Shown here: positions 1-64,000 of the stretch, piece by piece
Position numbering within the stretch: the stretch's first letter is position 1
Layout of the letters: the number at the start of each line of letters is the position of its first letter
Source: Rosistilla carotiformis
GTDB taxonomy: Bacteria; Planctomycetota; Planctomycetia; Pirellulales; Pirellulaceae
NCBI RefSeq assembly: GCF_007753095.1
Contig: NZ_CP036348.1
Span: 3,162,001-3,226,000 of the forward strand
Direction of reading: 5' to 3'
DNA: 64,000 bases
Notes under the pieces: model-generated
Database searches by the model: none
What the model was told of the DNA's origin: nothing
What the model saw: the letters and a program-made list of their open reading frames with translations, nothing else
Translations under genes and position numbers: made by a program

Positions 1-158
1 AGAACTCGGTTGCCGGTCGCATGTTGTCGCTTGGCCGCCGTGCGTTCTTGTTCGACGAGCCGAACGACATCGTGAAGCGTCATGGACATCGGGTCCATGG
101 TTTTGGGGTCATTTGGTTGCCAGTGAAAATGTAAAAGTGAACGAAGCAGTCGACGCAT
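1..158 (-). CDS. Hypothetical protein, N-terminal part only (cut by window edge)
   Basis: An open frame begins with ATG at 158 and runs off the left edge without a stop, giving 52 visible residues. A GGAAG stretch a few bases upstream of the ATG is a plausible ribosome binding site. The visible peptide starts MRRLLRSLLHFHW and later contains a run of charged residues (VRLVEQERTAAKRQ). No family is recognisable from this fragment. It lies 220 bases downstream of the sensor kinase gene on the same strand and could be the last gene of that operon or an independent small gene. Confidence 0.4.
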   Translation of the reverse strand, partial: MRRLLRSLLHFHWQPNDPKTMDPMSMTLHDVVRLVEQERTAAKRQHATGNRV

Positions 159-378
159 GGTTACTTCCTTTGAAAGCGAATGGCGTTAGCGAATCAACAT
201 TGGTTGTCAGTTCGCGACATCGGTGACGCGTCGATGTCTGAAGGAAGTATCGCCGGGAGGCATAAGCAGTCGATGAGCCGAAAATGAAATCGCGTTTAGG
301 TAAACAAGTCGTTCAACCGTATCACGGGACTCGCGACTTAGGGGCGCGCGTTCGGATCCGATCTCCGTGGCAATGATG

Positions 379-1833
379 CTAGTTGATCTTGTTAGCGGTC
401 GAACGCGCGCCGTCAACATCGATCGGTAGAAGGAGCGTAAAACAGCTGCCGCGGCCAAGAGTGCTTTTGACGTTCAACGTTCCCCCCAGCGTTGTGGCGA
501 TACGGTTGGCAATTGCCAAACCCAAACCGTTACCCGCGATTCCTTTGCGACGCGCTTCGCCGGATCGAAAGAAGGGATCGAACAAATGCGGCTGATCGGT
601 GGCCGAGATTCCACAACCCGAATCGGTGATTCGAAATATCACGTGATTCGCGTTGTTCGTTGCATCTACTTGGATCGGACTTCCCGAGACGCTGTACTTC
701 ATCGCATTGGAGAGCAGGTTTTCAAGGACTCGCGCCAGCAGCGTCGACGTGCCACGGACCATGATCGAATGCTCGATTTGATTGTCCAGCCGTAGGTCCG
801 CAGCACGGGGCAGACCGTTCCAGGTTGCGGCATGTGCGTTCAACCAGGAAGCCACGTGGAACGATTGCATCGTGGGGCGCGCGGTCTCTTCTTCACTGCG
901 TGCGAGAAACAGCAAGGCTTCCACGATTTCTTGAAATGCGTGTGTTTGGGTACGCAGTCGTTCCATCGTGGAGATGTATTCGTCGACCGAACGAGTCCGT
1001 CGCAGCGTGACGTCGATCTGACCGAGCAACACGGTGATGGGCGACCTCAACTCGTGAGCGGCATCTCCGGCAAAACGCCTTTGCTGTTCAAAGGCGGCCT
1101 GTTGGCGGTCGAGCAAGTGATTGAACGTCGTTCCCAGTTCCGCAAGTTCGTCGCCGGAATCTTGCAGGACGAGACGCGATTGAAAATCGGATCCCGCGAT
1201 CGATTGAGCCTGTGCGGCCATCGCCGATACGGGGCGGAGCGCCTGACGCACAATCCAACGTCCCAACGCTGCCGCCACACACCAGGCAACCAGCGGCAAC
1301 AGCGTGACCAAAAGCGTCAATTGGGAAAGGATCAGGTCGCGTTTGGCAGTCGATCGCCCAACCACCACAATCAGCTCATCAAACTCATCGAGCTCTCGAT
1401 TCAAGGCAACCGGATTCGGAGCGGACAAGCGATGGTAGAGGACTCTTCGTTGGCGATTCGGTTCGATGGGGGCCAATAGGTCGCCGTGAGATGCATTGCC
1501 CGCGGCCAACTCCATCGCCATCGAAGTCATCGCTTTACCGGCGCCGCGAGATTTTTCGACGACCCGGTCCTTGTCACCGATAACGACCCAATCGACTCCA
1601 CCGAACTCATCGAGCGATCCGAAGGAGACCGAGTGTTCCAATGGTTGCCATTTGACTTCCGTCTCCTCGATCTCAGCGGCGGCGACAAAGGAGTTCAGAA
1701 CGCCGCGTAACTCATGTTCAAACTGCGATTCGACATGTTGGCGCGTCACTGAATAGAACACTAGCGAATAGATCGTCAACGCGATCGCTAGGGTCAGAAG
1801 GAAGTAGGCCGATACCCGCGTGGTCAGCTTCAT
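379..1833 (-). CDS. Two-component sensor histidine kinase
   Basis: Membrane sensor kinase of 484 residues that should autophosphorylate and pass phosphate to the response regulator encoded just upstream. A first membrane segment lies at about residues 9-30, followed by a periplasmic sensor region, a second membrane segment near 170-195 and a HAMP linker near 195-250. The phospho-acceptor is H260 in the motif AAHELRSPI. Near the C-terminus come the ATP-binding motifs ENLLSNAMKYS (N box), DSGCGI (G1) and GNGLGLAIA (G2). Domain order resembles the heavy-metal-responsive CusS/IrlS type, but the ligand is unknown. I chose ATG 1833 because it overlaps the regulator stop as ATGA; a TTG two codons upstream would also fit. 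The overlap implies translational coupling with the regulator. Confidence 0.9.
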   Translation of the reverse strand: MKLTTRVSAYFLLTLAIALTIYSLVFYSVTRQHVESQFEHELRGVLNSFVAAAEIEETEVKWQPLEHSVSFGSLDEFGGVDWVVIGDKDRVVEKSRGAGKAMTSMAMELAAGNASHGDLLAPIEPNRQRRVLYHRLSAPNPVALNRELDEFDELIVVVGRSTAKRDLILSQLTLLVTLLPLVAWCVAAALGRWIVRQALRPVSAMAAQAQSIAGSDFQSRLVLQDSGDELAELGTTFNHLLDRQQAAFEQQRRFAGDAAHELRSPITVLLGQIDVTLRRTRSVDEYISTMERLRTQTHAFQEIVEALLFLARSEEETARPTMQSFHVASWLNAHAATWNGLPRAADLRLDNQIEHSIMVRGTSTLLARVLENLLSNAMKYSVSGSPIQVDATNNANHVIFRITDSGCGISATDQPHLFDPFFRSGEARRKGIAGNGLGLAIANRIATTLGGTLNVKSTLGRGSCFTLLLPIDVDGARSTANKIN

Positions 1834-2519
1834 GCGCAACCCGCGTCGTGCGATTCCAGGATGTAACCTTGCCCTCGACGGGTTTGGATGATGCGTGGGC
1901 CAAGCTTTTCCAATTTGCGACGCAAGTCCTTCACATGGACTTCGAGCGTATTGGAAAGACCGTCAAAATTCTCGTCCCAGACGGTTTCATAAATCCGAGT
2001 TCGCGAAAGCACCCGCCCGGGATGACGAAGGAACATCGAGAGCAGCGAAAATTCCTTCGCCGTTAGATCGAGCGGTGTTCCCCCACGCGTGGCCCTTTGT
2101 TGGGCCAGATCGATGCGAACGTCGCGGAACTCCATGTAGACGCTGTCGGCTTGCCCCGGCCGTCGCAGAAGTGCCCGAACGCGCGCCAGAAGTTCTTCGA
2201 ACGCAAACGGCTTGGTCAGGTAGTCGTCGGCGCCTGCGTCGAGTCCCGTGACGCGTTCGTTCACGCCATCGCGGGCGGTCAGAAAGAGTACGGGGGTTGT
2301 TCGGTTTTTCTGACGAAAGCGTTGCAAGATCTGAATGCCATCCTCCCCAGGCAACCACCAATCGAGAATGACCAAATCCCAGATCTCCGATTGCAGACGC
2401 AACCAAGCGTGCCGCCCTTCCTTAGCCAGTTCCGCTTTATACCCCTCTTCATTCAAGCCACGGATCAGAAAATCGGCGATCCCAGGATCATCTTCGACGA
2501 CTAAAATGCGAACGCTCAT
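1830..2519 (-). CDS. OmpR-family response regulator
   Basis: DNA-binding response regulator of 229 residues, partner of the adjacent sensor kinase. The receiver domain starts MSVRILVVEDD with the acidic pair, and has the phospho-acceptor D53 in ILDWWLPGEDG and the conserved lysine in LTKPF. A winged-helix OmpR/PhoB output domain follows (TAKEFSLLSMFLRHPGRVLSR and the DNA-contact region EVHVKDLRRKLEK). The open frame extends 48 codons further upstream, but that part has no domain and the receiver strand beta-1 begins right at ATG 2519, so this start is preferred. The stop overlaps the kinase start. The target genes cannot be read from the sequence. Confidence 0.92.
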   Translation of the reverse strand: MSVRILVVEDDPGIADFLIRGLNEEGYKAELAKEGRHAWLRLQSEIWDLVILDWWLPGEDGIQILQRFRQKNRTTPVLFLTARDGVNERVTGLDAGADDYLTKPFAFEELLARVRALLRRPGQADSVYMEFRDVRIDLAQQRATRGGTPLDLTAKEFSLLSMFLRHPGRVLSRTRIYETVWDENFDGLSNTLEVHVKDLRRKLEKLGPRIIQTRRGQGYILESHDAGCA

Positions 2520-2666
2520 CAGGCAAGCTTCGGGGGATGCAGGGGGAAGGGACTCACGACAGTATATCGATTCTAGACGGGTACGCTGAACCGGCGATAA
2601 GCCCTTAATAAAGGATTGTTCATCTTTGAACGAGCGCCTTGAAAAAGGTTTGCTTTCGGGCAATCG

Positions 2667-2843
2667 TTACGCAACCGATCCGTCGTCGAGCTCCATGGAA
2701 CGGGCTTTTGACCACGCGCGATCTCTTTGTCGGTTCGACTCGCTGCGCCATTGCGTGCGACTCCAACCCACCAAGCAGGCTGCCAAAAGAACGACAGCGG
2801 TTGTTGCGGCCGAAAGGTGCACGATCATCACAAGTTTGTCCAT
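2667..2843 (-). CDS. Possible small single-span membrane protein
   Basis: Short frame of 58 residues starting MDKLVMIVHLSAATTAVVLL. It has one hydrophobic stretch at about residues 4-26 followed by a polar tail rich in Arg, Ser and Asp. A GGGAG sequence sits seven bases before the ATG, which supports translation. It is on the same strand as the response regulator and 147 bases upstream of it, so it might be co-transcribed. No family is recognised. Chance ORFs of this size are common in GC-rich DNA, so this is only a candidate. Confidence 0.4.
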   Translation of the reverse strand: MDKLVMIVHLSAATTAVVLLAACLVGWSRTQWRSESNRQRDRAWSKARSMELDDGSVA

Positions 2844-3312
2844 CCTCTTTCTCCCGTCGTGTCTTCGTGAATTCAAACGTCTGCATGAAGTATCGAACGG
2901 TCCTCTAATGGATCGCTGAGGCGTACTTAAAGAATGCCTTATCACGAATGAAAACTGGAATGGTGTCGGTTCGATTTGGTGACGGAACGAACGTTGGGAA
3001 ATTGAACGTCGCGGCGTTCGCCCGTCGATCCGTTGTTGCGGTATCGGAACTCAATGCCTGGCGGATGGTAAATGTCTCAAGACGGCTGCGTTATTCGTTC
3101 GCTCGGTCGTTTCCTTTCCACACGTTTTGGAGGGGCGGGATTTCATCAGGATGTTGCATGACGGGACTTGCGGGTTGGTCTACAATACGTGCCTGACCGT
3201 GCATTCGCCTCGCGGTGCCTGCGGTGCTTATCAATCGAGAATGAAGAGCTGCATGATGGGATTTCGCTCGCGACAAAATCAGTCTCCGCGACAATGGAGA
3301 GTCGTCCAAGCG
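2844..3312. other. Intergenic region between the two-component locus and the DUF1592 gene
   Basis: Divergent intergenic stretch that should hold promoters for the small ORF or two-component genes on one side and the DUF1592 gene on the other. Part of it is open in the DUF1592 frame, with possible earlier starts at 3241 and 3253. I see no RNA gene, strong hairpin or repeat. Confidence 0.5.
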
Positions 3313-5901
3313 ATGGGAAGGGGGGAAAAGCGGTCGATCCGTGGTTGGACGCTTGCCGTCCTGATGACGCTGACCGGTGGCAGCGTCGCGTGGGGGCAGC
3401 CCGTCGCAACGTTCACGCCGGACCAAGTGGGATTCGATCGGTTGATCGAACCGTTTTTGAAGCAACACTGTTTGCGCTGCCATGGTCCTGAGGAAGCACT
3501 TGGTGAGTTTCGGATCGACCGTGATCTTGGCATCGATCTGATGCAGCAGGCGTCTCATGCCAAGTGGGGCGAAGTGGTGAATGTTCTCAACAGCCACGAG
3601 ATGCCTCCGCAAGATGAGCCGCAACCCGATGTCACGTCGGTCGGCAAGGTGGTCGATTGGATCACCGATCAGATGGTTCGCGTCGAACAAATCCGTCGCG
3701 ACGCATCGATCATCATTCGCCGTATGAATCGGGATGAATATCGCAACACGATCCGTGATCTTGTCGGCATCGATTACGACACCTCCCACTTTCCGCAAGA
3801 TCCTCCCACCGGCGGTTTCGACAACAACGGCGGTGCGCTGACCGTTTCGCCATTGCATCTGGAACTGTACTACAACGCGGCACGGGAAATCCTCGACCGG
3901 GCGATCGTCGATGGCGATCAACCTGCTGCGATTTCATGGCGGTTCGAACCGGAATCGGGGGATTCGGACCGCAATCGCGTCGAATACGACAAGCAGCGAT
4001 TGATCGTTAACGGCGGGAAAAATCGAGTCGTCGATCGGTTTGTCGTGATGCACCACGCCAGCTGCGATCGGAAGGTCAACGTCCGTAGCTTTCAGTTAAA
4101 ACAGCCCGGTCCGTATCGAATCACGATTCGGGCGGCGGGAGTTGTCCCGACACGTGAACAAGTGGTCGCGTCGGCGGAACAGTTTCTTCGCAAGCGGATG
4201 GCTGATAACATCCAAAAGCACCCCGATCGTAGCGATCGGCACCGCGAGCAATTCGAACGGGATCTAGCGCATTTCAGCAGCGATTCGCGATACGATTACG
4301 GGCCGCCGCGCGTTCGCGTGATTCAACATTTGGCAGGCCAGCCAGCAGTGCTTGCGGAGTTCGATATCGATGCTTCGCCCGATTCCCCCAAAGAGTATCC
4401 GATCGATGCGATCTTCAGTACCGAATCGGCGGGAATCACGATCGAATACGCCTACGATATTCCCAAGGAGGTGGAAAACTTCTGGATGCAGACCGGCGAC
4501 GACTTTGCGCGTCCAGAGGCGTGGATCGATTCAATTCTTTTAGAGGGTCCTATCTATCCCCAGTGGCCTCCAGAGAGCCACGTGCGGCTCTTGCCTGAGG
4601 CAACGCTAAAAGAGTCCGATCCCACAAGCTACGTTCGAACGGTGGTCGCTCGCTTCATGCAGCGGGCCTATCGCCGACGCGTGACGTCCAGCGAGCTAGA
4701 CGCGAAGATGGCGTTGTTTGATGGAGCCTTTCGGGAAACGTCCGACGTTCAAACGGCAATCCGAGCGCCTTTGATCGCGATCCTGATGTCGTCTCACTTC
4801 CTCTACCTGGCCGAACCAGAAGGGGCGGACGGTTCTGTAGACGCGGCGGCGATGCCGCGGGCACTTAATGATTTTGAACTGGCGACGCGGTTGTCCTATT
4901 TTTTGTGGAGCAGCATGCCGGACGAAGCGTTATTTCACGCGGCGGCGCAAGGACGTCTCCGCGATCCAGAGACGCGGTTGTTGCACGTCGAACGGATGTT
5001 GGAAGATCCAAAGTCCGAAGCGTTGGTGAAAAATTTTGCGGGCCAGTGGCTCGGGTTGCGAGAGGTCGGTGCGAATCCTCCGGCCGCTGAACTCTATCGA
5101 CGTTACGACCGCCATTTGGAAACGTCGATCGTCGGGGAGTCGTTAAGCTTCTTCCGAGAGCTGTTGCTGCACGATTTGGACGTGATGAATTTTATCGCGT
5201 CGGATTTCGTGGTGATCAATCAGCGGTTGGCCAGGTTCTACGGTATTCCGGGCGTGCATGGCGATCATTTCCGCCGCGTCGCAGTGCCGGCTGGAGTGCA
5301 TCGCGGCGGCGTGCTAACGCAAGCTTCGGTGCTGTCGATTACCTCGAATGGCACCCGAACTTCACCGGTCAAACGCGGAACCTGGGTGCTAAAAAATTTA
5401 CTCGGTAGCGATCCCGGATTGCCGGTCGCCAACGCGGGGGAGATTGCGCCCAAGGTCCCCGGGATCGACAAAGCCACGGTTCGTCAACGGCTTGAGATTC
5501 ATCGCGAACTGCCGCAGTGTGCACGTTGCCACGACAAGATCGATCCGTTGGGCTTCGCACTCGAAAACTACGATGCATCGGGATTCTGGCGACTGCAGGA
5601 AGGTCACGGATACCAAGGTCGGATTGGCCGCAACGATCCGGTGATCGACGCGTCGAGTCGCTTGCCCGATGGCACACCGGTTGACGGAATCGATGGTCTG
5701 CAGCAAGCGCTGCTGCAAAACGAGGATGCATTCCTTCGCTGTCTCGCGGAGAAGATGTTGACCTATGCATTGGGGCGCGAGCTTGGGATTGCCGACCGAG
5801 TGCACTTGGACGCGGCGGTCAACGACCTGCAAGCCAACGGCAAAACGCTGCGGCAATTGATTCGATGGATTGTTGTTAGCGAGCCGTTTCAAACGAAATA
5901 A
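3313..5901 (+). CDS. Secreted DUF1592/DUF1588/DUF1585 protein with cytochrome c-like motifs
   Basis: Large exported planctomycete-type protein (862 residues from this start). A signal peptide is visible (GWTLAVLMTLTGGSVAWGQ). The N-terminal cytochrome-like domain carries a haem-binding CLRCH motif at nt 3470-3484. It is followed by regions matching the DUF1587, DUF1592, DUF1588 and DUF1585 pattern, with a second CxxCH (CARCH, nt 5518-5532) in the DUF1588 part followed by DKIDPLGFALENYD. Planctomycetes encode many such proteins, usually paired with a DUF1552 protein as here; their biochemical role is not established, and electron transfer or polymer degradation has been suggested. The start is uncertain: ATG 3313 gives a normal signal peptide, while in-frame ATGs at 3241 and 3253 would add a long n-region. 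Confidence 0.88.
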   Translation: MGRGEKRSIRGWTLAVLMTLTGGSVAWGQPVATFTPDQVGFDRLIEPFLKQHCLRCHGPEEALGEFRIDRDLGIDLMQQASHAKWGEVVNVLNSHEMPPQDEPQPDVTSVGKVVDWITDQMVRVEQIRRDASIIIRRMNRDEYRNTIRDLVGIDYDTSHFPQDPPTGGFDNNGGALTVSPLHLELYYNAAREILDRAIVDGDQPAAISWRFEPESGDSDRNRVEYDKQRLIVNGGKNRVVDRFVVMHHASCDRKVNVRSFQLKQPGPYRITIRAAGVVPTREQVVASAEQFLRKRMADNIQKHPDRSDRHREQFERDLAHFSSDSRYDYGPPRVRVIQHLAGQPAVLAEFDIDASPDSPKEYPIDAIFSTESAGITIEYAYDIPKEVENFWMQTGDDFARPEAWIDSILLEGPIYPQWPPESHVRLLPEATLKESDPTSYVRTVVARFMQRAYRRRVTSSELDAKMALFDGAFRETSDVQTAIRAPLIAILMSSHFLYLAEPEGADGSVDAAAMPRALNDFELATRLSYFLWSSMPDEALFHAAAQGRLRDPETRLLHVERMLEDPKSEALVKNFAGQWLGLREVGANPPAAELYRRYDRHLETSIVGESLSFFRELLLHDLDVMNFIASDFVVINQRLARFYGIPGVHGDHFRRVAVPAGVHRGGVLTQASVLSITSNGTRTSPVKRGTWVLKNLLGSDPGLPVANAGEIAPKVPGIDKATVRQRLEIHRELPQCARCHDKIDPLGFALENYDASGFWRLQEGHGYQGRIGRNDPVIDASSRLPDGTPVDGIDGLQQALLQNEDAFLRCLAEKMLTYALGRELGIADRVHLDAAVNDLQANGKTLRQLIRWIVVSEPFQTK

Positions 5902-5947
5902 TCACGTCGACATCCGCCAAACCTTTGGATTGATTTTGGAGTTCACC

Positions 5948-7279
5948 ATGCAACGCACGTTCACGCGGCGCTCCGTATTGCGGGGCCTTGGAACATGTCT
6001 GAGCCTTCCGCTGCTGGATGCGATGGTGCCGACAGCGGACGCCGCGCCGTCGAAGTTTCGTCCGTTGGAACGGTCGCTGAATCCGCAGCCGCGGATGATC
6101 TGTTGTTACGTGCCCAATGGCGTCAACATTGCAAAGTGGGTTCCTGAGCAGGCGGGCAGGGATTACGTTTTATCCCCAACGCTGAAGGCGCTCGAACCGC
6201 ATCGGCAGGATTTTTCTGTCATCTCGGGACTCGGGCACCCAGCGGCCAAGGGGGGGCACAGTGGCGCCGATACTTGGTTGACAGGAGCCGATCTGGGGGC
6301 CAAGTCGGGCAGCGATTACACCAACCGCGTTTCGGCCGATCAAATCGCCGCGATGCATCACGGGCATCAGACGCGGTTCCCGTCGCTTCAATTATCCGAC
6401 AGCAGTGGCACTGGCGCGGCGGGGCATTCGCATACGCTGTCGTTCGATCGCAGTGGGACGCCGATTCCGGCAGAGAACTCGCCAAGGCGGCTGTTCGAAA
6501 GGTTGTTTGTTCCCGATTCGGCGGAGGATCGGCAGGCGACGCTCAGGCGATACGCATTGCAGAAATCGATCCTTGACAATGTTCTTGCAGAAGCCAAAGC
6601 GTTGGGGAGACGGCTGGGGACGAAAGACAAACTGAAATTGGAACAATATCTAGCGAGCGTTCGCGAGACGGAACTGCGCGTTGAACGTTTGCAGGAATGG
6701 ATCGACGTCCCGAAGCCGGAGGTCGAACCGACCGATCTGCAACTGGCCAGCCAGTCGCGGAACGCGCACGATCGTCCGATGTGGATCGACGTGATGATGG
6801 AGCTTTCTTATCTGGCGTTCAACACCGACACGACACGTGTGATCACGTTTGAATGGTCGCGTGAAGCGGGAGGCTTCGGCGGCGGGGGCGAGAACCATCA
6901 CGAGTTGTCACATCATGGTGGGGATGAAAAGATGCTGCAACAGTTGGCCGTGATCGATCGTTTTCATCTCGACCGTTTAGCCCGGTTCCTTCAGTTTCTG
7001 AAGGATACCGACGATGGCGATGGAAACATGTTGGATCGCACGATGATCGTCTACGGTTCGGGAATGAATTCGGGAACCGGCGGCGAGCATTCGCCAAAGA
7101 ACTTGCCGTTGTTGGTCGCAGGCGGCCACAAGCTGGGCTTCAACCACGGTCAACACCTCGCCTTCGGCGGAGAGACTCCTCCGCCGCTCAATAATTTGCT
7201 GCTGAGCGTGATCCAGAAAATGAAAGTGCCCGTCGAATCGTTCGGCGATTCCACGGGCACGATCAATGGATTGACTTAA
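5948..7279 (+). CDS. DUF1552 Tat-exported protein
   Basis: Protein of 443 residues beginning MQRTFTRRSVLRGLG, a twin-arginine signal (TRRSVLRG) followed by a hydrophobic stretch and an Ala-rich cleavage region. The rest matches the DUF1552 family (for example CCYVPNGVN, SGLGHPAAKGGHSG and YGSGMNSG...HSPKNLP), which resembles alkaline-phosphatase or sulfatase-fold DUF1501 proteins. It follows the DUF1592 gene by 46 bases on the same strand, the usual arrangement in planctomycetes, so the two are probably one operon and act together outside the cytoplasmic membrane. The enzymatic role is unknown. Upstream ATGs exist in frame, but 5948 places the Tat motif correctly. Confidence 0.9.
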   Translation: MQRTFTRRSVLRGLGTCLSLPLLDAMVPTADAAPSKFRPLERSLNPQPRMICCYVPNGVNIAKWVPEQAGRDYVLSPTLKALEPHRQDFSVISGLGHPAAKGGHSGADTWLTGADLGAKSGSDYTNRVSADQIAAMHHGHQTRFPSLQLSDSSGTGAAGHSHTLSFDRSGTPIPAENSPRRLFERLFVPDSAEDRQATLRRYALQKSILDNVLAEAKALGRRLGTKDKLKLEQYLASVRETELRVERLQEWIDVPKPEVEPTDLQLASQSRNAHDRPMWIDVMMELSYLAFNTDTTRVITFEWSREAGGFGGGGENHHELSHHGGDEKMLQQLAVIDRFHLDRLARFLQFLKDTDDGDGNMLDRTMIVYGSGMNSGTGGEHSPKNLPLLVAGGHKLGFNHGQHLAFGGETPPPLNNLLLSVIQKMKVPVESFGDSTGTINGLT

Positions 7280-7296
7280 TTTGCCAGCAGCCGGGG

Positions 7297-7314
7297 ATTG
7301 TCACCGCTGACAAT
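7297..7314. terminator. Perfect hairpin between convergent genes
   Basis: A perfect 7-bp stem (ATTGTCA / TGACAAT) with a CCGC loop lies between the convergent DUF1552 and DUF1573 genes, 18 bases after the DUF1552 stop. No clear T-run follows, so termination by this hairpin is inferred only from its position. Confidence 0.4.
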
Positions 7315-7326
7315 AGTCGTTGCAAA

Positions 7327-8322
7327 CTATTTTGCCAGGATCTGGCCTGCGACCAGAGCGCTGCCGGTCAGATCACCGGGTAGATCGGTTTTGACGATCA
7401 ACCGTTGGCTCATCAAGCCCGACTTCTCACCGGCGGTGATCTTCAGGGGCAGGACGTGCATCTTTTTTGACTCTTCGTTCGCCTTGTATTCGATACTGAA
7501 TCCTTCGGCCTGGATGTCGGTCAAGCGGAACGGTTTGTCGCTGCGTACGACCAAACGCTGCTCCGATGATTCGCCCGGCTTCAGATTGCCGATCGCCATG
7601 ACTTGAGGGCTAACGATCACGGCAGGACGCACATCGTAGGTGACTTCCAGGGGAACCCGTGGCATGGCGCGGTCGTTGGTGATCACAACGATGTTGGAGT
7701 GCGCTTGGCCTGGTTCGGCGGCCCCGTCAAAGGCGACGTTCAATTTGTAGGAAACACGGCCACCGTTTCGGGAGACCTCTTCAAATGCCGCGGCTACGTT
7801 GGGCGAGGAAGATTGAACCTCGACGATCTGCCAGTCGCTACGCCCCGCGTAGGTGACGCCGATCTCTTTATGCACCGATTCACCTTGCATCACCGATCCA
7901 AATTCTACCTGGCCAGGATTAAAGACGATGTCGCGGCGGATGTAGCCATCGACACGCAATTGCACCTCGGCGTAATACGGCTTGTCGATCACGACGGTCA
8001 GGGTCGCACCCTTTTTGCCGTGGAACGAACCGGTATTGAAGCGGGCCAGGATATGTCCCGTTTCACCCGTTTTCAGGGTGTGATTTTCGATGATCGGGGT
8101 GGTGCATCCACAGCTGGCCCGTACGGTCGCCACATGGATGTCTTCTTTATACAAATTCTTGAAGGGAAACCGAAATTCGGTCTTCGCCGCCACCGCGACG
8201 GTTCCAAATTCGTGTTTCTTGACCGGAAACATGTTGTCCGCCCATTCGACGGCACCGGCTTGCGGGCAGACCAATGCAATCAGCATTAACCCAGCAAGGC
8301 TTCGTAACGCATTCGTATTCAT
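7327..8322 (-). CDS. Secreted DUF1573 protein
   Basis: Exported protein of 331 residues. The N-terminus MNTNALRSLAGLMLIALVCPQAGAV is a signal peptide. The first mature domain is DUF1573-like: the HEFGTVAV start, the pairing of beta strands and the SCGCTTP motif near residues 70-76 are typical, and the remainder consists of further Ig-like beta-rich repeats. DUF1573 domains are common in secreted Bacteroidota and planctomycete proteins and have no known catalytic activity. The gene is transcribed towards the DUF1552 gene and stands alone. Confidence 0.82.
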   Translation of the reverse strand: MNTNALRSLAGLMLIALVCPQAGAVEWADNMFPVKKHEFGTVAVAAKTEFRFPFKNLYKEDIHVATVRASCGCTTPIIENHTLKTGETGHILARFNTGSFHGKKGATLTVVIDKPYYAEVQLRVDGYIRRDIVFNPGQVEFGSVMQGESVHKEIGVTYAGRSDWQIVEVQSSSPNVAAAFEEVSRNGGRVSYKLNVAFDGAAEPGQAHSNIVVITNDRAMPRVPLEVTYDVRPAVIVSPQVMAIGNLKPGESSEQRLVVRSDKPFRLTDIQAEGFSIEYKANEESKKMHVLPLKITAGEKSGLMSQRLIVKTDLPGDLTGSALVAGQILAK

Positions 8323-8790
8323 CTTCTCAAATCCCCATCCAAATTGTTTTATTGATCACAGCCCTCGGCCTTGAGCAAAGCCTGTGGTTGCCCGATAGAT
8401 ACGGTTTCCGACCCAGTTCCGGACAGCATTCGCACCGACACCCTGTCATTCGATCACCGCCACGCGGCTCAAAACCCACTAGAATCAAAGAAGTCTAGAA
8501 CGTTTACTCATGGTCCAAGGCTATCGCTACTATTTTACGCAACTTTTTTTTAAAAAAGTGCGTCGCCTTTTCTTGAATCATTGTTGGTCAGTAGCATGAC
8601 CGGCAGGATGCGTCGACTGGGAGGGATGCTTAATCTAGCTGATCCAATGATAATAATGAAATAGGGGATACTCAACCGCCGCTCAATCGTTCCTACGTTG
8701 GTGGATGGGGAGCGACAAGGGGGGAAGGATGAGCGTAGGAACGCATCTAACGACTCCTTAACGTGGCAGTATACGGTGTCAAAATATCCA
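8323..8790. other. Intergenic region with two inverted repeats
   Basis: Region between the DUF1573 start and the ilvC terminator. It has an AT-rich imperfect hairpin at 8537-8563 (ACGC and ACTTTTTT on the left, AAAAAAGT and GCGT on the right, one bulged A). A perfect 10-bp inverted repeat CGTTCCTACG / CGTAGGAACG lies at 8688-8697 and 8734-8743. No coding frame of convincing quality is present. The DUF1573 promoter must lie here, but no clear -35/-10 pair is recognisable. Confidence 0.5.
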
Positions 8791-8822
8791 CAAAAAAACC
8801 CAGATTTCTTAAGAAACCTGGG
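8791..8822 (-). terminator. Intrinsic terminator of ilvC
   Basis: Stem CCCAG-A-TTTCTT / AAGAAA-C-CTGGG at 8799-8822, followed in the minus direction by seven T residues (the A-run at 8792-8798 on the plus strand). It begins about 30 bases after the ilvC stop. Confidence 0.85.
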
Positions 8823-8851
8823 CGTTGTTTTTCGCTAGCGCGTCGCTTTGC

Positions 8852-9856
<1,005 letters not shown>

Positions 9857-9992
9857 GTGGAATGGTTCCTTGTGCTATCGTGGCGTGATTCGGTTTAGAA
9901 AAATTGGACGATTGTTCGGGTGTGATTCCACGCGGACGGGAATGTCACCAAACGCAGGCAACGTCTTCGCGTGGGGTGCTTCAAAGCGGGGC

Positions 9993-10496
9993 TTAATCAA
10001 CGGGAGTTTCGACGACGGCACCGCTGCGAACCATCGCGATTCGCCCGGTTCGGACCAATTCGATGATTCCGTAATTTCGCATCCGTTCGATGAAGGCTTC
10101 GATTTTGCTCTCGCGTCCGCTCAGTTCGATCGTGATTTCATCGGGACCGACGTCGACGATTCGACCGCGGAAGATGTCGACCAGTTCGCGAACTTCCGAT
10201 CGCGACGGCCCAGGAGCCGCTTGAACCTTGCACAGCATCAGGTCGCGTTCAACGTAATCGGTGGCGCTGATATCCATCACGCGAACGACGGTCACGATCT
10301 TTTCCAGCTGCTTGCGAACTTGCGCCAGCGTATTGTCGTCGCCCATGACGACAAACGTCATGTGGGACAGCTGGGGGTCGTCGGTTTCGCCGACGGCCAA
10401 GGAATCGATGTTGTATCCGCGCGAGGCCAACATCCCCGAGATGTGAGCGAGCACACCGGGAACATTCTGAACGAGGGCCGATAGGACGTGTCGCAT
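9993..10496 (-). CDS. ilvN: Acetolactate synthase small (regulatory) subunit
   Basis: Regulatory subunit of 167 residues for acetolactate synthase, the first common step in branched-chain amino acid synthesis. The N-terminal ACT domain is clear (MRHVLSALVQNVPGVLAHI, then SRGYNIDSLAVG), and the C-terminal ALS_ss_C domain contains RSEVRELVDIFRGRIVDVG and TGRIAMVRSG. The frame is open for 62 codons upstream, but conserved homology begins at ATG 10496. ilvC follows 136 bases later. Valine feedback through the ACT domain is known for the family. The catalytic subunit must be encoded elsewhere. Confidence 0.95.
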   Translation of the reverse strand: MRHVLSALVQNVPGVLAHISGMLASRGYNIDSLAVGETDDPQLSHMTFVVMGDDNTLAQVRKQLEKIVTVVRVMDISATDYVERDLMLCKVQAAPGPSRSEVRELVDIFRGRIVDVGPDEITIELSGRESKIEAFIERMRNYGIIELVRTGRIAMVRSGAVVETPVD

Positions 10497-10926
10497 GTTG
10501 TGTTTTCGGACCGGGGTTGAATCCAGGCAGTCGCCTGGTCGTGCGAGAAAAGACCGCATCATAGTTGTGGGTTTTCCTGGGGACAAGGGTTGGTAATCTG
10601 CCAAAAGTTGACGAAGTCCATTGTCGTGTCGTTGCGCGGCGGCAAATTCCGAATTTGGCAATAAATCACGCCCGCTGGGCAAGCGGCTCAGCGGGCGATT
10701 CGAACGCGTAAGTGAGACCCTTGCGGCGGGCTGAGGTTCATGGGATCGTGTTCGTTGCGACCCCGATCGCCAGCTCCGATCTGGCGTTCAAGGCGAAATA
10801 ACGCCACATTAGTGTTTTGCACTGATTTCTCTCGCCACACGAAATCGGGCGTTTTTTCCGCTCCAGGCGGCAGTTTTCCCGGTGGCGCCGATGCCACGTT
10901 CGGTAAACGTCTCGAAAGCTATTCCC
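10497..10926. other. Divergent intergenic region ilvN / scpA with a GC-rich hairpin
   Basis: A 9-bp perfect stem CGCCCGCTG / CAGCGGGCG at 10669-10677 and 10689-10697 encloses an 11-base loop. In the minus (ilvN) direction it is followed by TGATTTATT, so it could be a leader hairpin or attenuator. I found no leader peptide rich in Leu, Ile or Val codons before it, so classical attenuation is not supported. Promoters for both neighbouring genes should lie here. Confidence 0.45.
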
Positions 10927-11736
10927 ATGACCTTCCGAATCGATTTGCCCGCCTACCGCGGTCCAATGGACCTGCTGCTGTACTTGGTGCGTCGCAGCGA
11001 ATTGGATGTCACCAAGATGTCGTTGACCAACGTGGTCGACCAGTACCTGGAATATTTGGAAGTTTTGCAGGATCTGGATGTCAACGGCGTCGGCGATTTC
11101 ATCGACCTGGCGTCCACTTTGGTGGAATTCAAAAGTAAGGCGGTGCTGCCGCAGGCGGACGACGAACAGGAAGAAGAGATCCTCGAAGACCCTCAGGAGG
11201 AGCTGGTCGAACGGCTGTTGGAGTACAAGCGGTTTCGCGATGCGTCGAGCATCTTGGACGAGATGGGGGAGCAGTGGCAGCAGCGGTACCCGCGGATCGC
11301 CGACGATCTTCCGCCGCGGCAAATCGATCCAGGAGACCAACCGATCGCCGACCTCGAACTGTGGGATCTGGTCAGCGCCTTTGGCCGGATCATGCGAGAA
11401 TCGTCCGGCCCGCCGCCGACGCAGGTGGTCTACGACGACACGCCGATCCACGTCTACATGCAACGCATCCACCAACAACTGCTCAAGCAAGAAGAGGTGC
11501 GTTTTTCCGACTTGTTCGACCTGGGGGCCCATAAGTCGGCAATGATTGGTATCTTTCTGGCGATCCTTGAGTTGGCAAGGCATTACGGTGTGTCGACCCG
11601 GCAGGAAGCCGGCGGCATTGAAATCGTGGTCACCCGAGGTGATCGGTTCGAGACGGAGCTGAATGTAAGCGAGGTCGACAACTACGACGCCAGCGCCGTC
11701 GATGAAACGAACTTGCCCATTAAAAAATCGTCTTGA
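10927..11736 (+). CDS. scpA: Segregation and condensation protein A
   Basis: Kleisin subunit (269 residues) that bridges SMC heads in bacterial chromosome condensation. The N-terminal motif [26 protein letters not shown] is diagnostic. The segment [18 protein letters not shown] follows, then an acidic linker and a C-terminal winged-helix region (VRFSDLFD...[16 protein letters not shown]). ATG 10927 puts the conserved sequence right at the N-terminus; an in-frame ATG at 10882 would add 15 residues. scpB is not adjacent. The stop sits only 8 bases before the ATG of the next gene, so scpA, the MBL-fold gene and hemW form an operon. Confidence 0.93.
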
Positions 11737-11744
11737 GAGAGTTG

Positions 11745-12584
11745 ATGTTTGAAAATATTCCGTTGCGGCAGTGTCAACACGCGGGGCTGACCATCGAAGG
11801 CTATTCCCGCGCGGCTGTGCAAACGTGTTGGAGAATTCCTGAATTAAAGTGTGGTTTTGATCTGGGCGTTCAGCCTTGGGACTTCATGGGCACACCGACC
11901 TGGTTCGTCAGCCATACGCACCTGGATCACATCGCCGCGCTCGCCGTTTACGTCTCGCGTCGGCGGATGATGAAGATGGATCCGCCGGTGATCTATCTGC
12001 CCGCCAGTGCAATCGATCAATGCCTGGCGATGCTGCGATGCTTCACGCGCTTGGACAAAGGGGCGATGCCATGCGAGCTGTTGCCGGCGGCACCAGGGGA
12101 CGAAATCGAACTCTCACGCGAACTGGTCGTCAACGTCATTCCGACGTGGCATACGATCGAATCGGTGGGATTTATGGTCAGCGAGCGGCGGAAGAAGTTG
12201 AAAGAGGAATTCCAGGGACTGCAAGGGACCGAAATTCGCGACCTGCGTTTGAAGGGGATTGAGGTCTCGCACGAGACGCGCATGCCGATCCTCGCCTACA
12301 CCGGCGACACGCAGCCACGCGGACTCGATGAAAACCCGGAGGTCTTCGACTGTAAGATCTTAATTGCCGAGATGACTTTCATCGCCCCCGAGCACCGCAA
12401 GGACAAGATCCACAAACATGGCCACATGCATCTGGACGACTGGGTCGCACGGAAGGACCGATTCAACAATGAATTGATCATCGCATCGCATTTTAGCACG
12501 CGGTACAGCGATCCGCAGATCCGGCGAATGGTAGAAAAGAAGCTGCCCGGTCTGATGGGCGGCCGGTTGAACCTGTGGCTATAG
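11745..12584 (+). CDS. Metallo-beta-lactamase-fold hydrolase, ribonuclease Z-like
   Basis: Protein of 279 residues with the MBL-fold metal motif [11 protein letters not shown] (H57, H59, D61, H62). Further candidate ligands are THH-like residues in [11 protein letters not shown], the aspartate in AYTGDTQP and a C-terminal histidine in [10 protein letters not shown]. The overall pattern, including VSHTHLDH and the HMHLDDW segment, resembles RNase Z/ElaC-type or phosphodiesterase-like members. tRNA 3'-end processing is one possibility, but the substrate cannot be decided. ATG 11745 lies just after the scpA stop; a TTG at 11733 would overlap that stop. Its own stop overlaps the hemW start by 10 bases. 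Confidence 0.8.
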
Positions 12585-13744
12585 AAAACCAAAACTCACT
12601 GGATCTCACGGCGGCGGCGGATTTGGATCCGCCGCGGGCTGCTTATGTTCACGTGCCGTTTTGCCGGCACCGCTGTGGTTACTGCAATTTCAGTGTCTTG
12701 GCCGGACGCGACGATCTTGTCGACGCCTACCTTTCCGCCCTGCAGGTCGAATTGTCGCAATTGGGGCAGCCTCGCGTCGTCGACACGCTGTTCATCGGCG
12801 GCGGCACGCCGACCCACTTCGATGGCCACGCGCTGACGCGGTTCCTGACGCTGGTCCGCGATTGGTTCCCGCGGTCGGATCAGGCCACTGAATTCAGTGT
12901 CGAAGCGAATCCGAACGATATCACGCCGGCAAAGCTTGATGTTTTGAAAGCCTTTGGGGTCGACCGGATCAGCTTGGGCGTGCAGTCGTTTGATGCGGAC
13001 AAGTTGAAAACGTTGGAGCGAACGCATTCACCTGACGAAGCGCGCACGGCGATCCAGTTGGCCGCCGAAACGATTGGCAATGTCTCGATCGATTTGATCT
13101 TTGCCACGCCGGAGGAAACGCCCGCCGCGTGGCGACGCGATCTGCGCGATGCGGTCGCGCTGCCATTGAGCCATCTGTCGACGTACGGTCTGACCTTCGA
13201 AAAGGGAACTTCGTTTTGGAACCGGTTGCGGAAATCGGATCTGGCACCGATCGTTGAAGAAGACCAATTGGAGATGTTTCGCGATGCGATTTCGATTCCG
13301 GCGGCGGCTGGTTTGAAGCATTACGAGGTTTCGAATCATGCGTTGCCGGGGCGTCAGTGCCATCACAACATGGCGTATTGGCGGGGCGTGGGATGGTACG
13401 CGGCCGGTCCCGGCGCGGCATCGTTTGTCGATGGACGGCGGGCCGTCAATCATCGCAGTACGACCACGTACATCAAACGCTTGCTGCAAGGGAAATCGCC
13501 GATCGCCGAGTCCGAGCAATTGACCAACGAGCAATTGATCCGTGAACGGGTCGCGTTTGGTCTGCGGATGCTCGACGGCATCGATCTACGCGACGTCGGA
13601 CCGTTGGAGGTCGTCGACCGATTGCTGAACGCAAAGTTCCAGATGTTGATCGAGATCGGGATGTTGAAACGCACCGGCAGCCAGGTGGCGCTGACGCCGC
13701 AGGGGCTGTTTGTTAGCGATTCGGTCGTCTCGGAGATTCTGTAG
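12575..13744 (+). CDS. hemW: HemW-like radical SAM protein (haem chaperone)
   Basis: Radical SAM protein of 389 residues. The [4Fe-4S] motif is CRHRCGYC with C30, C34 and C37, preceded by the family signature [22 protein letters not shown] and RISLGVQSF are characteristic of the coproporphyrinogen III oxidase-like HemW branch, as is the C-terminal HemN_C domain. HemW members are thought to deliver haem to acceptor proteins rather than to oxidise coproporphyrinogen. The GTG start at 12575 overlaps the upstream gene by 10 bases, which indicates translational coupling. It was often annotated hemN in older genomes. Confidence 0.88.
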
Positions 13745-13777
13745 CCGCGAGGGTTGTTCGATCGTGGCGGTGCAAAA

Positions 13778-15088
13778 CTACTCCGCAGCCACTTCGTCCA
13801 TGCTGGCCAGATAACCTTTCATCCATTCCAGGATCTCGTCGTTGGAGATCGTTGCTTCGATGACTTCCATCGGCGCCTCGGCAACCGCGTGCAGGCAAGC
13901 GGCCAGCGCGTCGATGATCTCATCTTCGGTGCGGCGAAGCGCCGTGACCAGCCGACGACAAATGCTAGGCCCCGCTGCCGCGGCTTGGTGACCGTACTGG
14001 GCCAACGCTGTCGAGATGGGAATCGCAGCGGACCAACGGTTCTCCAACAGTTCACCAACGTGTTCGAAGACGAGTTCGTTGGGATCGATCGCCATCAGCG
14101 CGATTCCGGCCGACGCCGCGATCATGTCGACGCGATGATTCAGCAGATGTTCCAGTGCCGGTGCGGCGGCATGTGCGGCCGGACCGATCGAACGCAGTGC
14201 TTCGGCGGCCACCAGGACCACTTGTTCGTCGCGTGATCGCAGCATCTGGGTTAACGCCGGCACAAAGGCTTCACGCGGTTCAGCGTGTCGGCGGGCGATC
14301 TGTTCGGCGGCCAGGAATTGAAACGATTCATTGGACGAAACCATCTGCTCGGCCAGCTGCTGAATCGAACTTTGCGGCGAGGGAATCGAGGAAGCGTCGA
14401 TCACCATCGTACACGCGGCGGGCATCGACTTCTTGGCTTGTTTGTACGCGACCTGTGCATCGGCTCGCAGTTGGCGTCCCCACGCTGGGTCGGTTTCGTT
14501 CCGCAAGCGCGCCAGCAGCGCCGCAGCGTAACCGAGGTCGGCGGCGGTCAGAAAGCCCAGGCTGCGAAGCGCCGTGGCGGTGGGAGCGGGCGTACTGCAG
14601 CACGACGGTTTGACGGTACTGTTGCATACCGCGATCACAAAACCGCCGCAAAGCGTGGCCAGTTCGGTCAGCCATTGTCCTTGATCGGGAAGATCGCCCG
14701 GGTCGAACTGACCTAAGCGATAGTGCGAGATCTCGTGAGCCAAGGTGGTCACCAGTTGTCGCGGGTCGTGCAACGCTTCCTGCGGGACGCGCACTTTGGG
14801 TACATCACCGATCTGGTGAACCGCCGTCGCGGGAGTTCCGTCGGTCACCTCCCATTGCAAGCCGGAAATATCGGCTTGCATCTGTTTGGCGATCCTCGCG
14901 GCAACGTCGGGCAGTTCTTCTGCGGTTACCGTTTCGTTGGGTAGAAACGGAGCCGCATCGGTTACGATGGCCGTCTGTTGGATCACCGGCAACGTCAACC
15001 GATCGACCAAATAACGCATCCGCAGTTCGATCTGTCCACGTCGGGAAGCCGTCAACGGTGGCTTCGCTTTTCCAAATCCAAAAACCAT
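13778..15088 (-). CDS. Putative zinc metallopeptidase with C-terminal HEAT-like repeats
   Basis: Soluble protein of 436 residues. An HExxH zinc motif is visible at H118-E119-H122 within TTLAHEISHYRLGQ, flanked by hydrophobic residues as in true metallopeptidases. A short Cys-rich stretch (PSCC) follows at about residues 160-165, then TADLGYAAALLARLR. From about residue 240 to 420 the protein is built of alpha-helical HEAT-like repeats (SSNESFQFLAAEQIARR, VVLVAAEALRSIG, DMIAASAGIALMAIDP). No signal peptide is present. AGAGGTGG upstream of ATG 15088 is a good ribosome binding site; the longer upstream frame is unlikely to be translated. The pairing of a peptidase motif with a repeat scaffold suggests a protein-binding peptidase, but the substrate is unknown. 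Confidence 0.72.
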   Translation of the reverse strand: MVFGFGKAKPPLTASRRGQIELRMRYLVDRLTLPVIQQTAIVTDAAPFLPNETVTAEELPDVAARIAKQMQADISGLQWEVTDGTPATAVHQIGDVPKVRVPQEALHDPRQLVTTLAHEISHYRLGQFDPGDLPDQGQWLTELATLCGGFVIAVCNSTVKPSCCSTPAPTATALRSLGFLTAADLGYAAALLARLRNETDPAWGRQLRADAQVAYKQAKKSMPAACTMVIDASSIPSPQSSIQQLAEQMVSSNESFQFLAAEQIARRHAEPREAFVPALTQMLRSRDEQVVLVAAEALRSIGPAAHAAAPALEHLLNHRVDMIAASAGIALMAIDPNELVFEHVGELLENRWSAAIPISTALAQYGHQAAAAGPSICRRLVTALRRTEDEIIDALAACLHAVAEAPMEVIEATISNDEILEWMKGYLASMDEVAAE

Positions 15089-15155
15089 CGTCAACCACCT
15101 CTGAGATCTACGTGAGCGGCGCGGACGCCGCGTTTGCCCATGCGTTGCCGTCGCG

Positions 15156-15641
15156 CTAGTCGTGGTCGTGGCCACCTTCGCCGTGGGCGTGACCGTGTTC
15201 CATTTCTTCGTCGGTCGCGTCGCGGACTTCGCGAATCGTGACATCGAAGGTCAACGTCTCACCGGCCAGCGGATGATTTCCATCGACATGGATGATTTCA
15301 TCGCTGACCTCGATGATCGTGAAGATCATCGGACCATCGGGCGTATCGGCTTCGAACTGCATGCCGACTTCGATATCCTCGTCCCCTTCGAACTCGTCGC
15401 GTGGGACTTCCTGAATCAGTTCATCGGATCGCAAACCGTAACCCTCTTCAGGCTGGACGGTCACGTTCACATGATCGCCGACTTTTAGGCCTTCGAGTGC
15501 GCGTTCGAGGCCTTCGATGATTCCACCCTGACCGTGGAGGTACAGCAGCGGTTCGTGCCCTTCGGAGGAGTCGATCAATTCGCCTTTGTCATCGGTCAGT
15601 TTGTAATCGAACGCGACAACTTTGTCGGCTGTGATTTGCAT
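15156..15641 (-). CDS. slyD: FKBP-type peptidyl-prolyl isomerase, SlyD-like
   Basis: Prolyl cis-trans isomerase and chaperone of 161 residues. The FKBP part begins KVVAFDYKLTDDKGELIDSS and includes LYLHGQGGIIEGLERALEGL. The inserted IF-type flap (VTVQPEEGYGLRSDELIQEVPRD..F) is typical of SlyD. The acidic C-terminal tail is His-rich (GHAHGEGGHDHD), a feature linked in Escherichia coli SlyD to nickel binding and hydrogenase maturation. ATG 15641 gives the usual N-terminus; a GTG at 15680 would add 13 residues with no homology. The gene is 67 bases upstream of the HEAT-repeat metallopeptidase on the same strand and may be co-transcribed with it. Confidence 0.88.
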   Translation of the reverse strand: MQITADKVVAFDYKLTDDKGELIDSSEGHEPLLYLHGQGGIIEGLERALEGLKVGDHVNVTVQPEEGYGLRSDELIQEVPRDEFEGDEDIEVGMQFEADTPDGPMIFTIIEVSDEIIHVDGNHPLAGETLTFDVTIREVRDATDEEMEHGHAHGEGGHDHD

Positions 15642-15886
15642 CGGTTTGCTTTCGTAAATATTGAATTCTGTTGGAGACACGTTCGATTCATGCCTCCGAT
15701 TCGCTCAAGATAACACGAATCGTGAATTGGCAACGCGCGGGCACAGAACTTTTTCAAGGTGAATAAGTTTTTAAGTTTCCGCGGCAGGCTCAAGTCGAAA
15801 CGCCCGATTGCCCAGGCAAGAGTCGTGTCCGATCGCGCGGCCTCTACGTTCCCTGGAACCGATCGGTCCGCGGGGTGTGGGGGTAA

Positions 15887-15922
15887 ACAAAAACGGTCGA
15901 CCCGTTGCCGAGTCGACCGTTT
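15887..15922 (-). terminator. Intrinsic terminator of ppdK
   Basis: An 11-bp perfect stem AAACGGTCGAC / GTCGACCGTTT (15891-15901 and 15912-15922) with a 10-base loop. In the minus direction it is followed by TTGTTTAC, giving a T-rich tail. It starts 23 bases after the ppdK stop. Confidence 0.85.
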
Positions 15923-15944
15923 GTAGAATCAGAGATCGCAGCGA

Positions 15945-18605
15945 TTAGTTTTTAAGTGCTGCTTGAGCGGCGGCCAGACGCGCGATCGGCACGCGGAATG
16001 GGCTGCAGCTGACGTAATCCAATCCGACTTCGTGACAGAAGTTGATCGAAGCGGGATCGCCACCGTGTTCGCCACAGATGCCGCACTTCAGACCCTTCTT
16101 GGTGCTACGCCCCTTCTTGACGCCCATGTCAACCAATTGGCCAACACCGGTGGTGTCCAACGATTGGAAGGGGTCGCCGTGCAGGATGTCCTGCTTCAGG
16201 TAGTCGGGCAGGAAGGTGTTGATGTCGTCGCGGCTGTAGCCGAAGGTCATCTGCGTCAGGTCGTTGGTGCCGAAGCTGAAGAAGTCGGCGTCTTCAGCAA
16301 CTTCATCGGCGGTCAACGCAGCACGTGGGATTTCGATCATGGTACCGATCAAGATATCCAATTCGCCGTCGAACTTCTTCGCAGCTTTGGTCGCTTCGAT
16401 CGTCTCTTCGACCTTGCCACGGAGCAGTGTCAATTCGGCGCGCGTACCTACCAATGGGATCATGATCTCTGCCTTGGCATCGATCTTCTTGTTGACACAA
16501 GCGATCGCGGCTTCGGTGATCGCGGTGACCTGCATCTCGAGGATTTCGGGATAGGTGACGCTCAAACGGCATCCGCGATGACCCAACATTGGGTTCATTT
16601 CGTGCAGCTGTTCAGCACGCTTCTTGACTTCGGCAGGCGAAATTCCCAACGCTTCGGCCATCTCTTTTTGAGCGGCTTTTTCGTGTGGCAGGAATTCGTG
16701 CAAGGGTGGATCCAACAGACGGATGGTTACTGGCAGTCCCTTCATCGCGGTGAAGATGCCTTGGAAATCCTTGCGTTGGAACGGCAACAGTTTGGCCAAT
16801 GCCTTGCGGCGATCGTCTTCGGTGGTCGCCAGGATCATCGCACGCATGTGACCGATACGGTCGCCTTCGAAGAACATGTGCTCGGTGCGGCACAGTCCGA
16901 TGCCTTCGGCGCCAAACGCGCGAGCACGCTTGCTGTCTTCGGGAGTATCGGCGTTGGTGCGAACACCCAGGGTGCGATACTTGTCGGCCCATTCCATCAC
17001 GGTGCCGAAGTCGCCGCCCAACTTGGGTTCTTGGCGTTCAACCGCACCTTCCATAACTTCGCCCGAGGTGCCGTCCAGGCTCAGCGTGTCGCCAACCCCG
17101 TAGGTCTTGCCATTGACGGTGATCTTCTTGCTCTTTTCGTTGATGTCGACGCTACCGGCACCCGCGACACAACACTTGCCCCAACCGCGAGCGACAACCG
17201 CCGCGTGGCTGGTCATACCGCCGGTGCTGGTCAAGATGCCCGCGGCGGCATGCATGCCGTCGACGTCTTCTGGGCTGGTTTCCTTACGGATCAACAAGAC
17301 CGATTCGCCCGCTTCGGCACGTGCCTTGGCTTCCGCAGCAGTGAACGCCAACGTACCCACAGCCGCACCTGGCGACGCAGGCAATCCCGTTGCCAAGACG
17401 TTTGCTTTCTTCTTGGCTGCAGGGATGAAGCTTGGCAGCAGGCACTGGGTCAAATCGCCCGCGGGGATACGCAAAACCGCAGTCTTCTCGTCGATCAGAC
17501 CTTCTTTGACCATGTCGACGGCGATCTTGACGGCCGCGATACCGGTTCGCTTTCCGTCGCGAGTCTGCAGCATGTACAGCTTGCCCTTCTCGATCGTGAA
17601 CTCGATGTCCTGGACGTCCTTGTAGTGCGTTTCCAGCTTGTCTTTGATCGCGATCAGTTCGGCGTGAACCTCTTTGTTCCACTTCTTCATCTCGATCACT
17701 GGCAACGGGGTGCGGATACCTGCAACCACGTCTTCGCCTTGCGCGTTGATCAAGAACTCGCCGAAGAACTTGTTTTGACCGCTGGAAGGATCGCGAGTGA
17801 ACGCAACACCGGTTCCGCTGTCATCGCCCATGTTGCCATAGACCATCGATTGAACGTTAACCGCGGTGCCCAACAGGCCGCGGATGTTTTCGATTTCGCG
17901 ATAGCGGACGGCGCGTTCGGTGTTCCAGCTGCCGAAGACCGCTTCGATCGCCAGTTGCAACTGGTGGATTGGATCCTGTGGGAAGTCTTCGCCACCGTGC
18001 TTCTTGAAGACTGCCTTGTATTCTTCGCACAGTTCCTTCAGACCTTCGGCAGGCACGTCGGTGTCCAGATCGACTTTGTACTTCGTCTTAACCTTGTCGA
18101 ACGCGTGCTCGAATTCTTCGTGATCGATTCCCATCACGACGTCGCCGTACATGTTGATCAGGCGGCGGTACGCGTCGTAGGCGAAGCGTGGGTTGTCGGT
18201 CGCTTTGGCCAAACCTTCGGTGGCTGCGTCGTTCAGGCCCAAGTTCAAGATCGTGTTCATCATGCCCGGCATCGAAACCGCAGCACCCGAGCGAACCGAA
18301 ACCAACAGTGGGTTTTCGTCGTCGCCGAACTTCTTGTCCAATTCCTTTTCCAGGATGGCGACCGCTTCGTTGACTTCATCCATCAAACCGGCTGGCAACT
18401 TTTTGCCATTCTTGTAGTACGAGTCACAGCATGCGGTGGTGATCGTGAAGCCGGGAGGAACGGGCAGGCCGATCCGGGTCATTTCCGCAAGGTTAACGCC
18501 TTTGCCGCCCAGCAATTGCTTGCCTTCGCCTTGACCTTCGGTCTTGGTCTTGCCGAAGTAAAAAACCATTTTACTGGGAGAATCAGCCGCTTTCTTTTTT
18601 GCCAT
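15945..18605 (-). CDS. ppdK: Pyruvate, phosphate dikinase
   Basis: Interconverts pyruvate, ATP and phosphate with phosphoenolpyruvate, AMP and pyrophosphate. The 886-residue length is typical. The N-terminal nucleotide-binding domain contains LLGGKGVNLAEMTRIGLPVPPGF. The swivelling phosphohistidine domain has the catalytic His in GGMTSHAAVVARGWGK. The C-terminal PEP/pyruvate domain contains LDPPLHEFLP, GHRGCRLSVTYPEI, FGTNDLTQMTFG and the catalytic Cys region CGICGEHGGDP. ATG 18605 begins MAKKKAADSPSK; the frame is open 14 codons further upstream. It lies downstream of the C1 genes mtdB and fae on the same strand but is separated by 333 bases, so co-regulation is unproven. It may support gluconeogenesis or pyrophosphate-linked glycolysis. 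Confidence 0.96.
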   Translation of the reverse strand: MAKKKAADSPSKMVFYFGKTKTEGQGEGKQLLGGKGVNLAEMTRIGLPVPPGFTITTACCDSYYKNGKKLPAGLMDEVNEAVAILEKELDKKFGDDENPLLVSVRSGAAVSMPGMMNTILNLGLNDAATEGLAKATDNPRFAYDAYRRLINMYGDVVMGIDHEEFEHAFDKVKTKYKVDLDTDVPAEGLKELCEEYKAVFKKHGGEDFPQDPIHQLQLAIEAVFGSWNTERAVRYREIENIRGLLGTAVNVQSMVYGNMGDDSGTGVAFTRDPSSGQNKFFGEFLINAQGEDVVAGIRTPLPVIEMKKWNKEVHAELIAIKDKLETHYKDVQDIEFTIEKGKLYMLQTRDGKRTGIAAVKIAVDMVKEGLIDEKTAVLRIPAGDLTQCLLPSFIPAAKKKANVLATGLPASPGAAVGTLAFTAAEAKARAEAGESVLLIRKETSPEDVDGMHAAAGILTSTGGMTSHAAVVARGWGKCCVAGAGSVDINEKSKKITVNGKTYGVGDTLSLDGTSGEVMEGAVERQEPKLGGDFGTVMEWADKYRTLGVRTNADTPEDSKRARAFGAEGIGLCRTEHMFFEGDRIGHMRAMILATTEDDRRKALAKLLPFQRKDFQGIFTAMKGLPVTIRLLDPPLHEFLPHEKAAQKEMAEALGISPAEVKKRAEQLHEMNPMLGHRGCRLSVTYPEILEMQVTAITEAAIACVNKKIDAKAEIMIPLVGTRAELTLLRGKVEETIEATKAAKKFDGELDILIGTMIEIPRAALTADEVAEDADFFSFGTNDLTQMTFGYSRDDINTFLPDYLKQDILHGDPFQSLDTTGVGQLVDMGVKKGRSTKKGLKCGICGEHGGDPASINFCHEVGLDYVSCSPFRVPIARLAAAQAALKN

Positions 18606-18938
18606 CTTCAATAGCCTCTGCGTGATATGGGTAGTTGTATCGATCAAACGAGTGAAATCTGTACGCTCAGCGCAACGTTGCTGTGGCTAAAATCATGGCC
18701 GGACGTTCCGAGCGGAACGTCGATGAGCGCGATAGAATTTTGTTTAAAATAAGTTCGCAATCAGAAGCGAAAACCTGGTGTCGTGGGTTAGACCTGTGCG
18801 ACAATCGGCCAGAGGGAACTCGCAGGGCGTGCAACGTCCTGGAAGGCGCCGATCACTCCCTTCGGAGGTCCATGCGTCGGGAAAATGTAATTTGTAACGC
18901 CACAGACGTCAATATCCCGTTAGTTTGCCCCACATTGA
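18606..18938. other. Intergenic region mtdB - ppdK with a palindrome
   Basis: A perfect 8-bp inverted repeat GACGTTCC / GGAACGTC with a 4-base centre (GAGC) lies at 18702-18721, about 97 bases upstream of ppdK. It could be a regulator operator for ppdK or a terminator after mtdB, but no T-run supports the latter. The rest contains no convincing coding frame. Confidence 0.45.
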
Positions 18939-19787
18939 TCATCGGAGGTCTCGAGCGATCGCATGGATTGTTTCGGCATCGAGTCGTTGATCGTTCGACT
19001 TGAAAAGCCTCTTGATCGCAGCCCGGTGGATCTTCATCTTCGTCCCGCCAACGCCGATCGCCCCATATTCGATCCGCTGATCGGTCGCTTTGCCGCGGTC
19101 CATCACGTCGATCCCTTCGATTCCCACCGGTGGCACGGCGTTCAGGTCGATCGCCAACCGGACGTCGCTGGCCGCCAAGGTGGCGGCATCTAACAGTTGA
19201 ACGCCCGCGGCGCCGCAAGCAAAAACGGCATCGCACCCGGCAATTGCTTCGCTTCCTTGGCAAGCGCTCAGCCGATCGCCGCTGCCGAGGCGTTGGCCGA
19301 TTGCGTCACAAACCGCTTGGGCGCGGTCGATTTGCCGCGACGACAAACGCACCGTCGCGCCCGCTTGCAGCAGCAATCGAGCCACGCGTTGGCCGACCGG
19401 TCCGGTTCCCGCCAGTACCAGCGCTGTCGTCTGGGAGAGGTCGAGATGCTTTGCCGCCCGAACGACCGCCGCCGCAGCGGTCGTGTTCGATCCGTTGGAA
19501 TCCAACATCACCGAGACCCGCATCGGGCCGAAGAAGCATTGAACGATTCGCTCGTAAACGGCTTCTCCCGCGGCGACATCGCTGCCGCCAACAAAAATTG
19601 CCGTGCGGTGCAGGTCTTCGGGGCCGCGTGTGAACATCGCGCCGTGAACCAACGATTCGACGTTGTCCGGCGTGACGCCCGAGTATTGCAGCAGCGTATC
19701 GACCCCGGCGTCGGTTGCCACGATCGCATCGAAGGAACTGGCGTGCGGATCGGTATCCAGTTGCAACAAAATCTTCGGTGGTTTCAT
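18939..19787 (-). CDS. mtdB: NAD(P)-dependent methylene-tetrahydromethanopterin dehydrogenase
   Basis: Oxidises methylene-tetrahydromethanopterin to the methenyl form in the formaldehyde oxidation pathway. The protein has 282 residues. The N-terminus KILLQLDTDPHASSFDAIVA is typical of MtdA/MtdB-like enzymes. A tetrahydromethanopterin-binding domain (GGSDVAAGEAVYERI...FGPMRVSVMLDSNGSNTTAAAA) is followed by a Rossmann NAD(P) domain with LAGTGPVGQRVARLLLQAGA and SSRQ. MtdB rather than MtdA is favoured because the neighbour is fae. ATG 19787 is chosen because the conserved region begins there. fae lies upstream on the same strand, but a strong terminator at 19836-19867 separates them, so mtdB depends on readthrough or its own promoter. 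Confidence 0.92.
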   Translation of the reverse strand: MKPPKILLQLDTDPHASSFDAIVATDAGVDTLLQYSGVTPDNVESLVHGAMFTRGPEDLHRTAIFVGGSDVAAGEAVYERIVQCFFGPMRVSVMLDSNGSNTTAAAAVVRAAKHLDLSQTTALVLAGTGPVGQRVARLLLQAGATVRLSSRQIDRAQAVCDAIGQRLGSGDRLSACQGSEAIAGCDAVFACGAAGVQLLDAATLAASDVRLAIDLNAVPPVGIEGIDVMDRGKATDQRIEYGAIGVGGTKMKIHRAAIKRLFKSNDQRLDAETIHAIARDLR

Positions 19788-19835
19788 CGTGCTTGGGGTG
19801 TCGCGAGGAAAGGCGAAAAAGGGGCCAGGTGTTAA

Positions 19836-19867
19836 CAAAAAGCCCTCGGTGAAAGAACACCGAGGGC
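19836..19867 (-). terminator. Intrinsic terminator of fae
   Basis: A perfect 10-bp stem GCCCTCGGTG / CACCGAGGGC (19842-19851 and 19858-19867) with a 6-base loop is followed in the minus direction by TTTTTGTTAAC. It lies between the fae stop and the mtdB start, so it limits transcription of mtdB from the fae promoter. Confidence 0.85.
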
Positions 19868-19940
19868 GGATGGATACGTTGGGCGGTGAAGGATTTCGCT
19901 AACGAAAACACTTGCCGCCGACCGCGTCAGCGTTCCAGGC

Positions 19941-20435
19941 TTAGAAGCCCTTGAACGGATGATCGACATCCTTTTGAGCCAGCATTTCGTCGGCCGATGG
20001 TTTGTTGCCCATCGCGTTGACGATCGCCATCTTGGTGGCGCTGTAGTTGTAGTCGTAGATCTTCTTGTTGTCTTCGGCTTCGGGGTGAATGAAGACACCG
20101 CAGACGATCACGAGGCTTTCAGCTTGGTCGGCAGGGATCACGCCGTCGCCAACCGAATCGGCAACTGCTTTGGCAACCGCGGCCTGTGCAGGGCCAAACA
20201 TTTGAACCGCTTGCTTCATTCCCTTGATCGTAACTTTGGTGACCATCACGGTTGCGGGTTTGACGGCAACGTTTGGCGCCAAGACGGCCAGCAGGTTGGT
20301 GTGCCCTTCGCTTTGGTTGGCCAGGGCGTTTGCAAACGCGACGCCAACGGGACCATCTTTGCTACCGATCATCAGGTCGATGTGCGCGATTTCGTTACCA
20401 TCGCCATCAAGTGCTTCGCCGATGTAAAATTGCAT
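19941..20435 (-). CDS. fae: Formaldehyde-activating enzyme
   Basis: Condenses formaldehyde with tetrahydromethanopterin to methylene-tetrahydromethanopterin. The 164-residue protein matches the family over its full length: MQFYIGEALDGDGNEIAHIDL with the catalytic histidine (H18 here, His17 in the mature numbering of the Methylobacterium enzyme), then GPVGVAFANALA, HTNLLAVLAPN and the C-terminal ALAxKD-like segment. ATG 20435 starts directly at the conserved sequence; the frame is open upstream but unrelated. Planctomycetes are known to carry these genes, shared with methylotrophic bacteria and methanogens. A strong terminator follows, and the ATP-grasp gene diverges on the other side. Confidence 0.96.
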   Translation of the reverse strand: MQFYIGEALDGDGNEIAHIDLMIGSKDGPVGVAFANALANQSEGHTNLLAVLAPNVAVKPATVMVTKVTIKGMKQAVQMFGPAQAAVAKAVADSVGDGVIPADQAESLVIVCGVFIHPEAEDNKKIYDYNYSATKMAIVNAMGNKPSADEMLAQKDVDHPFKGF

Positions 20436-20763
20436 TCGAGTTTTCTCCAGCCAACGGTTGTTGAATTGCTCGCCTGGGGTGGCGAAACATGGTGGACTAC
20501 GAGCCAGCGGCAATCCCCAACAGAAGGTTGGTCAGTCCAAAGATCGTCGGCGAGCCGTCCCAGCAGAGTTCTGTCAGAATGCCTCGCTCGCGCTTCGGGC
20601 TGGTGAAAGGCAACCAATCGCTGCCTTTCACGGTGACTCCACTCAGCTACTAAGAACCCGAAAAGTTACCAGAGTCCCAGGGGGATGCAAATCCCCGAAT
20701 CCGCTGGATTCGCCCACTTGCGGCCGAATATCGTCATCCATCCTCCCTACTGAAGAGCCAGAC
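20436..20763. promoter_or_regulatory. Divergent fae / ATP-grasp regulatory region with two hairpins
   Basis: A perfect 10-bp inverted repeat GTGAAAGGCA / TGCCTTTCAC lies at 20603-20612 and 20622-20631 with a 9-base centre. Separately, GGGGAT-GCAA-ATCCCC at 20691-20706 forms a 6-bp stem closed by a GNRA-type GCAA loop, extendable by CCAG / CTGG pairs outside it. The first may be an operator shared by both promoters, the second a 5' leader structure of the ATP-grasp transcript. Function is inferred from position only. Confidence 0.4.
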
Positions 20764-21873
20764 GTGTCATTTTTCGCGACCGGGAATATCGTTTTCGTGG
20801 GAGCCACCGCACGTGCTCCGGCTGAATCCGCCGCACGCGGAGGTTGGCAAGTGGCTGCGATCGACATGTTTGGCGACTGCGATTTGCGTGACGTCTGCGC
20901 CATGTGGTTCCCATTGTCGGCAGCGGGATCGCTCGTCGATCGGCTGGCTCGATTGCCTGCTGGCCCGGTGATGCCGCTGGGCGGAATGGAATCCCGAACC
21001 GAGGAACTGGAAGCCTTGCGAGCCTCGCGACCGGTTCTCGCCCCGACGGCGGAACAGCATCGCCAGCTGAGCGATCCTACGTGGCTCGATCGCGTCGCGG
21101 CGGAATCGGGGATCTGTAGGCCTCTGCGGCGGCAATCCAAGCCCGTCACGGCAGCCGATTGGTTGTACAAAAAAGCGGCGTCCACGGGAGGGCTGGGGGT
21201 CGAGCGAGCGTCGGCGTTCCCCGAATCGCTCGCAAGCGATGGTTGGTTCGAACGACAGGTTCCGGGGCGCAGCTGGGGTGTCAACTTTCTTACCTGTGGC
21301 GATCGAGTGGATCTGTTGGGGGTTGCCGCAAGCGTGCGAAGCCGGCATCCGCCCAAGCCTTTTCAATATGAGGGATCGATCGGTTTGCCGACGGTTTCGG
21401 CCCCGATCCGGCAACGTTTACTCGCGTTGGGAGAAAACATCGTCCGCCAAACGCAGTTGCGCGGTCTGTTTGGCATCGATGTGATCATCGATCGCGATCG
21501 AACCGTTTGGCTATTGGAGATCAACCCTCGTTGGACGGCATCGATGGAGTTGTTTGATCGGGGGCCCCAGCCACTGTTTCAGAGGCACGTCGATGCATGG
21601 TTGGACAAGGACGTTCCAAACCAAACCGCAGATGCGATGCCCATCGGCAAGCGGGTGCTTTATGCCGCCCGGACGCTGCGGTTCGATGGGGAGCGTTTGG
21701 GCGATGCTTTGCCCTCGGCGATTCGGATCGCCGATCGACCGGCCGATGGCACAGAAATTCCACGCGGGCAACCGATCTGTTCGTTGCTCGCTCAGGGAGC
21801 ATGTCCGCGTGGGCTCGCGTATCGTCTAGCAACGGCCTGTCGAATCCTGCGACGCGCCGCCGCGGGCGCGTGA
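20764..21873 (+). CDS. ATP-grasp domain protein of the C1 locus
   Basis: Protein of 369 residues with an ATP-grasp-like C-terminal half: the lysine-containing DWLYKKAASTGGLGVERA segment, GRSWGVNFL, and the metal/ATP-binding region GLFGIDVIIDRDRTVWLLEINPR with the paired Asp and Glu-x-Asn. The N-terminal part (IVFVGATARAPAESAARGGW) looks like a small nucleotide-binding or pre-ATP-grasp domain. ATP-grasp proteins linked to fae clusters are known in methylotrophs (the orf17 type) and are thought to act in tetrahydromethanopterin synthesis; that role is inferred here from the divergent position next to fae. The GTG start at 20764 has GAAGAG upstream; the open frame extends 102 codons further but covers the hairpin region. 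Confidence 0.8.
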   Translation: MSFFATGNIVFVGATARAPAESAARGGWQVAAIDMFGDCDLRDVCAMWFPLSAAGSLVDRLARLPAGPVMPLGGMESRTEELEALRASRPVLAPTAEQHRQLSDPTWLDRVAAESGICRPLRRQSKPVTAADWLYKKAASTGGLGVERASAFPESLASDGWFERQVPGRSWGVNFLTCGDRVDLLGVAASVRSRHPPKPFQYEGSIGLPTVSAPIRQRLLALGENIVRQTQLRGLFGIDVIIDRDRTVWLLEINPRWTASMELFDRGPQPLFQRHVDAWLDKDVPNQTADAMPIGKRVLYAARTLRFDGERLGDALPSAIRIADRPADGTEIPRGQPICSLLAQGACPRGLAYRLATACRILRRAAAGA

Positions 21874-21876
21874 AGG

Positions 21877-22332
21877 CTATTGCGTCGCCAACGCGGAGGC
21901 AGACGGGGCGAACTCCAACACCGTGTAGGGTCCGTGTTCGTTTTCATCGACGCGAATCGCACGCCAACCGCGCGACCGATAGAATCCCATTGCGGCGTGA
22001 TTGGCATTGGCGCACTTCAGCGTCCAGGGGCGGGGAAGCCAATTTTCGAGCGAAGCCAATAACAAGCTGCCAACGCCCTGATTTCGGAAGCGGGAATCGA
22101 CATACAGATGGTGGATGAACGCTTCGGGACGCCAGACCGAGACCAAGCCTTGGACCACGTTGGCGTCATCGCAGCAAACGAAAACGTCTTCGTCGACCGA
22201 CACGGCCGCAAAATCAGTCAGCTGACGCGATGCGGGTGGCAGCCAATCGGCGGTGCGGATTGCATCACGAAAGATTTTCGCCGCGGCGATCAAATCCTCC
22301 GGCGTCGCGGTACGGATGATTTTCGTTTGCAT
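21877..22332 (-). CDS. GNAT-family N-acetyltransferase
   Basis: Protein of 151 residues with GNAT features: an N-terminal RTATPEDLIAAAKIFRDA helix region, the beta-4 strand FIHHLYVDSRFRNQGVGSLLLASLE containing the acetyl-CoA pyrophosphate-binding motif (RNQGVG), and the C-terminal ANHAAMGFYRSRGW segment typical of this fold. The substrate is unknown; small GNATs acetylate amines, amino acids or protein N-termini. The stop is only 3 bases beyond the convergent ATP-grasp stop, and the gene follows the giant surface-protein gene after 71 bases on the same strand. Confidence 0.88.
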   Translation of the reverse strand: MQTKIIRTATPEDLIAAAKIFRDAIRTADWLPPASRQLTDFAAVSVDEDVFVCCDDANVVQGLVSVWRPEAFIHHLYVDSRFRNQGVGSLLLASLENWLPRPWTLKCANANHAAMGFYRSRGWRAIRVDENEHGPYTVLEFAPSASALATQ

Positions 22333-22403
22333 GGATTCATCTCCCCAACAGACTCCCGGCGGTGCTGAGAGTCTCTTCGGGAAAACGCGATGCGAATCGC
22401 GAC

Positions 22404-25400
22404 CTAAAACATACTTCGCAGCGCTTCATCGACATCGTCGACCGAGGGCGTTCGGCGAGTCCCCGTGGACAAGCTTTCGAGCATCAGTTCACTGTCGCCA
22501 TGATCCAAGCCCAAGTGATGCCCTTGTTCATGCAGAACCACCGTCAACAGGTCGATTGCATCGCTCGCTGTCGATGTCGTGTGGGATGCGAATTCGCTGT
22601 CGTCCAATGGCGTCGCATCGATAAACCACCCGAACCCGGCGGCATCGGAATCGATCAGGATCCGATCCGACTGGGCGAGCCCCAGGAGATCCTCGTCGAG
22701 ATCCGCGATTTCGAATGCGAGATCGCGCAACCGCTGCACGCTTTGCGAATCCAAACCGGCATGCTGCCAAACATCCAAGCTGGCTGCATAGATCGTGGCC
22801 AGATCACTTTCATCGATCGAAGCTGCCGCAGCGTTGGTCGCCGGTTGGCCAGCGGCTCGCAGCGGGAACGCGACACCATCCTCGTTGCGAATCGTGATCG
22901 ACGTTGCGTCGGTGGCACCAAGGGCCGTGACGTTGATGATCAGGTTCGCATTTTCGATCTCTTGGTTATTGATCGCCTGAATCAAAATCGATGCGGAAGT
23001 GGAATTCGCAGGAACGACGATTCTTTGGCTTTGGACGGTGTAGTGTCGCCCCATGACCGCCGTGCCGCTGAAAACAAGGTTCACGATCGTGTCGGTCGTT
23101 GCCGGCGACGAGAGAACGGCCGTCAAGCGACTGATCCCTCCGTCTTCGATGATCACGGCGGCGTCCGTTTGCAGCGAAACCGTGGGGGCATCGTCATCGA
23201 CAATCGCGACCGACAAGGGATCTTGTTCCACGGGGGACGCACCATGGGCAGCGAAGATCTCAACGTTAAAGCTCTCGCCTTCATCGTCCAACAGGTCGTT
23301 GACCGCGTTGGCCGAAACGGTTCCTGTCAGGTTGCCCGCTGAGATGCGGATCTCGGGCGGGATGATGAAATCGGCATTCAACGTCGCGGTTCCGCTGAAG
23401 GCCAGTTCGATCACGACATCGCCAGCGGACAACGAATCGAGCGTCGCGGTGAAGGTGACAAAGCCGCCACTTTCGGGCATCGAGTTGCCCGATGCGGACA
23501 ACGTCACGCTGGGTGGTGGCGCATCGGCGTCGATAAGATTGATCGTGGTGGATTGAAGTCCCAGTTCGGTGGCTCCTACGACACCCAATACATCGATGAT
23601 GATCGCTTCATCGGTTTCGTCGATGCCATCTTGCAACGTCGTCAACGTCACGGTCGCGGAGGTTTGCCCAGCAGGGATGATCAACGACGTCGGCCCCGTG
23701 AAATCTGCCGACACGGTCGCGGTTCCGTTTGCATAGCCGAGGGTTACTTCGACATCTTGGGTCGCCGCGTAAGACAGGGTTGCCGTCACGGTTGCCGCTG
23801 TGCCTTCGGTGACGATCGACGGCGTCGACGCGATCACCAGTGAAGGCAATGGGATGGTGTCGTCGTCGATGACCATAATCGTTGCCTGTTGCTGTCCGTT
23901 TTCCACGGCACCCACGACGCTTTCGATGGTCAACGCGATCTGTTCGGCATCGCCTTCGTCGATGACATCGTTTTGGCTGGTAATCGTGGCTGTGGCAGTG
24001 GTCGCTCCGGCGGGGATCGTGACGACTGCGGTGCTGATCGTGTAGTCGGCGTTGAGCGTGGCGGCTCCACCCAGCCCCAATGTCACGGTCACCGGTGTCG
24101 CCAACGCTTGGGACAGGCTGAGCGTTACAACCGAGGTGTTCGACGTGGTGTTTTCGGTAATCGCAGTTTGCGAGACCGTCATCGTGACATTCGCCGTCGG
24201 GGCGGTCGCCAATTCGACATTGCCAAAGTCGTTATTCACCGAGGCTTGTCCGTCGGCCAGGGTTATCAAATAGAATCCTGGATCCGCCGAGACGGTCGTT
24301 GTATGGATGGCGATCCCGCCAGCGGCAAACGCCACGACATAATCGAGTTGATCGTCGCCATCGAGATTGGCGACGGCGATCGATTTCGCCAACAACGGAT
24401 TGAAATTCGGAATCGACTGCAGCAATTGGTTCGTCGCGTAGGTGAACGTCCCGTTGCCGTTATTGATCCACAGTGATTCGCCCCCTTCGCGGTTGGCGAT
24501 CAGCAGATCGGGCAGTCCATCGCGGTTGAAATCGGTCACGTCGAGTGCTTCGGGACGTTCCCGCGTATCGCCGTTGGCACCCGTATTAACCGCTCGGGCG
24601 TCGAAGGGGGTGAAGTCCCCTTTGCCATCGCCTAGGAAGGTGCGGATCGTGTTGGTCCCCGAATCCGCGACGACCAAATCGTTTTTGCCATCGGCGTTGA
24701 TGTCGAGCAACAAGACATCGGTCGGATTGGTCAGTCCGCTGATGGTGTCGAGCAGCGTGAACGACCCGTTGTCACCGGTAAAGATCGAAACGCTTCCGGC
24801 GCTGTAATTAGCCACTGCCAAGAGATCTTGGCCATCGCTGGCCAATTGTTGCAATGCCAGCGCGACCGGTTGGTCGCCGGTTTCCAGTTGAACCGGCAAA
24901 GCAAAGTTACCGCCTCCGGTTCCGATTAGAATCGATACGTTGTTCGAACGGTGATTGGCAACCAACAGATCGACGATCCCATCGTCGTTCAAATCGCGGG
25001 ACGCTAGGTCGGTAGGCCCGTCACCAGCAGGAATGTATTGGAACGAAGTGTTGTAGCCGGTTTCGGTGCCGACAAACAATTGTATCCCATTGGCCTGTGA
25101 TCCGCCTTGCGCATTCCCCTGGATGCCAGCCGACGCGACCACCAAATCGGCGATCCCGTCGCCGGTGAAATCTTGATCGGCAATCACCGCCTGAGGTCGG
25201 GAATCGTTAGGCAGCGGAAGCGTTGACTGTGCAAAGTTGCCACCGCCATTGTTGGTCAACAACGCAATATTGGATTCCCGTTTCGTGGAAACCGAATATT
25301 CGTTGGCAACGACAATGTCGAGGTCCCCGTCGTGATCGAAGTCGACAACCGTTGTGAATCCGACATAGTCGCCGGTTTCGACGGAAATGTTTTGAGACGT

Positions 25401-28280
25401 GATCATCCGTGGAAAGCTCTGTCGCCATCCGGTCTGAGCCTGTTCGCGGACGCTGTAGTTGGCAGCCAGTAGATTCTCGAAACGGTACTCCCCTTGGGCG
25501 TCGGTGACCGATGTCGGTTCGCCGGTATCGAGGGATCCGTTGTTGTTTAAGTCCAGATAGATCGTCCAGCCGGGGAGCGTGGGTTCGTTAGGGTCACGGG
25601 ATCCGTTGTCGTTCAAGTCGTGAAACTTTTCACCCTGGATCGAAGCGGTGCCGCCAGTGCCGCCGCCTCCGTTGTTGGTAATCGTTACGGTGATGGTTCC
25701 CGTCGATTCGAGTCCCAGTTGGTCGGCGACGGTGTAGGTGAACGTCTCGGTGCCGGTGATCCCCGCGACGGGAGTGTAGATCACGCCCATCGCGCCCGGG
25801 AGGAGTTCCACCAAGCCACCGCGGTTGCCATAGGTGAAGGCGCTGATCGCCACGGTTTCGCCCACGACGCCGGCTTCGCCAAGACCAGGACTGATAACGC
25901 TGGACACATCGATGGTCAACGAACTGGTGGTGGCGGTGTTGATCGTCACCGCGCGATCCCCGGCAACCGGTGGATCGTTGATCGCCACAACATCGATCGA
26001 AACAAGTGTTGGATCGCTCGTCTCGGTGCCATCGGTCATCGTGTAGTAGAACGAATCGACCGCCAAGCCAAACTGATTTGCGGGAGGAGTGTAGCGGAAT
26101 GTGCCGTTGGCTAGCACTTCAACCGTACCCAGGGTGCTTGACGAATCAATACCGACCAAGCGTTTGGTGCCCGATGTGATGGTGTCGTTGTTCAATAGTT
26201 CCGCCGCCACGCTTAACGTCGTGGGGGTGTCCTCGTTGACCGTTACCGTATCGGGCACGCCGGTGGGACCAAAGGGATTGATGATCACGACGTTGATGGT
26301 TGTGGCGCCACTGTTGTCGCCCTGCTGTCCATCGGTGAACGCAACGTCAATGATGTCGTTGGCGACATTGCTGGTCGGGGCAACATAGACCAAATTGTTA
26401 CCTGTGGAATTCCTCACTTGCCCGTGCGTCGCCGAGACCTCCGTGATACTGAAGCTGCGCGATTCGTTGGCCGGTTGCGGCAACATGAACGATGTGTAAG
26501 GAATCGCGACCGTTTGGCCGCGGGGAACGGTGATGGTGATCTCTTGGGCCTGCGGTGGATCGTTGATCGACGCGACTTCGACGACGACCGTTCCGGTGGC
26601 TAGGTCGACCCCGTTACTGATCTCGTAGGTGAACGTGTCGTTGCCGAAAAAGTCGGCATTGGGTTTATAAAAGACCTCTCCTTGGACAACGCTTGTCGTG
26701 CCGTTTGCCGCGGGGCCGACCGAAAGCACGGTCAATTCGCCCGCCGAGGGGAGGTCGTTCGCCAGCACATCAAACCGTGTGTTGGGGGCGTCCTCGTTGA
26801 TCGGGAAGTTGTCTTGCACCGCCTGGATCGGCAATTCCGTGGGAATCACAAAGCGACCAATCACCAACCCGGTGCGATCGTCCGGTTCCGTTGCCGGATC
26901 GTCAGCCAGCACGATGGAGATCATATCGTCCGTTAACGCGATATCCGACGTGGCGCTCGACCCGTACAACGCGATCTCGGAACCGCGTTCATTGTCCGGC
27001 AGGTCGAGCGTAAAGGTCACTGCATCTTGTGGGCGGACCGCCTGCATCTCGATGCTGAACGCTTCAAAATGATCCAGCAAATTGGGATGTGTCAGCGCAT
27101 CGTCGTAAAGGCCATTGGTCTTCCCAGGGCCTACACCGCCGACCTCGTCGAACGTTTCGCGATTTCCGGGGTTGTAGACTCCCGAACGCACGTCGCCGTA
27201 GATCACGCGGTCGTCTAACGACGAACTGCGGTAATCGATGTTGTAGACAAGCGAATTGGGATTGATTTGCGTTTGGTCGGCTGACGTGAAGACGGGCACT
27301 TCCGTCAGCGACCCGGCGACCGCTGCACCTGTCAGCTTGCTCGTGTCGACAACCAGGTTGGGAATGTTGGTGAACTCCGCGCTGTCACCCACGAAACGGA
27401 TGATGTACCGGAACGATTCCCCCGTGCCAACTTGACCATTTTCGCGTCCGTTGCGGGCCGCTTCGGTGACCGACACCGTTCCTTCACCCAAACCAAGGCC
27501 CTCTTCGATTGCGATTTTAATCGCCTCTTCGGGGTCACTTTGAAGCGTCGGGATGTCCGGGTTGGTACTGGTGAGGAGGACGTCCGCAATCCGCTGGGGT
27601 TGGTCGGCGAACGATAGGCTGAACGCGCCCGATGCATCATCGAGGTTCTCGGACAGTTCGATGATTTGCGTTTCGCTGAGCACCGGACGGAACGAATCGA
27701 TGCCCGTGGCTAAGATGTCGACGTACAGCGAGAAGACGCCAAAGCGGTTAGAAAACTGGCTGCGGAGGTCGGTGTAGCGGACTTCCAAGTCGAATTTTTC
27801 GCCCACTTCGACTTCGAAATTGCGTGAGTCTTCGGCCAGCAGGGATGTGCCGTTTTGGGTGACGTCCAGTTCGATACTCAGCAACGGATCGGTTTCCGCC
27901 TCACCCCTGTTCAAGCGATTGATCACGATCAACGCGTCCAGCGGCGATAGCGACCCGTCGGCATTCACATCGGTAAAACGATTCGTCGTGGCGGTGCTGG
28001 AATCCAGTTCCCCCACGCCGCGGCGGGCCAGTTCGTTGATCACGATCAAAGCGTCGTTGGGGGTGACGCGAAAATCGGCGTTGACGTCTTCGGCGACCAA
28101 ATAATTGTGGTTCGCCGTCAGGGTGGTCGGAGCCAAATCGGCGGCCAGCAATTGGCGTGGTTCCAGCGATTCAGTGATCAATGACCGCAGCCGACGGTGC
28201 TTTGCTAGAGGAGTTGCCTTCCGTGAGCTGTTACGATTGCTGCCCGCGCCAAAAAAGCGTCCGATATTTTTTAACGACAT
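22404..28280 (-). CDS. Giant surface protein with dockerin, cadherin-like, FG-GAP and Calx-beta modules and a metzincin motif
   Basis: Secreted multidomain protein of 1958 residues. The N-terminus has a planctomycete-type LEPRQLLAAD motif near residues 40-48, then two dockerin-like repeats (VNADFRVTPNDALIVINEL and VNADGSLSPLDALIVINRL). The middle holds beta-rich tandem cadherin-like repeats (INEDAPNTRFDVLANDL, VNEDTPTTLSVAAELLNND). An SdrD B-type domain (GEKFHDLNDNGSRDPNE) starts near residue 880, FG-GAP/VCBS repeats span about 970-1330 and four Calx-beta domains about 1360-1785. The C-terminal region contains HEQGHHLGLDH (H1917, H1921, H1927), a complete HExxHxxGxxH zinc signature. It is probably cell-surface attached or secreted, in adhesion, calcium-dependent assembly or proteolysis. 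No Ala-Gly-rich anchor is visible. Confidence 0.9.
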   Translation of the reverse strand: MSLKNIGRFFGAGSNRNSSRKATPLAKHRRLRSLITESLEPRQLLAADLAPTTLTANHNYLVAEDVNADFRVTPNDALIVINELARRGVGELDSSTATTNRFTDVNADGSLSPLDALIVINRLNRGEAETDPLLSIELDVTQNGTSLLAEDSRNFEVEVGEKFDLEVRYTDLRSQFSNRFGVFSLYVDILATGIDSFRPVLSETQIIELSENLDDASGAFSLSFADQPQRIADVLLTSTNPDIPTLQSDPEEAIKIAIEEGLGLGEGTVSVTEAARNGRENGQVGTGESFRYIIRFVGDSAEFTNIPNLVVDTSKLTGAAVAGSLTEVPVFTSADQTQINPNSLVYNIDYRSSSLDDRVIYGDVRSGVYNPGNRETFDEVGGVGPGKTNGLYDDALTHPNLLDHFEAFSIEMQAVRPQDAVTFTLDLPDNERGSEIALYGSSATSDIALTDDMISIVLADDPATEPDDRTGLVIGRFVIPTELPIQAVQDNFPINEDAPNTRFDVLANDLPSAGELTVLSVGPAANGTTSVVQGEVFYKPNADFFGNDTFTYEISNGVDLATGTVVVEVASINDPPQAQEITITVPRGQTVAIPYTSFMLPQPANESRSFSITEVSATHGQVRNSTGNNLVYVAPTSNVANDIIDVAFTDGQQGDNSGATTINVVIINPFGPTGVPDTVTVNEDTPTTLSVAAELLNNDTITSGTKRLVGIDSSSTLGTVEVLANGTFRYTPPANQFGLAVDSFYYTMTDGTETSDPTLVSIDVVAINDPPVAGDRAVTINTATTSSLTIDVSSVISPGLGEAGVVGETVAISAFTYGNRGGLVELLPGAMGVIYTPVAGITGTETFTYTVADQLGLESTGTITVTITNNGGGGTGGTASIQGEKFHDLNDNGSRDPNEPTLPGWTIYLDLNNNGSLDTGEPTSVTDAQGEYRFENLLAANYSVREQAQTGWRQSFPRMITSQNISVETGDYVGFTTVVDFDHDGDLDIVVANEYSVSTKRESNIALLTNNGGGNFAQSTLPLPNDSRPQAVIADQDFTGDGIADLVVASAGIQGNAQGGSQANGIQLFVGTETGYNTSFQYIPAGDGPTDLASRDLNDDGIVDLLVANHRSNNVSILIGTGGGNFALPVQLETGDQPVALALQQLASDGQDLLAVANYSAGSVSIFTGDNGSFTLLDTISGLTNPTDVLLLDINADGKNDLVVADSGTNTIRTFLGDGKGDFTPFDARAVNTGANGDTRERPEALDVTDFNRDGLPDLLIANREGGESLWINNGNGTFTYATNQLLQSIPNFNPLLAKSIAVANLDGDDQLDYVVAFAAGGIAIHTTTVSADPGFYLITLADGQASVNNDFGNVELATAPTANVTMTVSQTAITENTTSNTSVVTLSLSQALATPVTVTLGLGGAATLNADYTISTAVVTIPAGATTATATITSQNDVIDEGDAEQIALTIESVVGAVENGQQQATIMVIDDDTIPLPSLVIASTPSIVTEGTAATVTATLSYAATQDVEVTLGYANGTATVSADFTGPTSLIIPAGQTSATVTLTTLQDGIDETDEAIIIDVLGVVGATELGLQSTTINLIDADAPPPSVTLSASGNSMPESGGFVTFTATLDSLSAGDVVIELAFSGTATLNADFIIPPEIRISAGNLTGTVSANAVNDLLDDEGESFNVEIFAAHGASPVEQDPLSVAIVDDDAPTVSLQTDAAVIIEDGGISRLTAVLSSPATTDTIVNLVFSGTAVMGRHYTVQSQRIVVPANSTSASILIQAINNQEIENANLIINVTALGATDATSITIRNEDGVAFPLRAAGQPATNAAAASIDESDLATIYAASLDVWQHAGLDSQSVQRLRDLAFEIADLDEDLLGLAQSDRILIDSDAAGFGWFIDATPLDDSEFASHTTSTASDAIDLLTVVLHEQGHHLGLDHGDSELMLESLSTGTRRTPSVDDVDEALRSMF

Positions 28281-28475
28281 AACGTCTTGCTGCCTGTCTA
28301 AGTGGTGGTGCCTGGTCCGCCAATCGTAGCGTTTCTGGCAAGCGGCAAGGGGACCGCTCGCTCAGGAATGCCTCGGGATGCGCTCAATCGACGCGTTTTC
28401 CTTACTTTCAGAAGTGCGCCCGTTTCAGAGGCACAATCTAATCCAACGTGGGGATTAAAGCATCGGTTTTGCCCG

Positions 28476-28501
28476 AAAAAAAGGTATAACCCTACCTTTT
28501 T
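28476..28501 (-). terminator. Intrinsic terminator of the sulfatase gene
   Basis: Stem AAAAAGGTA / TACCTTTTT (28478-28486 and 28493-28501) with a 6-base loop; in the minus direction the stem ends in a run of seven T residues. It lies about 40 bases after the sulfatase stop and before the start of the giant gene. Confidence 0.75.
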
Positions 28502-28541
28502 GGTGTTCGCGTGAGCATGTGATTCTGGCCTGCGCGATGGA

Positions 28542-30032
28542 TCACAAGCTGGGGGCGGTCCAGTTCGGAATGCCGGAGGCTCGCTTTTGACGTTCAAAGG
28601 CGACGTGAAACGGACGGGTCTTCGACATCGGCGCGTCTTCATTGACCATCATGGGACGCGTTGCTTTCCACCAACGGTCGTAGGCTTCACGCATCGACTG
28701 GACCACTTCGGGATGATCTTGGATCACATTGGTTGTCTGTCCTGGATCGGCCTGCATGTCGAACAGGGCCTCGGTGCCAACCCAGCGGAAGCGTTGATTG
28801 CGGACCGAAAAATTCTTCCATTGGTAATCGTTGGGTTCCTCCCCGGTCTTCCACCGGCCCTGATGGCTGAACAGAAATCGATCCGCCCAATCGGCTTTGG
28901 GGTCTCCGATCAACGGCACCAGGCTGCGTCCGTCAACCTGTCCACTGGGCAGCGTTCCGCCGGCTAGATCGACCAACGTCGGGAAGACATCCAGATGGGC
29001 CGCGATGCGGTCGACGTCTTGTCCGGCCGGAACGTGCCCGTCCCAACGAACGAAGAACGGCACGCGGCAGCCCCCTTCGTCGACACTCCCTTTGAGTCCC
29101 TTCATGCCAGCGTTGTAGGGCAGCATCGCAGTCCCATCGGGCAGGGAACCCATCGATTTTCCAAGCCGTCCCGACCCGCCGCCGGTCATCCCATTGTCAC
29201 TCATAAAGATCAGCAGCGTGTCTTGGGTAAGTTTCCATTGGTCCATCTTTGCCAACAGCTTGCCCATGTTTTCGTCGATGTTCTCGATCATTCCATAAAA
29301 CCCGGCCTGGTTGTCGGTGAACCCCAGGTCGGTGAACCGCTTCGCATTTTTGGCGGGAGCAATAAACGGACTGTGCGGTGCGTTGGTCACGATGTAGGCG
29401 AAGAATGGTTGTTGTTGATCGTGTTGTTGTTTGATCCACCCCAACGCGGCGTCAAAGAACAGGTCGGTGCAATAGCCTTCGGTTTGAACGAATTTTCCAT
29501 TGTGACGCAGCACGGGATTGAAGTACTTGTTTCCCGGGGCATCGGCGCAGCTGCAGTCGTACGCCTGGCCGATTCCGCCGGCACCGTGGATGAACGCTTC
29601 ATTGAATCCACGGTTCTGCGGCTGGTATTCGTCTTCGTCGCCCAGGTGCCATTTGCCGAAGATGCCCGACCGATAGCCCCCCTTCGCAAGCACTTGCGGC
29701 AACGTCGTCGCATCGAGCGTCATCCGTTCGCGTTCGAGGATCGTGTGCGTGACGCCGTTACGCATCGGATGCCGTCCCGTCATCAATGCTGACCGGGTCG
29801 GAGCGCAGGTGGGGGCGACCAACATCCGAGTGAATCGCGTGCTTTGATCGTACAGCGTGTCCAGATTCGGAGTCTGAATCCATGGATGACCGTGCCGTCC
29901 GACCGGACCATATCCCTGGTCATCGGTCATCACCAAGATGATGTTCGGTTTCGAAGCGGCCAACGGCGGCGCGGCGAACACGCCTTGTTGAAGTGCCAGT
30001 AGAGCGACGACGGTGCTGAGTAATCGGATCAT
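28542..30032 (-). CDS. Secreted arylsulfatase-like sulfatase
   Basis: Sulfatase of 496 residues that should hydrolyse sulfate esters, probably on sulfated polysaccharides as in other planctomycetes. The signal peptide is MIRLLSTVVALLALQQGVFA. The first metal-binding pair is D37-D38 in IILVMTDDQGYGP. The catalytic signature CAPTRSALMTGR has the Cys at residue 76, which anaerobic-type sulfatase maturation or FGE would convert to formylglycine. Later motifs include GIFGKWHLGD and the second metal pair region LLIFMSDNGMTGG. ATG 30032 starts the signal peptide; the frame is open 49 codons upstream. No maturase gene lies nearby. The specific substrate cannot be deduced. Confidence 0.92.
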   Translation of the reverse strand: MIRLLSTVVALLALQQGVFAAPPLAASKPNIILVMTDDQGYGPVGRHGHPWIQTPNLDTLYDQSTRFTRMLVAPTCAPTRSALMTGRHPMRNGVTHTILERERMTLDATTLPQVLAKGGYRSGIFGKWHLGDEDEYQPQNRGFNEAFIHGAGGIGQAYDCSCADAPGNKYFNPVLRHNGKFVQTEGYCTDLFFDAALGWIKQQHDQQQPFFAYIVTNAPHSPFIAPAKNAKRFTDLGFTDNQAGFYGMIENIDENMGKLLAKMDQWKLTQDTLLIFMSDNGMTGGGSGRLGKSMGSLPDGTAMLPYNAGMKGLKGSVDEGGCRVPFFVRWDGHVPAGQDVDRIAAHLDVFPTLVDLAGGTLPSGQVDGRSLVPLIGDPKADWADRFLFSHQGRWKTGEEPNDYQWKNFSVRNQRFRWVGTEALFDMQADPGQTTNVIQDHPEVVQSMREAYDRWWKATRPMMVNEDAPMSKTRPFHVAFERQKRASGIPNWTAPSL

Positions 30033-30982
30033 GGAGATTGGAATTCCGTTGAAGCGGGACGAAGCGTGGGGAATCGATGCGAGAATCGAAGGTGATGCGT
30101 AAGGGGCGCATGCGGTGCATTGTGTGACGTTAATGTGGGGACGGGCGCCTATCGTAAGCCATGCCGCTGGCGCCGACAAATGAATGCAGCGCGGTTTTTA
30201 GCGGAGTCGACGAACGTGTTGGTAGGAGCCGTTGATCCGCATTTCGTCGCTAAAAAGACGGACTTTTCGTACGTGCGCGTCTGCGGATCGCCTCTCACTT
30301 GACGGCGCGCGACGCGGCAAAGACAGCGACTTCCGTTCGACGGAGTCCTCGACCGATCCGATCACCCCATTCCGTTGTGGCAGGCCAATCGATCAAAAAA
30401 TTGGCGACCCGGATTAGAAATGCGCGCGGCGCCCAATTCGCGCAGGGGACTTTGCTGGGATCTCGGCAGATGTTGTAGCGTCGGATGGGAGCTGGTTATT
30501 GCGAGTCGCGCAGACGCGTGCGATCGCCGGGAAGCTTCCACTTGGTTTGCCAGCATCCTTCGGGCTGGCGTTGGAGGTTTGAGGGTAATTCGCAATGGAC
30601 GTAATGCGGTTTCACGCCGCAAGCCAGCAATGGACCGCGTAACGAATTCGCCACCGGGGCAAACGTTTTGCATTCAACGATGAAGGCGCTGGCCGCTTAA
30701 TAAACGAGGCTCCGTCGGCTTGGAATCGACAGCCCAGGAGAGCGTTTGGCACGCGAACTGCTTTAACGGCAAGCAAGCTCGAAAACGATGTGCGCCGACG
30801 TCTGTCCGCGATCCGTCGACTCGGATTCTGTCCCAGGGACATCGAACTTTTTTGGTGCGTTTGGACAAAAATCCAATCAATTTTTCTGCCTCTCGAGTGG
30901 ACGCGGTTTTCGGGGTTCTAAGTCGACCGAACGCCAACGCATTCCATCCATTCATAACGAACCACAACGCGACGACATCCCC
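30033..30982. other. Long intergenic region between the sulfatase and the RND genes
   Basis: About 950 bases without a credible gene; open frames here have no family features and no ribosome binding sites of note. An inverted repeat TTTTTAGCG / CGCTAAAAA lies at 30195-30203 and 30248-30256, with further pairing of ACGAA and TTCGT just inside and a bulge. The divergent promoters of the sulfatase and the efflux operon should be located here. Confidence 0.5.
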
Positions 30983-32224
30983 ATGAAAACGCCTTCGATT
31001 CCCGATCTCATCCTTATGCTGCCGTTGCTTGTGTCAGCCCCCGCGTGCGACGAGGTGGCGGCGCTTCGGGAGACGGTGATGCACAGCGGAGCGACACTTG
31101 CCGAAGTGCCGTCGACGGAGCAGCACCACGACGGTGGAGGCGAACACGCCGCCGCAGTGCATGGCGCGGAAGCTCACATCGAAGCCGAGCATGGCGATGC
31201 TGAACACAGCGAAGGCGGGCACCATGTGGCTCACAAAATTGTCGTCACCCGTCCGATTGCAAAGGATGTCGTCAGTACGCAGCAATACGTCTGCCAAATC
31301 CACTCTTGGCGGCACATTGAGGTCAAAGCGTTGGAACGCGGCTATCTCGAAAAGATCTCGGTCAACGAAGGCCAGTCGGTGAAGCAGGGGGATTTGTTGT
31401 TCAAGATCCTTCCCACGTTGTATCAAGCGAAACTGGAGACCGATCAGGCCGAAGCACAGCTGGCGCAGATCGAATTGCAGAACACCGAGCGGTTGTTTCA
31501 GCAGAACATTGTCGCGATGCCCGAAGTGCAGTTGGCCCGGGCCAAAGTTGCCAAGGCGCAGGCCCAAGTCAACCTCGCGATGGCGGAGTTGAACTTTGCG
31601 AGTATCCGCGCACCGTTTGATGGGATCGTCGACAAACAATACGAACAACTGGGCAGCTTGATCGAAGAGGGAGACATGCTGACGACCCTCTCGGACAACA
31701 GCATGATGTGGGCCTATTTCAATGTCCCCGAATCCCGTTATCTCGCCTACGAAGCCGACCCGAACAAGCACGATGTCAAAGTGGAGCTTGTGTTAGCCGA
31801 TGGCAATAAGTTTTCGCAGGAGGGATCGATCGGAGCGATCGAGGCAGACTTCAACAACGAAACCGGTAACATCGCGTTTCGCGGCGACTTTCCCAACCCG
31901 CAACATCAGTTGCGACATGGACAAACCGGCACCGTGTTACTGAGCCGGGTTGTCCAGGACGCCGTGGTGATTCCTCAGCGGGCGACCTTTGAAATCCTCG
32001 CCAAGAAATACGCGTACGTCGTGGGAAAGGACGATGTCGTTCGACAACGCGAGATCGTGATCCAACGCGAACAGGACGACATTTTCCTGATCAAACAAGG
32101 GCTCACCGCCGAGGACAAAATCGTCCTCGAAGGCATCCGTCAGGTGCGTGATGGCGATCACGTGGAGTACGAATTTCAAGATCCCGAAGAGGTCCTTGGA
32201 AGACTGAAATACCACGCCGAATAG
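30983..32224 (+). CDS. RND efflux periplasmic adaptor with His-rich N-terminus
   Basis: Membrane-fusion protein of 413 residues linking an RND pump to an outer-membrane channel. The N-terminus MKTPSIPDLILMLPLLVSAPA is a signal or lipoprotein-like segment ending near a Cys. Residues about 47-85 carry ten His among Glu and Ala, an unusual potential metal-binding stretch. Then come a lipoyl-like half (KALERGYLEKISVNEGQSVKQGDLLFKI), a coiled-coil hairpin (ETDQAEAQLAQIELQNTERL...ARAKVAKAQAQVNLA), the second lipoyl half (IRAPFDGIVDKQYEQLGSLIEEGD) and the beta-barrel. The family is the HlyD/AcrA type. It is followed by the RND pump gene after 136 bases and then the TolC-like gene, so it belongs to a full tripartite system. 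Confidence 0.9.
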   Translation: MKTPSIPDLILMLPLLVSAPACDEVAALRETVMHSGATLAEVPSTEQHHDGGGEHAAAVHGAEAHIEAEHGDAEHSEGGHHVAHKIVVTRPIAKDVVSTQQYVCQIHSWRHIEVKALERGYLEKISVNEGQSVKQGDLLFKILPTLYQAKLETDQAEAQLAQIELQNTERLFQQNIVAMPEVQLARAKVAKAQAQVNLAMAELNFASIRAPFDGIVDKQYEQLGSLIEEGDMLTTLSDNSMMWAYFNVPESRYLAYEADPNKHDVKVELVLADGNKFSQEGSIGAIEADFNNETGNIAFRGDFPNPQHQLRHGQTGTVLLSRVVQDAVVIPQRATFEILAKKYAYVVGKDDVVRQREIVIQREQDDIFLIKQGLTAEDKIVLEGIRQVRDGDHVEYEFQDPEEVLGRLKYHAE

Positions 32225-32360
32225 TCGAATCCCGCCTGCGTCGTTCATCACCCGTTTATTCGCCCACTGTGGTTCGCAATCGCTGTTCTGAGTGGTTTGT
32301 CGAACCGGGGCACCTGCCCGATCGGCTTTGCTGTATCGCCGAAAAAGAAGACCTCCAAAT

Positions 32361-35300
32361 ATGTTCGCGAAAATTTTGCATCGGCCTGCACTGGCCATCG
32401 TCGTCTCGCTGTTGATCCTCTTCATGGGCGGGCTGGCGATCGTCACACTGCCGATCTCACAATTTCCGTCGGTCGCGCCGCCAAGCGTCCGCGTTTCGGT
32501 CTCCTATCCAGGGGCAAGTGCGAAGATTCTGATCGATTCAACGATGGTGATTCTGGAGCAGGCCATCAATGGGGTGCCCAACATGCGCTATATGTTGGGA
32601 GATGCCACGAGTGCGGGGGAGGGAACGATCCAAATCATCTTTGAACCGGGGACCGATCCGAATGTTGCAGTGATGAACGTCAACAATCGGGTCCAGATGG
32701 TCAAGAACAATTTGCCACCCATCGTGGAACGCGAAGGCATCATCGTCATGCAGAACATGACCAGCATGTTGATGTATGTGAACGTCTTCAGCAAAGACCC
32801 GAATGTTGATCAAAACTTCCTCTACAACTACGCCACCGTCAACGTCTTGAACGAGATCAAACGGATCCCGGGGATCGGGAGCGCGACGATCCTGGGCAAT
32901 CGGGCTTATGCCATGCGGGTGGAATTGGATCTCGACCGGATGCGTGCGTACAAGGTCGACGCCGAAGATGTGATGGAAGCGCTCGCCGATCAAAGTCTGA
33001 TTGGTTCTCCGGGGCGGTTAGGGCAGGCCACCGGGCAAACTTCACAAACGTTGGAATACGTGCTGACTTGGATCGGCCGCTACGATACTCCCGACCAATA
33101 CGAGAACATCATCCTCCGAGCCAATTCCGCAGGCGAGATTCTGCGAATCAAGGATGTGGCCAAAGTCTCGTTGGGATCGTCGTTCTATGATCTCTACTCC
33201 GATATCGATGGTTTGCCCTCGGCGGCGATCGTGTTGAAACAAACGCCTGGCTCCAACGCCGCGGAGGTCATTGAAAAGGTCAAAGAGAAGGTCGAACAAA
33301 TTAAACAGGAATCGTTTCCGCCTGGGATGGACTATGCCGTCACCTATGACGTCTCCAACTTTCTCGACGCATCGATCGAAAAGGTGTTGCATACATTGTT
33401 CGAAGCGTTCATCCTCGTTTCGTTAGTCGTCTTTCTATTCTTGGGAGATTTTCGCAGCACGCTGATCCCGACACTAGCGGTTCCCGTGTCGTTGATCGGA
33501 ACCTTCTTTTTCATGCTGATGTTCGGCATGTCGATCAACCTAATCACCCTGTTTGCGTTGGTGCTCGCGATTGGGGTGGTGGTCGATGATGCGATCGTTG
33601 TTGTGGAGGCTGTGCATGAAAAGATGCACACGAAACATTTGGGACCCTATCAAGCGACGCAGGAGGTGATGCATGAGATCAGTGGCGCGATCATCGCGAT
33701 CACGTTGGTCATGACCGCTGTTTTCATTCCCGTGACGTTTATGACCGGCCCTGTGGGGGTCTTCTATCGTCAGTTCGCGCTGACGATGGCGATGTCGATC
33801 GTGATCTCGGGAGTTGTCGCGTTGACGCTGACGCCTGTGCTGTGCGCGATGATTCTGAAGCCGCATGCCAACTATGAAGAACAACGTGGCCTGATCGGTT
33901 GGATCAACCGAGGACTTTCGAAATACGCCGGACGCAATGCTTTTGCCTATCGCGGTTTGTTAAGCATCTTGTTGGGGGCGTGTGTCGCTGGCGGTGTCTA
34001 CGCTTTGTTGCACAATGAATTTGTTCACGAATTGATTTCTGAACAATTGGAACTGACTTCGATGCGGATCGGAATCCTCGTGGGGATGGTTGCTTTGTTG
34101 GCGATGCTCTCATTTCGCGCGGCATTTTCAGGAGGTCAAGGCAGCAAGAAAAAGCGGGGTCCGTTGGGGATCTTCTTGCACCTGTTCGACCGCGGCGTCG
34201 AACAGGTAACGGGGGTTTACGCAGCGATTCTGGGAAGGATCATCCGTTTGCGTTTCTTGACGATGTTGGTCATCGGAGGATTCGTCTACGGAATCCTGGC
34301 GGTCACGCAAGTGCTGCCGACCGGCTTCATTCCATTAGAAGATCAGGGCATGATCTATGGGATCGTTCAAACGCCTCCTGGTTCAACGCTGGAATATACG
34401 AACGCCAAATGTCATGAGCTGCAGAAAATCTGCAAGTCGATGGACGAGATCACGTCGGTTTCATCGATCGCCGGTTACGAGGTGTTAACCGAAGGTCGTG
34501 GCTCCAATGCCGGAACGTGTATTATCAACCTGAAACCTTGGGCCGATCGCGAGCGAACGTCCAGGGAGGTGATCGAGCAGTTGGAGCAAAAAGGGGCGGA
34601 CATTGCCAACGTGAAGCTGGAGTTTTTTGAACCGCCTGCCGTGCCCGGCTTTGGTGCGGCCGGTGGCTTTTCTGTGAACCTGCTCGATAAAACGAACAGC
34701 GGTGATTACAAAGCCTTGGGCGAAGAGACGGACAAGTTCATGGCGGCGTTGGGGAAACGCAAAGAACTCAAAGGCCTGTTCACCTTCTTTGCATCGAACT
34801 ACCCGCAATACGAAATTATCATCGACAACGATGTCGCAATGCAGAAGGGGGTCTCGATTCGCGACGCGATGGATAACCTCTCGATCGTGGTGGGGAGCAC
34901 GTGGGAGCAGGGCTTTGTTCGCTTCGGGCAATTCTACAAAGTGTATGTCCAAGCCGCGCCCGAGTTCCGACGCTATCCCGAAGACTTGGACAACATGTTT
35001 GTCAAAAACGACCAAGAGGAAATGGTCCCCTACAGTGCATTCATGAAGATCGTGAAGAAACAGGGGCTGAATGAAATCAGCCGCTATAACTTGTACCCCA
35101 CCGCACCGATCCAAGGCGCGCCGGCGAAAGGTTACAGCAGCGGGGAAGCGATCGCTGCGATTCAAGAGGTTGCTGCAGAAACGCTCCCCCAAGGGTTCGG
35201 TATCGATTGGCAAGGACTTGCCTACGATGAAGCCAACGCGGGAAATACGGCGGTCTACATCTTTTTGATTGTGGTGGTCTTTGTCTACATGGTTTTGGTC

Positions 35301-35801
35301 GGGCAGTACGAAAGTTTTATCTTGCCGTTGGCGGTAATCATCTCGTTGCCGGTCGGGATTTTTGGAGCGTTTGCGTTGCTCAAGACGATGGGGTTGTCGA
35401 ACGATGTCTATTGTCAGATCGGATTGGTCATGCTGGTGGGATTGTTAGGGAAGAATGCGATTCTGATCATTGAATTTGCCGTGCAGCGCCGGCACGAAGG
35501 CCTGACGCTATCGGACGCAGGAATCGAAGGGGGCCGTTTGCGTTTCCGACCGATTCTGATGACCTCCTTTGCGTTCATCGTGGGCATGGTTCCGTTGGTC
35601 CGAGCTTCGGGAGCTGGAGCGATCGGAAATCGGACCATCGGTACGACAGCGGCGGGCGGGATGTTGATGGGAACACTCGTGGGCGTCTTGGTGATCCCAG
35701 GACTTTACTACATGTTTGCAAAATTGGCCGACGGCAAGAAGTTGCTCAAGGATGAGACGGATCAGCCGCTTAGCGAACGGTTGGAACACGCGGCGCAGTG
35801 A
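32361..35801 (+). CDS. RND-family inner-membrane efflux pump (HAE1 type)
   Basis: Proton-driven exporter of 1146 residues, somewhat longer than the roughly 1050 of AcrB. The N-terminal membrane helix and porter region are AcrB-like (TLPISQFPSVAPPSVRVSVSYPGAS). The proton-relay motif GVVVDDAIVVVEAV is present in the fourth helix region, and C-terminal helices include MLVGLLGKNAILIIEFA. The size difference is explained by about 90 extra residues at roughly 511-600 between the two halves, containing two additional hydrophobic stretches (LLSILLGACVAGGVYALL and IGILVGMVALLAMLSF). The substrate is not predictable; HAE1 pumps handle drugs and lipophilic compounds. ATG 32361 starts MFAKILHRPALAIV as usual. 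Confidence 0.93.
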   Translation: MFAKILHRPALAIVVSLLILFMGGLAIVTLPISQFPSVAPPSVRVSVSYPGASAKILIDSTMVILEQAINGVPNMRYMLGDATSAGEGTIQIIFEPGTDPNVAVMNVNNRVQMVKNNLPPIVEREGIIVMQNMTSMLMYVNVFSKDPNVDQNFLYNYATVNVLNEIKRIPGIGSATILGNRAYAMRVELDLDRMRAYKVDAEDVMEALADQSLIGSPGRLGQATGQTSQTLEYVLTWIGRYDTPDQYENIILRANSAGEILRIKDVAKVSLGSSFYDLYSDIDGLPSAAIVLKQTPGSNAAEVIEKVKEKVEQIKQESFPPGMDYAVTYDVSNFLDASIEKVLHTLFEAFILVSLVVFLFLGDFRSTLIPTLAVPVSLIGTFFFMLMFGMSINLITLFALVLAIGVVVDDAIVVVEAVHEKMHTKHLGPYQATQEVMHEISGAIIAITLVMTAVFIPVTFMTGPVGVFYRQFALTMAMSIVISGVVALTLTPVLCAMILKPHANYEEQRGLIGWINRGLSKYAGRNAFAYRGLLSILLGACVAGGVYALLHNEFVHELISEQLELTSMRIGILVGMVALLAMLSFRAAFSGGQGSKKKRGPLGIFLHLFDRGVEQVTGVYAAILGRIIRLRFLTMLVIGGFVYGILAVTQVLPTGFIPLEDQGMIYGIVQTPPGSTLEYTNAKCHELQKICKSMDEITSVSSIAGYEVLTEGRGSNAGTCIINLKPWADRERTSREVIEQLEQKGADIANVKLEFFEPPAVPGFGAAGGFSVNLLDKTNSGDYKALGEETDKFMAALGKRKELKGLFTFFASNYPQYEIIIDNDVAMQKGVSIRDAMDNLSIVVGSTWEQGFVRFGQFYKVYVQAAPEFRRYPEDLDNMFVKNDQEEMVPYSAFMKIVKKQGLNEISRYNLYPTAPIQGAPAKGYSSGEAIAAIQEVAAETLPQGFGIDWQGLAYDEANAGNTAVYIFLIVVVFVYMVLVGQYESFILPLAVIISLPVGIFGAFALLKTMGLSNDVYCQIGLVMLVGLLGKNAILIIEFAVQRRHEGLTLSDAGIEGGRLRFRPILMTSFAFIVGMVPLVRASGAGAIGNRTIGTTAAGGMLMGTLVGVLVIPGLYYMFAKLADGKKLLKDETDQPLSERLEHAAQ

Positions 35802-36243
35802 TGCTTCAATACATAAGCCCCACGCAGGGTGCGGGCTGCGAGGGTGCAAAGTTTTGCAGATGCTTGCGATGTTCACAAATCGAACCAATGAATCGGGCGT
35901 TTCAATGGACCCAAAGGCTGTGATTTTAGTTCCGTGCAGTCCAGGCGATGACGAAACGTGGTGAATTGACGAAACAACTGGGTAAGTTATCCCGGTTAAG
36001 TGGGGCGCGAACCTTCCCCGTACAACCTGTAAAGGCGGCCCGCCGCTGGTGTCGAAAATAGAAGTTGTAGCGGTCTTCCGAATCCAGATGATTTTGACAA
36101 GTTGGCGGAGGGCGAGGCTCTGAGAGCGACGCTGTTACTGAAGACGCGAGTCGGTGGTGCGGCAACTTCCTGAACGTTCCACAAGGATGTGGTTAGCAAC
36201 CAGGTGCTGGAAATCCTGGATCCGATTGTCAAGGAATAGACAC
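35802..36243. other. Intergenic region between RND pump and TolC-like gene
   Basis: About 440 bases between two genes of the same efflux system. No convincing ORF, terminator with T-run or RNA gene is seen. The gap is long for an operon, so the TolC-like gene may have its own promoter. Confidence 0.45.
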
Positions 36244-38022
36244 ATGTACCTATTGAATAAATCCCGGCAAACTCGACAAAGGCAGCGCGCTCTGATTGCC
36301 GCGATCGTCACTGGCTCCTTTCTGGCTCAGGCGGGGTGCGGTATTCCGGAATTGCGTTGCGCAAAGTCGGGAGCCCCGTTGCCGCAAGCGTACAATCGCC
36401 CCACCACAATGACCGACACGGTGAACTGGGATGTCGCTACCTCGCTCGCTAGCGAACCCAAAGCGTTGGATGTTGAAGCGCCAGCCAAAGGGGGCCTGAT
36501 CCGGCTTACCAGCTTCCTGCGACAGGCCAGCGATATCGAGCTGACCCAAGCGGAGAAATCGGACGCGAAAACGGGGGATGCTGCTGAGGACGATCGCTCC
36601 GCATCCTACAGTTCCGTCGACAACGCGCAGGTCTCAGCCGCTCCGAGCATCCTCTTCGACGGCAACCCGATTTCGGGAGGCAGCAGTTTTGACTTGGCCA
36701 ATAACGCGGATAATTCGGTCCAATCTAGTTGGCACCAATTTTTCGACGATCCATTCCTGACGAGCCTGATCGACCAAGCCCTCGTTGGCAATCAAGAGCT
36801 GCGGATCTTGGCGGAAGAGATTCAGATCGCTTGCAACGAAACGTATGCGCGGAGCGGCGAATACCGTCCGTTTGTTGATTTTGGCGCCGGCGTGGGGTTG
36901 GAAAAGCATGGGCAGCACACGATTGATGGTGCTGTTGAGGAACAGTTGGAAGTCGCTCCCGGTCGCGCCTTTCCCGATCCGCTGCCTGATTTTTTGGTGG
37001 GCGCCAATGTCTCTTGGGAGCTGGACATTTGGAAGAAGCTGAGGAATGCTCAATCCGCCGCGGCGATGCGATACCTTGGGTCGCAAGAGGGGCGAAACTA
37101 TATCGTGACGCGGATGGTCGCGGAAATCGCTGAAAATTACTACGACCTGCTGGCGCTCGACAACCGCTTGGTCACGTTGGATAAAACGATTGAGATCCAA
37201 GAACAGAGCCTCAAGACGGCTGAATCGATGAAGGAAGCAGCTCGCGGTACCGAGCTAGCCGTTCAACGGTTTCAAGCCGAAGTGCGGAAGAATCAAAGCG
37301 AAAAGTTGATCATCGCACAGGAAATTGTTGAGGTGGAAAACCGTATCAATTTCTTGTGCGGTCGATTCCCGCAGCACGTCGATCGGATGTCGGTTGAGTA
37401 CATCGATCTGAACCTACGTTCAATCCGCGCCGGGGTGCCGTCGCAACTGCTGCAGAATCGCCCCGATATCCGCGAAGCCGAACGCGAATTGCAGGCCGCG
37501 GGACTCGACATCAAAGTTGCCAAGGCGCGGTTCTATCCGTCGTTGAATTTGAATGCAGGGCTTGGCTACCAAGCGTTCGCTGCCGGGTACCTCTTTCGAA
37601 CGCCCGAGTCGTTGATCTATGGGATCGGTGGCGACCTGATTGCTCCGCTGATCAACAAACGAGCGATTCAAGCAGCCTATCGGACGGCGAACGCAAAACA
37701 ATTGCAGGCTGTCTACAAATACCAGCAGACGGTGCTGACCGCGTACACCGAAGTCATCAACCAATTGAACAAGGTGGATAACTACGGCAAGAGCATCGAG
37801 ATCAAGAAGCAGCAATTGGCTGCCTTGGAGGCCTCGGTCGACAGTGCGACCAAGCTGTTCCAAAACGCACGGGCAGAATATGTCGAAGTCTTGCTCGCTC
37901 AGCGTGAGATGATGGAAGCCAAAATGTTGATCATCGATATCAAGCAGCAGCAACTGGCCGCCACGGTCAACGCCTACCAAGCCCTCGGTGGTAGCGGCGG
38001 CGGGCCTGCTAGCTTCAACTGA
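36244..38022 (+). CDS. TolC/NodT-like outer-membrane efflux channel
   Basis: Outer-membrane factor of 592 residues completing the tripartite pump. The N-terminus has a positively charged n-region (NKSRQTRQRQR) and a hydrophobic stretch ending in QAGCG, which suggests a lipoprotein signal, although the residue at -3 (Q) is not the usual one. A low-complexity linker follows to about residue 155. The channel region is typical of NodT lipoproteins: WHQFFDDPFLTSLIDQALVGNQEL, VSWELDIWKKLRNAQSAA, the repeated coiled-coil AETM-like helices and VPSQLLQNRPDIREAERELQAAG (P-x-x-L-L-x-x-R-P-D-I-R-x-A-E). The porin gene is convergent downstream. Confidence 0.92.
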   Translation: MYLLNKSRQTRQRQRALIAAIVTGSFLAQAGCGIPELRCAKSGAPLPQAYNRPTTMTDTVNWDVATSLASEPKALDVEAPAKGGLIRLTSFLRQASDIELTQAEKSDAKTGDAAEDDRSASYSSVDNAQVSAAPSILFDGNPISGGSSFDLANNADNSVQSSWHQFFDDPFLTSLIDQALVGNQELRILAEEIQIACNETYARSGEYRPFVDFGAGVGLEKHGQHTIDGAVEEQLEVAPGRAFPDPLPDFLVGANVSWELDIWKKLRNAQSAAAMRYLGSQEGRNYIVTRMVAEIAENYYDLLALDNRLVTLDKTIEIQEQSLKTAESMKEAARGTELAVQRFQAEVRKNQSEKLIIAQEIVEVENRINFLCGRFPQHVDRMSVEYIDLNLRSIRAGVPSQLLQNRPDIREAERELQAAGLDIKVAKARFYPSLNLNAGLGYQAFAAGYLFRTPESLIYGIGGDLIAPLINKRAIQAAYRTANAKQLQAVYKYQQTVLTAYTEVINQLNKVDNYGKSIEIKKQQLAALEASVDSATKLFQNARAEYVEVLLAQREMMEAKMLIIDIKQQQLAATVNAYQALGGSGGGPASFN

Positions 38023-38444
38023 ATCGCCTCCGTCGTCCGCAGCGATTGCTGCTCTCTTGCTGACCGTTCGGGGCACGCTCGCTCCAACGGTCGATCACGT
38101 GCACAGCTTGCGACCGTACCGCTCGCACGCTGCCCTAGCGGGAAGCCTCCCAACTTTCTTTTGTTTTCCGAGGCCCCTCTGTCGCAGGTTGTCGGATCTA
38201 AGAACCGTTTGGGCGATCGCCCCTGTCCACAGCCACGCAACCGCGACGATCGCCCCTACCGCGGAAGCAAGCTGTTCGGACGCGGCTGAATCAACGCGCC
38301 GCTTGGCCGTTGGTGAACCGGTGGGAAGTAACGCTCTACAGCCGGTGTTGCGTCGGAGTCAGGCAAACCGTTGGCTGAACACTGCTGGGAAGCGAGCTCG
38401 CGGAGGTCGGCCGCTAGCCGCCATTGCTGGTAGGTTGCAATCGT
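38023..38444. other. Intergenic region between convergent tolC-like and porin genes
   Basis: About 420 bases with GC-rich sequence and no credible coding frame. Short imperfect inverted repeats are present but none has a T-run, so I cannot assign a terminator for either gene. Confidence 0.4.
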
Positions 38445-39968
38445 TTAGAAGCTGAATTGCATCTGGGTCCGGTAGAGCCAACCACGATCACCGGGATTGA
38501 TATCGAGCGATGAGGAGCTGATCGGTGCGCCATCGAGACGGGTCGCGTCGATCACAAACTTGGCGCGATTGCCACGGAAGTACCAGGCGAACCCGCTGCC
38601 GAATTCGTCGGTGCTCTGGTCCTCGGCCCCCATCGTTCCTGAATTGCCGTCGACGCGTGACCAACGGGTTACCAATTGCAACTTGTCCGGAATGACAAAG
38701 TATCCCAGTTGGAACCAGAAACCGTGATCTAAAAGACTGGGGATTGCGGCACCTTCAAAATTGCTCAAGTTGCGGAAATAGTATTCGGCAGTCGTCGACC
38801 AGCCGCGAAACTTGAACGACGCATCGACCGCAAATTGGGCGACGCTGTAGCTCTCGACCGATAACGGCAAGATCGAGGCGAACGTGTGTCCGGAATCGAC
38901 GACCCGTGGTGTGTTGAATTCCGTGGAACCATTGCGGCTGATCGTGGTCCCAGCAAAGGCACATCCGATTCGCATCGCAAGACGGTCGTGGTGTTCAAAG
39001 TCGGCCAACTGTGAATCGCCCCAGTCGCCGATCGGAAATCCTTGCAGACGAATCGAATACGCGAAGTTGTCGTCCAGATCGCCACTGCTGCCCGTTTCAG
39101 AACCGCCGGTGACGAAGCCGTTGAAAATCGCGGTTTCCCAGTTCATCGGGATCAAACCCTGGTCCCACTGGCCGAACATTCCAAAGGCAAGGCTGCGGTT
39201 GACGTCAAAGTAGGTGCTGGCGACTGAACGATCGGTGAACTCAAACTCTTTTCCCGAGAGCCACCGCGCCATCGTGAACGGCATTTTAAACTTGCCAGCC
39301 CGCAATCCTAGCGTCCCTTTTTCCAAACCCATCTGGTCGTGGCCGATGTCATAACTCAAGTAGTAGTCCAACAGCCGCATGTTGTCGCCGCTGCTGCTGC
39401 GACCATCCAATTGCAGAAAGTAGGAGAAGTTGGGATTGAACGCGTTCCCCGACAACACGATCCGGGCCCGTTTCAGCTGGAATTGATTGAGATCGGTGTT
39501 TGGTGGCGCGACGTCGGTGGCCGTGTATCGCAGTTGACCCCACCCGTTAATCTTCAACCGAAACGGAAGGTCGGACGTCGACAGATTGCTGTCGCGTTGG
39601 CTTGCGATCACAAACCCATCGTCGTAGCCGACACGAATGCTGTCGGCCAGTGGCAGAAGTTCACCGGGAGGATAGTCGACAACGTCGGTCGACCATCGCG
39701 AGCGAACGTAGCCAGGTTCGTAGACTTCGTCGCCGTCGGAGCCGTTGATGTGAGCCGGAGATTGATACGCGGCGGCAACCACCGTGTCGTTCTCGATCAT
39801 GCCAGATTGAGCAAGTACGGGGCAAACCCCAAGCGAAAAGCTCAATGCAAGGTTCGAGACGATGACAACAAATAAACGCACAACTGGTTCCAACGTCAGT
39901 AGTGGCAAAGCGGGGATTGTTTTACTATCGGCATCCACCGTCAAATCCCGGACCATTGGTAAAATCAT
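38445..39968 (-). CDS. Porin of the phosphate-selective OprO/OprP type
   Basis: Outer-membrane beta-barrel protein of 507 residues. A hydrophobic signal segment (VVRLFVVIVSNLALSFSLGVCPVLAQ) is preceded by a rather long n-region. The barrel has alternating hydrophobic strands and family-like motifs FQLKRARIVLSGNAFNPNFSYFLQLDG, GLRAGKFKMPFTMARW and VNRSLAFGMFG. The chain ends in Phe (QMQFSF), as required for barrel assembly. Similarity is to the porin_O_P family; a substrate such as phosphate is not established. ATG 39968 is chosen, with 39956 as an alternative that shortens the n-region. It stands alone, convergent to the TolC-like gene. Confidence 0.85.
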   Translation of the reverse strand: MILPMVRDLTVDADSKTIPALPLLTLEPVVRLFVVIVSNLALSFSLGVCPVLAQSGMIENDTVVAAAYQSPAHINGSDGDEVYEPGYVRSRWSTDVVDYPPGELLPLADSIRVGYDDGFVIASQRDSNLSTSDLPFRLKINGWGQLRYTATDVAPPNTDLNQFQLKRARIVLSGNAFNPNFSYFLQLDGRSSSGDNMRLLDYYLSYDIGHDQMGLEKGTLGLRAGKFKMPFTMARWLSGKEFEFTDRSVASTYFDVNRSLAFGMFGQWDQGLIPMNWETAIFNGFVTGGSETGSSGDLDDNFAYSIRLQGFPIGDWGDSQLADFEHHDRLAMRIGCAFAGTTISRNGSTEFNTPRVVDSGHTFASILPLSVESYSVAQFAVDASFKFRGWSTTAEYYFRNLSNFEGAAIPSLLDHGFWFQLGYFVIPDKLQLVTRWSRVDGNSGTMGAEDQSTDEFGSGFAWYFRGNRAKFVIDATRLDGAPISSSSLDINPGDRGWLYRTQMQFSF

Positions 39969-40290
39969 GAGGACTGACTCGACTAGGTAAACCGTGCGGA
40001 CTCGCGAAACCAACGCAGGCCGAAGCGTGTTGCCGCGTCGACAACCAGGTGGTTGATGGGCTGCCCGAAGTCAAAGTGCAACGCGCTGCGGGGTCGACGG
40101 CAGTTCGGGACGCGCCAAAGGTTCGCGTTTATCGGTACGACCGGAAACTCTTCGCGGACCTGTCTATTTTGCGCCGCTTCCAACCGATGAGACTTTCGTG
40201 TGACCGTTCGAATTGGGGGTGGTCACCGGTAGCAACGGCCCGCAATTCATTTGGCGTGGGCTGGAGGTCACTCGACGGAGTCGAGCGACA
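39969..40290. other. Divergent intergenic region porin / lipase-like gene
   Basis: About 320 bases that must contain promoters for the two divergent genes. No clear hairpin, repeat or small gene is recognised; a 26-codon open extension of the hydrolase frame reaches back to 40213. Confidence 0.4.
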
Positions 40291-42348
40291 ATGATCGATC
40301 ATGGAGGATGTCCGTTATTCGGTTTACTCCATATAAAGTCGGTTGTGCACCAACGCTTGTTTCTAGCAACGTTCTGCCAAGCGATCGCGCTGCTCGCGAT
40401 CACGGGGTGTGGTTGCATGCGCGCCAATCACCTGCGGCCGCCGACGATCGTTTCTCCATCAGCCGCGTCCTGTTGGACTGGGGGCTGGCTCGCATGGGGC
40501 AGACCCTTTTCTGGTCAAGCAGGAATCGACGACTTCGATTGTTTTCGGACCCAGGCCCTGCAGCGGCCGTCGCCTGAAGCTTCGATCGCGGTGGGCGAAA
40601 AAGCGTATGCGGTTGCGGAACGGCTCCATCTCCAGAAGGACCGCCGTGCGATTGACTATTGGGCCCAAACCATTGCCTGGTTGGACGATGCCCAGCGACA
40701 CACCGGCTTGTTCCACCGAAACGATTCCAACACGCGAATCGCGGGCGTTCGTAAGAGTGCAATGATTCGAATCCTGTCGTGCGGACAGACTTACGGAAGG
40801 CTCGATCCATCGTCGCACTTGACGCTTCACGGTGCGAACGGAGACGTTCGCATTCCAATCGTTCATCAAGGATTTGCTTGGCGGCAAAGCGACTTCCAAC
40901 GCCTGGATGTCTTTGAACCGCCGGCCTCCGCGGTCGGCAACATCTGTGGCCGCGGTGTGCCGTTGGTTGTATTTACGTCGGGCAAAGCGTGCCGTCCCAC
41001 CGCGTGTGACAGCTGTTCACAATGCGATGGCGGTGATTCGGCACATTCCCGCTGCGGTTCGTTTCTGGATCCCCAGCTTCCCTTTGCAGCGACGGCGTTG
41101 ATCAATCTTCCAACTTCGATTTTTCAGCCGCAATCCGGATGTGATGGTGGCATCTTTGGTGACCAACCGGCAGCTTCCTTGACGCTCGTCAATCCGCTTG
41201 CCAACGAGACGCTCGATGCCTATCGGGGAATTGCCAAAAGTCCCGCGATGCCTCTGTTTTACGCGCGACAAAACAGCCAGTTCAAACCGCTGGCGGCTTT
41301 CATGGGGGGGGACAATGGCATCGATCGCCCCGAACTGAAATTCCTTGAGCCTTACCAAGCGGACAAAATCCCGTTGATCCTGGTGCACGGCTTGCTCTCC
41401 AATCCAGCCACTTTTTTGGAAGTCGCCGATGCCGTGCGGGCCGATACTCAGCTTGCTCACCGGTATCAGATTTGGGTCTTCCGTTATCCGACCGGCGACG
41501 AGTTCCTCGCTTCTACGGCGATGTTACGTCAGCAGCTTGCCGCCGCGTTTGCCTGCCATTCAAACGACGCCGTTGAGATCGGCCAGCGCCCGGCGCAACG
41601 TGCCGTGATCGTGGGACACAGTTTGGGTGGGTTGGTAGCGAAACTGCAAGTGACCGACAGTGGCGATCGGTTGTGGCGATCCATCGCCAACGTGCCGCTC
41701 GAGCAATTGCGGGCCTCGCCCGAAGAGATCGCCAAATTGCGAAGATCGTTCTTTTTCCGCGCGGATCCCAATATTGGCCGCGTCGTTTACATCGCCACAC
41801 CTCACCAAGGATCTCCTTGGGCCTCCCGCTGCATCGGTCGTATTGGTTCTTCACTGGCGGGATCTCGAACCCGCGACCGGCAGAACTTTCAACGGCTCAC
41901 CGCAGCGAATCCAGGCGTCTTTTCCGGTGAGTTCTCCGATTCGTCGCCATCGAGTGTGGATCTGTTGAGGCCGACCAGCCAGCTACTTCAAGCACTCGCT
42001 GCGACGCCTTCCTCTCGTCGCGTGGTTATCGATTCCATCATCGGAGACAAGTTGCCGTTGCCGCGTTCAGGTCCTTCCGACCTCGTGGTCCCCGTCGCCA
42101 GCGCGTATCGCAAAGAAGCCGAATCGACAGCGATCGTCGACGCGACACACACGACGATCCTGCGTTCCAACGCGACCCACCAAGTGCTGCTGAAAATTCT
42201 GAGATCCCATCTCGATGAATCCTCGTCGGCCGGGTGCGACTGCCTGGTCGATCGATCCCCCATGGAACCGTCCATCACGATCGAATCGTCGAAACCGTCA
42301 GCCGATGTCTCACGCGCCATCGGTGCGGTCCATGCGTGCGCGCTCTAA
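40291..42348 (+). CDS. Lipoprotein alpha/beta hydrolase (lipase-like)
   Basis: Exported protein of 685 residues. A hydrophobic N-terminal stretch (FLATFCQAIALLAITGC) ends with a lipobox-like ITGC, so it is probably a lipoprotein. The first 340 residues are of unknown family and include a cysteine cluster C234, C239, C242, C245, C255. The C-terminal half is an alpha/beta hydrolase: the oxyanion loop IPLILVHGLLSNPATF and the nucleophile motif VGHSLGGLVAK with Ser444; a His in DATHTTI is a candidate third catalytic residue. The fold resembles esterases and lipases acting on hydrophobic substrates. ATG 40291 has GGAG 11 bases upstream. It ends 17 bases from the convergent ABC-transporter stop. 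Confidence 0.75.
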   Translation: MIDHGGCPLFGLLHIKSVVHQRLFLATFCQAIALLAITGCGCMRANHLRPPTIVSPSAASCWTGGWLAWGRPFSGQAGIDDFDCFRTQALQRPSPEASIAVGEKAYAVAERLHLQKDRRAIDYWAQTIAWLDDAQRHTGLFHRNDSNTRIAGVRKSAMIRILSCGQTYGRLDPSSHLTLHGANGDVRIPIVHQGFAWRQSDFQRLDVFEPPASAVGNICGRGVPLVVFTSGKACRPTACDSCSQCDGGDSAHSRCGSFLDPQLPFAATALINLPTSIFQPQSGCDGGIFGDQPAASLTLVNPLANETLDAYRGIAKSPAMPLFYARQNSQFKPLAAFMGGDNGIDRPELKFLEPYQADKIPLILVHGLLSNPATFLEVADAVRADTQLAHRYQIWVFRYPTGDEFLASTAMLRQQLAAAFACHSNDAVEIGQRPAQRAVIVGHSLGGLVAKLQVTDSGDRLWRSIANVPLEQLRASPEEIAKLRRSFFFRADPNIGRVVYIATPHQGSPWASRCIGRIGSSLAGSRTRDRQNFQRLTAANPGVFSGEFSDSSPSSVDLLRPTSQLLQALAATPSSRRVVIDSIIGDKLPLPRSGPSDLVVPVASAYRKEAESTAIVDATHTTILRSNATHQVLLKILRSHLDESSSAGCDCLVDRSPMEPSITIESSKPSADVSRAIGAVHACAL

Positions 42349-42365
42349 AGGCTGGGACGTTTCAA

Positions 42366-44480
42366 TCAACCGACGTGTCGCAGCGCTTCGATCGGATTCA
42401 TCTTGGCCGCTCGCAGGGCGGGATAGAGTCCGAAAGTGACGCCGACGGCGACGGAGATTCCAAACGCGATCGGGATCGACCAGGGAATGATCACTGGCTG
42501 CATCGTGAGGACGACTTCGGGCAGCGAATCCATCATCTCGGGCATCGCTTTTTGAAGACTCCAACGGAACAAGTCGAGCACTTTTTCGCAGGTCAGCCCG
42601 CCCAAGATGCCAGTGATTCCGCCACCGACGGACAACAGAACCGTCTCGATCAGGAATTGCCGTGTGATGTCGCGCCGCCTCGCACCAAGGGCCCGACGAA
42701 TTCCAATCTCCCGCGTCCGTTCCGTGACCGTCGCGAGCATGATGTTCATGATGCCGATGCCGCCAACGACCAACGAAATACCAGCCAATAGACCCATCAT
42801 CGCCATGAACATCAGCCGCGTATTCTGAGCTTGTTCGAGAAGTTTTAAAGGCACGCCAATGCTGAAATCGGCAAACAGATGCGTCCGATCGAGCGCTTGT
42901 TCGATCGCTTCACCGGTGGCAACCGCATCGCGTTGATCCTTCAATCGCAGCGTGATCTGCGACAACGCTCGGCTGCCGTTATTGCCGCGCGAGGTGACTT
43001 CACCAAACCGAATCCAATAGGTTTCCAATGGGATGTAGACGTTGTCCGAGAACTGTTGCTTGTTGCTGGTGTCTTCGACGCTGTCGAGATCCTCGCGCGA
43101 TGCGGCAACGCCCACGACACGGAAGTAGTCATCGATTACGTGGATCGATTTTCCAATTGGGTCTTCGTGTTTGAACAGTGTGTCGGCGACTTCTTTGGCC
43201 AACACGCAAACGTTGGCTCCCGTCTCGACATCGCGATCGATCAGAAAGCGACCCGCAACAAGTTCCAGCCGATATAGATCTTTGTAGTCGGGCGTGCAGG
43301 CGTTGATCTCTCCCATCATCATCCGGTCGAGATAGCGGAACTCGCGCCCCGATCGACGGTAGAACGGAATCGCCAGGTCGACCGAAGGAATCGAAGTCTC
43401 CAGATGGTGCCAGTCTTGTTCGGTGAGTCCGTAGTAGTAGACCCGTTTGCCTTGCAGTTCATCTGCCGGCGGACGCGCCGTGGTCAGGATGATGTTGTTC
43501 GCCCCCAGTTCTTCGATCTGTTGGTTCGCTTTCGCCGCGATCCCTTCGCTGATCGCCAGCAACCAGATCACGCTGGCGACACCGATGAAGATGCCCAACA
43601 CCGTCAGCATCGAACGCAGCGGATGCATCAGCAACGTCTTTAGCCCAACGCGGACATCGCGCATCCGCATCCGCAGTTGCGAAGGACGCGTGCGATGCAG
43701 TGGCGCGTCGACGACGTCGGTCGCTTCGGCAGGTGGGGCGGGATCGCGGAGTCGTTGATCGAGTTCGACGACGCCATCGCGCAGTCGCACGATTCGGCGA
43801 GCCCGTTGAGCGACCTCTTCCTCGTGGGTGACCATCACGATCGTGGCCCCCTGTTGATTCAACTCCTCGAACAGTTCGAGGATCTCCTCGGTCGTCGCGG
43901 TGTCGAGGTTACCGGTCGCTTCGTCGGCGAGGATAAATTCGGGGTGATTGATCAGGCTGCGCGCGATGCCGGCGCGCTGCTGTTGTCCGCCGGAGAGTTC
44001 GGTCGGGCGGTGTTCGCAGCGCTCGCCCAGTCCCACCAGGTCGGCAAGCGCTTGGCTGCGCTCGCGATCCGATGCGCTGATCCCGCCGCTGTAGGCCAAC
44101 GGGACCTCGATGTTTTCCAGCACATCCAACTGAGGCAGCAGGTTGTAGGCTTGAAAGACAAACCCGATCCGCTTGGCTCGGATCGCCGATAATTCGTCGT
44201 CGCTCAATTTCGCAACGTCGCAATCGCCGATCAAGTATTGGCCGGAGGTGGGCGTATCGAGGCCGCCGAGAAGATTTAAGAGCGTGCTTTTCCCCGATCC
44301 CGATGGGCCCATGATGGCCACATAGTCTCCGCGAGGGACTTCCAGTTGGACGCCTTTGAGGACATGCACGGTCTCGCTGCTTAAGCGGTAGTCCTTGCAG
44401 AGTCCGCGGATGCTCAGCGCGATCTGCGGCGGATCGACTGAACCTTCAACAGGTGCAGGATCGGGTTGTGCGAGCAGCAT
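42366..44480 (-). CDS. MacB-type ABC exporter, fused ATPase and permease
   Basis: Single polypeptide of 704 residues combining an ATPase and a MacB-like permease. The ATPase part has Walker A GPSGSGKS at 58-65, Q-loop, signature LSGGQQQR near residue 160 and Walker B ILADEATGNLD. A first membrane helix near 285-310 (LRSMLTVLGIFIGVASVIWLL) is followed by a large periplasmic MacB_PCD domain, then three helices in the FtsX domain (LMFMAMMGLLAGISLVVGGIGIMNIML, ending in IEALRHVG). MacB-type exporters act by mechanotransmission with an adaptor and TolC. The adaptor gene lies 25 bases upstream on the same strand. Substrates may be peptides, lipoproteins or toxins. Confidence 0.94.
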   Translation of the reverse strand: MLLAQPDPAPVEGSVDPPQIALSIRGLCKDYRLSSETVHVLKGVQLEVPRGDYVAIMGPSGSGKSTLLNLLGGLDTPTSGQYLIGDCDVAKLSDDELSAIRAKRIGFVFQAYNLLPQLDVLENIEVPLAYSGGISASDRERSQALADLVGLGERCEHRPTELSGGQQQRAGIARSLINHPEFILADEATGNLDTATTEEILELFEELNQQGATIVMVTHEEEVAQRARRIVRLRDGVVELDQRLRDPAPPAEATDVVDAPLHRTRPSQLRMRMRDVRVGLKTLLMHPLRSMLTVLGIFIGVASVIWLLAISEGIAAKANQQIEELGANNIILTTARPPADELQGKRVYYYGLTEQDWHHLETSIPSVDLAIPFYRRSGREFRYLDRMMMGEINACTPDYKDLYRLELVAGRFLIDRDVETGANVCVLAKEVADTLFKHEDPIGKSIHVIDDYFRVVGVAASREDLDSVEDTSNKQQFSDNVYIPLETYWIRFGEVTSRGNNGSRALSQITLRLKDQRDAVATGEAIEQALDRTHLFADFSIGVPLKLLEQAQNTRLMFMAMMGLLAGISLVVGGIGIMNIMLATVTERTREIGIRRALGARRRDITRQFLIETVLLSVGGGITGILGGLTCEKVLDLFRWSLQKAMPEMMDSLPEVVLTMQPVIIPWSIPIAFGISVAVGVTFGLYPALRAAKMNPIEALRHVG

Positions 44481-44505
44481 GACAACTCTTCGGTAGGCGG
44501 GGCAT

Positions 44506-45957
44506 TTAGGTCGCTTCTTGCGTTGGCAGGTCCATCTGCTCCATCACCTGTTCGGTTCGCACGTTCAGCACGACCTCTTCGTTGGCGGATAATCCCGATT
44601 CAATCACCAGGTCGGTTTCGTTGGTGGTCCCGACGAAGACTTCGCGTGTCTCTAACGTTCCATCTTCATGTGGCAAAGCACAGAAGTATTGCCCTTCGCG
44701 TTCGATTACCGCTTCGATCGGGATCTGCAACGCTCCGTCGATCCGTTGAACCAGGATGTTGACCTCAGCGGTCATCCCAGGACGCAGATCTCTCGGCGGG
44801 TCGGTGATCTCGATTTCGACGACGTATTCCTTAACGTGCGACATGTAAACGCTGATCGCGGGGAGCGGATATTCGCTGACCGTGGTCACCTTGCCGGTCA
44901 GGGCGAGGTCGGGCATCGCGTCGAGCATCAATTCGGCGGTTAGCCCGGGGCGAACGTGACCGATCCGCGATTCGTGGACCAGGGTCTTAACCCGCATCTT
45001 GCTGGGATCGGGAAGATTGATGATCGTTTGGCGTTCGCGAACTGGCATCCCCTCTTCGATCATGATATTGTTCGCGCTGCGGCTCTGATTGTTCGCATAC
45101 ACGACCTGCCCAGCGACGGGAGCCATGATTCGGCACTTCTGGATCTGATCTTTGATCTCTTCCAACTGGACCTTGTCGAGTTCCCAGGTCTTGGTCCGCG
45201 ATTGCAACCGCGATTCGGCGGTCCGAATCTCGGCTCGCAACTGGGTTAACATCTTCTCTTTGGTGAAGGTGTTCAAAACCGTGAGTTTCGTTTCGGCAAC
45301 TCCCAGTTCGTTGCGCGCCTTTTCGACGGCAAACGTATCGGCTTCCAATTGAGCTTCGGGAATGTAGCCTCGTTCGGCCAAGCGTTTGCTGTAATCGAGG
45401 TATTCTTCGGCGCGGCGTTTGTTCTCTTCAGCGACAAACACTTCGCTCTGTTGTTGAGCCAACCGTTCTTTAAATGTTCCCTCTTCGTATTCGCTCAACT
45501 CCAGCTTGGTCGAATCGACTTTCGCCTGCGCTTCGATCACCGCCGACTCGCTGTTGCTGCAGACGATCTGCTGTTGGATCAGTTGCGTTTGCAAGGCGGA
45601 ATCGTCCAGGCGAACCAAGAATTCTCCCGCCTCGACCCACGTCCCCTCGGGAACGATCTCGATGATGTTGGTGCCGGCCGAGCCCGAGCGGCGATTGACT
45701 TCGCAGCGGACTTCGATGTTGCTGGAACTTTCGACTTCTCCCCGTTCGAGCACCGTGTGCACAAACGGTTCCATGGTCGCGGTCGTTGTCAGATAGACCG
45801 GTTTGGGCGCTTCGACGAAAAAGCCTTTGACCGAATCGACCATGCTGCCGAAGAACTGGCCCACCACGCCGCAGACCAGGAACATCCCTAGTACTGCCGC
45901 AAAAAGGGTGGTGCTCGCCGAACCGCGACGCTGGCTTTTGCTTTTTTGCGTTTGCAT
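44506..45957 (-). CDS. HlyD/MacA-like efflux adaptor
   Basis: Periplasmic adaptor of 483 residues for the MacB-type exporter encoded next. One N-terminal membrane helix (TTLFAAVLGMFLVCGVVGQFF) anchors it. A lipoyl-like part (VEVRCEVNRR...IVPEGTWVEAGEFLVRLDD) surrounds a long coiled-coil at about residues 125-265. The second lipoyl half (CRIMAPVAGQVVYANN), a beta-barrel and a membrane-proximal domain follow. ATG 45957 has GGTGG about 8 bases upstream; a GTG at 45969 is an alternative. It is the first gene of a two-gene operon with the transporter, the usual MacA-MacB order. Confidence 0.92.
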   Translation of the reverse strand: MQTQKSKSQRRGSASTTLFAAVLGMFLVCGVVGQFFGSMVDSVKGFFVEAPKPVYLTTTATMEPFVHTVLERGEVESSSNIEVRCEVNRRSGSAGTNIIEIVPEGTWVEAGEFLVRLDDSALQTQLIQQQIVCSNSESAVIEAQAKVDSTKLELSEYEEGTFKERLAQQQSEVFVAEENKRRAEEYLDYSKRLAERGYIPEAQLEADTFAVEKARNELGVAETKLTVLNTFTKEKMLTQLRAEIRTAESRLQSRTKTWELDKVQLEEIKDQIQKCRIMAPVAGQVVYANNQSRSANNIMIEEGMPVRERQTIINLPDPSKMRVKTLVHESRIGHVRPGLTAELMLDAMPDLALTGKVTTVSEYPLPAISVYMSHVKEYVVEIEITDPPRDLRPGMTAEVNILVQRIDGALQIPIEAVIEREGQYFCALPHEDGTLETREVFVGTTNETDLVIESGLSANEEVVLNVRTEQVMEQMDLPTQEAT

Positions 45958-46354
45958 CGGAAGGTCCACCTGCCGGAAGCAGGCGTCTCGAAGGTATAGG
46001 TGGGGGAGTGTTTGGAGAGATCGCGAAACGAGATCTCGGTGGGGCTTCCTTAGAAGTTCGGCTTATTGTAGCAGGAGTCGCAAGTTCTGTCACGGCGATT
46101 GCAGCTGTGACGATTGTGAATTCCTGCCCCCTGAAATCGAATACAACGGCCTACGAAGGCCCCAAACAATGGCATTGTCTTCGCAAACGCTACGACGCAA
46201 AGCATCGCTAGGCAATGCGGCTTCCAAAGCAAAATTAGAATTCGAAAATTTCGTGGGCATATTCCCTGGAATCGTCGCAGTCCGCCCCCCGGCGTGGTCC
46301 CTCGGCTCTGGCGAGGGATCGTATCCCCCACTCCCTTCGGGGCGCTGCAACGAA
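45958..46354. other. Intergenic region upstream of the MacA-like gene
   Basis: About 400 bases with no convincing gene. A 7-bp hairpin TCCCTCG / CGAGGGA lies at 46298-46304 and 46312-46318, close to the neighbouring terminator. The promoter for the adaptor-exporter operon should lie in the left half. Confidence 0.45.
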
Positions 46355-46385
46355 GAAATGCTCCCTCGACCGCGCCGAGGGAGCA
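46355..46385 (-). terminator. Intrinsic terminator of the phosphoesterase gene
   Basis: A 10-bp stem TGCTCCCTCG / CGAGGGAGCA (46359-46368 and 46376-46385) with a 7-base loop begins 5 bases after the stop codon. In the minus direction it is followed by TTTCTTCG, a moderately T-rich tail. Confidence 0.75.
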
Positions 46386-46389
46386 CGTT

Positions 46390-47313
46390 TTAGCTAGCGA
46401 ACGAAACCATTACCGTTTCGCCCGACCGTGGATGCTTCGGATCGAGCGTTTGCAGTTCCAGACGCATCGCTTCAGGCGTCAGGACGGCTTCGACCCAACC
46501 GTTGGGACTGCTGTCATTAAAAAGGTAGGCGACCGGCGGCAGGTTGATCATTTGGAAATGCCCGCGTTGGCTGTGGCTCCAATGATGCGAATGCCCATAC
46601 AGGTAGGCTTTAACATGCTTTCGGCTCTCCAACACCTCCATTAGCGCAGCGGTGTCGGAGATCCCGGTCCATGGTTTCCCCTCGGCCGGTTCGGTGAATT
46701 GCGGCGTGTGATGCGTCATCACGATCGCTGGCTTGTCGGAGCGAGCGTCGAGTTGTTTGGCGAGCCACTGGATCTGGGCGGCTCCGATTTCTCCCGTCAC
46801 CACGTTGACGCGAAAGAGCGAATCGAGCAGGAAGAAATTGGCGTGCGGCGTCTCGATCACGCTCACATGTTTTGCCATCACCTGAGCATCCGCAGGGCGT
46901 TGATCCGACAGCGCGTCGTACAGCGGTTGGCGATCGTCGTGGTTCCCCATCGTCAGATGCAGCGAGATTCCGGCCCGGTCCAGCGGGGCGAGGCAGCTGA
47001 CAAGATTTTGATAGTCGCCGGGCAGGCCTTTGAGATAAGCGCAGTCGCCGTTGATGATCAGATCGGTTGGCCGCGTCTTGCGGTCGACGACTTCGCCGAT
47101 CACGCGCTGCAAGTTTTCGGTCATGTTGATCCCCCGCGCCTCGACATCGGGCGAATTAGGGATGTGTGTATCCGAAAGCAGCGCGATCACGGTGGGATCG
47201 CCTTCGGAGGCGGCAAGCCTTTGCGTCGATGACATCAGCAGCGCAGCACCGCCGCCAACGACTGTCGTTTGAAGAAATCGGCGACGCGATTGAGGGATCT
47301 TGTGAATCGGCAC
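46390..47313 (-). CDS. Tat-exported calcineurin-like metallophosphoesterase
   Basis: Protein of 307 residues with a twin-arginine signal: SRRRFLQTTVVGGGAALLM. The metallophosphatase motifs are in order: ALLSDTHIPNSPD (D-x-H), IINGDCAYLKG (GD), TMGNHDDRQPLYDAL (GNHD), VMTHHTPQF and YGHSHHWSH (GH-x-H). A dinuclear metal centre hydrolysing phosphomonoesters or diesters is expected outside the cytoplasm; the substrate is unknown. The start is a GTG at 47313, directly before the signal peptide. The gene lies 93 bases downstream of thiG on the same strand and ends with its own terminator. Confidence 0.9.
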   Translation of the reverse strand: MPIHKIPQSRRRFLQTTVVGGGAALLMSSTQRLAASEGDPTVIALLSDTHIPNSPDVEARGINMTENLQRVIGEVVDRKTRPTDLIINGDCAYLKGLPGDYQNLVSCLAPLDRAGISLHLTMGNHDDRQPLYDALSDQRPADAQVMAKHVSVIETPHANFFLLDSLFRVNVVTGEIGAAQIQWLAKQLDARSDKPAIVMTHHTPQFTEPAEGKPWTGISDTAALMEVLESRKHVKAYLYGHSHHWSHSQRGHFQMINLPPVAYLFNDSSPNGWVEAVLTPEAMRLELQTLDPKHPRSGETVMVSFAS

Positions 47314-47406
47314 GAGGTCGGCTCCGGCAGAGTAATGGGGTGGGGTTGGTGCCGATTATAACCACCCCGCCGGCCGACGTTCCGGTTCGCTGTCGCAATG
47401 CCAAGA

Positions 47407-48261
47407 CTATTGATACGGTCGGCTGCTGATCACGCCTTCGGTTGGGCTGCTCGCTTGAGCGTACAGCCGTTTCGGAATCCGGCCCGCAAGAAACGCGTCG
47501 CGGCCGGCGGAGGCGGCGGCTCGCATCGCTCGGGACATCCGAATCGGGTCCCTCGCGTGCGCGATCGCTGTGTTTAATAGAACGCCGTCGGCTCCCAGCT
47601 CAAACGCTTCGGCGACATCGCTTGCCGTGCCGACTCCCGCGTCGACGATCACCGGGTAATCGGGATCATCCAGCTTCAGGTATTCCAGAATGATCCGCAG
47701 GTTGTTTGGGTTCAGCAGCCCCTGGCCGCTGCCGATCGGACTGCCCGCGGGCATCACACTCGCGGCACCAACTTGTTTCAACCGCCGTGCCATGATCGGA
47801 TCGTCGCTGGTATAGCAGAGGACGCTAAAACCTTCTTTGACCAGTTCCTCGCAGGCTTTCAGTGTTTCGACCGGATCGGGCAGCAAAGTCTTGCTGTCGC
47901 CGAGGACTTCCAGTTTGACCCAGTCGGCGCCGGCATTGCCCAGGTTCCGCAAGATCTCGCGTCCCAGCCGAGCCGCCCGAATCGCATCGGTCGCGTTGTA
48001 GCAGCCGGCGGTGTTGGGGAGCAGCGTGTAGCGATCCGGATCGATGAAATCGAGGATGTTCTGGCCGTTGCGATCGTACAGCCGCTCGCGGCGGACCGCG
48101 ACGGTCACACAATCGGCCCCCGAAGCTTCCAACGATTCCGCCATCTGCGGCATGTTGTCGTATCGCCCCGTTCCGACGATCAAGCGGCTGGCGAGGGTAT
48201 GTTTGCCGACGACCAAGGGGGGATCGGTCGCGGAATCGTTGCTAGGAATGGCTGTTGACAT
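47407..48261 (-). CDS. thiG: Thiazole synthase
   Basis: Forms the thiazole phosphate moiety of thiamine from deoxyxylulose phosphate, dehydroglycine and ThiS thiocarboxylate. The 284-residue protein has the conserved [11 protein letters not shown], the Schiff-base lysine in [10 protein letters not shown], the [17 protein letters not shown] loop and [32 protein letters not shown] 48261 starts MSTAIPSND; a GTG at 48267 is an alternative two codons upstream. thiS lies just upstream on the same strand, so the sulfur carrier and synthase are made together. Other thi genes are not in the window. Confidence 0.96.
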
Positions 48262-48335
48262 GGCCACGATTCTATCGCGATTGGGCCATTTTTGAAATGT
48301 GCCCTGCCATCTTTGGAAGTCCTGCCGGCGGAAGC

Positions 48336-48539
48336 TCAGCCCCCGCCAACCAGAGTGACGACTTCAATGGAATCTCCCTCGGCAACTTGCTGTTCGGCAT
48401 GCTGCTCGCGAGGCACCACGTCTTCGTTGAGTTCGACGGCCAGGTAGGGGCCGGGAATTTCGACGATCTCCAACAGCGCCGCAACACTCATCGGGCCTTC
48501 GATCTGTTGCGTCTGCCCGTTAACGGTAACTTCGATCAT
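48336..48539 (-). CDS. thiS: Sulfur carrier protein ThiS
   Basis: Ubiquitin-like carrier of 67 residues that supplies sulfur for thiazole formation. It starts [15 protein letters not shown] and ends in VTLVGGG, whose terminal Gly-Gly is thiocarboxylated. [15 protein letters not shown]-like central strands match the family. ATG 48539 has GGAG upstream; the ten-codon upstream extension is not conserved. It lies 74 bases upstream of thiG. I looked for a TPP riboswitch (CTGAGA core) in the minus-strand leader and did not find one. Confidence 0.92.
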
Positions 48540-48817
48540 GGGTCTTTCATCTCCTGCATGCCGCGTCAAAGCCCAAGCCGCGGGCAGATTCTACCGGCAA
48601 TGGACATCGTACCCGCGGCCAAATGATGCGTCGATAAGCCCAGCGTTCAATTGACGTATTGCGGCCCTCGACGAATAGCGGTGGAGGCAAGGCGTCACGC
48701 ATTTTAGCCGGAGGGCGGTGAATCGTGGCCCGCTGGCCCCGTGGCCAAGCGCCAGCTGAGACACCGCCGATTCGGTGGGCGTTGCGAGAACGAGTGGTCG
48801 AGTTATATCAGCGCACG
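48540..48817. other. Leader and intergenic region upstream of thiS
   Basis: Leader of the thiS-thiG operon. A GC-rich hairpin around CACCG / CGGTG lies near 48761-48777. No coding frame and no recognised riboswitch core are present. The upstream end is closed by the terminator of the HTH/receiver gene, so the operon promoter must lie within this stretch. Confidence 0.4.
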
Positions 48818-48849
48818 AAAAAAGCGTTGCGTGTATTCCACGCAACGCT
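48818..48849 (-). terminator. Intrinsic terminator of the HTH/receiver gene
   Basis: A perfect 11-bp stem AGCGTTGCGTG / CACGCAACGCT (48823-48833 and 48839-48849) with a 5-base loop, followed in the minus direction by TTTTTCG. It starts 43 bases after the stop codon. Confidence 0.87.
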
Positions 48850-48891
48850 CTTTATCTGAGGCACTCTGTATGGACAGACCGCGATCCGGAG

Positions 48892-49464
48892 CTAAACGAG
48901 CTCTTTCTTCGTTCCGACCAAAGTTTGAAGGCGTTCGGCCAACAGACGGGCATCGAACGGCTTCTTGAATGTCTCGTTGATCGCCGAACGATCGAAGCTC
49001 ATTGGTTGCCCGTCGTCGGGCAGCAATGCGATCAGGATCACTTCAGCGAACTCCAAGTTACGTCGCAGATTTTGGCAAATCTGCACCGCCTCTACCTTGC
49101 CGATCGAAAAATCGACGATGATACAGTCGGGACTAAAACTCTCGGCTTGAATACCGGCTTCGAAACCGCTGGCAGCTACAGCTACCTTAAACGACTTCTC
49201 GGGAGGCAATTCTCGCTTGAGGTTCTCAATTAGTACTTGATCCTGAGCAACGATCAGACACTTGGCCATCGCCTCGTCTTCTAGATCGCCCAGGGGCATC
49301 CCATGTTCCTTAAGGAACTTGATCAGGTATTCGCGCGGAATCCGGCGATCCTGACTTCCAGGGATTCGATATCCTTTCAAACGCCCCGAATCAAACCATT
49401 TGGAAACGGTTCGCGGTGCGACTTTACAGATCTTTGCGACCTGTCCTGTAGTGAAAACCTTCAT
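48892..49464 (-). CDS. Regulator with N-terminal excisionase-type HTH and C-terminal receiver-like domain
   Basis: Protein of 190 residues. The N-terminal 55 residues (MKVFTTGQVAKICKVAPRTV, then SRWFDSGRL-like wing contacts) form a MerR/excisionase-type helix-turn-helix. The C-terminal 120 residues have a receiver fold: the phospho-acceptor-like D118 in CIIVDFS and the lysine K168 in FKKPFD. The acidic pair at the end of strand beta-1 is only partly kept (IVAQDQ) and the usual Ser/Thr of strand beta-4 is replaced by Ala, so phosphorylation is uncertain. The order is the reverse of normal response regulators. No kinase gene is adjacent. It is monocistronic with a strong terminator. Confidence 0.83.
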   Translation of the reverse strand: MKVFTTGQVAKICKVAPRTVSKWFDSGRLKGYRIPGSQDRRIPREYLIKFLKEHGMPLGDLEDEAMAKCLIVAQDQVLIENLKRELPPEKSFKVAVAASGFEAGIQAESFSPDCIIVDFSIGKVEAVQICQNLRRNLEFAEVILIALLPDDGQPMSFDRSAINETFKKPFDARLLAERLQTLVGTKKELV

Positions 49465-50284
49465 TCCAGGTTCTCCATAACGCCTCGATAGTCATCCGTG
49501 ATCGACGGCTCGCGGTAAGCCGCCGATGTATGTTGGTCCTATAGTCGTCTACAACTCTGTCAACGGAAGTCGGTACGTTGGCTCGGTCCGTGGGGAGACC
49601 TCGCAAGCTGTATCCATCTGGGTCAGACCTGCCGGTTGCGGATGTGGGTCGTTCGATAGCCATTTGACACACCTGGCGTGGTGAGCAAACGTGATCGACG
49701 ACGCCGATCGATTGCAGAATCAAGTTGATCCCACCGCCGATCGAACTCCACTAAGCTTGGGCGCGAAACGCATTGAAGAGAAGCTGAACGACCGCTGCTT
49801 CCAGAACCGGTTAAGTCCTCGCATCGTTCGCTTTGAGATCTACGAATAGACCTCGGCCAGTAATCCCCCCAACGGGACGATCCGTCTCGATCTCCCTCAC
49901 AGGTCCAGTTGGCACTGTGAGATGTTTCGAAGCAGACCATCCGAGAGTAAGTTTCGTGATAAACGGGCCTAATTCTTTAGGGCGTTTGATTGGGAACACT
50001 CGTTGCGTTCGTCAGGCGCAGAAAAAACGGAGCACTCCCGTTGACGGTCGTTTCAGCAAACACAGGGAAACACAGGGATTCCGATTGTTAAAAATTGGGC
50101 TTGAATGAAATTGACGAAGTATTTACCGGGAAAAAAATTTTTAGACAGGGCACGATTGGCGGAATCGCCACCCTGGGAAAGACCCCGAAACTCCTGCCAG
50201 GCGTTACCATTCCGCATTTCTAGTTGCCAGCAATCCAGCGTGGATGCGACTCCGTTTGCTGCGAACGTGCGGTCGCAACGGGGA
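49465..50284. other. Long intergenic region upstream of the HTH/receiver gene
   Basis: About 820 bases without a convincing gene; open frames of up to 105 codons have no family features. A short direct repeat AAACACAGGG occurs twice near 50058-50079, and an A/T-rich block lies near 50130-50145. Promoters of the HTH/receiver gene lie in the left part. An unrecognised RNA cannot be excluded. Confidence 0.45.
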
Positions 50285-51055
50285 TCATGCGTGTCCAGCG
50301 ACACTTATGTCCGCCAACGCCGCGCGCAACGGATCGTCGTCGGGTCCACAGAAGCCCCAATGTTCGCGACGACGCCACCCTTCGGCAAATTCAAACTTCC
50401 CCGACATCCGTCCCACTTCGCGGCCGATCGTCCGCATCGTCTCGGTGTACGAGTCCATCTTTTGGCTCGAATCCAACCAAGCCCGCTGGCTTTCGTGGCA
50501 CCCAAGCGCTTCAAACTTCTGGTCGATCACGTCGGTGGTGTCGACGTAGAAGTGGGGCACCACGGGGTCGCCCATCGGCGTTTTGTTGCCGTGCGGCTGG
50601 GCATGATAGACAGTGACAGGTTCGTCATATGTCGCTTCGGGAGGATCGGTGACGAAGTTGGGCATCGCGTGCATGAACGCGGCGGTAACCGCCATCCGGC
50701 AGACGGTTTCGTGATCTTCCATATAGTCGACCGGCGAATGGGTCAGCACGATGCTGGCTTTGGACCGTCGTACGACTGCGGCGATCTTGCTGTAATATTC
50801 GGGCAGGTACAGCACTTCCATGTCGCGAGCGACGGGACCGTAAAACGTCGCTCCCAAAACCTTGGCCGCCTGTTGCGCTTCGCCCAAGCGAGTCGTAGCG
50901 CACTCGGTCTCGCTCAGCCGCGTCGATCCGCGACTGCCGTCGCAGACGTTCATGTAATGCAGATCCCAGCCGCGACGGGCTAACTGTAACATCGTCCCGG
51001 CCATCACAAATTCGATGTCGTCTGGATGGGCGGCGATGGCAAGAACCGATGGCAT
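50285..51055 (-). CDS. PIG-L family deacetylase (LmbE-like)
   Basis: Zinc-dependent deacetylase of 256 residues. The family motif AHPDDIE (H10, D12, D13) sits at the N-terminus after MPSVLAI. The conserved SRGSTRLSETECATTRLGEAQQAAKVLG region and a second histidine cluster (VDYMEDHETVCRM) follow. Relatives deacetylate N-acetylglucosamine conjugates, for example in bacillithiol or mycothiol synthesis and GPI anchors, so the exact substrate is open. ATG 51055 precedes the motif by nine residues. The kinase gene lies upstream on the same strand, 149 bases away. Confidence 0.9.
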   Translation of the reverse strand: MPSVLAIAAHPDDIEFVMAGTMLQLARRGWDLHYMNVCDGSRGSTRLSETECATTRLGEAQQAAKVLGATFYGPVARDMEVLYLPEYYSKIAAVVRRSKASIVLTHSPVDYMEDHETVCRMAVTAAFMHAMPNFVTDPPEATYDEPVTVYHAQPHGNKTPMGDPVVPHFYVDTTDVIDQKFEALGCHESQRAWLDSSQKMDSYTETMRTIGREVGRMSGKFEFAEGWRRREHWGFCGPDDDPLRAALADISVAGHA

Positions 51056-51204
51056 GGGAGGACTCCGTTGAGCAGGTATTGGAAGGGAAGGAAGGAGCTC
51101 GCTTCAGCTGGTTTGGCGCGGGCCGCGAATGCGGTCTGGCCAACAGCTACGAATCATAAGCACCAACTCGCCATCTGTGGCGATTCAGGCGGGTGGAGTC
51201 TCTA

Positions 51205-52566
51205 TTATTGCAATTTGTCGTGAAGGTAAAAGCCGATGATCGCACCGATCATCAAACTAAACGGGATCGCAATCGCAAGCGCAATCGCTACCTGCATCCC
51301 CGTGTCCGACTTGCTCGCTATCGCCATCTCGTACCCCGGCATGGGTGGTGGCGGGACGATTCCGCTGGCGCTGTTCATCGTGTCACCAACACTGGCTGCC
51401 GTTGAATCGTTAGCTTCGCCCGAGGCGGAGATTTGCCCCGAACCCTGCCCCGCGATCCCCGTTCCACTGTAGGGATCGACCCCCGGCGGGGGCGGTTCCA
51501 ACCATGGACCGCGCGTGATCGGGCGGTCCCCCAACGCTTGCACATCCTCTAACCAAGGTTCCAGCCGCGCCGCAACTTCCGCTGCCGAAGCGATCCGATC
51601 GTTGGGATCTTTTTCCATCATGTCGGCGATGATGTCGACAAATTCCTCCGGGATGTCCTCGGCGAACTTCCGCGGATGCATCGGCAGATCCTCGCAATGC
51701 CGCCGGCACTTCGACGCCGTGTTGCCACCGGGGTAGGGGACCTTGCCGCAGATACAGTAATAAAGCGTGCAGCCCAGGCCGTAGATATCGCTTGCCGGGC
51801 CGATGTTGTCGGGCGTCAGGATCTGCTCGGGAGACAGATAGTCCGCGGTGCCGACGATCTTCCCCGCTCGTGGGTCGCTCGACATCGCCGTGCTCCACGC
51901 CGCCAGCCCCACGTCGGAGACCTTCGCCCGGCCGCGGGGCGTGACCAGGATGTTCCCCGGCTTCACGTCGCGATGGACCAGTCCCTGCTGATGGGCGTAA
52001 TCGAGTCCCAACGCAGCCTGATGGATGTAGAGTGCCGCTTCAGAAACCGGCAACGCACCATTTTTCTTGATATGCCGACGCAAGTCGGTTCCCGGCACGT
52101 ATTCGGTCACCAGATAATGGATCTGGCCATCTTTGCCGGCATCAAACGCGCGAACGAGATATTGGCAATCGAGTCCCGCCTGCATACGGATCTCGTGTAG
52201 AAAGTTCTTCCGCGTCTCATCAGTCACTTTCTGAAGCGGCAGCACTTTAACCGCGCACTCGCGCCCCATCACTTTATGCACGCCTTTGAAGACCTGCCCC
52301 ATGCCTCCCTGGCCGATGAAGTCGGTGATAATGTAGGGGCCCAGGTTCAGCTTCGTCCGTCCCGCCTTCAATTGCTCGGCTTGATAACCGGTCAGCAATC
52401 CATCGCGGACCAGCGCCGCGGCCAACAGTTTGTCGTCGACCTTCTGTCCCTCAACATGCAGCGCTTCGACAGCGGCCGCCAGTTGAGCTGGGGTGATCAA
52501 TTCGCTGGTCAGCGCCGAGGCTTGGAAAGCCGTCTTGGCTTCGGAAAGATGCGTTTTATGGGACAT
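51205..52566 (-). CDS. PknB-type serine/threonine protein kinase
   Basis: Transmembrane Hanks-type kinase of 453 residues. The kinase domain starts near residue 78 with the glycine loop IGQGGMGQVFKG, the ATP-anchoring K107 in CAVKVLP, the catalytic HRD at 198-200 followed by VKPGN, and SDVGLA at 217-222 where most kinases have DFG. An N-terminal 75-residue helical region precedes it. A Pro/Gly/Ser-rich linker and one membrane helix at the C-terminus (VAIALAIAIPFSLMIGAIIGFYL) follow, which places the kinase in the cytoplasm with almost no extracytoplasmic sensor. The family is greatly expanded in planctomycetes. The targets are unknown. Confidence 0.92.
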   Translation of the reverse strand: MSHKTHLSEAKTAFQASALTSELITPAQLAAAVEALHVEGQKVDDKLLAAALVRDGLLTGYQAEQLKAGRTKLNLGPYIITDFIGQGGMGQVFKGVHKVMGRECAVKVLPLQKVTDETRKNFLHEIRMQAGLDCQYLVRAFDAGKDGQIHYLVTEYVPGTDLRRHIKKNGALPVSEAALYIHQAALGLDYAHQQGLVHRDVKPGNILVTPRGRAKVSDVGLAAWSTAMSSDPRAGKIVGTADYLSPEQILTPDNIGPASDIYGLGCTLYYCICGKVPYPGGNTASKCRRHCEDLPMHPRKFAEDIPEEFVDIIADMMEKDPNDRIASAAEVAARLEPWLEDVQALGDRPITRGPWLEPPPPGVDPYSGTGIAGQGSGQISASGEANDSTAASVGDTMNSASGIVPPPPMPGYEMAIASKSDTGMQVAIALAIAIPFSLMIGAIIGFYLHDKLQ

Positions 52567-52678
52567 TCAAATTCGATTCGACGTTGCAATGGGGCATGTT
52601 GCAGGGATTCATTGTAACCGATCCCCATCGATCTCCACGCAAAGACTGGCACCGAATGCTCCCCCACGTCATCCAAAC

Positions 52679-53701
52679 TCAGAACGACCGCGAGTTCGTA
52701 ACCTTTGTACCGATTCGCGCGGCATGTTCCCCCATCGGTAGCACTTCAAATTGCTTGGCGTAGATCGCCAACATCCGCTCGCTGAACGCACGCTTCACAT
52801 CCCCTGCGAGTTTCATCCCAGGAAAGAAGCTCATCTGCGGCACCTCATCGCCCCCCAGGAAGTCCAGCGGATGCAACAACAGCGACGGGCTGGTCCGTGT
52901 TAGCCGACAGATCGCCAGGGCAAACCGGAAGTAGAGTTCCGCCACGCGCGGGGAGACCTGAGCCAAGAAGCAGAGGTAGCTGAAGTGAAACGGAGCGCGC
53001 ACGATCGGGATCGTCGAGACGGGCAGCTCCAGCACGCGTCCGCTGGGCGTTGTCCACCAGTAAGGTTTCAGCGGGCGCAGCCCATCGCTCAGCGAGCCGA
53101 ACATTTCCGACCGGTCCTCTTTCTCTGCCGACGAGAAAGAGGACGTCATTAAATAGTAGGCCCGCGCCATTGGCCCCAGGAAGGTTGGAAAGGTGGAGCC
53201 GTCGAATTGATAGCCGCGCTCGCACAGCAACTGCAGCACATCGGCCGACAGGCTGAAGCCCGGCCCGCGGAAGCCGACGATCGATTGGTCGGTGATCTTC
53301 GCCAGCGCTGCTTCGGTCTGCTCGAACTCGTCGACCAATTGTTCGCGCGAGTAGCGTTGCAGCCACGGCTCGTGATTGAACGAATGGTTGCCGATCTCAT
53401 GTCCCGCGTCGACGATCTGTCGCAGCGGGCCATGGTTCTTATCTAACGCAGCGTCTTGCCCGACCACAAACACGGTCGCTCGCAGATCCAGCCGGTCGAA
53501 GATCTCCAGAAAGTGCGGCACGACGGTCGGCAGATACGACGGAAACGTTTCCCATTGGGCGTCGCCATGAGTCCGTAGGTAGGCCCACAGATTGTCGAGG
53601 TCTAACGAAAGGTCAGCGATCGGAGGCGACATCGGCGGAATGGCAACAGGGAAGTGAAAGCGTTCATCAGCGGACGGCTCGCCAAGTAACAGGTCTAGCA
53701 T
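52679..53701 (-). CDS. Polysaccharide deacetylase family protein
   Basis: NodB-type carbohydrate esterase of 340 residues. The metal-binding aspartates are in LSLDLDNLWAYL and the HxxxH ligand is HSFNH in GHEIGNHSFNHEPW. FRGPGFSLSADVLQLL is the catalytic-loop region, and SLLLHPLDFLGG near the C-terminus contributes the late His. Such enzymes remove acetyl groups from N-acetylglucosamine polymers or lipid-linked sugars. The start is uncertain: ATG 53701 is used; GTG 53719 and ATG 53632 (just before SPPIADLSLDLD) are alternatives. No signal peptide is visible. It is followed by the kinase gene 112 bases downstream on the same strand. Confidence 0.85.
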   Translation of the reverse strand: MLDLLLGEPSADERFHFPVAIPPMSPPIADLSLDLDNLWAYLRTHGDAQWETFPSYLPTVVPHFLEIFDRLDLRATVFVVGQDAALDKNHGPLRQIVDAGHEIGNHSFNHEPWLQRYSREQLVDEFEQTEAALAKITDQSIVGFRGPGFSLSADVLQLLCERGYQFDGSTFPTFLGPMARAYYLMTSSFSSAEKEDRSEMFGSLSDGLRPLKPYWWTTPSGRVLELPVSTIPIVRAPFHFSYLCFLAQVSPRVAELYFRFALAICRLTRTSPSLLLHPLDFLGGDEVPQMSFFPGMKLAGDVKRAFSERMLAIYAKQFEVLPMGEHAARIGTKVTNSRSF

Positions 53702-53770
53702 AGTCACAATCGCCAGCACCGCCCATCGAGATCGGTCGTCGGCGAGTTAACACGATGCAGTCGGTTGCTA

Positions 53771-54714
53771 CACCCTCCCCAAAACGCAGTTTAGGGGAGG
53801 GTCGAACGAGCGCAGCGAAGTTCGGGGAGGGGCGTCCGCGGCAAATCTCCAAGCGTTTTGACTCCTCAGACTGCCCTCCCCGTAAAACTCGCTCGGCGCT
53901 TGTTTTACGCCCCTCCCGGCTGCCGCCGGGCGGGTGAAGCGTTTGGATGCGCAGGGTGAAACTTCACCCTCCCCAAAACGCAGTTTAGGGGAGGGTCGAA
54001 CGAGCGCAGCGAAGTTCGTTGAGGGGCGGCCGCGGCAAATCTCCCAGTGTTTTGACGCGTCAGACTGCCCTCCCCGTAAAACTCGCTAAACGCTTGTTTT
54101 ACGACCCTCCCGTCTGCCGCCGGGCGGGTGAAGTGTTTGGATGCGCAACGCGACACTTCACCCTCCCCAAAACGAAGTTTAGGGTGAGGGTCGAACGAGC
54201 GCAGCGCAGTTCGGGGCGGGCGTCCGCGGCAAATCTCCCAGTGTTTGACGCATCAGTTTGCCCTCCCCGTAAAACTTGCTAAACGCTTGTTTTACGACCC
54301 TCCCGTCTGCCGCCGGGCGGGTGAAGTGTTTGGTTGGGCAATGCGACACTTCACCCTCCCCAAAACGCAGTTTAGGGGAGGGTCGAACGAGCGCAGCGCA
54401 GTTCGGGGAGGGGCGTCCGCGGCAAGTCTCCCAGCGTTTTGACGCGTCAGACTGCCCTCCACGTAAAACTTGCTAAACGCTTCACCCTCCCAGCTGTCGC
54501 CGGGCGGGTGAAGCGTTTGGATGCGCAGCGCGAAGCTTCACCCTCCCCAAAACGAAGTTTAGAGGAGGGTCGAACGAGCGCAGCGCAGTTCGGGGAGGGG
54601 CGTCCGCGGCAAATCTCCCAGTGTTTGACGCGTCAGTTTGCCCTCCCCGTAAAACTTGCTAAACGCTTGTTTTACGACCCTCCCGGGCGGCCGCGGGGCG
54701 GGTGAAGCGGTGGC
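53771..54714. repeat. Five tandem copies of a GC-rich unit of about 194 bp
   Basis: Copies start at about 53771, 53965, 54159, 54352 and 54539, with spacings of 194, 194, 193 and 187 bases; the fourth is shorter. Each opens with CCCTCCCCAAAACG and GGGGAGGG, which can pair, and contains a second pair GTAAAAC / GTTTTAC flanked by CCCTCCC. Open frames run through the array, but 194 is not a multiple of three, so the frame shifts in every copy and coding is unlikely. The array lies in the divergent gap between the deacetylase and the M19-like gene. Confidence 0.9.
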
Positions 54715-54834
54715 ATGAACTCAGAGAGAAGCAACTCGCCGACAAAGCGTCTGCTATCATGAACTCCCCCACCGACGAACCCACCGACAGAAAACCCTTC
54801 CGCGATTCCCTCCTTTCGAAAGACCGAACCTGCC

Positions 54835-56160
54835 ATGCTGCATCGACGACAACTTTTGGGCTCCCTTGGCACCGCGGCGCTGTTGACTGCTGGACTTCGG
54901 AATACGGCGCTATCGGCTGACGATGCAAGCGATCCGGTTGCGGAGCTCTCGACGCGTTTGAATCCTAACATCCAAGCGGCTCGCGAGACGGCGCTGCAGA
55001 TCCTCAAACCTTCGCCGGCGGAACTCGATCGCGGGCTGCGACTGCACGCCGAATCGATCGTCTTCGATTCTTACGGCTTCTCGCCCCGCGCGGCTGTCGA
55101 TGGGGATGCAATCGCTGCGGCGATCGAGGCGGGAGCGTCGCACGATCAGGTCAAGGACATGAAAGAAGAGATGTCGATGACGCGGTACGTCAGCGATCCC
55201 GTCGAGCAGCAGGAGTATCGCGACGCGTGGCGCGCCTCGGGCGTGACCTGCGTTTTCCAGAACGCGGGCGAAGAGGGACAGGATCCGCTGCGGCTGATGC
55301 GGCGACTGTCGCGGTTCACCTACGCAACGGATCTGATGCGCGGGTTCGTCAGCAAAGCCGCGGTGCCTGCCGATGTGGAGACGGCCAAACGCGAAGGACG
55401 CCACTGTCTCTATCTGACCGGCAACGGAGTGCCACTGAGGCAGCAATGGGAATCGATCCCCGACGAACTCCGCTACATGCAGGTCTTCTATCACCTGGGG
55501 ATCCGGATGATGCACCTGACCTACCAGCGACGGAACATGATCGGCGACGGTTGCGGTGAGAAGAGTGATGCCGGGCTCAGCGACTTTGGCCACGCGGCGA
55601 TCGCTGAAATGAATCGCTTGGGCATCATTCCCGATTGTGCCCACAGCGGTTGGAAGACGAGTCTCGAAGCGGCGCAGTCCTCTTCGCGGCCGATGGTCGC
55701 CAGCCACAGCACCTGCGGCGCGATCCATCCACACATTCGCAGCAAACCCGACGAAGTGATTCGGGCGATCGTCGATACCGGCGGTTACATCGGGATCTGC
55801 TGTATTCCCAGATACCTTCGCGGCAGCGGTGATATCACCGCGATGTTGGACCACATCGACTATGCTGTCAAAAAATTTGGTCCCGATGCGGTCGCGATCG
55901 GGACCGATGTCGCTTACAACTCGCAGAATGCGGGGCGTGAGCTAGCTAAGCTGCCGCGGATGTCGAAGCAATATCAGCCGTTTCGATCGCTGTGGCCGGC
56001 GGACGATTACAAAACGCTGCCAGGAGCTGCTCAAAGCATCGCCTGGACCAACTGGCCGCTGTTCACCGTCGGCCTGGTACAGCGTGGGCACAGCGACGAA
56101 GTGATTCGCAAAATCATCGGCGGCAACGTGATGCGGGTGATCAACGCTTCGATGACTTAA
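54835..56160 (+). CDS. M19 (membrane dipeptidase)-like exported protein
   Basis: Protein of 441 residues with a Tat-like signal (MLHRRQLLGSLGTAALLTAGL). Family residues of the second metal site are kept: H270 in IIPDCAHSGW, H291 in VASHSTCGA, R302 in HIRSKPDE and D358 in IGTDVAY. The first motif, normally DGHNDLP, reads FDSYGFSP with Y80 and F82 in place of His and Asp. The loop normally holding the bridging Glu reads LYLTGNG (193-198) and has no Glu. The protein is therefore an M19 relative that may not hydrolyse dipeptides in the usual way. It follows the tandem repeat array and precedes a lipoprotein gene. Confidence 0.82.
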   Translation: MLHRRQLLGSLGTAALLTAGLRNTALSADDASDPVAELSTRLNPNIQAARETALQILKPSPAELDRGLRLHAESIVFDSYGFSPRAAVDGDAIAAAIEAGASHDQVKDMKEEMSMTRYVSDPVEQQEYRDAWRASGVTCVFQNAGEEGQDPLRLMRRLSRFTYATDLMRGFVSKAAVPADVETAKREGRHCLYLTGNGVPLRQQWESIPDELRYMQVFYHLGIRMMHLTYQRRNMIGDGCGEKSDAGLSDFGHAAIAEMNRLGIIPDCAHSGWKTSLEAAQSSSRPMVASHSTCGAIHPHIRSKPDEVIRAIVDTGGYIGICCIPRYLRGSGDITAMLDHIDYAVKKFGPDAVAIGTDVAYNSQNAGRELAKLPRMSKQYQPFRSLWPADDYKTLPGAAQSIAWTNWPLFTVGLVQRGHSDEVIRKIIGGNVMRVINASMT

Positions 56161-56314
56161 ACGATTGGGTAATCCCGTCCGCTGAATTCATACAGCTGTC
56201 GCGGCGACTGGTCGATACTACACCTCGACGGCCAGTAGCCCTTGCGGCATCGCATTGGATGCGACTATACGGTCGTCTCGCAGCGGTGATCTTTGAAGCC
56301 TGAGGTGTTTGTCT

Positions 56315-57223
56315 ATGTCGTGCGATGTTCGGAACCGGAACGTATCTTCGTTGCTGGCCGGATTGCTAGCGGTTGCCGCGATCCATTGCAGCGGATGCCG
56401 CGTGTTGGCTCCCGTTCCGATCCCCGTCGAGAGTCAACAGATGGCTCCCGAATTGGTCGATTCGAAATCTCCGCAAGTCGAAATTGGCCGGCCGCAACCG
56501 ATCATCGACGGGATCGGCTGGGTCGTTGGCATTCCCGATAAGATCCTGCTGTGGGATCGACGAATCGATCGGCACAAGATCTCCGAAGAGACGATCGATT
56601 CGACCGTCGATTATTTGCAGGCGAACAACCTGCCGCATATCAAGGTCCGCGCGAACCAATACAATCCGCTGGACGATTGGCATCGGCTGACGCAGAACAA
56701 AACCGTCGCTTGGCCTTGGCGGTATTCGTTGGGGGCGCTGTCAGTCGCCGGCGAAACGATCTTCCCTGGCCGCATCATCGGCGGCGATCATTTCAATCCG
56801 TTCACGCAGACGATCCATCTGTACAGCGACGTCCCTGCCGTCGCGCTGCACGAAGCCGCTCACGCCAAAGACTTTACGCGGCGGACCTACCAGGGAACCT
56901 ATGCCGCTGCCTATCTATTTGTTCCACTGTGGCACGAGACCCTCGCGTCGCAAGACGTCTTTGCGTTTCTGGAAGATCGCGAGGACCGAGCCGGGCTTGT
57001 CGAAGCGAACCGCATCCTTTATCCCGCCTACGGGACCTACGTCGGCAGTACGGTCGGCAACTTCTTTCCCGCCTACTCCGCACCGTTCTATTACACCGGC
57101 GTGATCGCCGGCCATATCAACGGTCGGATGCTCAACCGGGAACTGGAGCAACAGATGCCTGCGGGACTCGTGGCAGTCAACGAACCGGTGCCGTCACAGC
57201 CGAGCGAAACCGAATCGTTTTAA
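56315..57223 (+). CDS. Putative lipoprotein with HExxH motif
   Basis: Protein of 302 residues. The N-terminus MSCDVRNRNVSSLLAGLLAVAAIHCSGC has a hydrophobic stretch ending at a Cys and is a likely lipoprotein signal. An HExxH motif HEAAH (H179, E180, H183) sits in a helix-like segment ALHEAAHAKDF, preceded by IHLYSDVPAVALHEA, as in zinc peptidases; E of EDRED lies further on. The family is not recognised and may be planctomycete-specific. ATG 56315 has GAGGTG seven bases upstream. It follows the M19-like gene by 154 bases on the same strand and is convergent to the SafE-like gene. Confidence 0.75.
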   Translation: MSCDVRNRNVSSLLAGLLAVAAIHCSGCRVLAPVPIPVESQQMAPELVDSKSPQVEIGRPQPIIDGIGWVVGIPDKILLWDRRIDRHKISEETIDSTVDYLQANNLPHIKVRANQYNPLDDWHRLTQNKTVAWPWRYSLGALSVAGETIFPGRIIGGDHFNPFTQTIHLYSDVPAVALHEAAHAKDFTRRTYQGTYAAAYLFVPLWHETLASQDVFAFLEDREDRAGLVEANRILYPAYGTYVGSTVGNFFPAYSAPFYYTGVIAGHINGRMLNRELEQQMPAGLVAVNEPVPSQPSETESF

Positions 57224-57227
57224 GTCC

Positions 57228-57261
57228 GAAGGTGGCGCTGCGTTTACCTACGGCTACCTTC
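57228..57261. terminator. Hairpin between convergent genes
   Basis: GAAGGT at 57228-57233 pairs with ACCTTC at 57256-57261 (with GC pairs inside), a few bases after the HExxH lipoprotein stop and before the convergent SafE-like stop at 57288. There is no strong T-run, so the assignment rests on position. Confidence 0.35.
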
Positions 57262-57287
57262 TATGATCGCTTCGGGATATTCCGATT

Positions 57288-58118
57288 TCACTTCGTCTCG
57301 TCGGCATCTTGTGCCGGCGGAGTGACTTGGCAGCAGGGCAGCGGCGTTTTGGCGATCGCTTGGATCTGAGCGTCGATGTCGTCGTTGTTTTCTGCGGACG
57401 CTTCAACGGAAGCTTGCAGCGATGTCAGCGAGCCGAGGTTAGCGAAGCCGCGGCCCGAAGCGGTGTAGCAACCGCCGACGACCAGCATCACCGCGGCAAA
57501 TGCAGGGATCGCCATCGTGAAGCGTCGCGATAGGAACTGGGTTCCCGCAACCAGAGCGACCAACGCCGGAACGGTTCCAATCCAGAAGGCGATCATCACG
57601 ACAGGCCCCATCGTCAGGCTGCCCGTTCCGGCGGCGACCAGTGCGAACAGGTAAAGCCATCCACAGGGCAGCAGAGTCGTCAACAAACCGGTCGCCAATG
57701 CGCGGCCTGGCAGTGGCAGTCGGAAGACATACGGACGCAGCCGAACCAACAGACCGCCGATTCGCGACGGCGCCGGCCCTTCGGTCGCGTCGGTTTTCCG
57801 AGGGGCGATGATCGAGATCAAGCGATGGATGCCGATCAGGATCATGATCGCACCAACGACGCGAGCGGCGAGCAATTGGTATCCCATCGCCGCTCCGCCG
57901 AAATCGATCAGACTGCCGATCGCCCCGGCGATCAAGCCAGCCAAAGCGTACGTGATCAAGCGTCCGATGTGATACAACGCGCCGGCGGTCATCACGCGTC
58001 GCCGCGAGACGTTTTCGCTGGCACCACTGGCCCAGATCGCCAACGGTCCGCACATCCCCACGCAGTGCATGCTGCCCAGCAGGCTGGCGGTGACGATCGC
58101 GGTCGCAAGAATCCACAT
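57288..58118 (-). CDS. SafE/TauE-like membrane protein of the cbb3 cluster
   Basis: Membrane protein of 276 residues with about six helices. The N-terminal motif SMHCVGMCGPL is the hallmark of the COG2836 branch of the SafE/TauE group, whose members are linked to copper delivery or cytochrome oxidase assembly. Helix sequences such as ALATGLLTTLLPCGWLYLFAL and VMIAFWIGTVPALVALVAG follow. The C-terminal tail has a CC pair (LPCCQVTPP) that may bind metal. It lies 6 bases downstream of the fixH stop on the same strand, so the gene is the last of the oxidase assembly operon. Confidence 0.85.
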   Translation of the reverse strand: MWILATAIVTASLLGSMHCVGMCGPLAIWASGASENVSRRRVMTAGALYHIGRLITYALAGLIAGAIGSLIDFGGAAMGYQLLAARVVGAIMILIGIHRLISIIAPRKTDATEGPAPSRIGGLLVRLRPYVFRLPLPGRALATGLLTTLLPCGWLYLFALVAAGTGSLTMGPVVMIAFWIGTVPALVALVAGTQFLSRRFTMAIPAFAAVMLVVGGCYTASGRGFANLGSLTSLQASVEASAENNDDIDAQIQAIAKTPLPCCQVTPPAQDADETK

Positions 58119-58124
58119 CGCAGA

Positions 58125-58655
58125 TCAATCCCGTTCGAGAGTTCGTTGTACCGTGATCCGTTGGGCTTCGTGGCGGATGTTCAAATCGACCTGCCACAGT
58201 CCGCTGCGCTCCATCGGCGCCAGGACTTGGTACTCCGCATCGCCAACCGGCTGCATGTCGACCGTTTGCACTTCGGCCGCGCGGGCGTGATGGTAGATGT
58301 CCGCGGAGACCTGCAGATCATCGATCGGTTTTCCATCGGCGTCGGCGATCGAAACCTGAACCGCCCGCATGCCGCGTCCGTCGGCGACGTTGGAGACATC
58401 CAAGTCGACGGTCCAGCCGAGTCGCTTTGCGGCGGTTCGCTCGCTGTGGATCTGATCCCAGTTGAGCGCCGCCTGATGGTAATTGGGGACGATCGCCGCC
58501 GAAGCGTCTCCCGTCGCCAGTTTGATCGCGACGCCGCCGATCACCAATTGCAGTCCCAACAAGGCGACAACTAATGAAACCCAGAACCACTTCGCTTTGC
58601 GTTCGGCGATCTGTTGGTCAGTGCGTTGCGCGACCGTCGCCTGCTGGTTACTCAT
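58125..58655 (-). CDS. fixH: FixH/CcoH-like cbb3 oxidase assembly protein
   Basis: Small membrane protein of 176 residues. A cytoplasmic N-terminus (QQIAERKAKWFW) is followed by one helix (VSLVVALLGLQLVIGGVAIKLA) and a periplasmic beta-rich domain beginning NYHQAALNWDQIHSER, where ALxWD is typical of FixH. The family is required for cbb3 oxidase assembly in Rhizobiales and related bacteria. Its start overlaps the ccoG stop as ATGA, so the two are translationally coupled. Confidence 0.88.
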   Translation of the reverse strand: MSNQQATVAQRTDQQIAERKAKWFWVSLVVALLGLQLVIGGVAIKLATGDASAAIVPNYHQAALNWDQIHSERTAAKRLGWTVDLDVSNVADGRGMRAVQVSIADADGKPIDDLQVSADIYHHARAAEVQTVDMQPVGDAEYQVLAPMERSGLWQVDLNIRHEAQRITVQRTLERD

Positions 58656-60088
58656 TGTCGTGGTCCTAACAGATTGAATTGCACGGTCTTGCTGGTGTCT
58701 TTACTGCTGGTCACTTCCAGCGTGGCAGGTTGGTTTCCCGTGCCAAAGGTCAGGCTGCCACTGAACTCGGTCGCGACCGGCACCAGCGACGTCCCGCCCG
58801 GTTCGAGCGTGAGCCCCGTCGGATCGATCACCTTCAGTTGGACATTCGCCGGTTCGGCGACTTGCAACGCATAGGTCTGCTTTTCGTCGGTTCGATTGAC
58901 CAAGCGGATCGTAAAACTGTTGGAGATCCGGCCGCGAGCGACTGTCGTGAACGGAGCCCCTTTGCCGCGAAGGACCCGCGCGTCGAAGGTCGTTTTCGTC
59001 GACAAGGCGTAGGCGAAGCCCGACAGGACGGCGGTCAGGATCAACGGGTAGATGATCGTTCGAGGGCGAATTCGACGCCGCGGTTTGCCCGCGATCCCAT
59101 CTTGGGAACCGTAACGGATCAGCCCACGCGGGCTGCCGACGCGATCCATCACCTCGTCGCACGCGTCGATGCACTGGGTGCAATTGATGCACTCCATCTG
59201 CAAACCGTCGCGAATATCGATCCCCGTCGGGCAGACGACGACGCAGCGGTTGCAATCGACACAGTCGCCGGCATTATCCTCGGCGCGGTGTTTGCCCTTT
59301 TTCCGCGGCTCGCCCCGAACCGGGTCGTAGGTCACGATCAGCGATTGTTCGTCCAGCATGACCGACTGGAAACGCCCGTAAGGACATGCGATCAGACACA
59401 TCTGTTCACGGAAGATCAGAAAATCGAACAACATCAAACCGGTCGTTGCGGCCATCACCAGGAACGCCGCCGGATGGTCGATAGGCGAACTCTGGATCCA
59501 CTGGCTCAATCGTTCCGTACCGACAAAGTAGGCGAGGAACGTATGCGCTAGAAACATGCTCAGAAGAACATAGACCGCCACGCGGGCAACTTGTTTCACG
59601 CCCGTGAGTGGCTTCTTGGCGTGGCCGCCGCGTCCTGTCGTTCCATCGAACAGCCGATCGATCGGGCGGAACAGGTATTCCATGTAGACGGTTTGCGGGC
59701 AGGCCCAACCGCACCATGCGCGGCCGGCGATCGCGGTGATCAGCACGATCCCGAACATCACGCTCAGCATCAATAATGCCAGCAACATCGTGTCGGTCGG
59801 CAGGAAGGTCCTGCCAAAAATCGTGAACTGACGCGCCGGGATGTCCATCAGGATCAGCGGCTTGCCAGCGACTCGCAGGTGCGGGACCGCAACAAAGACG
59901 ACCATCAAGATGTAGGCGACGACGCGACGTTTTCGCCACCAGCCGCCGGTCGCCAAGTGAGGCATCAACCAACGGCGGCTGCCATCGCGGCGGAGTGTGC
60001 TGAGCACGTCGTCATCGTCGTGTGACGTGCCCGCCGCGCCACTGGCGGCGGTGTGAGGAACAACGGGAAGCGAGCGTTTGTCGTTCAT
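58652..60088 (-). CDS. ccoG: Cytochrome c oxidase accessory protein CcoG (FixG/RdxA)
   Basis: Polytopic iron-sulfur protein of 478 residues with a role in cbb3 oxidase copper handling. Membrane helices near residues 40-65, 90-115, 165-195 and 205-225 include the motif GRAWCGWACPQTVYMEYLFRP. Two 4Fe-4S motifs CVDCNRCVVVCPTG and CINCTQCIDACDEVMDRVGSP sit at about residues 275-315. A further helix (IYPLILTAVLSGFAYAL) and an Ig-like C-terminal domain (IG_CcoG) follow. ATG 60088 starts MNDKRSLPVV. It lies downstream of ccoP after 114 bases and overlaps fixH by 4 bases. Confidence 0.94.
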   Translation of the reverse strand: MNDKRSLPVVPHTAASGAAGTSHDDDDVLSTLRRDGSRRWLMPHLATGGWWRKRRVVAYILMVVFVAVPHLRVAGKPLILMDIPARQFTIFGRTFLPTDTMLLALLMLSVMFGIVLITAIAGRAWCGWACPQTVYMEYLFRPIDRLFDGTTGRGGHAKKPLTGVKQVARVAVYVLLSMFLAHTFLAYFVGTERLSQWIQSSPIDHPAAFLVMAATTGLMLFDFLIFREQMCLIACPYGRFQSVMLDEQSLIVTYDPVRGEPRKKGKHRAEDNAGDCVDCNRCVVVCPTGIDIRDGLQMECINCTQCIDACDEVMDRVGSPRGLIRYGSQDGIAGKPRRRIRPRTIIYPLILTAVLSGFAYALSTKTTFDARVLRGKGAPFTTVARGRISNSFTIRLVNRTDEKQTYALQVAEPANVQLKVIDPTGLTLEPGGTSLVPVATEFSGSLTFGTGNQPATLEVTSSKDTSKTVQFNLLGPRQ

Positions 60089-60202
60089 GAGGAACTTACA
60101 GTCATCGCAGCCGGTTGGCGTGCGATGCCGATGCCCTGCAGTGTTAGATTCCGATTTAAAAAGTAAACATTTGTTCGTTTGCAGTCGGCGATTGTCGTCG
60201 CG

Positions 60203-60805
60203 CTAAGGCGTCGCTTCTTTTTCTGGTTCCGGCAGTGCTTCGGGCCATGGCGAAATTTCGCGTCCGTCGGGACCTTTGCCCCCTTCGACGTTTTCACCAC
60301 GCAGCGAAGCGACGTAAGCCGAAACCAAGACGATCTCGTTCGGATGCAGGCGAGTTTTCCAAGCCGGCATCGCATTGCCGCCAGCGCCGTTGGTCACGAC
60401 CTTGGCGATGTCTTCGACGTTCTGGATGTACTTGAAATATTCGTCGGTCAGGTTCGGACCGACCATTCCTTCGCCGTTGCGGCCGTGGCACGAGATGCAA
60501 TTCGTCTTGAAGATGACCTCACCCACACGGACCCAGTTTTTCTTGTGGCTGTAGCGAACGATCGTTTCCGCATTCGGCTCCAAATCGCCGATCTCAGCGA
60601 ACTGCAGACGCGTGTTTTCGGCTAACGCGACATCATAGATATCGTGGACCGAACGGCCTTCGGCACCGCCGTGGTAGAAGACCCAGTACATGGGGCTGAA
60701 GGCGATCGACGCGACGAACAACCACTTCCACCAACCGGGCAGCGGGTTGTCGTATTCTTCGATGCCATCGTAGCTGTGATCGAGCTTGTGATTGTTATCG
60801 GTCAT
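60203..60805 (-). CDS. ccoP: Cbb3 oxidase subunit CcoP-like cytochrome c (mono-haem)
   Basis: Membrane-bound cytochrome c of 200 residues. The N-terminal helix WWKWLFVASIAFSPMYWVFYH is preceded by YDGIEEYDNPLPGWW, the CcoP signature. Only one haem motif, CISCH (C103, C106, H107), is present with a distal Met in NAMPAWK; typical CcoP has two haems and about 300 residues. ATG 60805 overlaps the ccoQ-like gene by 11 bases. The gene lies between ccoQ and ccoG. Confidence 0.92.
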   Translation of the reverse strand: MTDNNHKLDHSYDGIEEYDNPLPGWWKWLFVASIAFSPMYWVFYHGGAEGRSVHDIYDVALAENTRLQFAEIGDLEPNAETIVRYSHKKNWVRVGEVIFKTNCISCHGRNGEGMVGPNLTDEYFKYIQNVEDIAKVVTNGAGGNAMPAWKTRLHPNEIVLVSAYVASLRGENVEGGKGPDGREISPWPEALPEPEKEATP

Positions 60806-60977
60806 AACGTGGGTCCTCCACCTTGTCGCTCAACGGGATCGATGCGAAGCGGTCGGTTGCGTTGCGGCTGAGCCGCATCGTGCCGTAGACCATGACCGCA
60901 AACGCGGCGACAAACAGTCCCAACGCGATTTCGGCACAGTTGGAATAATCGAGTGCGGAAACAAGGTCTCTGATCAT
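60795..60977 (-). CDS. ccoQ: Small CcoQ-like cbb3 oxidase subunit
   Basis: Protein of 60 residues with one membrane helix (CAEIALGLFVAAFAVMVYGTM) and a polar tail ending DKVEDPRYDR. CcoQ proteins have this architecture but little sequence conservation, so the call rests mainly on the position between the fused ccoNO gene and ccoP. ATG 60977 lies 62 bases after the ccoNO stop, and the 3' end overlaps ccoP by 11 bases. Confidence 0.75.
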   Translation of the reverse strand: MIRDLVSALDYSNCAEIALGLFVAAFAVMVYGTMRLSRNATDRFASIPLSDKVEDPRYDR

Positions 60978-61039
60978 TTCGATGTCTCAGATTTTGCAGT
61001 GATTGCGATTCATTGATTTCACGTCGTGCGACGCGGAGA

Positions 61040-63403
<2,364 letters not shown>

Positions 63404-63722
63404 AGCCGAACAACTTCTCTAACGGTGAGTTCTTGCAAACAGAGAGGTGCGAGCGTGATTCCCACGCACCGCAGACCATAGTTTCAGATATTGTGAACCG
63501 CGATTCAACTGCAAAAGAGAGCGGCTAATCGTCACGCCTGCGGCAGTTTGTGACAGCTCGCGTTCGCGATTCCGTTTCCTACCAGCACAAAGCGCAAGGA
63601 GGGAAGGATACGAGCGCAAAACGCAAGGCGAGAGAACCCAATGCGAGCACGAAGCGCAAGCGATTGAATGTTTTGTAAATGCGTCACTCGCTTGCGCTCG
63701 TGCTCGTAATGGATCGCGCGGA
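63404..63722. other. Intergenic region bioB / ccoNO with a long inverted repeat
   Basis: Contains the ccoNO promoter; no FNR-type TTGAT-N4-ATCAA box is recognised. Near bioB a long inverted repeat of 18 matched bases (63645-63663 and 63688-63705, one bulged A, 24-base loop) lies just after the bioB stop and may act as its terminator or be a dispersed repeat. No coding frame is convincing. Confidence 0.5.
63645..63705. repeat. Long imperfect palindrome after bioB
   Basis: Left arm GAGCACGAAGCGCAAGCGA and right arm TCGCTTGCGCTCGTGCTC pair over 18 bases with one bulge. The arms contain the AGCGCAAGCGA word also partly repeated upstream near 63612-63630. It starts 18 bases from the bioB stop. 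It resembles a dispersed REP-like element, but copy number elsewhere cannot be judged from one window. Confidence 0.7.
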
Positions 63723-64000
63723 TTACGACGAGACGGTTTCTTCGTTGATCGTGACTTCGAAACCGAGATCGCGGATCATGTCGTAATCGGCTTGCGGCGG
63801 CTGACCCTGCGTGGTCAGGTAATCGCCGACGAACATCGAATTGGCGGCGTACAGCCCCAGCGGTTGCAGCGATCGCAGATGGATCTCGCGGCCGCCGGAG
63901 ATCCGCAGTTCGCGGTCGGGATTGACGAAGCGGAACATCGCCAACGCCTTCAAGCAATAGGCGGGGGTCAATTGATCGTTCCCTTCCAGCGGCGTGCCAT
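63723..64000 (-). CDS. bioB: Biotin synthase, C-terminal part (cut by window edge)
   Basis: Radical SAM enzyme inserting sulfur into dethiobiotin. Only about 91 C-terminal residues are visible, reading in from the right edge as [20 protein letters not shown]. The typical BioB segments [20 protein letters not shown] and the C-terminal [13 protein letters not shown] are clear and place the frame with confidence. The 5' part with the CxxxCxxC motif lies outside the window. The gene is co-directional with the cbb3 cluster but separated by a 319-base gap with a palindrome. Confidence 0.95.

Follow-up and report, generated by a model that had tools for sequence, protein, structure and literature searches.

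The present study describes an M19-family protein of Rosistilla carotiformis which has lost the residues of the first metal site of a dipeptidase, while the remaining pocket is retained. The gene lies in the window, by which we mean the whole stretch of 64,000 nucleotides that was analysed. By homology and by fold the protein is a member of M19, and by the defining residues it is not a membrane dipeptidase. An earlier note on this DNA had treated it as a lone odd case. On the contrary, it belongs to a large division of the family that includes the structure PDB 2i5g, so a solved example of a site-lost M19 protein is already known. The reading which we put first, tentatively and as something short of probable, takes the protein to be an enzyme that is exported, that binds no more than one metal through H270 and H291 (H227 being a candidate third ligand) and that acts on something other than ordinary dipeptides.

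Membership in M19, which the earlier note had proposed, was borne out at the level of sequence and fold. Pfam family PF01244 (Peptidase_M19) matches residues 120-437 with 198.7 bits against a cut-off of 26, and in the search of its own genome the M19 match had an E value of 2.3e-58. The strand-1 motif falls outside the Pfam match, and NCBIfam gave no name for the protein. Two other M19 genes are present in the same genome and both carry HxD, Glu and His. The AlphaFold2 model was built with 78 aligned sequences and has strand 1 at residues 77-81, strand 3 at 190-196, strand 4 at 225-227 and strand 6 at 288-294. As residues 77-81 make up strand 1 of the model, Y80 and F82 occupy the place of HxD. 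Foldseek ranked 2i5g first (E 1.1e-20). VIA-align gave GliJ with Z 39.3 (rmsd 2.1, 315 aligned), 2i5g with Z 37.8 (2.4, 309), 3id7 with Z 37.5 (2.3, 312) and 1itq with Z 37.3 (2.3, 314). The M19 TIM-barrel fold is thus present, as the top 17 VIA-align rows are all M19 by sequence too (Z 30.7-39.3) and the first row from outside M19 has a Z of only 16.3. The N-terminus looks like an export signal. The RR pair was found in at least 97% of the close-relative rows having letters there, and pLDDT is low over residues 1-30. Such an RR-containing signal suggests the Tat pathway, by which the protein is probably exported; this route would appear to be compatible with folding around a cofactor.

Table 1. 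Positions in the window of the M19 gene, its putative export signal and the active-site residues of its product
Feature	Position	Strand	Evidence
M19-family ORF, 441 aa, ATG start	54835..56160	+	PF01244 198.7 bits; AlphaFold2 mean pLDDT 93.0, pTM 0.90
N-terminal export signal, probably twin-arginine (HRRQLLG), extent approximate	54835..54924	+	Sequence, RR conservation, low pLDDT
Y80-G81-F82, strand-1 motif in place of HxD (DPEP1 H20/D22)	55072..55080	+	127 distinct N-type: position 80 Tyr 120, Phe 7; position 82 Phe 125, Leu 2
N197, strand 3, bridging Glu position (DPEP1 E125)	55423..55425	+	127/127 distinct N-type
H227, strand 4 (DPEP1 T149), candidate replacement metal ligand	55513..55515	+	127/127 distinct N-type; Gln in 29/30 other site-lost; Gln or His in 0/29 Glu-keepers
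Y230, position of catalytic H152 of DPEP1	55522..55524	+	127/127 distinct N-type
H270 (DPEP1 H198), kept metal ligand	55642..55644	+	186/186 distinct M19 proteins
H291 (DPEP1 H219), kept metal ligand	55705..55707	+	186/186 distinct M19 proteins
R302 (DPEP1 R230), presumed substrate-carboxylate Arg	55738..55740	+	186/186 distinct M19 proteins
D358 (DPEP1 D288), strand-8 Asp	55906..55908	+	187 rows (186 distinct): Asp 184, Glu 1 (L169), 2 too short

For comparison with DPEP1, positions were taken from the 1itq row aligned to an M19 protein of the same genome (L001) and joined to the protein of the window through alignment A1. Since the large alignment is gapped at the bridging residue, this residue was identified by counting from the partner of T195; the stretch is ungapped in alignment A1. 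H20, D22, E125 and H152 of DPEP1 correspond to Y80, F82, N197 and Y230, and T149 corresponds to H227. H198, H219, R230 and D288 correspond to H270, H291, R302 and D358 and are unchanged. We take the DPEP1 residues to have their usual metal-ligand roles, R302 to be the substrate Arg and D358 the acid/base of strand 8. Among the relatives sharing the replacements, referred to here as N-type, neither His nor Asp stands in the strand-1 motif in any of 127 distinct proteins, and the bridging Glu and the catalytic H152 of a membrane dipeptidase are likewise absent (N197 and Y230, each in 127/127), while its beta-site His pair, Arg and strand-8 Asp are all found. DPEP1 and Streptomyces Sco3058 (3id7) share the fold and H198/H219/R230/D288 with the protein of the window, but both have the full set of H20, D22, E125 and H152, and all four differ here.

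The earlier note had assigned Y80 and F82 to the first-motif His and Asp and had seen no acid at the bridging position; its residue numbers are all correct, and Asn stands at the bridge throughout the N-type. It had missed two further changes, H152 to Y230 and T149 to H227. The statement that the second site is kept holds in part only. H270, H291, R302 and D358 are indeed present, but R302 and D358 are presumably not metal ligands, and since the bridging Glu belongs to the first site and the second alike, the second too is without its carboxylate. The claim that standard binuclear M19 chemistry is lost is well supported by the absence of the ligands in 127/127 distinct N-type proteins and by the strand-1 placement in the model. 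As to an alternative His or acid for the first site, the alignment gave none that is new at positions 80-82, and H227 on strand 4 is present exactly when the site is lost, its place being taken by Gln in the sister group. The sole conserved acid on strand 1 is D78 (Asp or Glu), which is equally frequent in canonical members.

A search for members sharing the replacements led to the 127 distinct N-type relatives. From the scan of species genomes, the best 80 of 108 confirmed relatives were kept as loci, with 58-76% identity; their records are named Planctomycetota, Verrucomicrobia, Acidobacteria and Armatimonadota and are mostly metagenome-assembled. These loci together with the genomes of relatives gave a close-relative set, without the own-genome loci L002 and L004, of 93 rows, 87 of them distinct (6 genes occur twice). 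Y80, F82, N197, H227, Y230, H270, H291, R302 and D358 are identical in all the 93 rows. Addition of 24 more distant members (32-55% identity) brought the number to 128 N-type rows, which stand for 127 distinct proteins, 102 of them at less than 90% mutual identity; the protein of the window is present twice, as query and as L002, so that 187 rows of M19 proteins likewise stand for 186. Proteins shorter than 280 aa were excluded from the wide set, which went from 179 to 162 after removal of duplicates. Down to 32% identity, N197, H227, Y230, H270, H291 and R302 are present in 127/127 distinct N-type proteins, and position 80 is always aromatic. D358 is present in 126/126 of those reaching the position, the remaining row being cut.

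The replacements could in principle be an artefact, that is a sequencing error, a frameshift or a pseudogene of a canonical M19 protein. The chance of this is negligible. Nothing in the window copy points to it, and only one relative, in genome G017, is split over two frames; against it stand the open frame, the copies with 99% and 96% identity that two congeners carry and the conservation in 87 distinct close relatives, by which this reading was refuted. The distribution of the N-type is patchy. At E <= 1e-60, 18 of 294 genomes from the phylum of the window have it, own genome counted, as do 22 of 194 from the phylum to which a Verrucomicrobiales locus belongs, seed counted. The phylum sample of a Solibacteraceae locus gave matches at E <= 1e-20 in 55 of 199 genomes, among which only that of the seed (63%) exceeded 42% identity. 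No description of the N-type was found in the open-access library searched. A tandem pair of N-type M19 genes (L126/L130, G341:C57:7376-9828) has a Y-x-Leu strand-1 motif in both copies.

Loss of the strand-1 His and loss of the bridging Glu coincide in all the 185 distinct M19 proteins having both positions, in a set of 186. His at position 80 goes with the bridging Glu in 28/28 cases, and the 157 proteins lacking this His all lack the Glu as well; in L170 strand 1 is gapped and Glu is present. Of the 157 site-lost proteins, 156 have Gln or His at position 227, and 29/29 Glu-keepers have Thr, Gly or Ser there, the canonical members being mostly planctomycete renal-dipeptidase-like proteins and a narrow sample of two-metal M19. 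Position 230 is looser, with Tyr in 5 of 29 Glu-keepers and a residue other than Tyr in 7 of 157 site-lost proteins. The five Glu-keepers with Tyr230 have odd strand-1 motifs, HxH or a shifted HxD (L134 twice, L136, L168 and L175). Among these L136, L168 and L175 combine an HxH-like motif (SLHEH or SFHEH) with the kept Glu and Tyr at 230, which is an HxH metal motif inside M19. Two site-lost proteins are of neither type described here: L149 has Gly at the bridge and Asn at 230, and L169 has His at the bridge, Ile at 227 and Glu at 358, a third way of altering the centre.

The tree was calculated from 82 of 163 rows and 348 columns, with the 10 trait columns left out. All the 30 sampled N-type rows lie on one side of a branch (SH-aLRT 86; 29 starred at 95). 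A first quick tree had split the site-lost rows, with 3 changes. When the 53 site-lost rows, a group named with the first tree already in view, were forced together, the likelihood was better by 48 units (p-AU 0.95). Multiple independent losses were therefore dropped, and a single origin of the site loss suffices for the tree. Because one origin fits, few independent events stand behind the co-occurrence counts, much of which may be shared ancestry. A phylogenetically independent test of the coupling between HxD and Glu could draw on no more than 1-3 independent pairs and gave p=1 in the sign test, and the coupling should be read as a count and not as a statistic.

A second site-lost group, which we call Q-type, is defined by Gln both at the bridge and at 227. 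It was collected from plasmids (6 records taken from the 60 listed out of 362) and from genomes of the phylum of the Solibacteraceae locus. The group is diverse. All 28 rows have Gln at both positions and are without the strand-1 His, and position 230 is Tyr in 23 and His in 5. The protein of the window does not fall under this definition, having Asn and His instead of Gln and Gln, and lies on the same side of the tree as the Q-type; the Q-type rows also differ from it in being without residues 100-117. The P. aeruginosa 'amidohydrolase' 2i5g has the same M19 fold, has likewise lost HxD (IDGLIIAKW), has Tyr in place of H152 (MCYN) and has kept both beta-site His, the Arg and the Asp, but it carries Gln (GFQ) at the bridging position where the protein of the window has Asn, and the two are 28% identical. 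2i5g is presumably PA5396, a gene of the dgc (dimethylglycine) operon; nothing on PA5396 was found in the open-access library searched. A relation of 2i5g to the 'membrane dipeptidase' found in dgc operons is probable. In Pseudomonas the genes grouped with the dgc operon include a 'membrane dipeptidase', which root exudates induce together with it (PMC8079746), and in Vibrio natriegens a predicted dipeptidase adjoins dgcAB, in the same place as in P. aeruginosa (PMC12093977). A Phaeobacter Q-type gene shares one stretch with sarcosine oxidase subunits, a BCCT transporter and an FAD-dependent oxidoreductase.

Three Q-type examples (L133, L135 and L137) are publicly annotated as 'membrane dipeptidase', a name which is thus given to site-lost M19 proteins without the residues defining that activity. 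Five positions (80, 82, 197, 227 and 230) act as a switch which splits two-metal from site-lost proteins almost cleanly, and re-annotation from sequence is therefore possible; it could cover the unexplained 'dipeptidase' of dgc operons as well. The natural series H-D/E/T/H, L/Q/Q/Y and Y-F/N/H/Y offers material for asking how a two-metal hydrolase might lose a metal and keep its pocket.

We propose that the protein is a TIM-barrel enzyme of the M19/amidohydrolase superfamily, exported and probably Tat-secreted, in which the alpha metal site would have been dismantled in a coordinated manner: HxD became aromatic-x-Phe, the bridging Glu became Asn, His152 became Tyr and Thr149 became His. The barrel, the histidines of strands 5 and 6, the substrate Arg and the strand-8 Asp have been retained. 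One divalent metal could be bound by H270 and H291, with H227 of strand 4 as a third ligand replacing the strand-3 Glu. D358 would activate water or transfer a proton, and R302 would anchor a carboxylate. Ordinary dipeptides would not be its substrate; it might instead act on an amide, an ester or a lactone encountered in the breakdown of extracellular polymers. Residue 227 would face the barrel, judging from the alternation of polar 227/229 and hydrophobic 226/228. H227 had also been considered as the counterpart of the carboxylated Lys of phosphotriesterase, and this was rejected (profile comparison probability 2.9). Invariant residues occur at strand C-termini in 12 of 37 cases against 19% expected (p=0.035), a weak enrichment over a span chosen by the analyst.

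A single metal with an altered first site has parallels elsewhere. In the single-metal NagA of E. coli and V. cholerae the strand-1 HxH is replaced by QxN (PMC6016474), and in molinate hydrolase, a single-metal amidohydrolase, an alpha-site His is replaced by Asn (PMC4407906); for T. maritima NagA the latter source places Glu115 at the metal site. The former source describes mycobacterial NagA with QxN or AxA for HxH together with mutants that lose activity, so loss of the first site is not always tolerated (PMC6016474). The likeness of NagA to the protein of the window lies in the replaced strand-1 motif, the single metal there being an analogy only, and NagA differs in family and in substrate. 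A single-metal site of the NagA type retains the strand-3 Glu as a metal ligand, whereas the protein of the window has Asn, and for this reason a metal-free site is possible.

An enzyme of that kind, in which H270, H291, D358 and R302 would serve as acid-base and binding residues, is in our estimate somewhat unlikely. LigI is an amidohydrolase-fold enzyme that works without a metal. Both charge-balancing carboxylates (the equivalents of D22 and E125) are gone in 127/127 distinct N-type proteins, the strand-1 His and the bridging Glu are also missing in 28/28 Q-type rows, and a one-metal site is only slightly more economical than a metal-free one. However, H270 and H291 are kept in 186/186 distinct proteins, canonical binuclear ones included, and a new His, H227, arises in the N-type. 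A more specific form of the single-metal reading, which we consider rather doubtful, is that H227, H270 and H291 of strands 4, 5 and 6 make a three-His single-metal centre in which Tyr230 and Asn197 form a new substrate pocket. This would be a new type of active site in the amidohydrolase superfamily, with a reaction not known for M19.

It could also be that the first site has been rebuilt from elsewhere, for example from H71, D78, D238 and E242, and that the protein is still a binuclear hydrolase. H71 and E242 are invariant and D238 is found in 126 of 128 N-type rows, but many canonical members with a normal first site have H71 and D78 as well, so that these two did not arise as replacements, and no new acid or His has appeared at 80-82, so we hold this to be very improbable. 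The earlier note had suggested a different reaction or a binding role. The first of these is plausible and purely binding function is disfavoured. Human DPEP3 (6vgo) is likewise an M19 protein minus a metal ligand, with Tyr at the H198 position, from which it follows that M19 proteins can lose ligands; it has lost a beta-site His and kept HxD, the reverse of the protein of the window. DPEP3 has been argued to be non-catalytic, and PvdM may be likewise. A non-catalytic pseudo-enzyme with a binding or chaperone-like role would agree with the loss of HxD, the bridging Glu and H152, by which the known dipeptidase machinery is removed. Pseudo-enzymes usually let their pocket residues drift, but the rest of the pocket here, charged residues too, is invariant down to 32% identity, and such a role is distinctly unlikely. 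That the pocket has not drifted while two thirds of the sequence varies favours an active over a dead site, and so does the new invariant His and Asn which accompany the loss.

The M19 gene of the window appears to stand alone. When the two nearest genes on each side were compared over 101 loci, no cluster recurred in more than 8. A cruder clustering of whole flanks from 81 stretches gave larger clusters, such as sulfatase at 16 loci and DUF1501 at 14, but in 72 of the stretches it picked up the M19 gene, and in the 16-locus cluster several entries are antisense ORFs over that gene. Ten clusters, scanned with one representative each, included sulfatase, DUF1501, PSCyt/PSD1, TPR/FG-GAP, GFO/IDH/MocA and ABC transporter families and others. 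Most of these neighbour families are abundant in planctomycetes. Some genomes of the phylum of the Verrucomicrobiales locus have class II aldolase (3 loci), LepA (5), HIT (5) or pilin-like (6) neighbours, and a 3-keto-disaccharide hydrolase and a DMFA2_C protein lie next to the M19 gene of locus L084. An operon or pathway as a clue to the substrate was given up because the neighbourhoods are too mixed, and for the same reason no substrate can be named; as the neighbours are not conserved, the enzymatic role has no backing from a pathway. At three loci of the Verrucomicrobiales-locus phylum (L212, L215 and L220), the N-type gene stands in an apparent operon with class II aldolase and lepA, as seen by cluster membership and, for L220, by scanning of the proteins.

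Two other elements were observed beside the gene. An unrelated ORF of 304 aa (56309-57223) starts 148 bases downstream and codes for a secreted-looking, lipoprotein-like product with an HEAAH (HExxH) motif. It had no match in Pfam or NCBIfam and, from its motif, is possibly an unrecognised metalloprotease-type protein. Upstream of the gene, a tandem array of 0.9 kb (window 53771-54709) has a period of 194 and 4.9 copies, with no Rfam match to its unit. One unit gave 109 matches in the own genome, in 34 groups of 1-7 units, with spacing within groups mainly of two classes, about 180-184 and 192-195 bases. Likeness is 90-93% inside the array of the window and 69-82% for matches of at least about 110 bases elsewhere. 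The repeats form a family of satellite-like arrays that is dispersed over the genome and homogenised locally.
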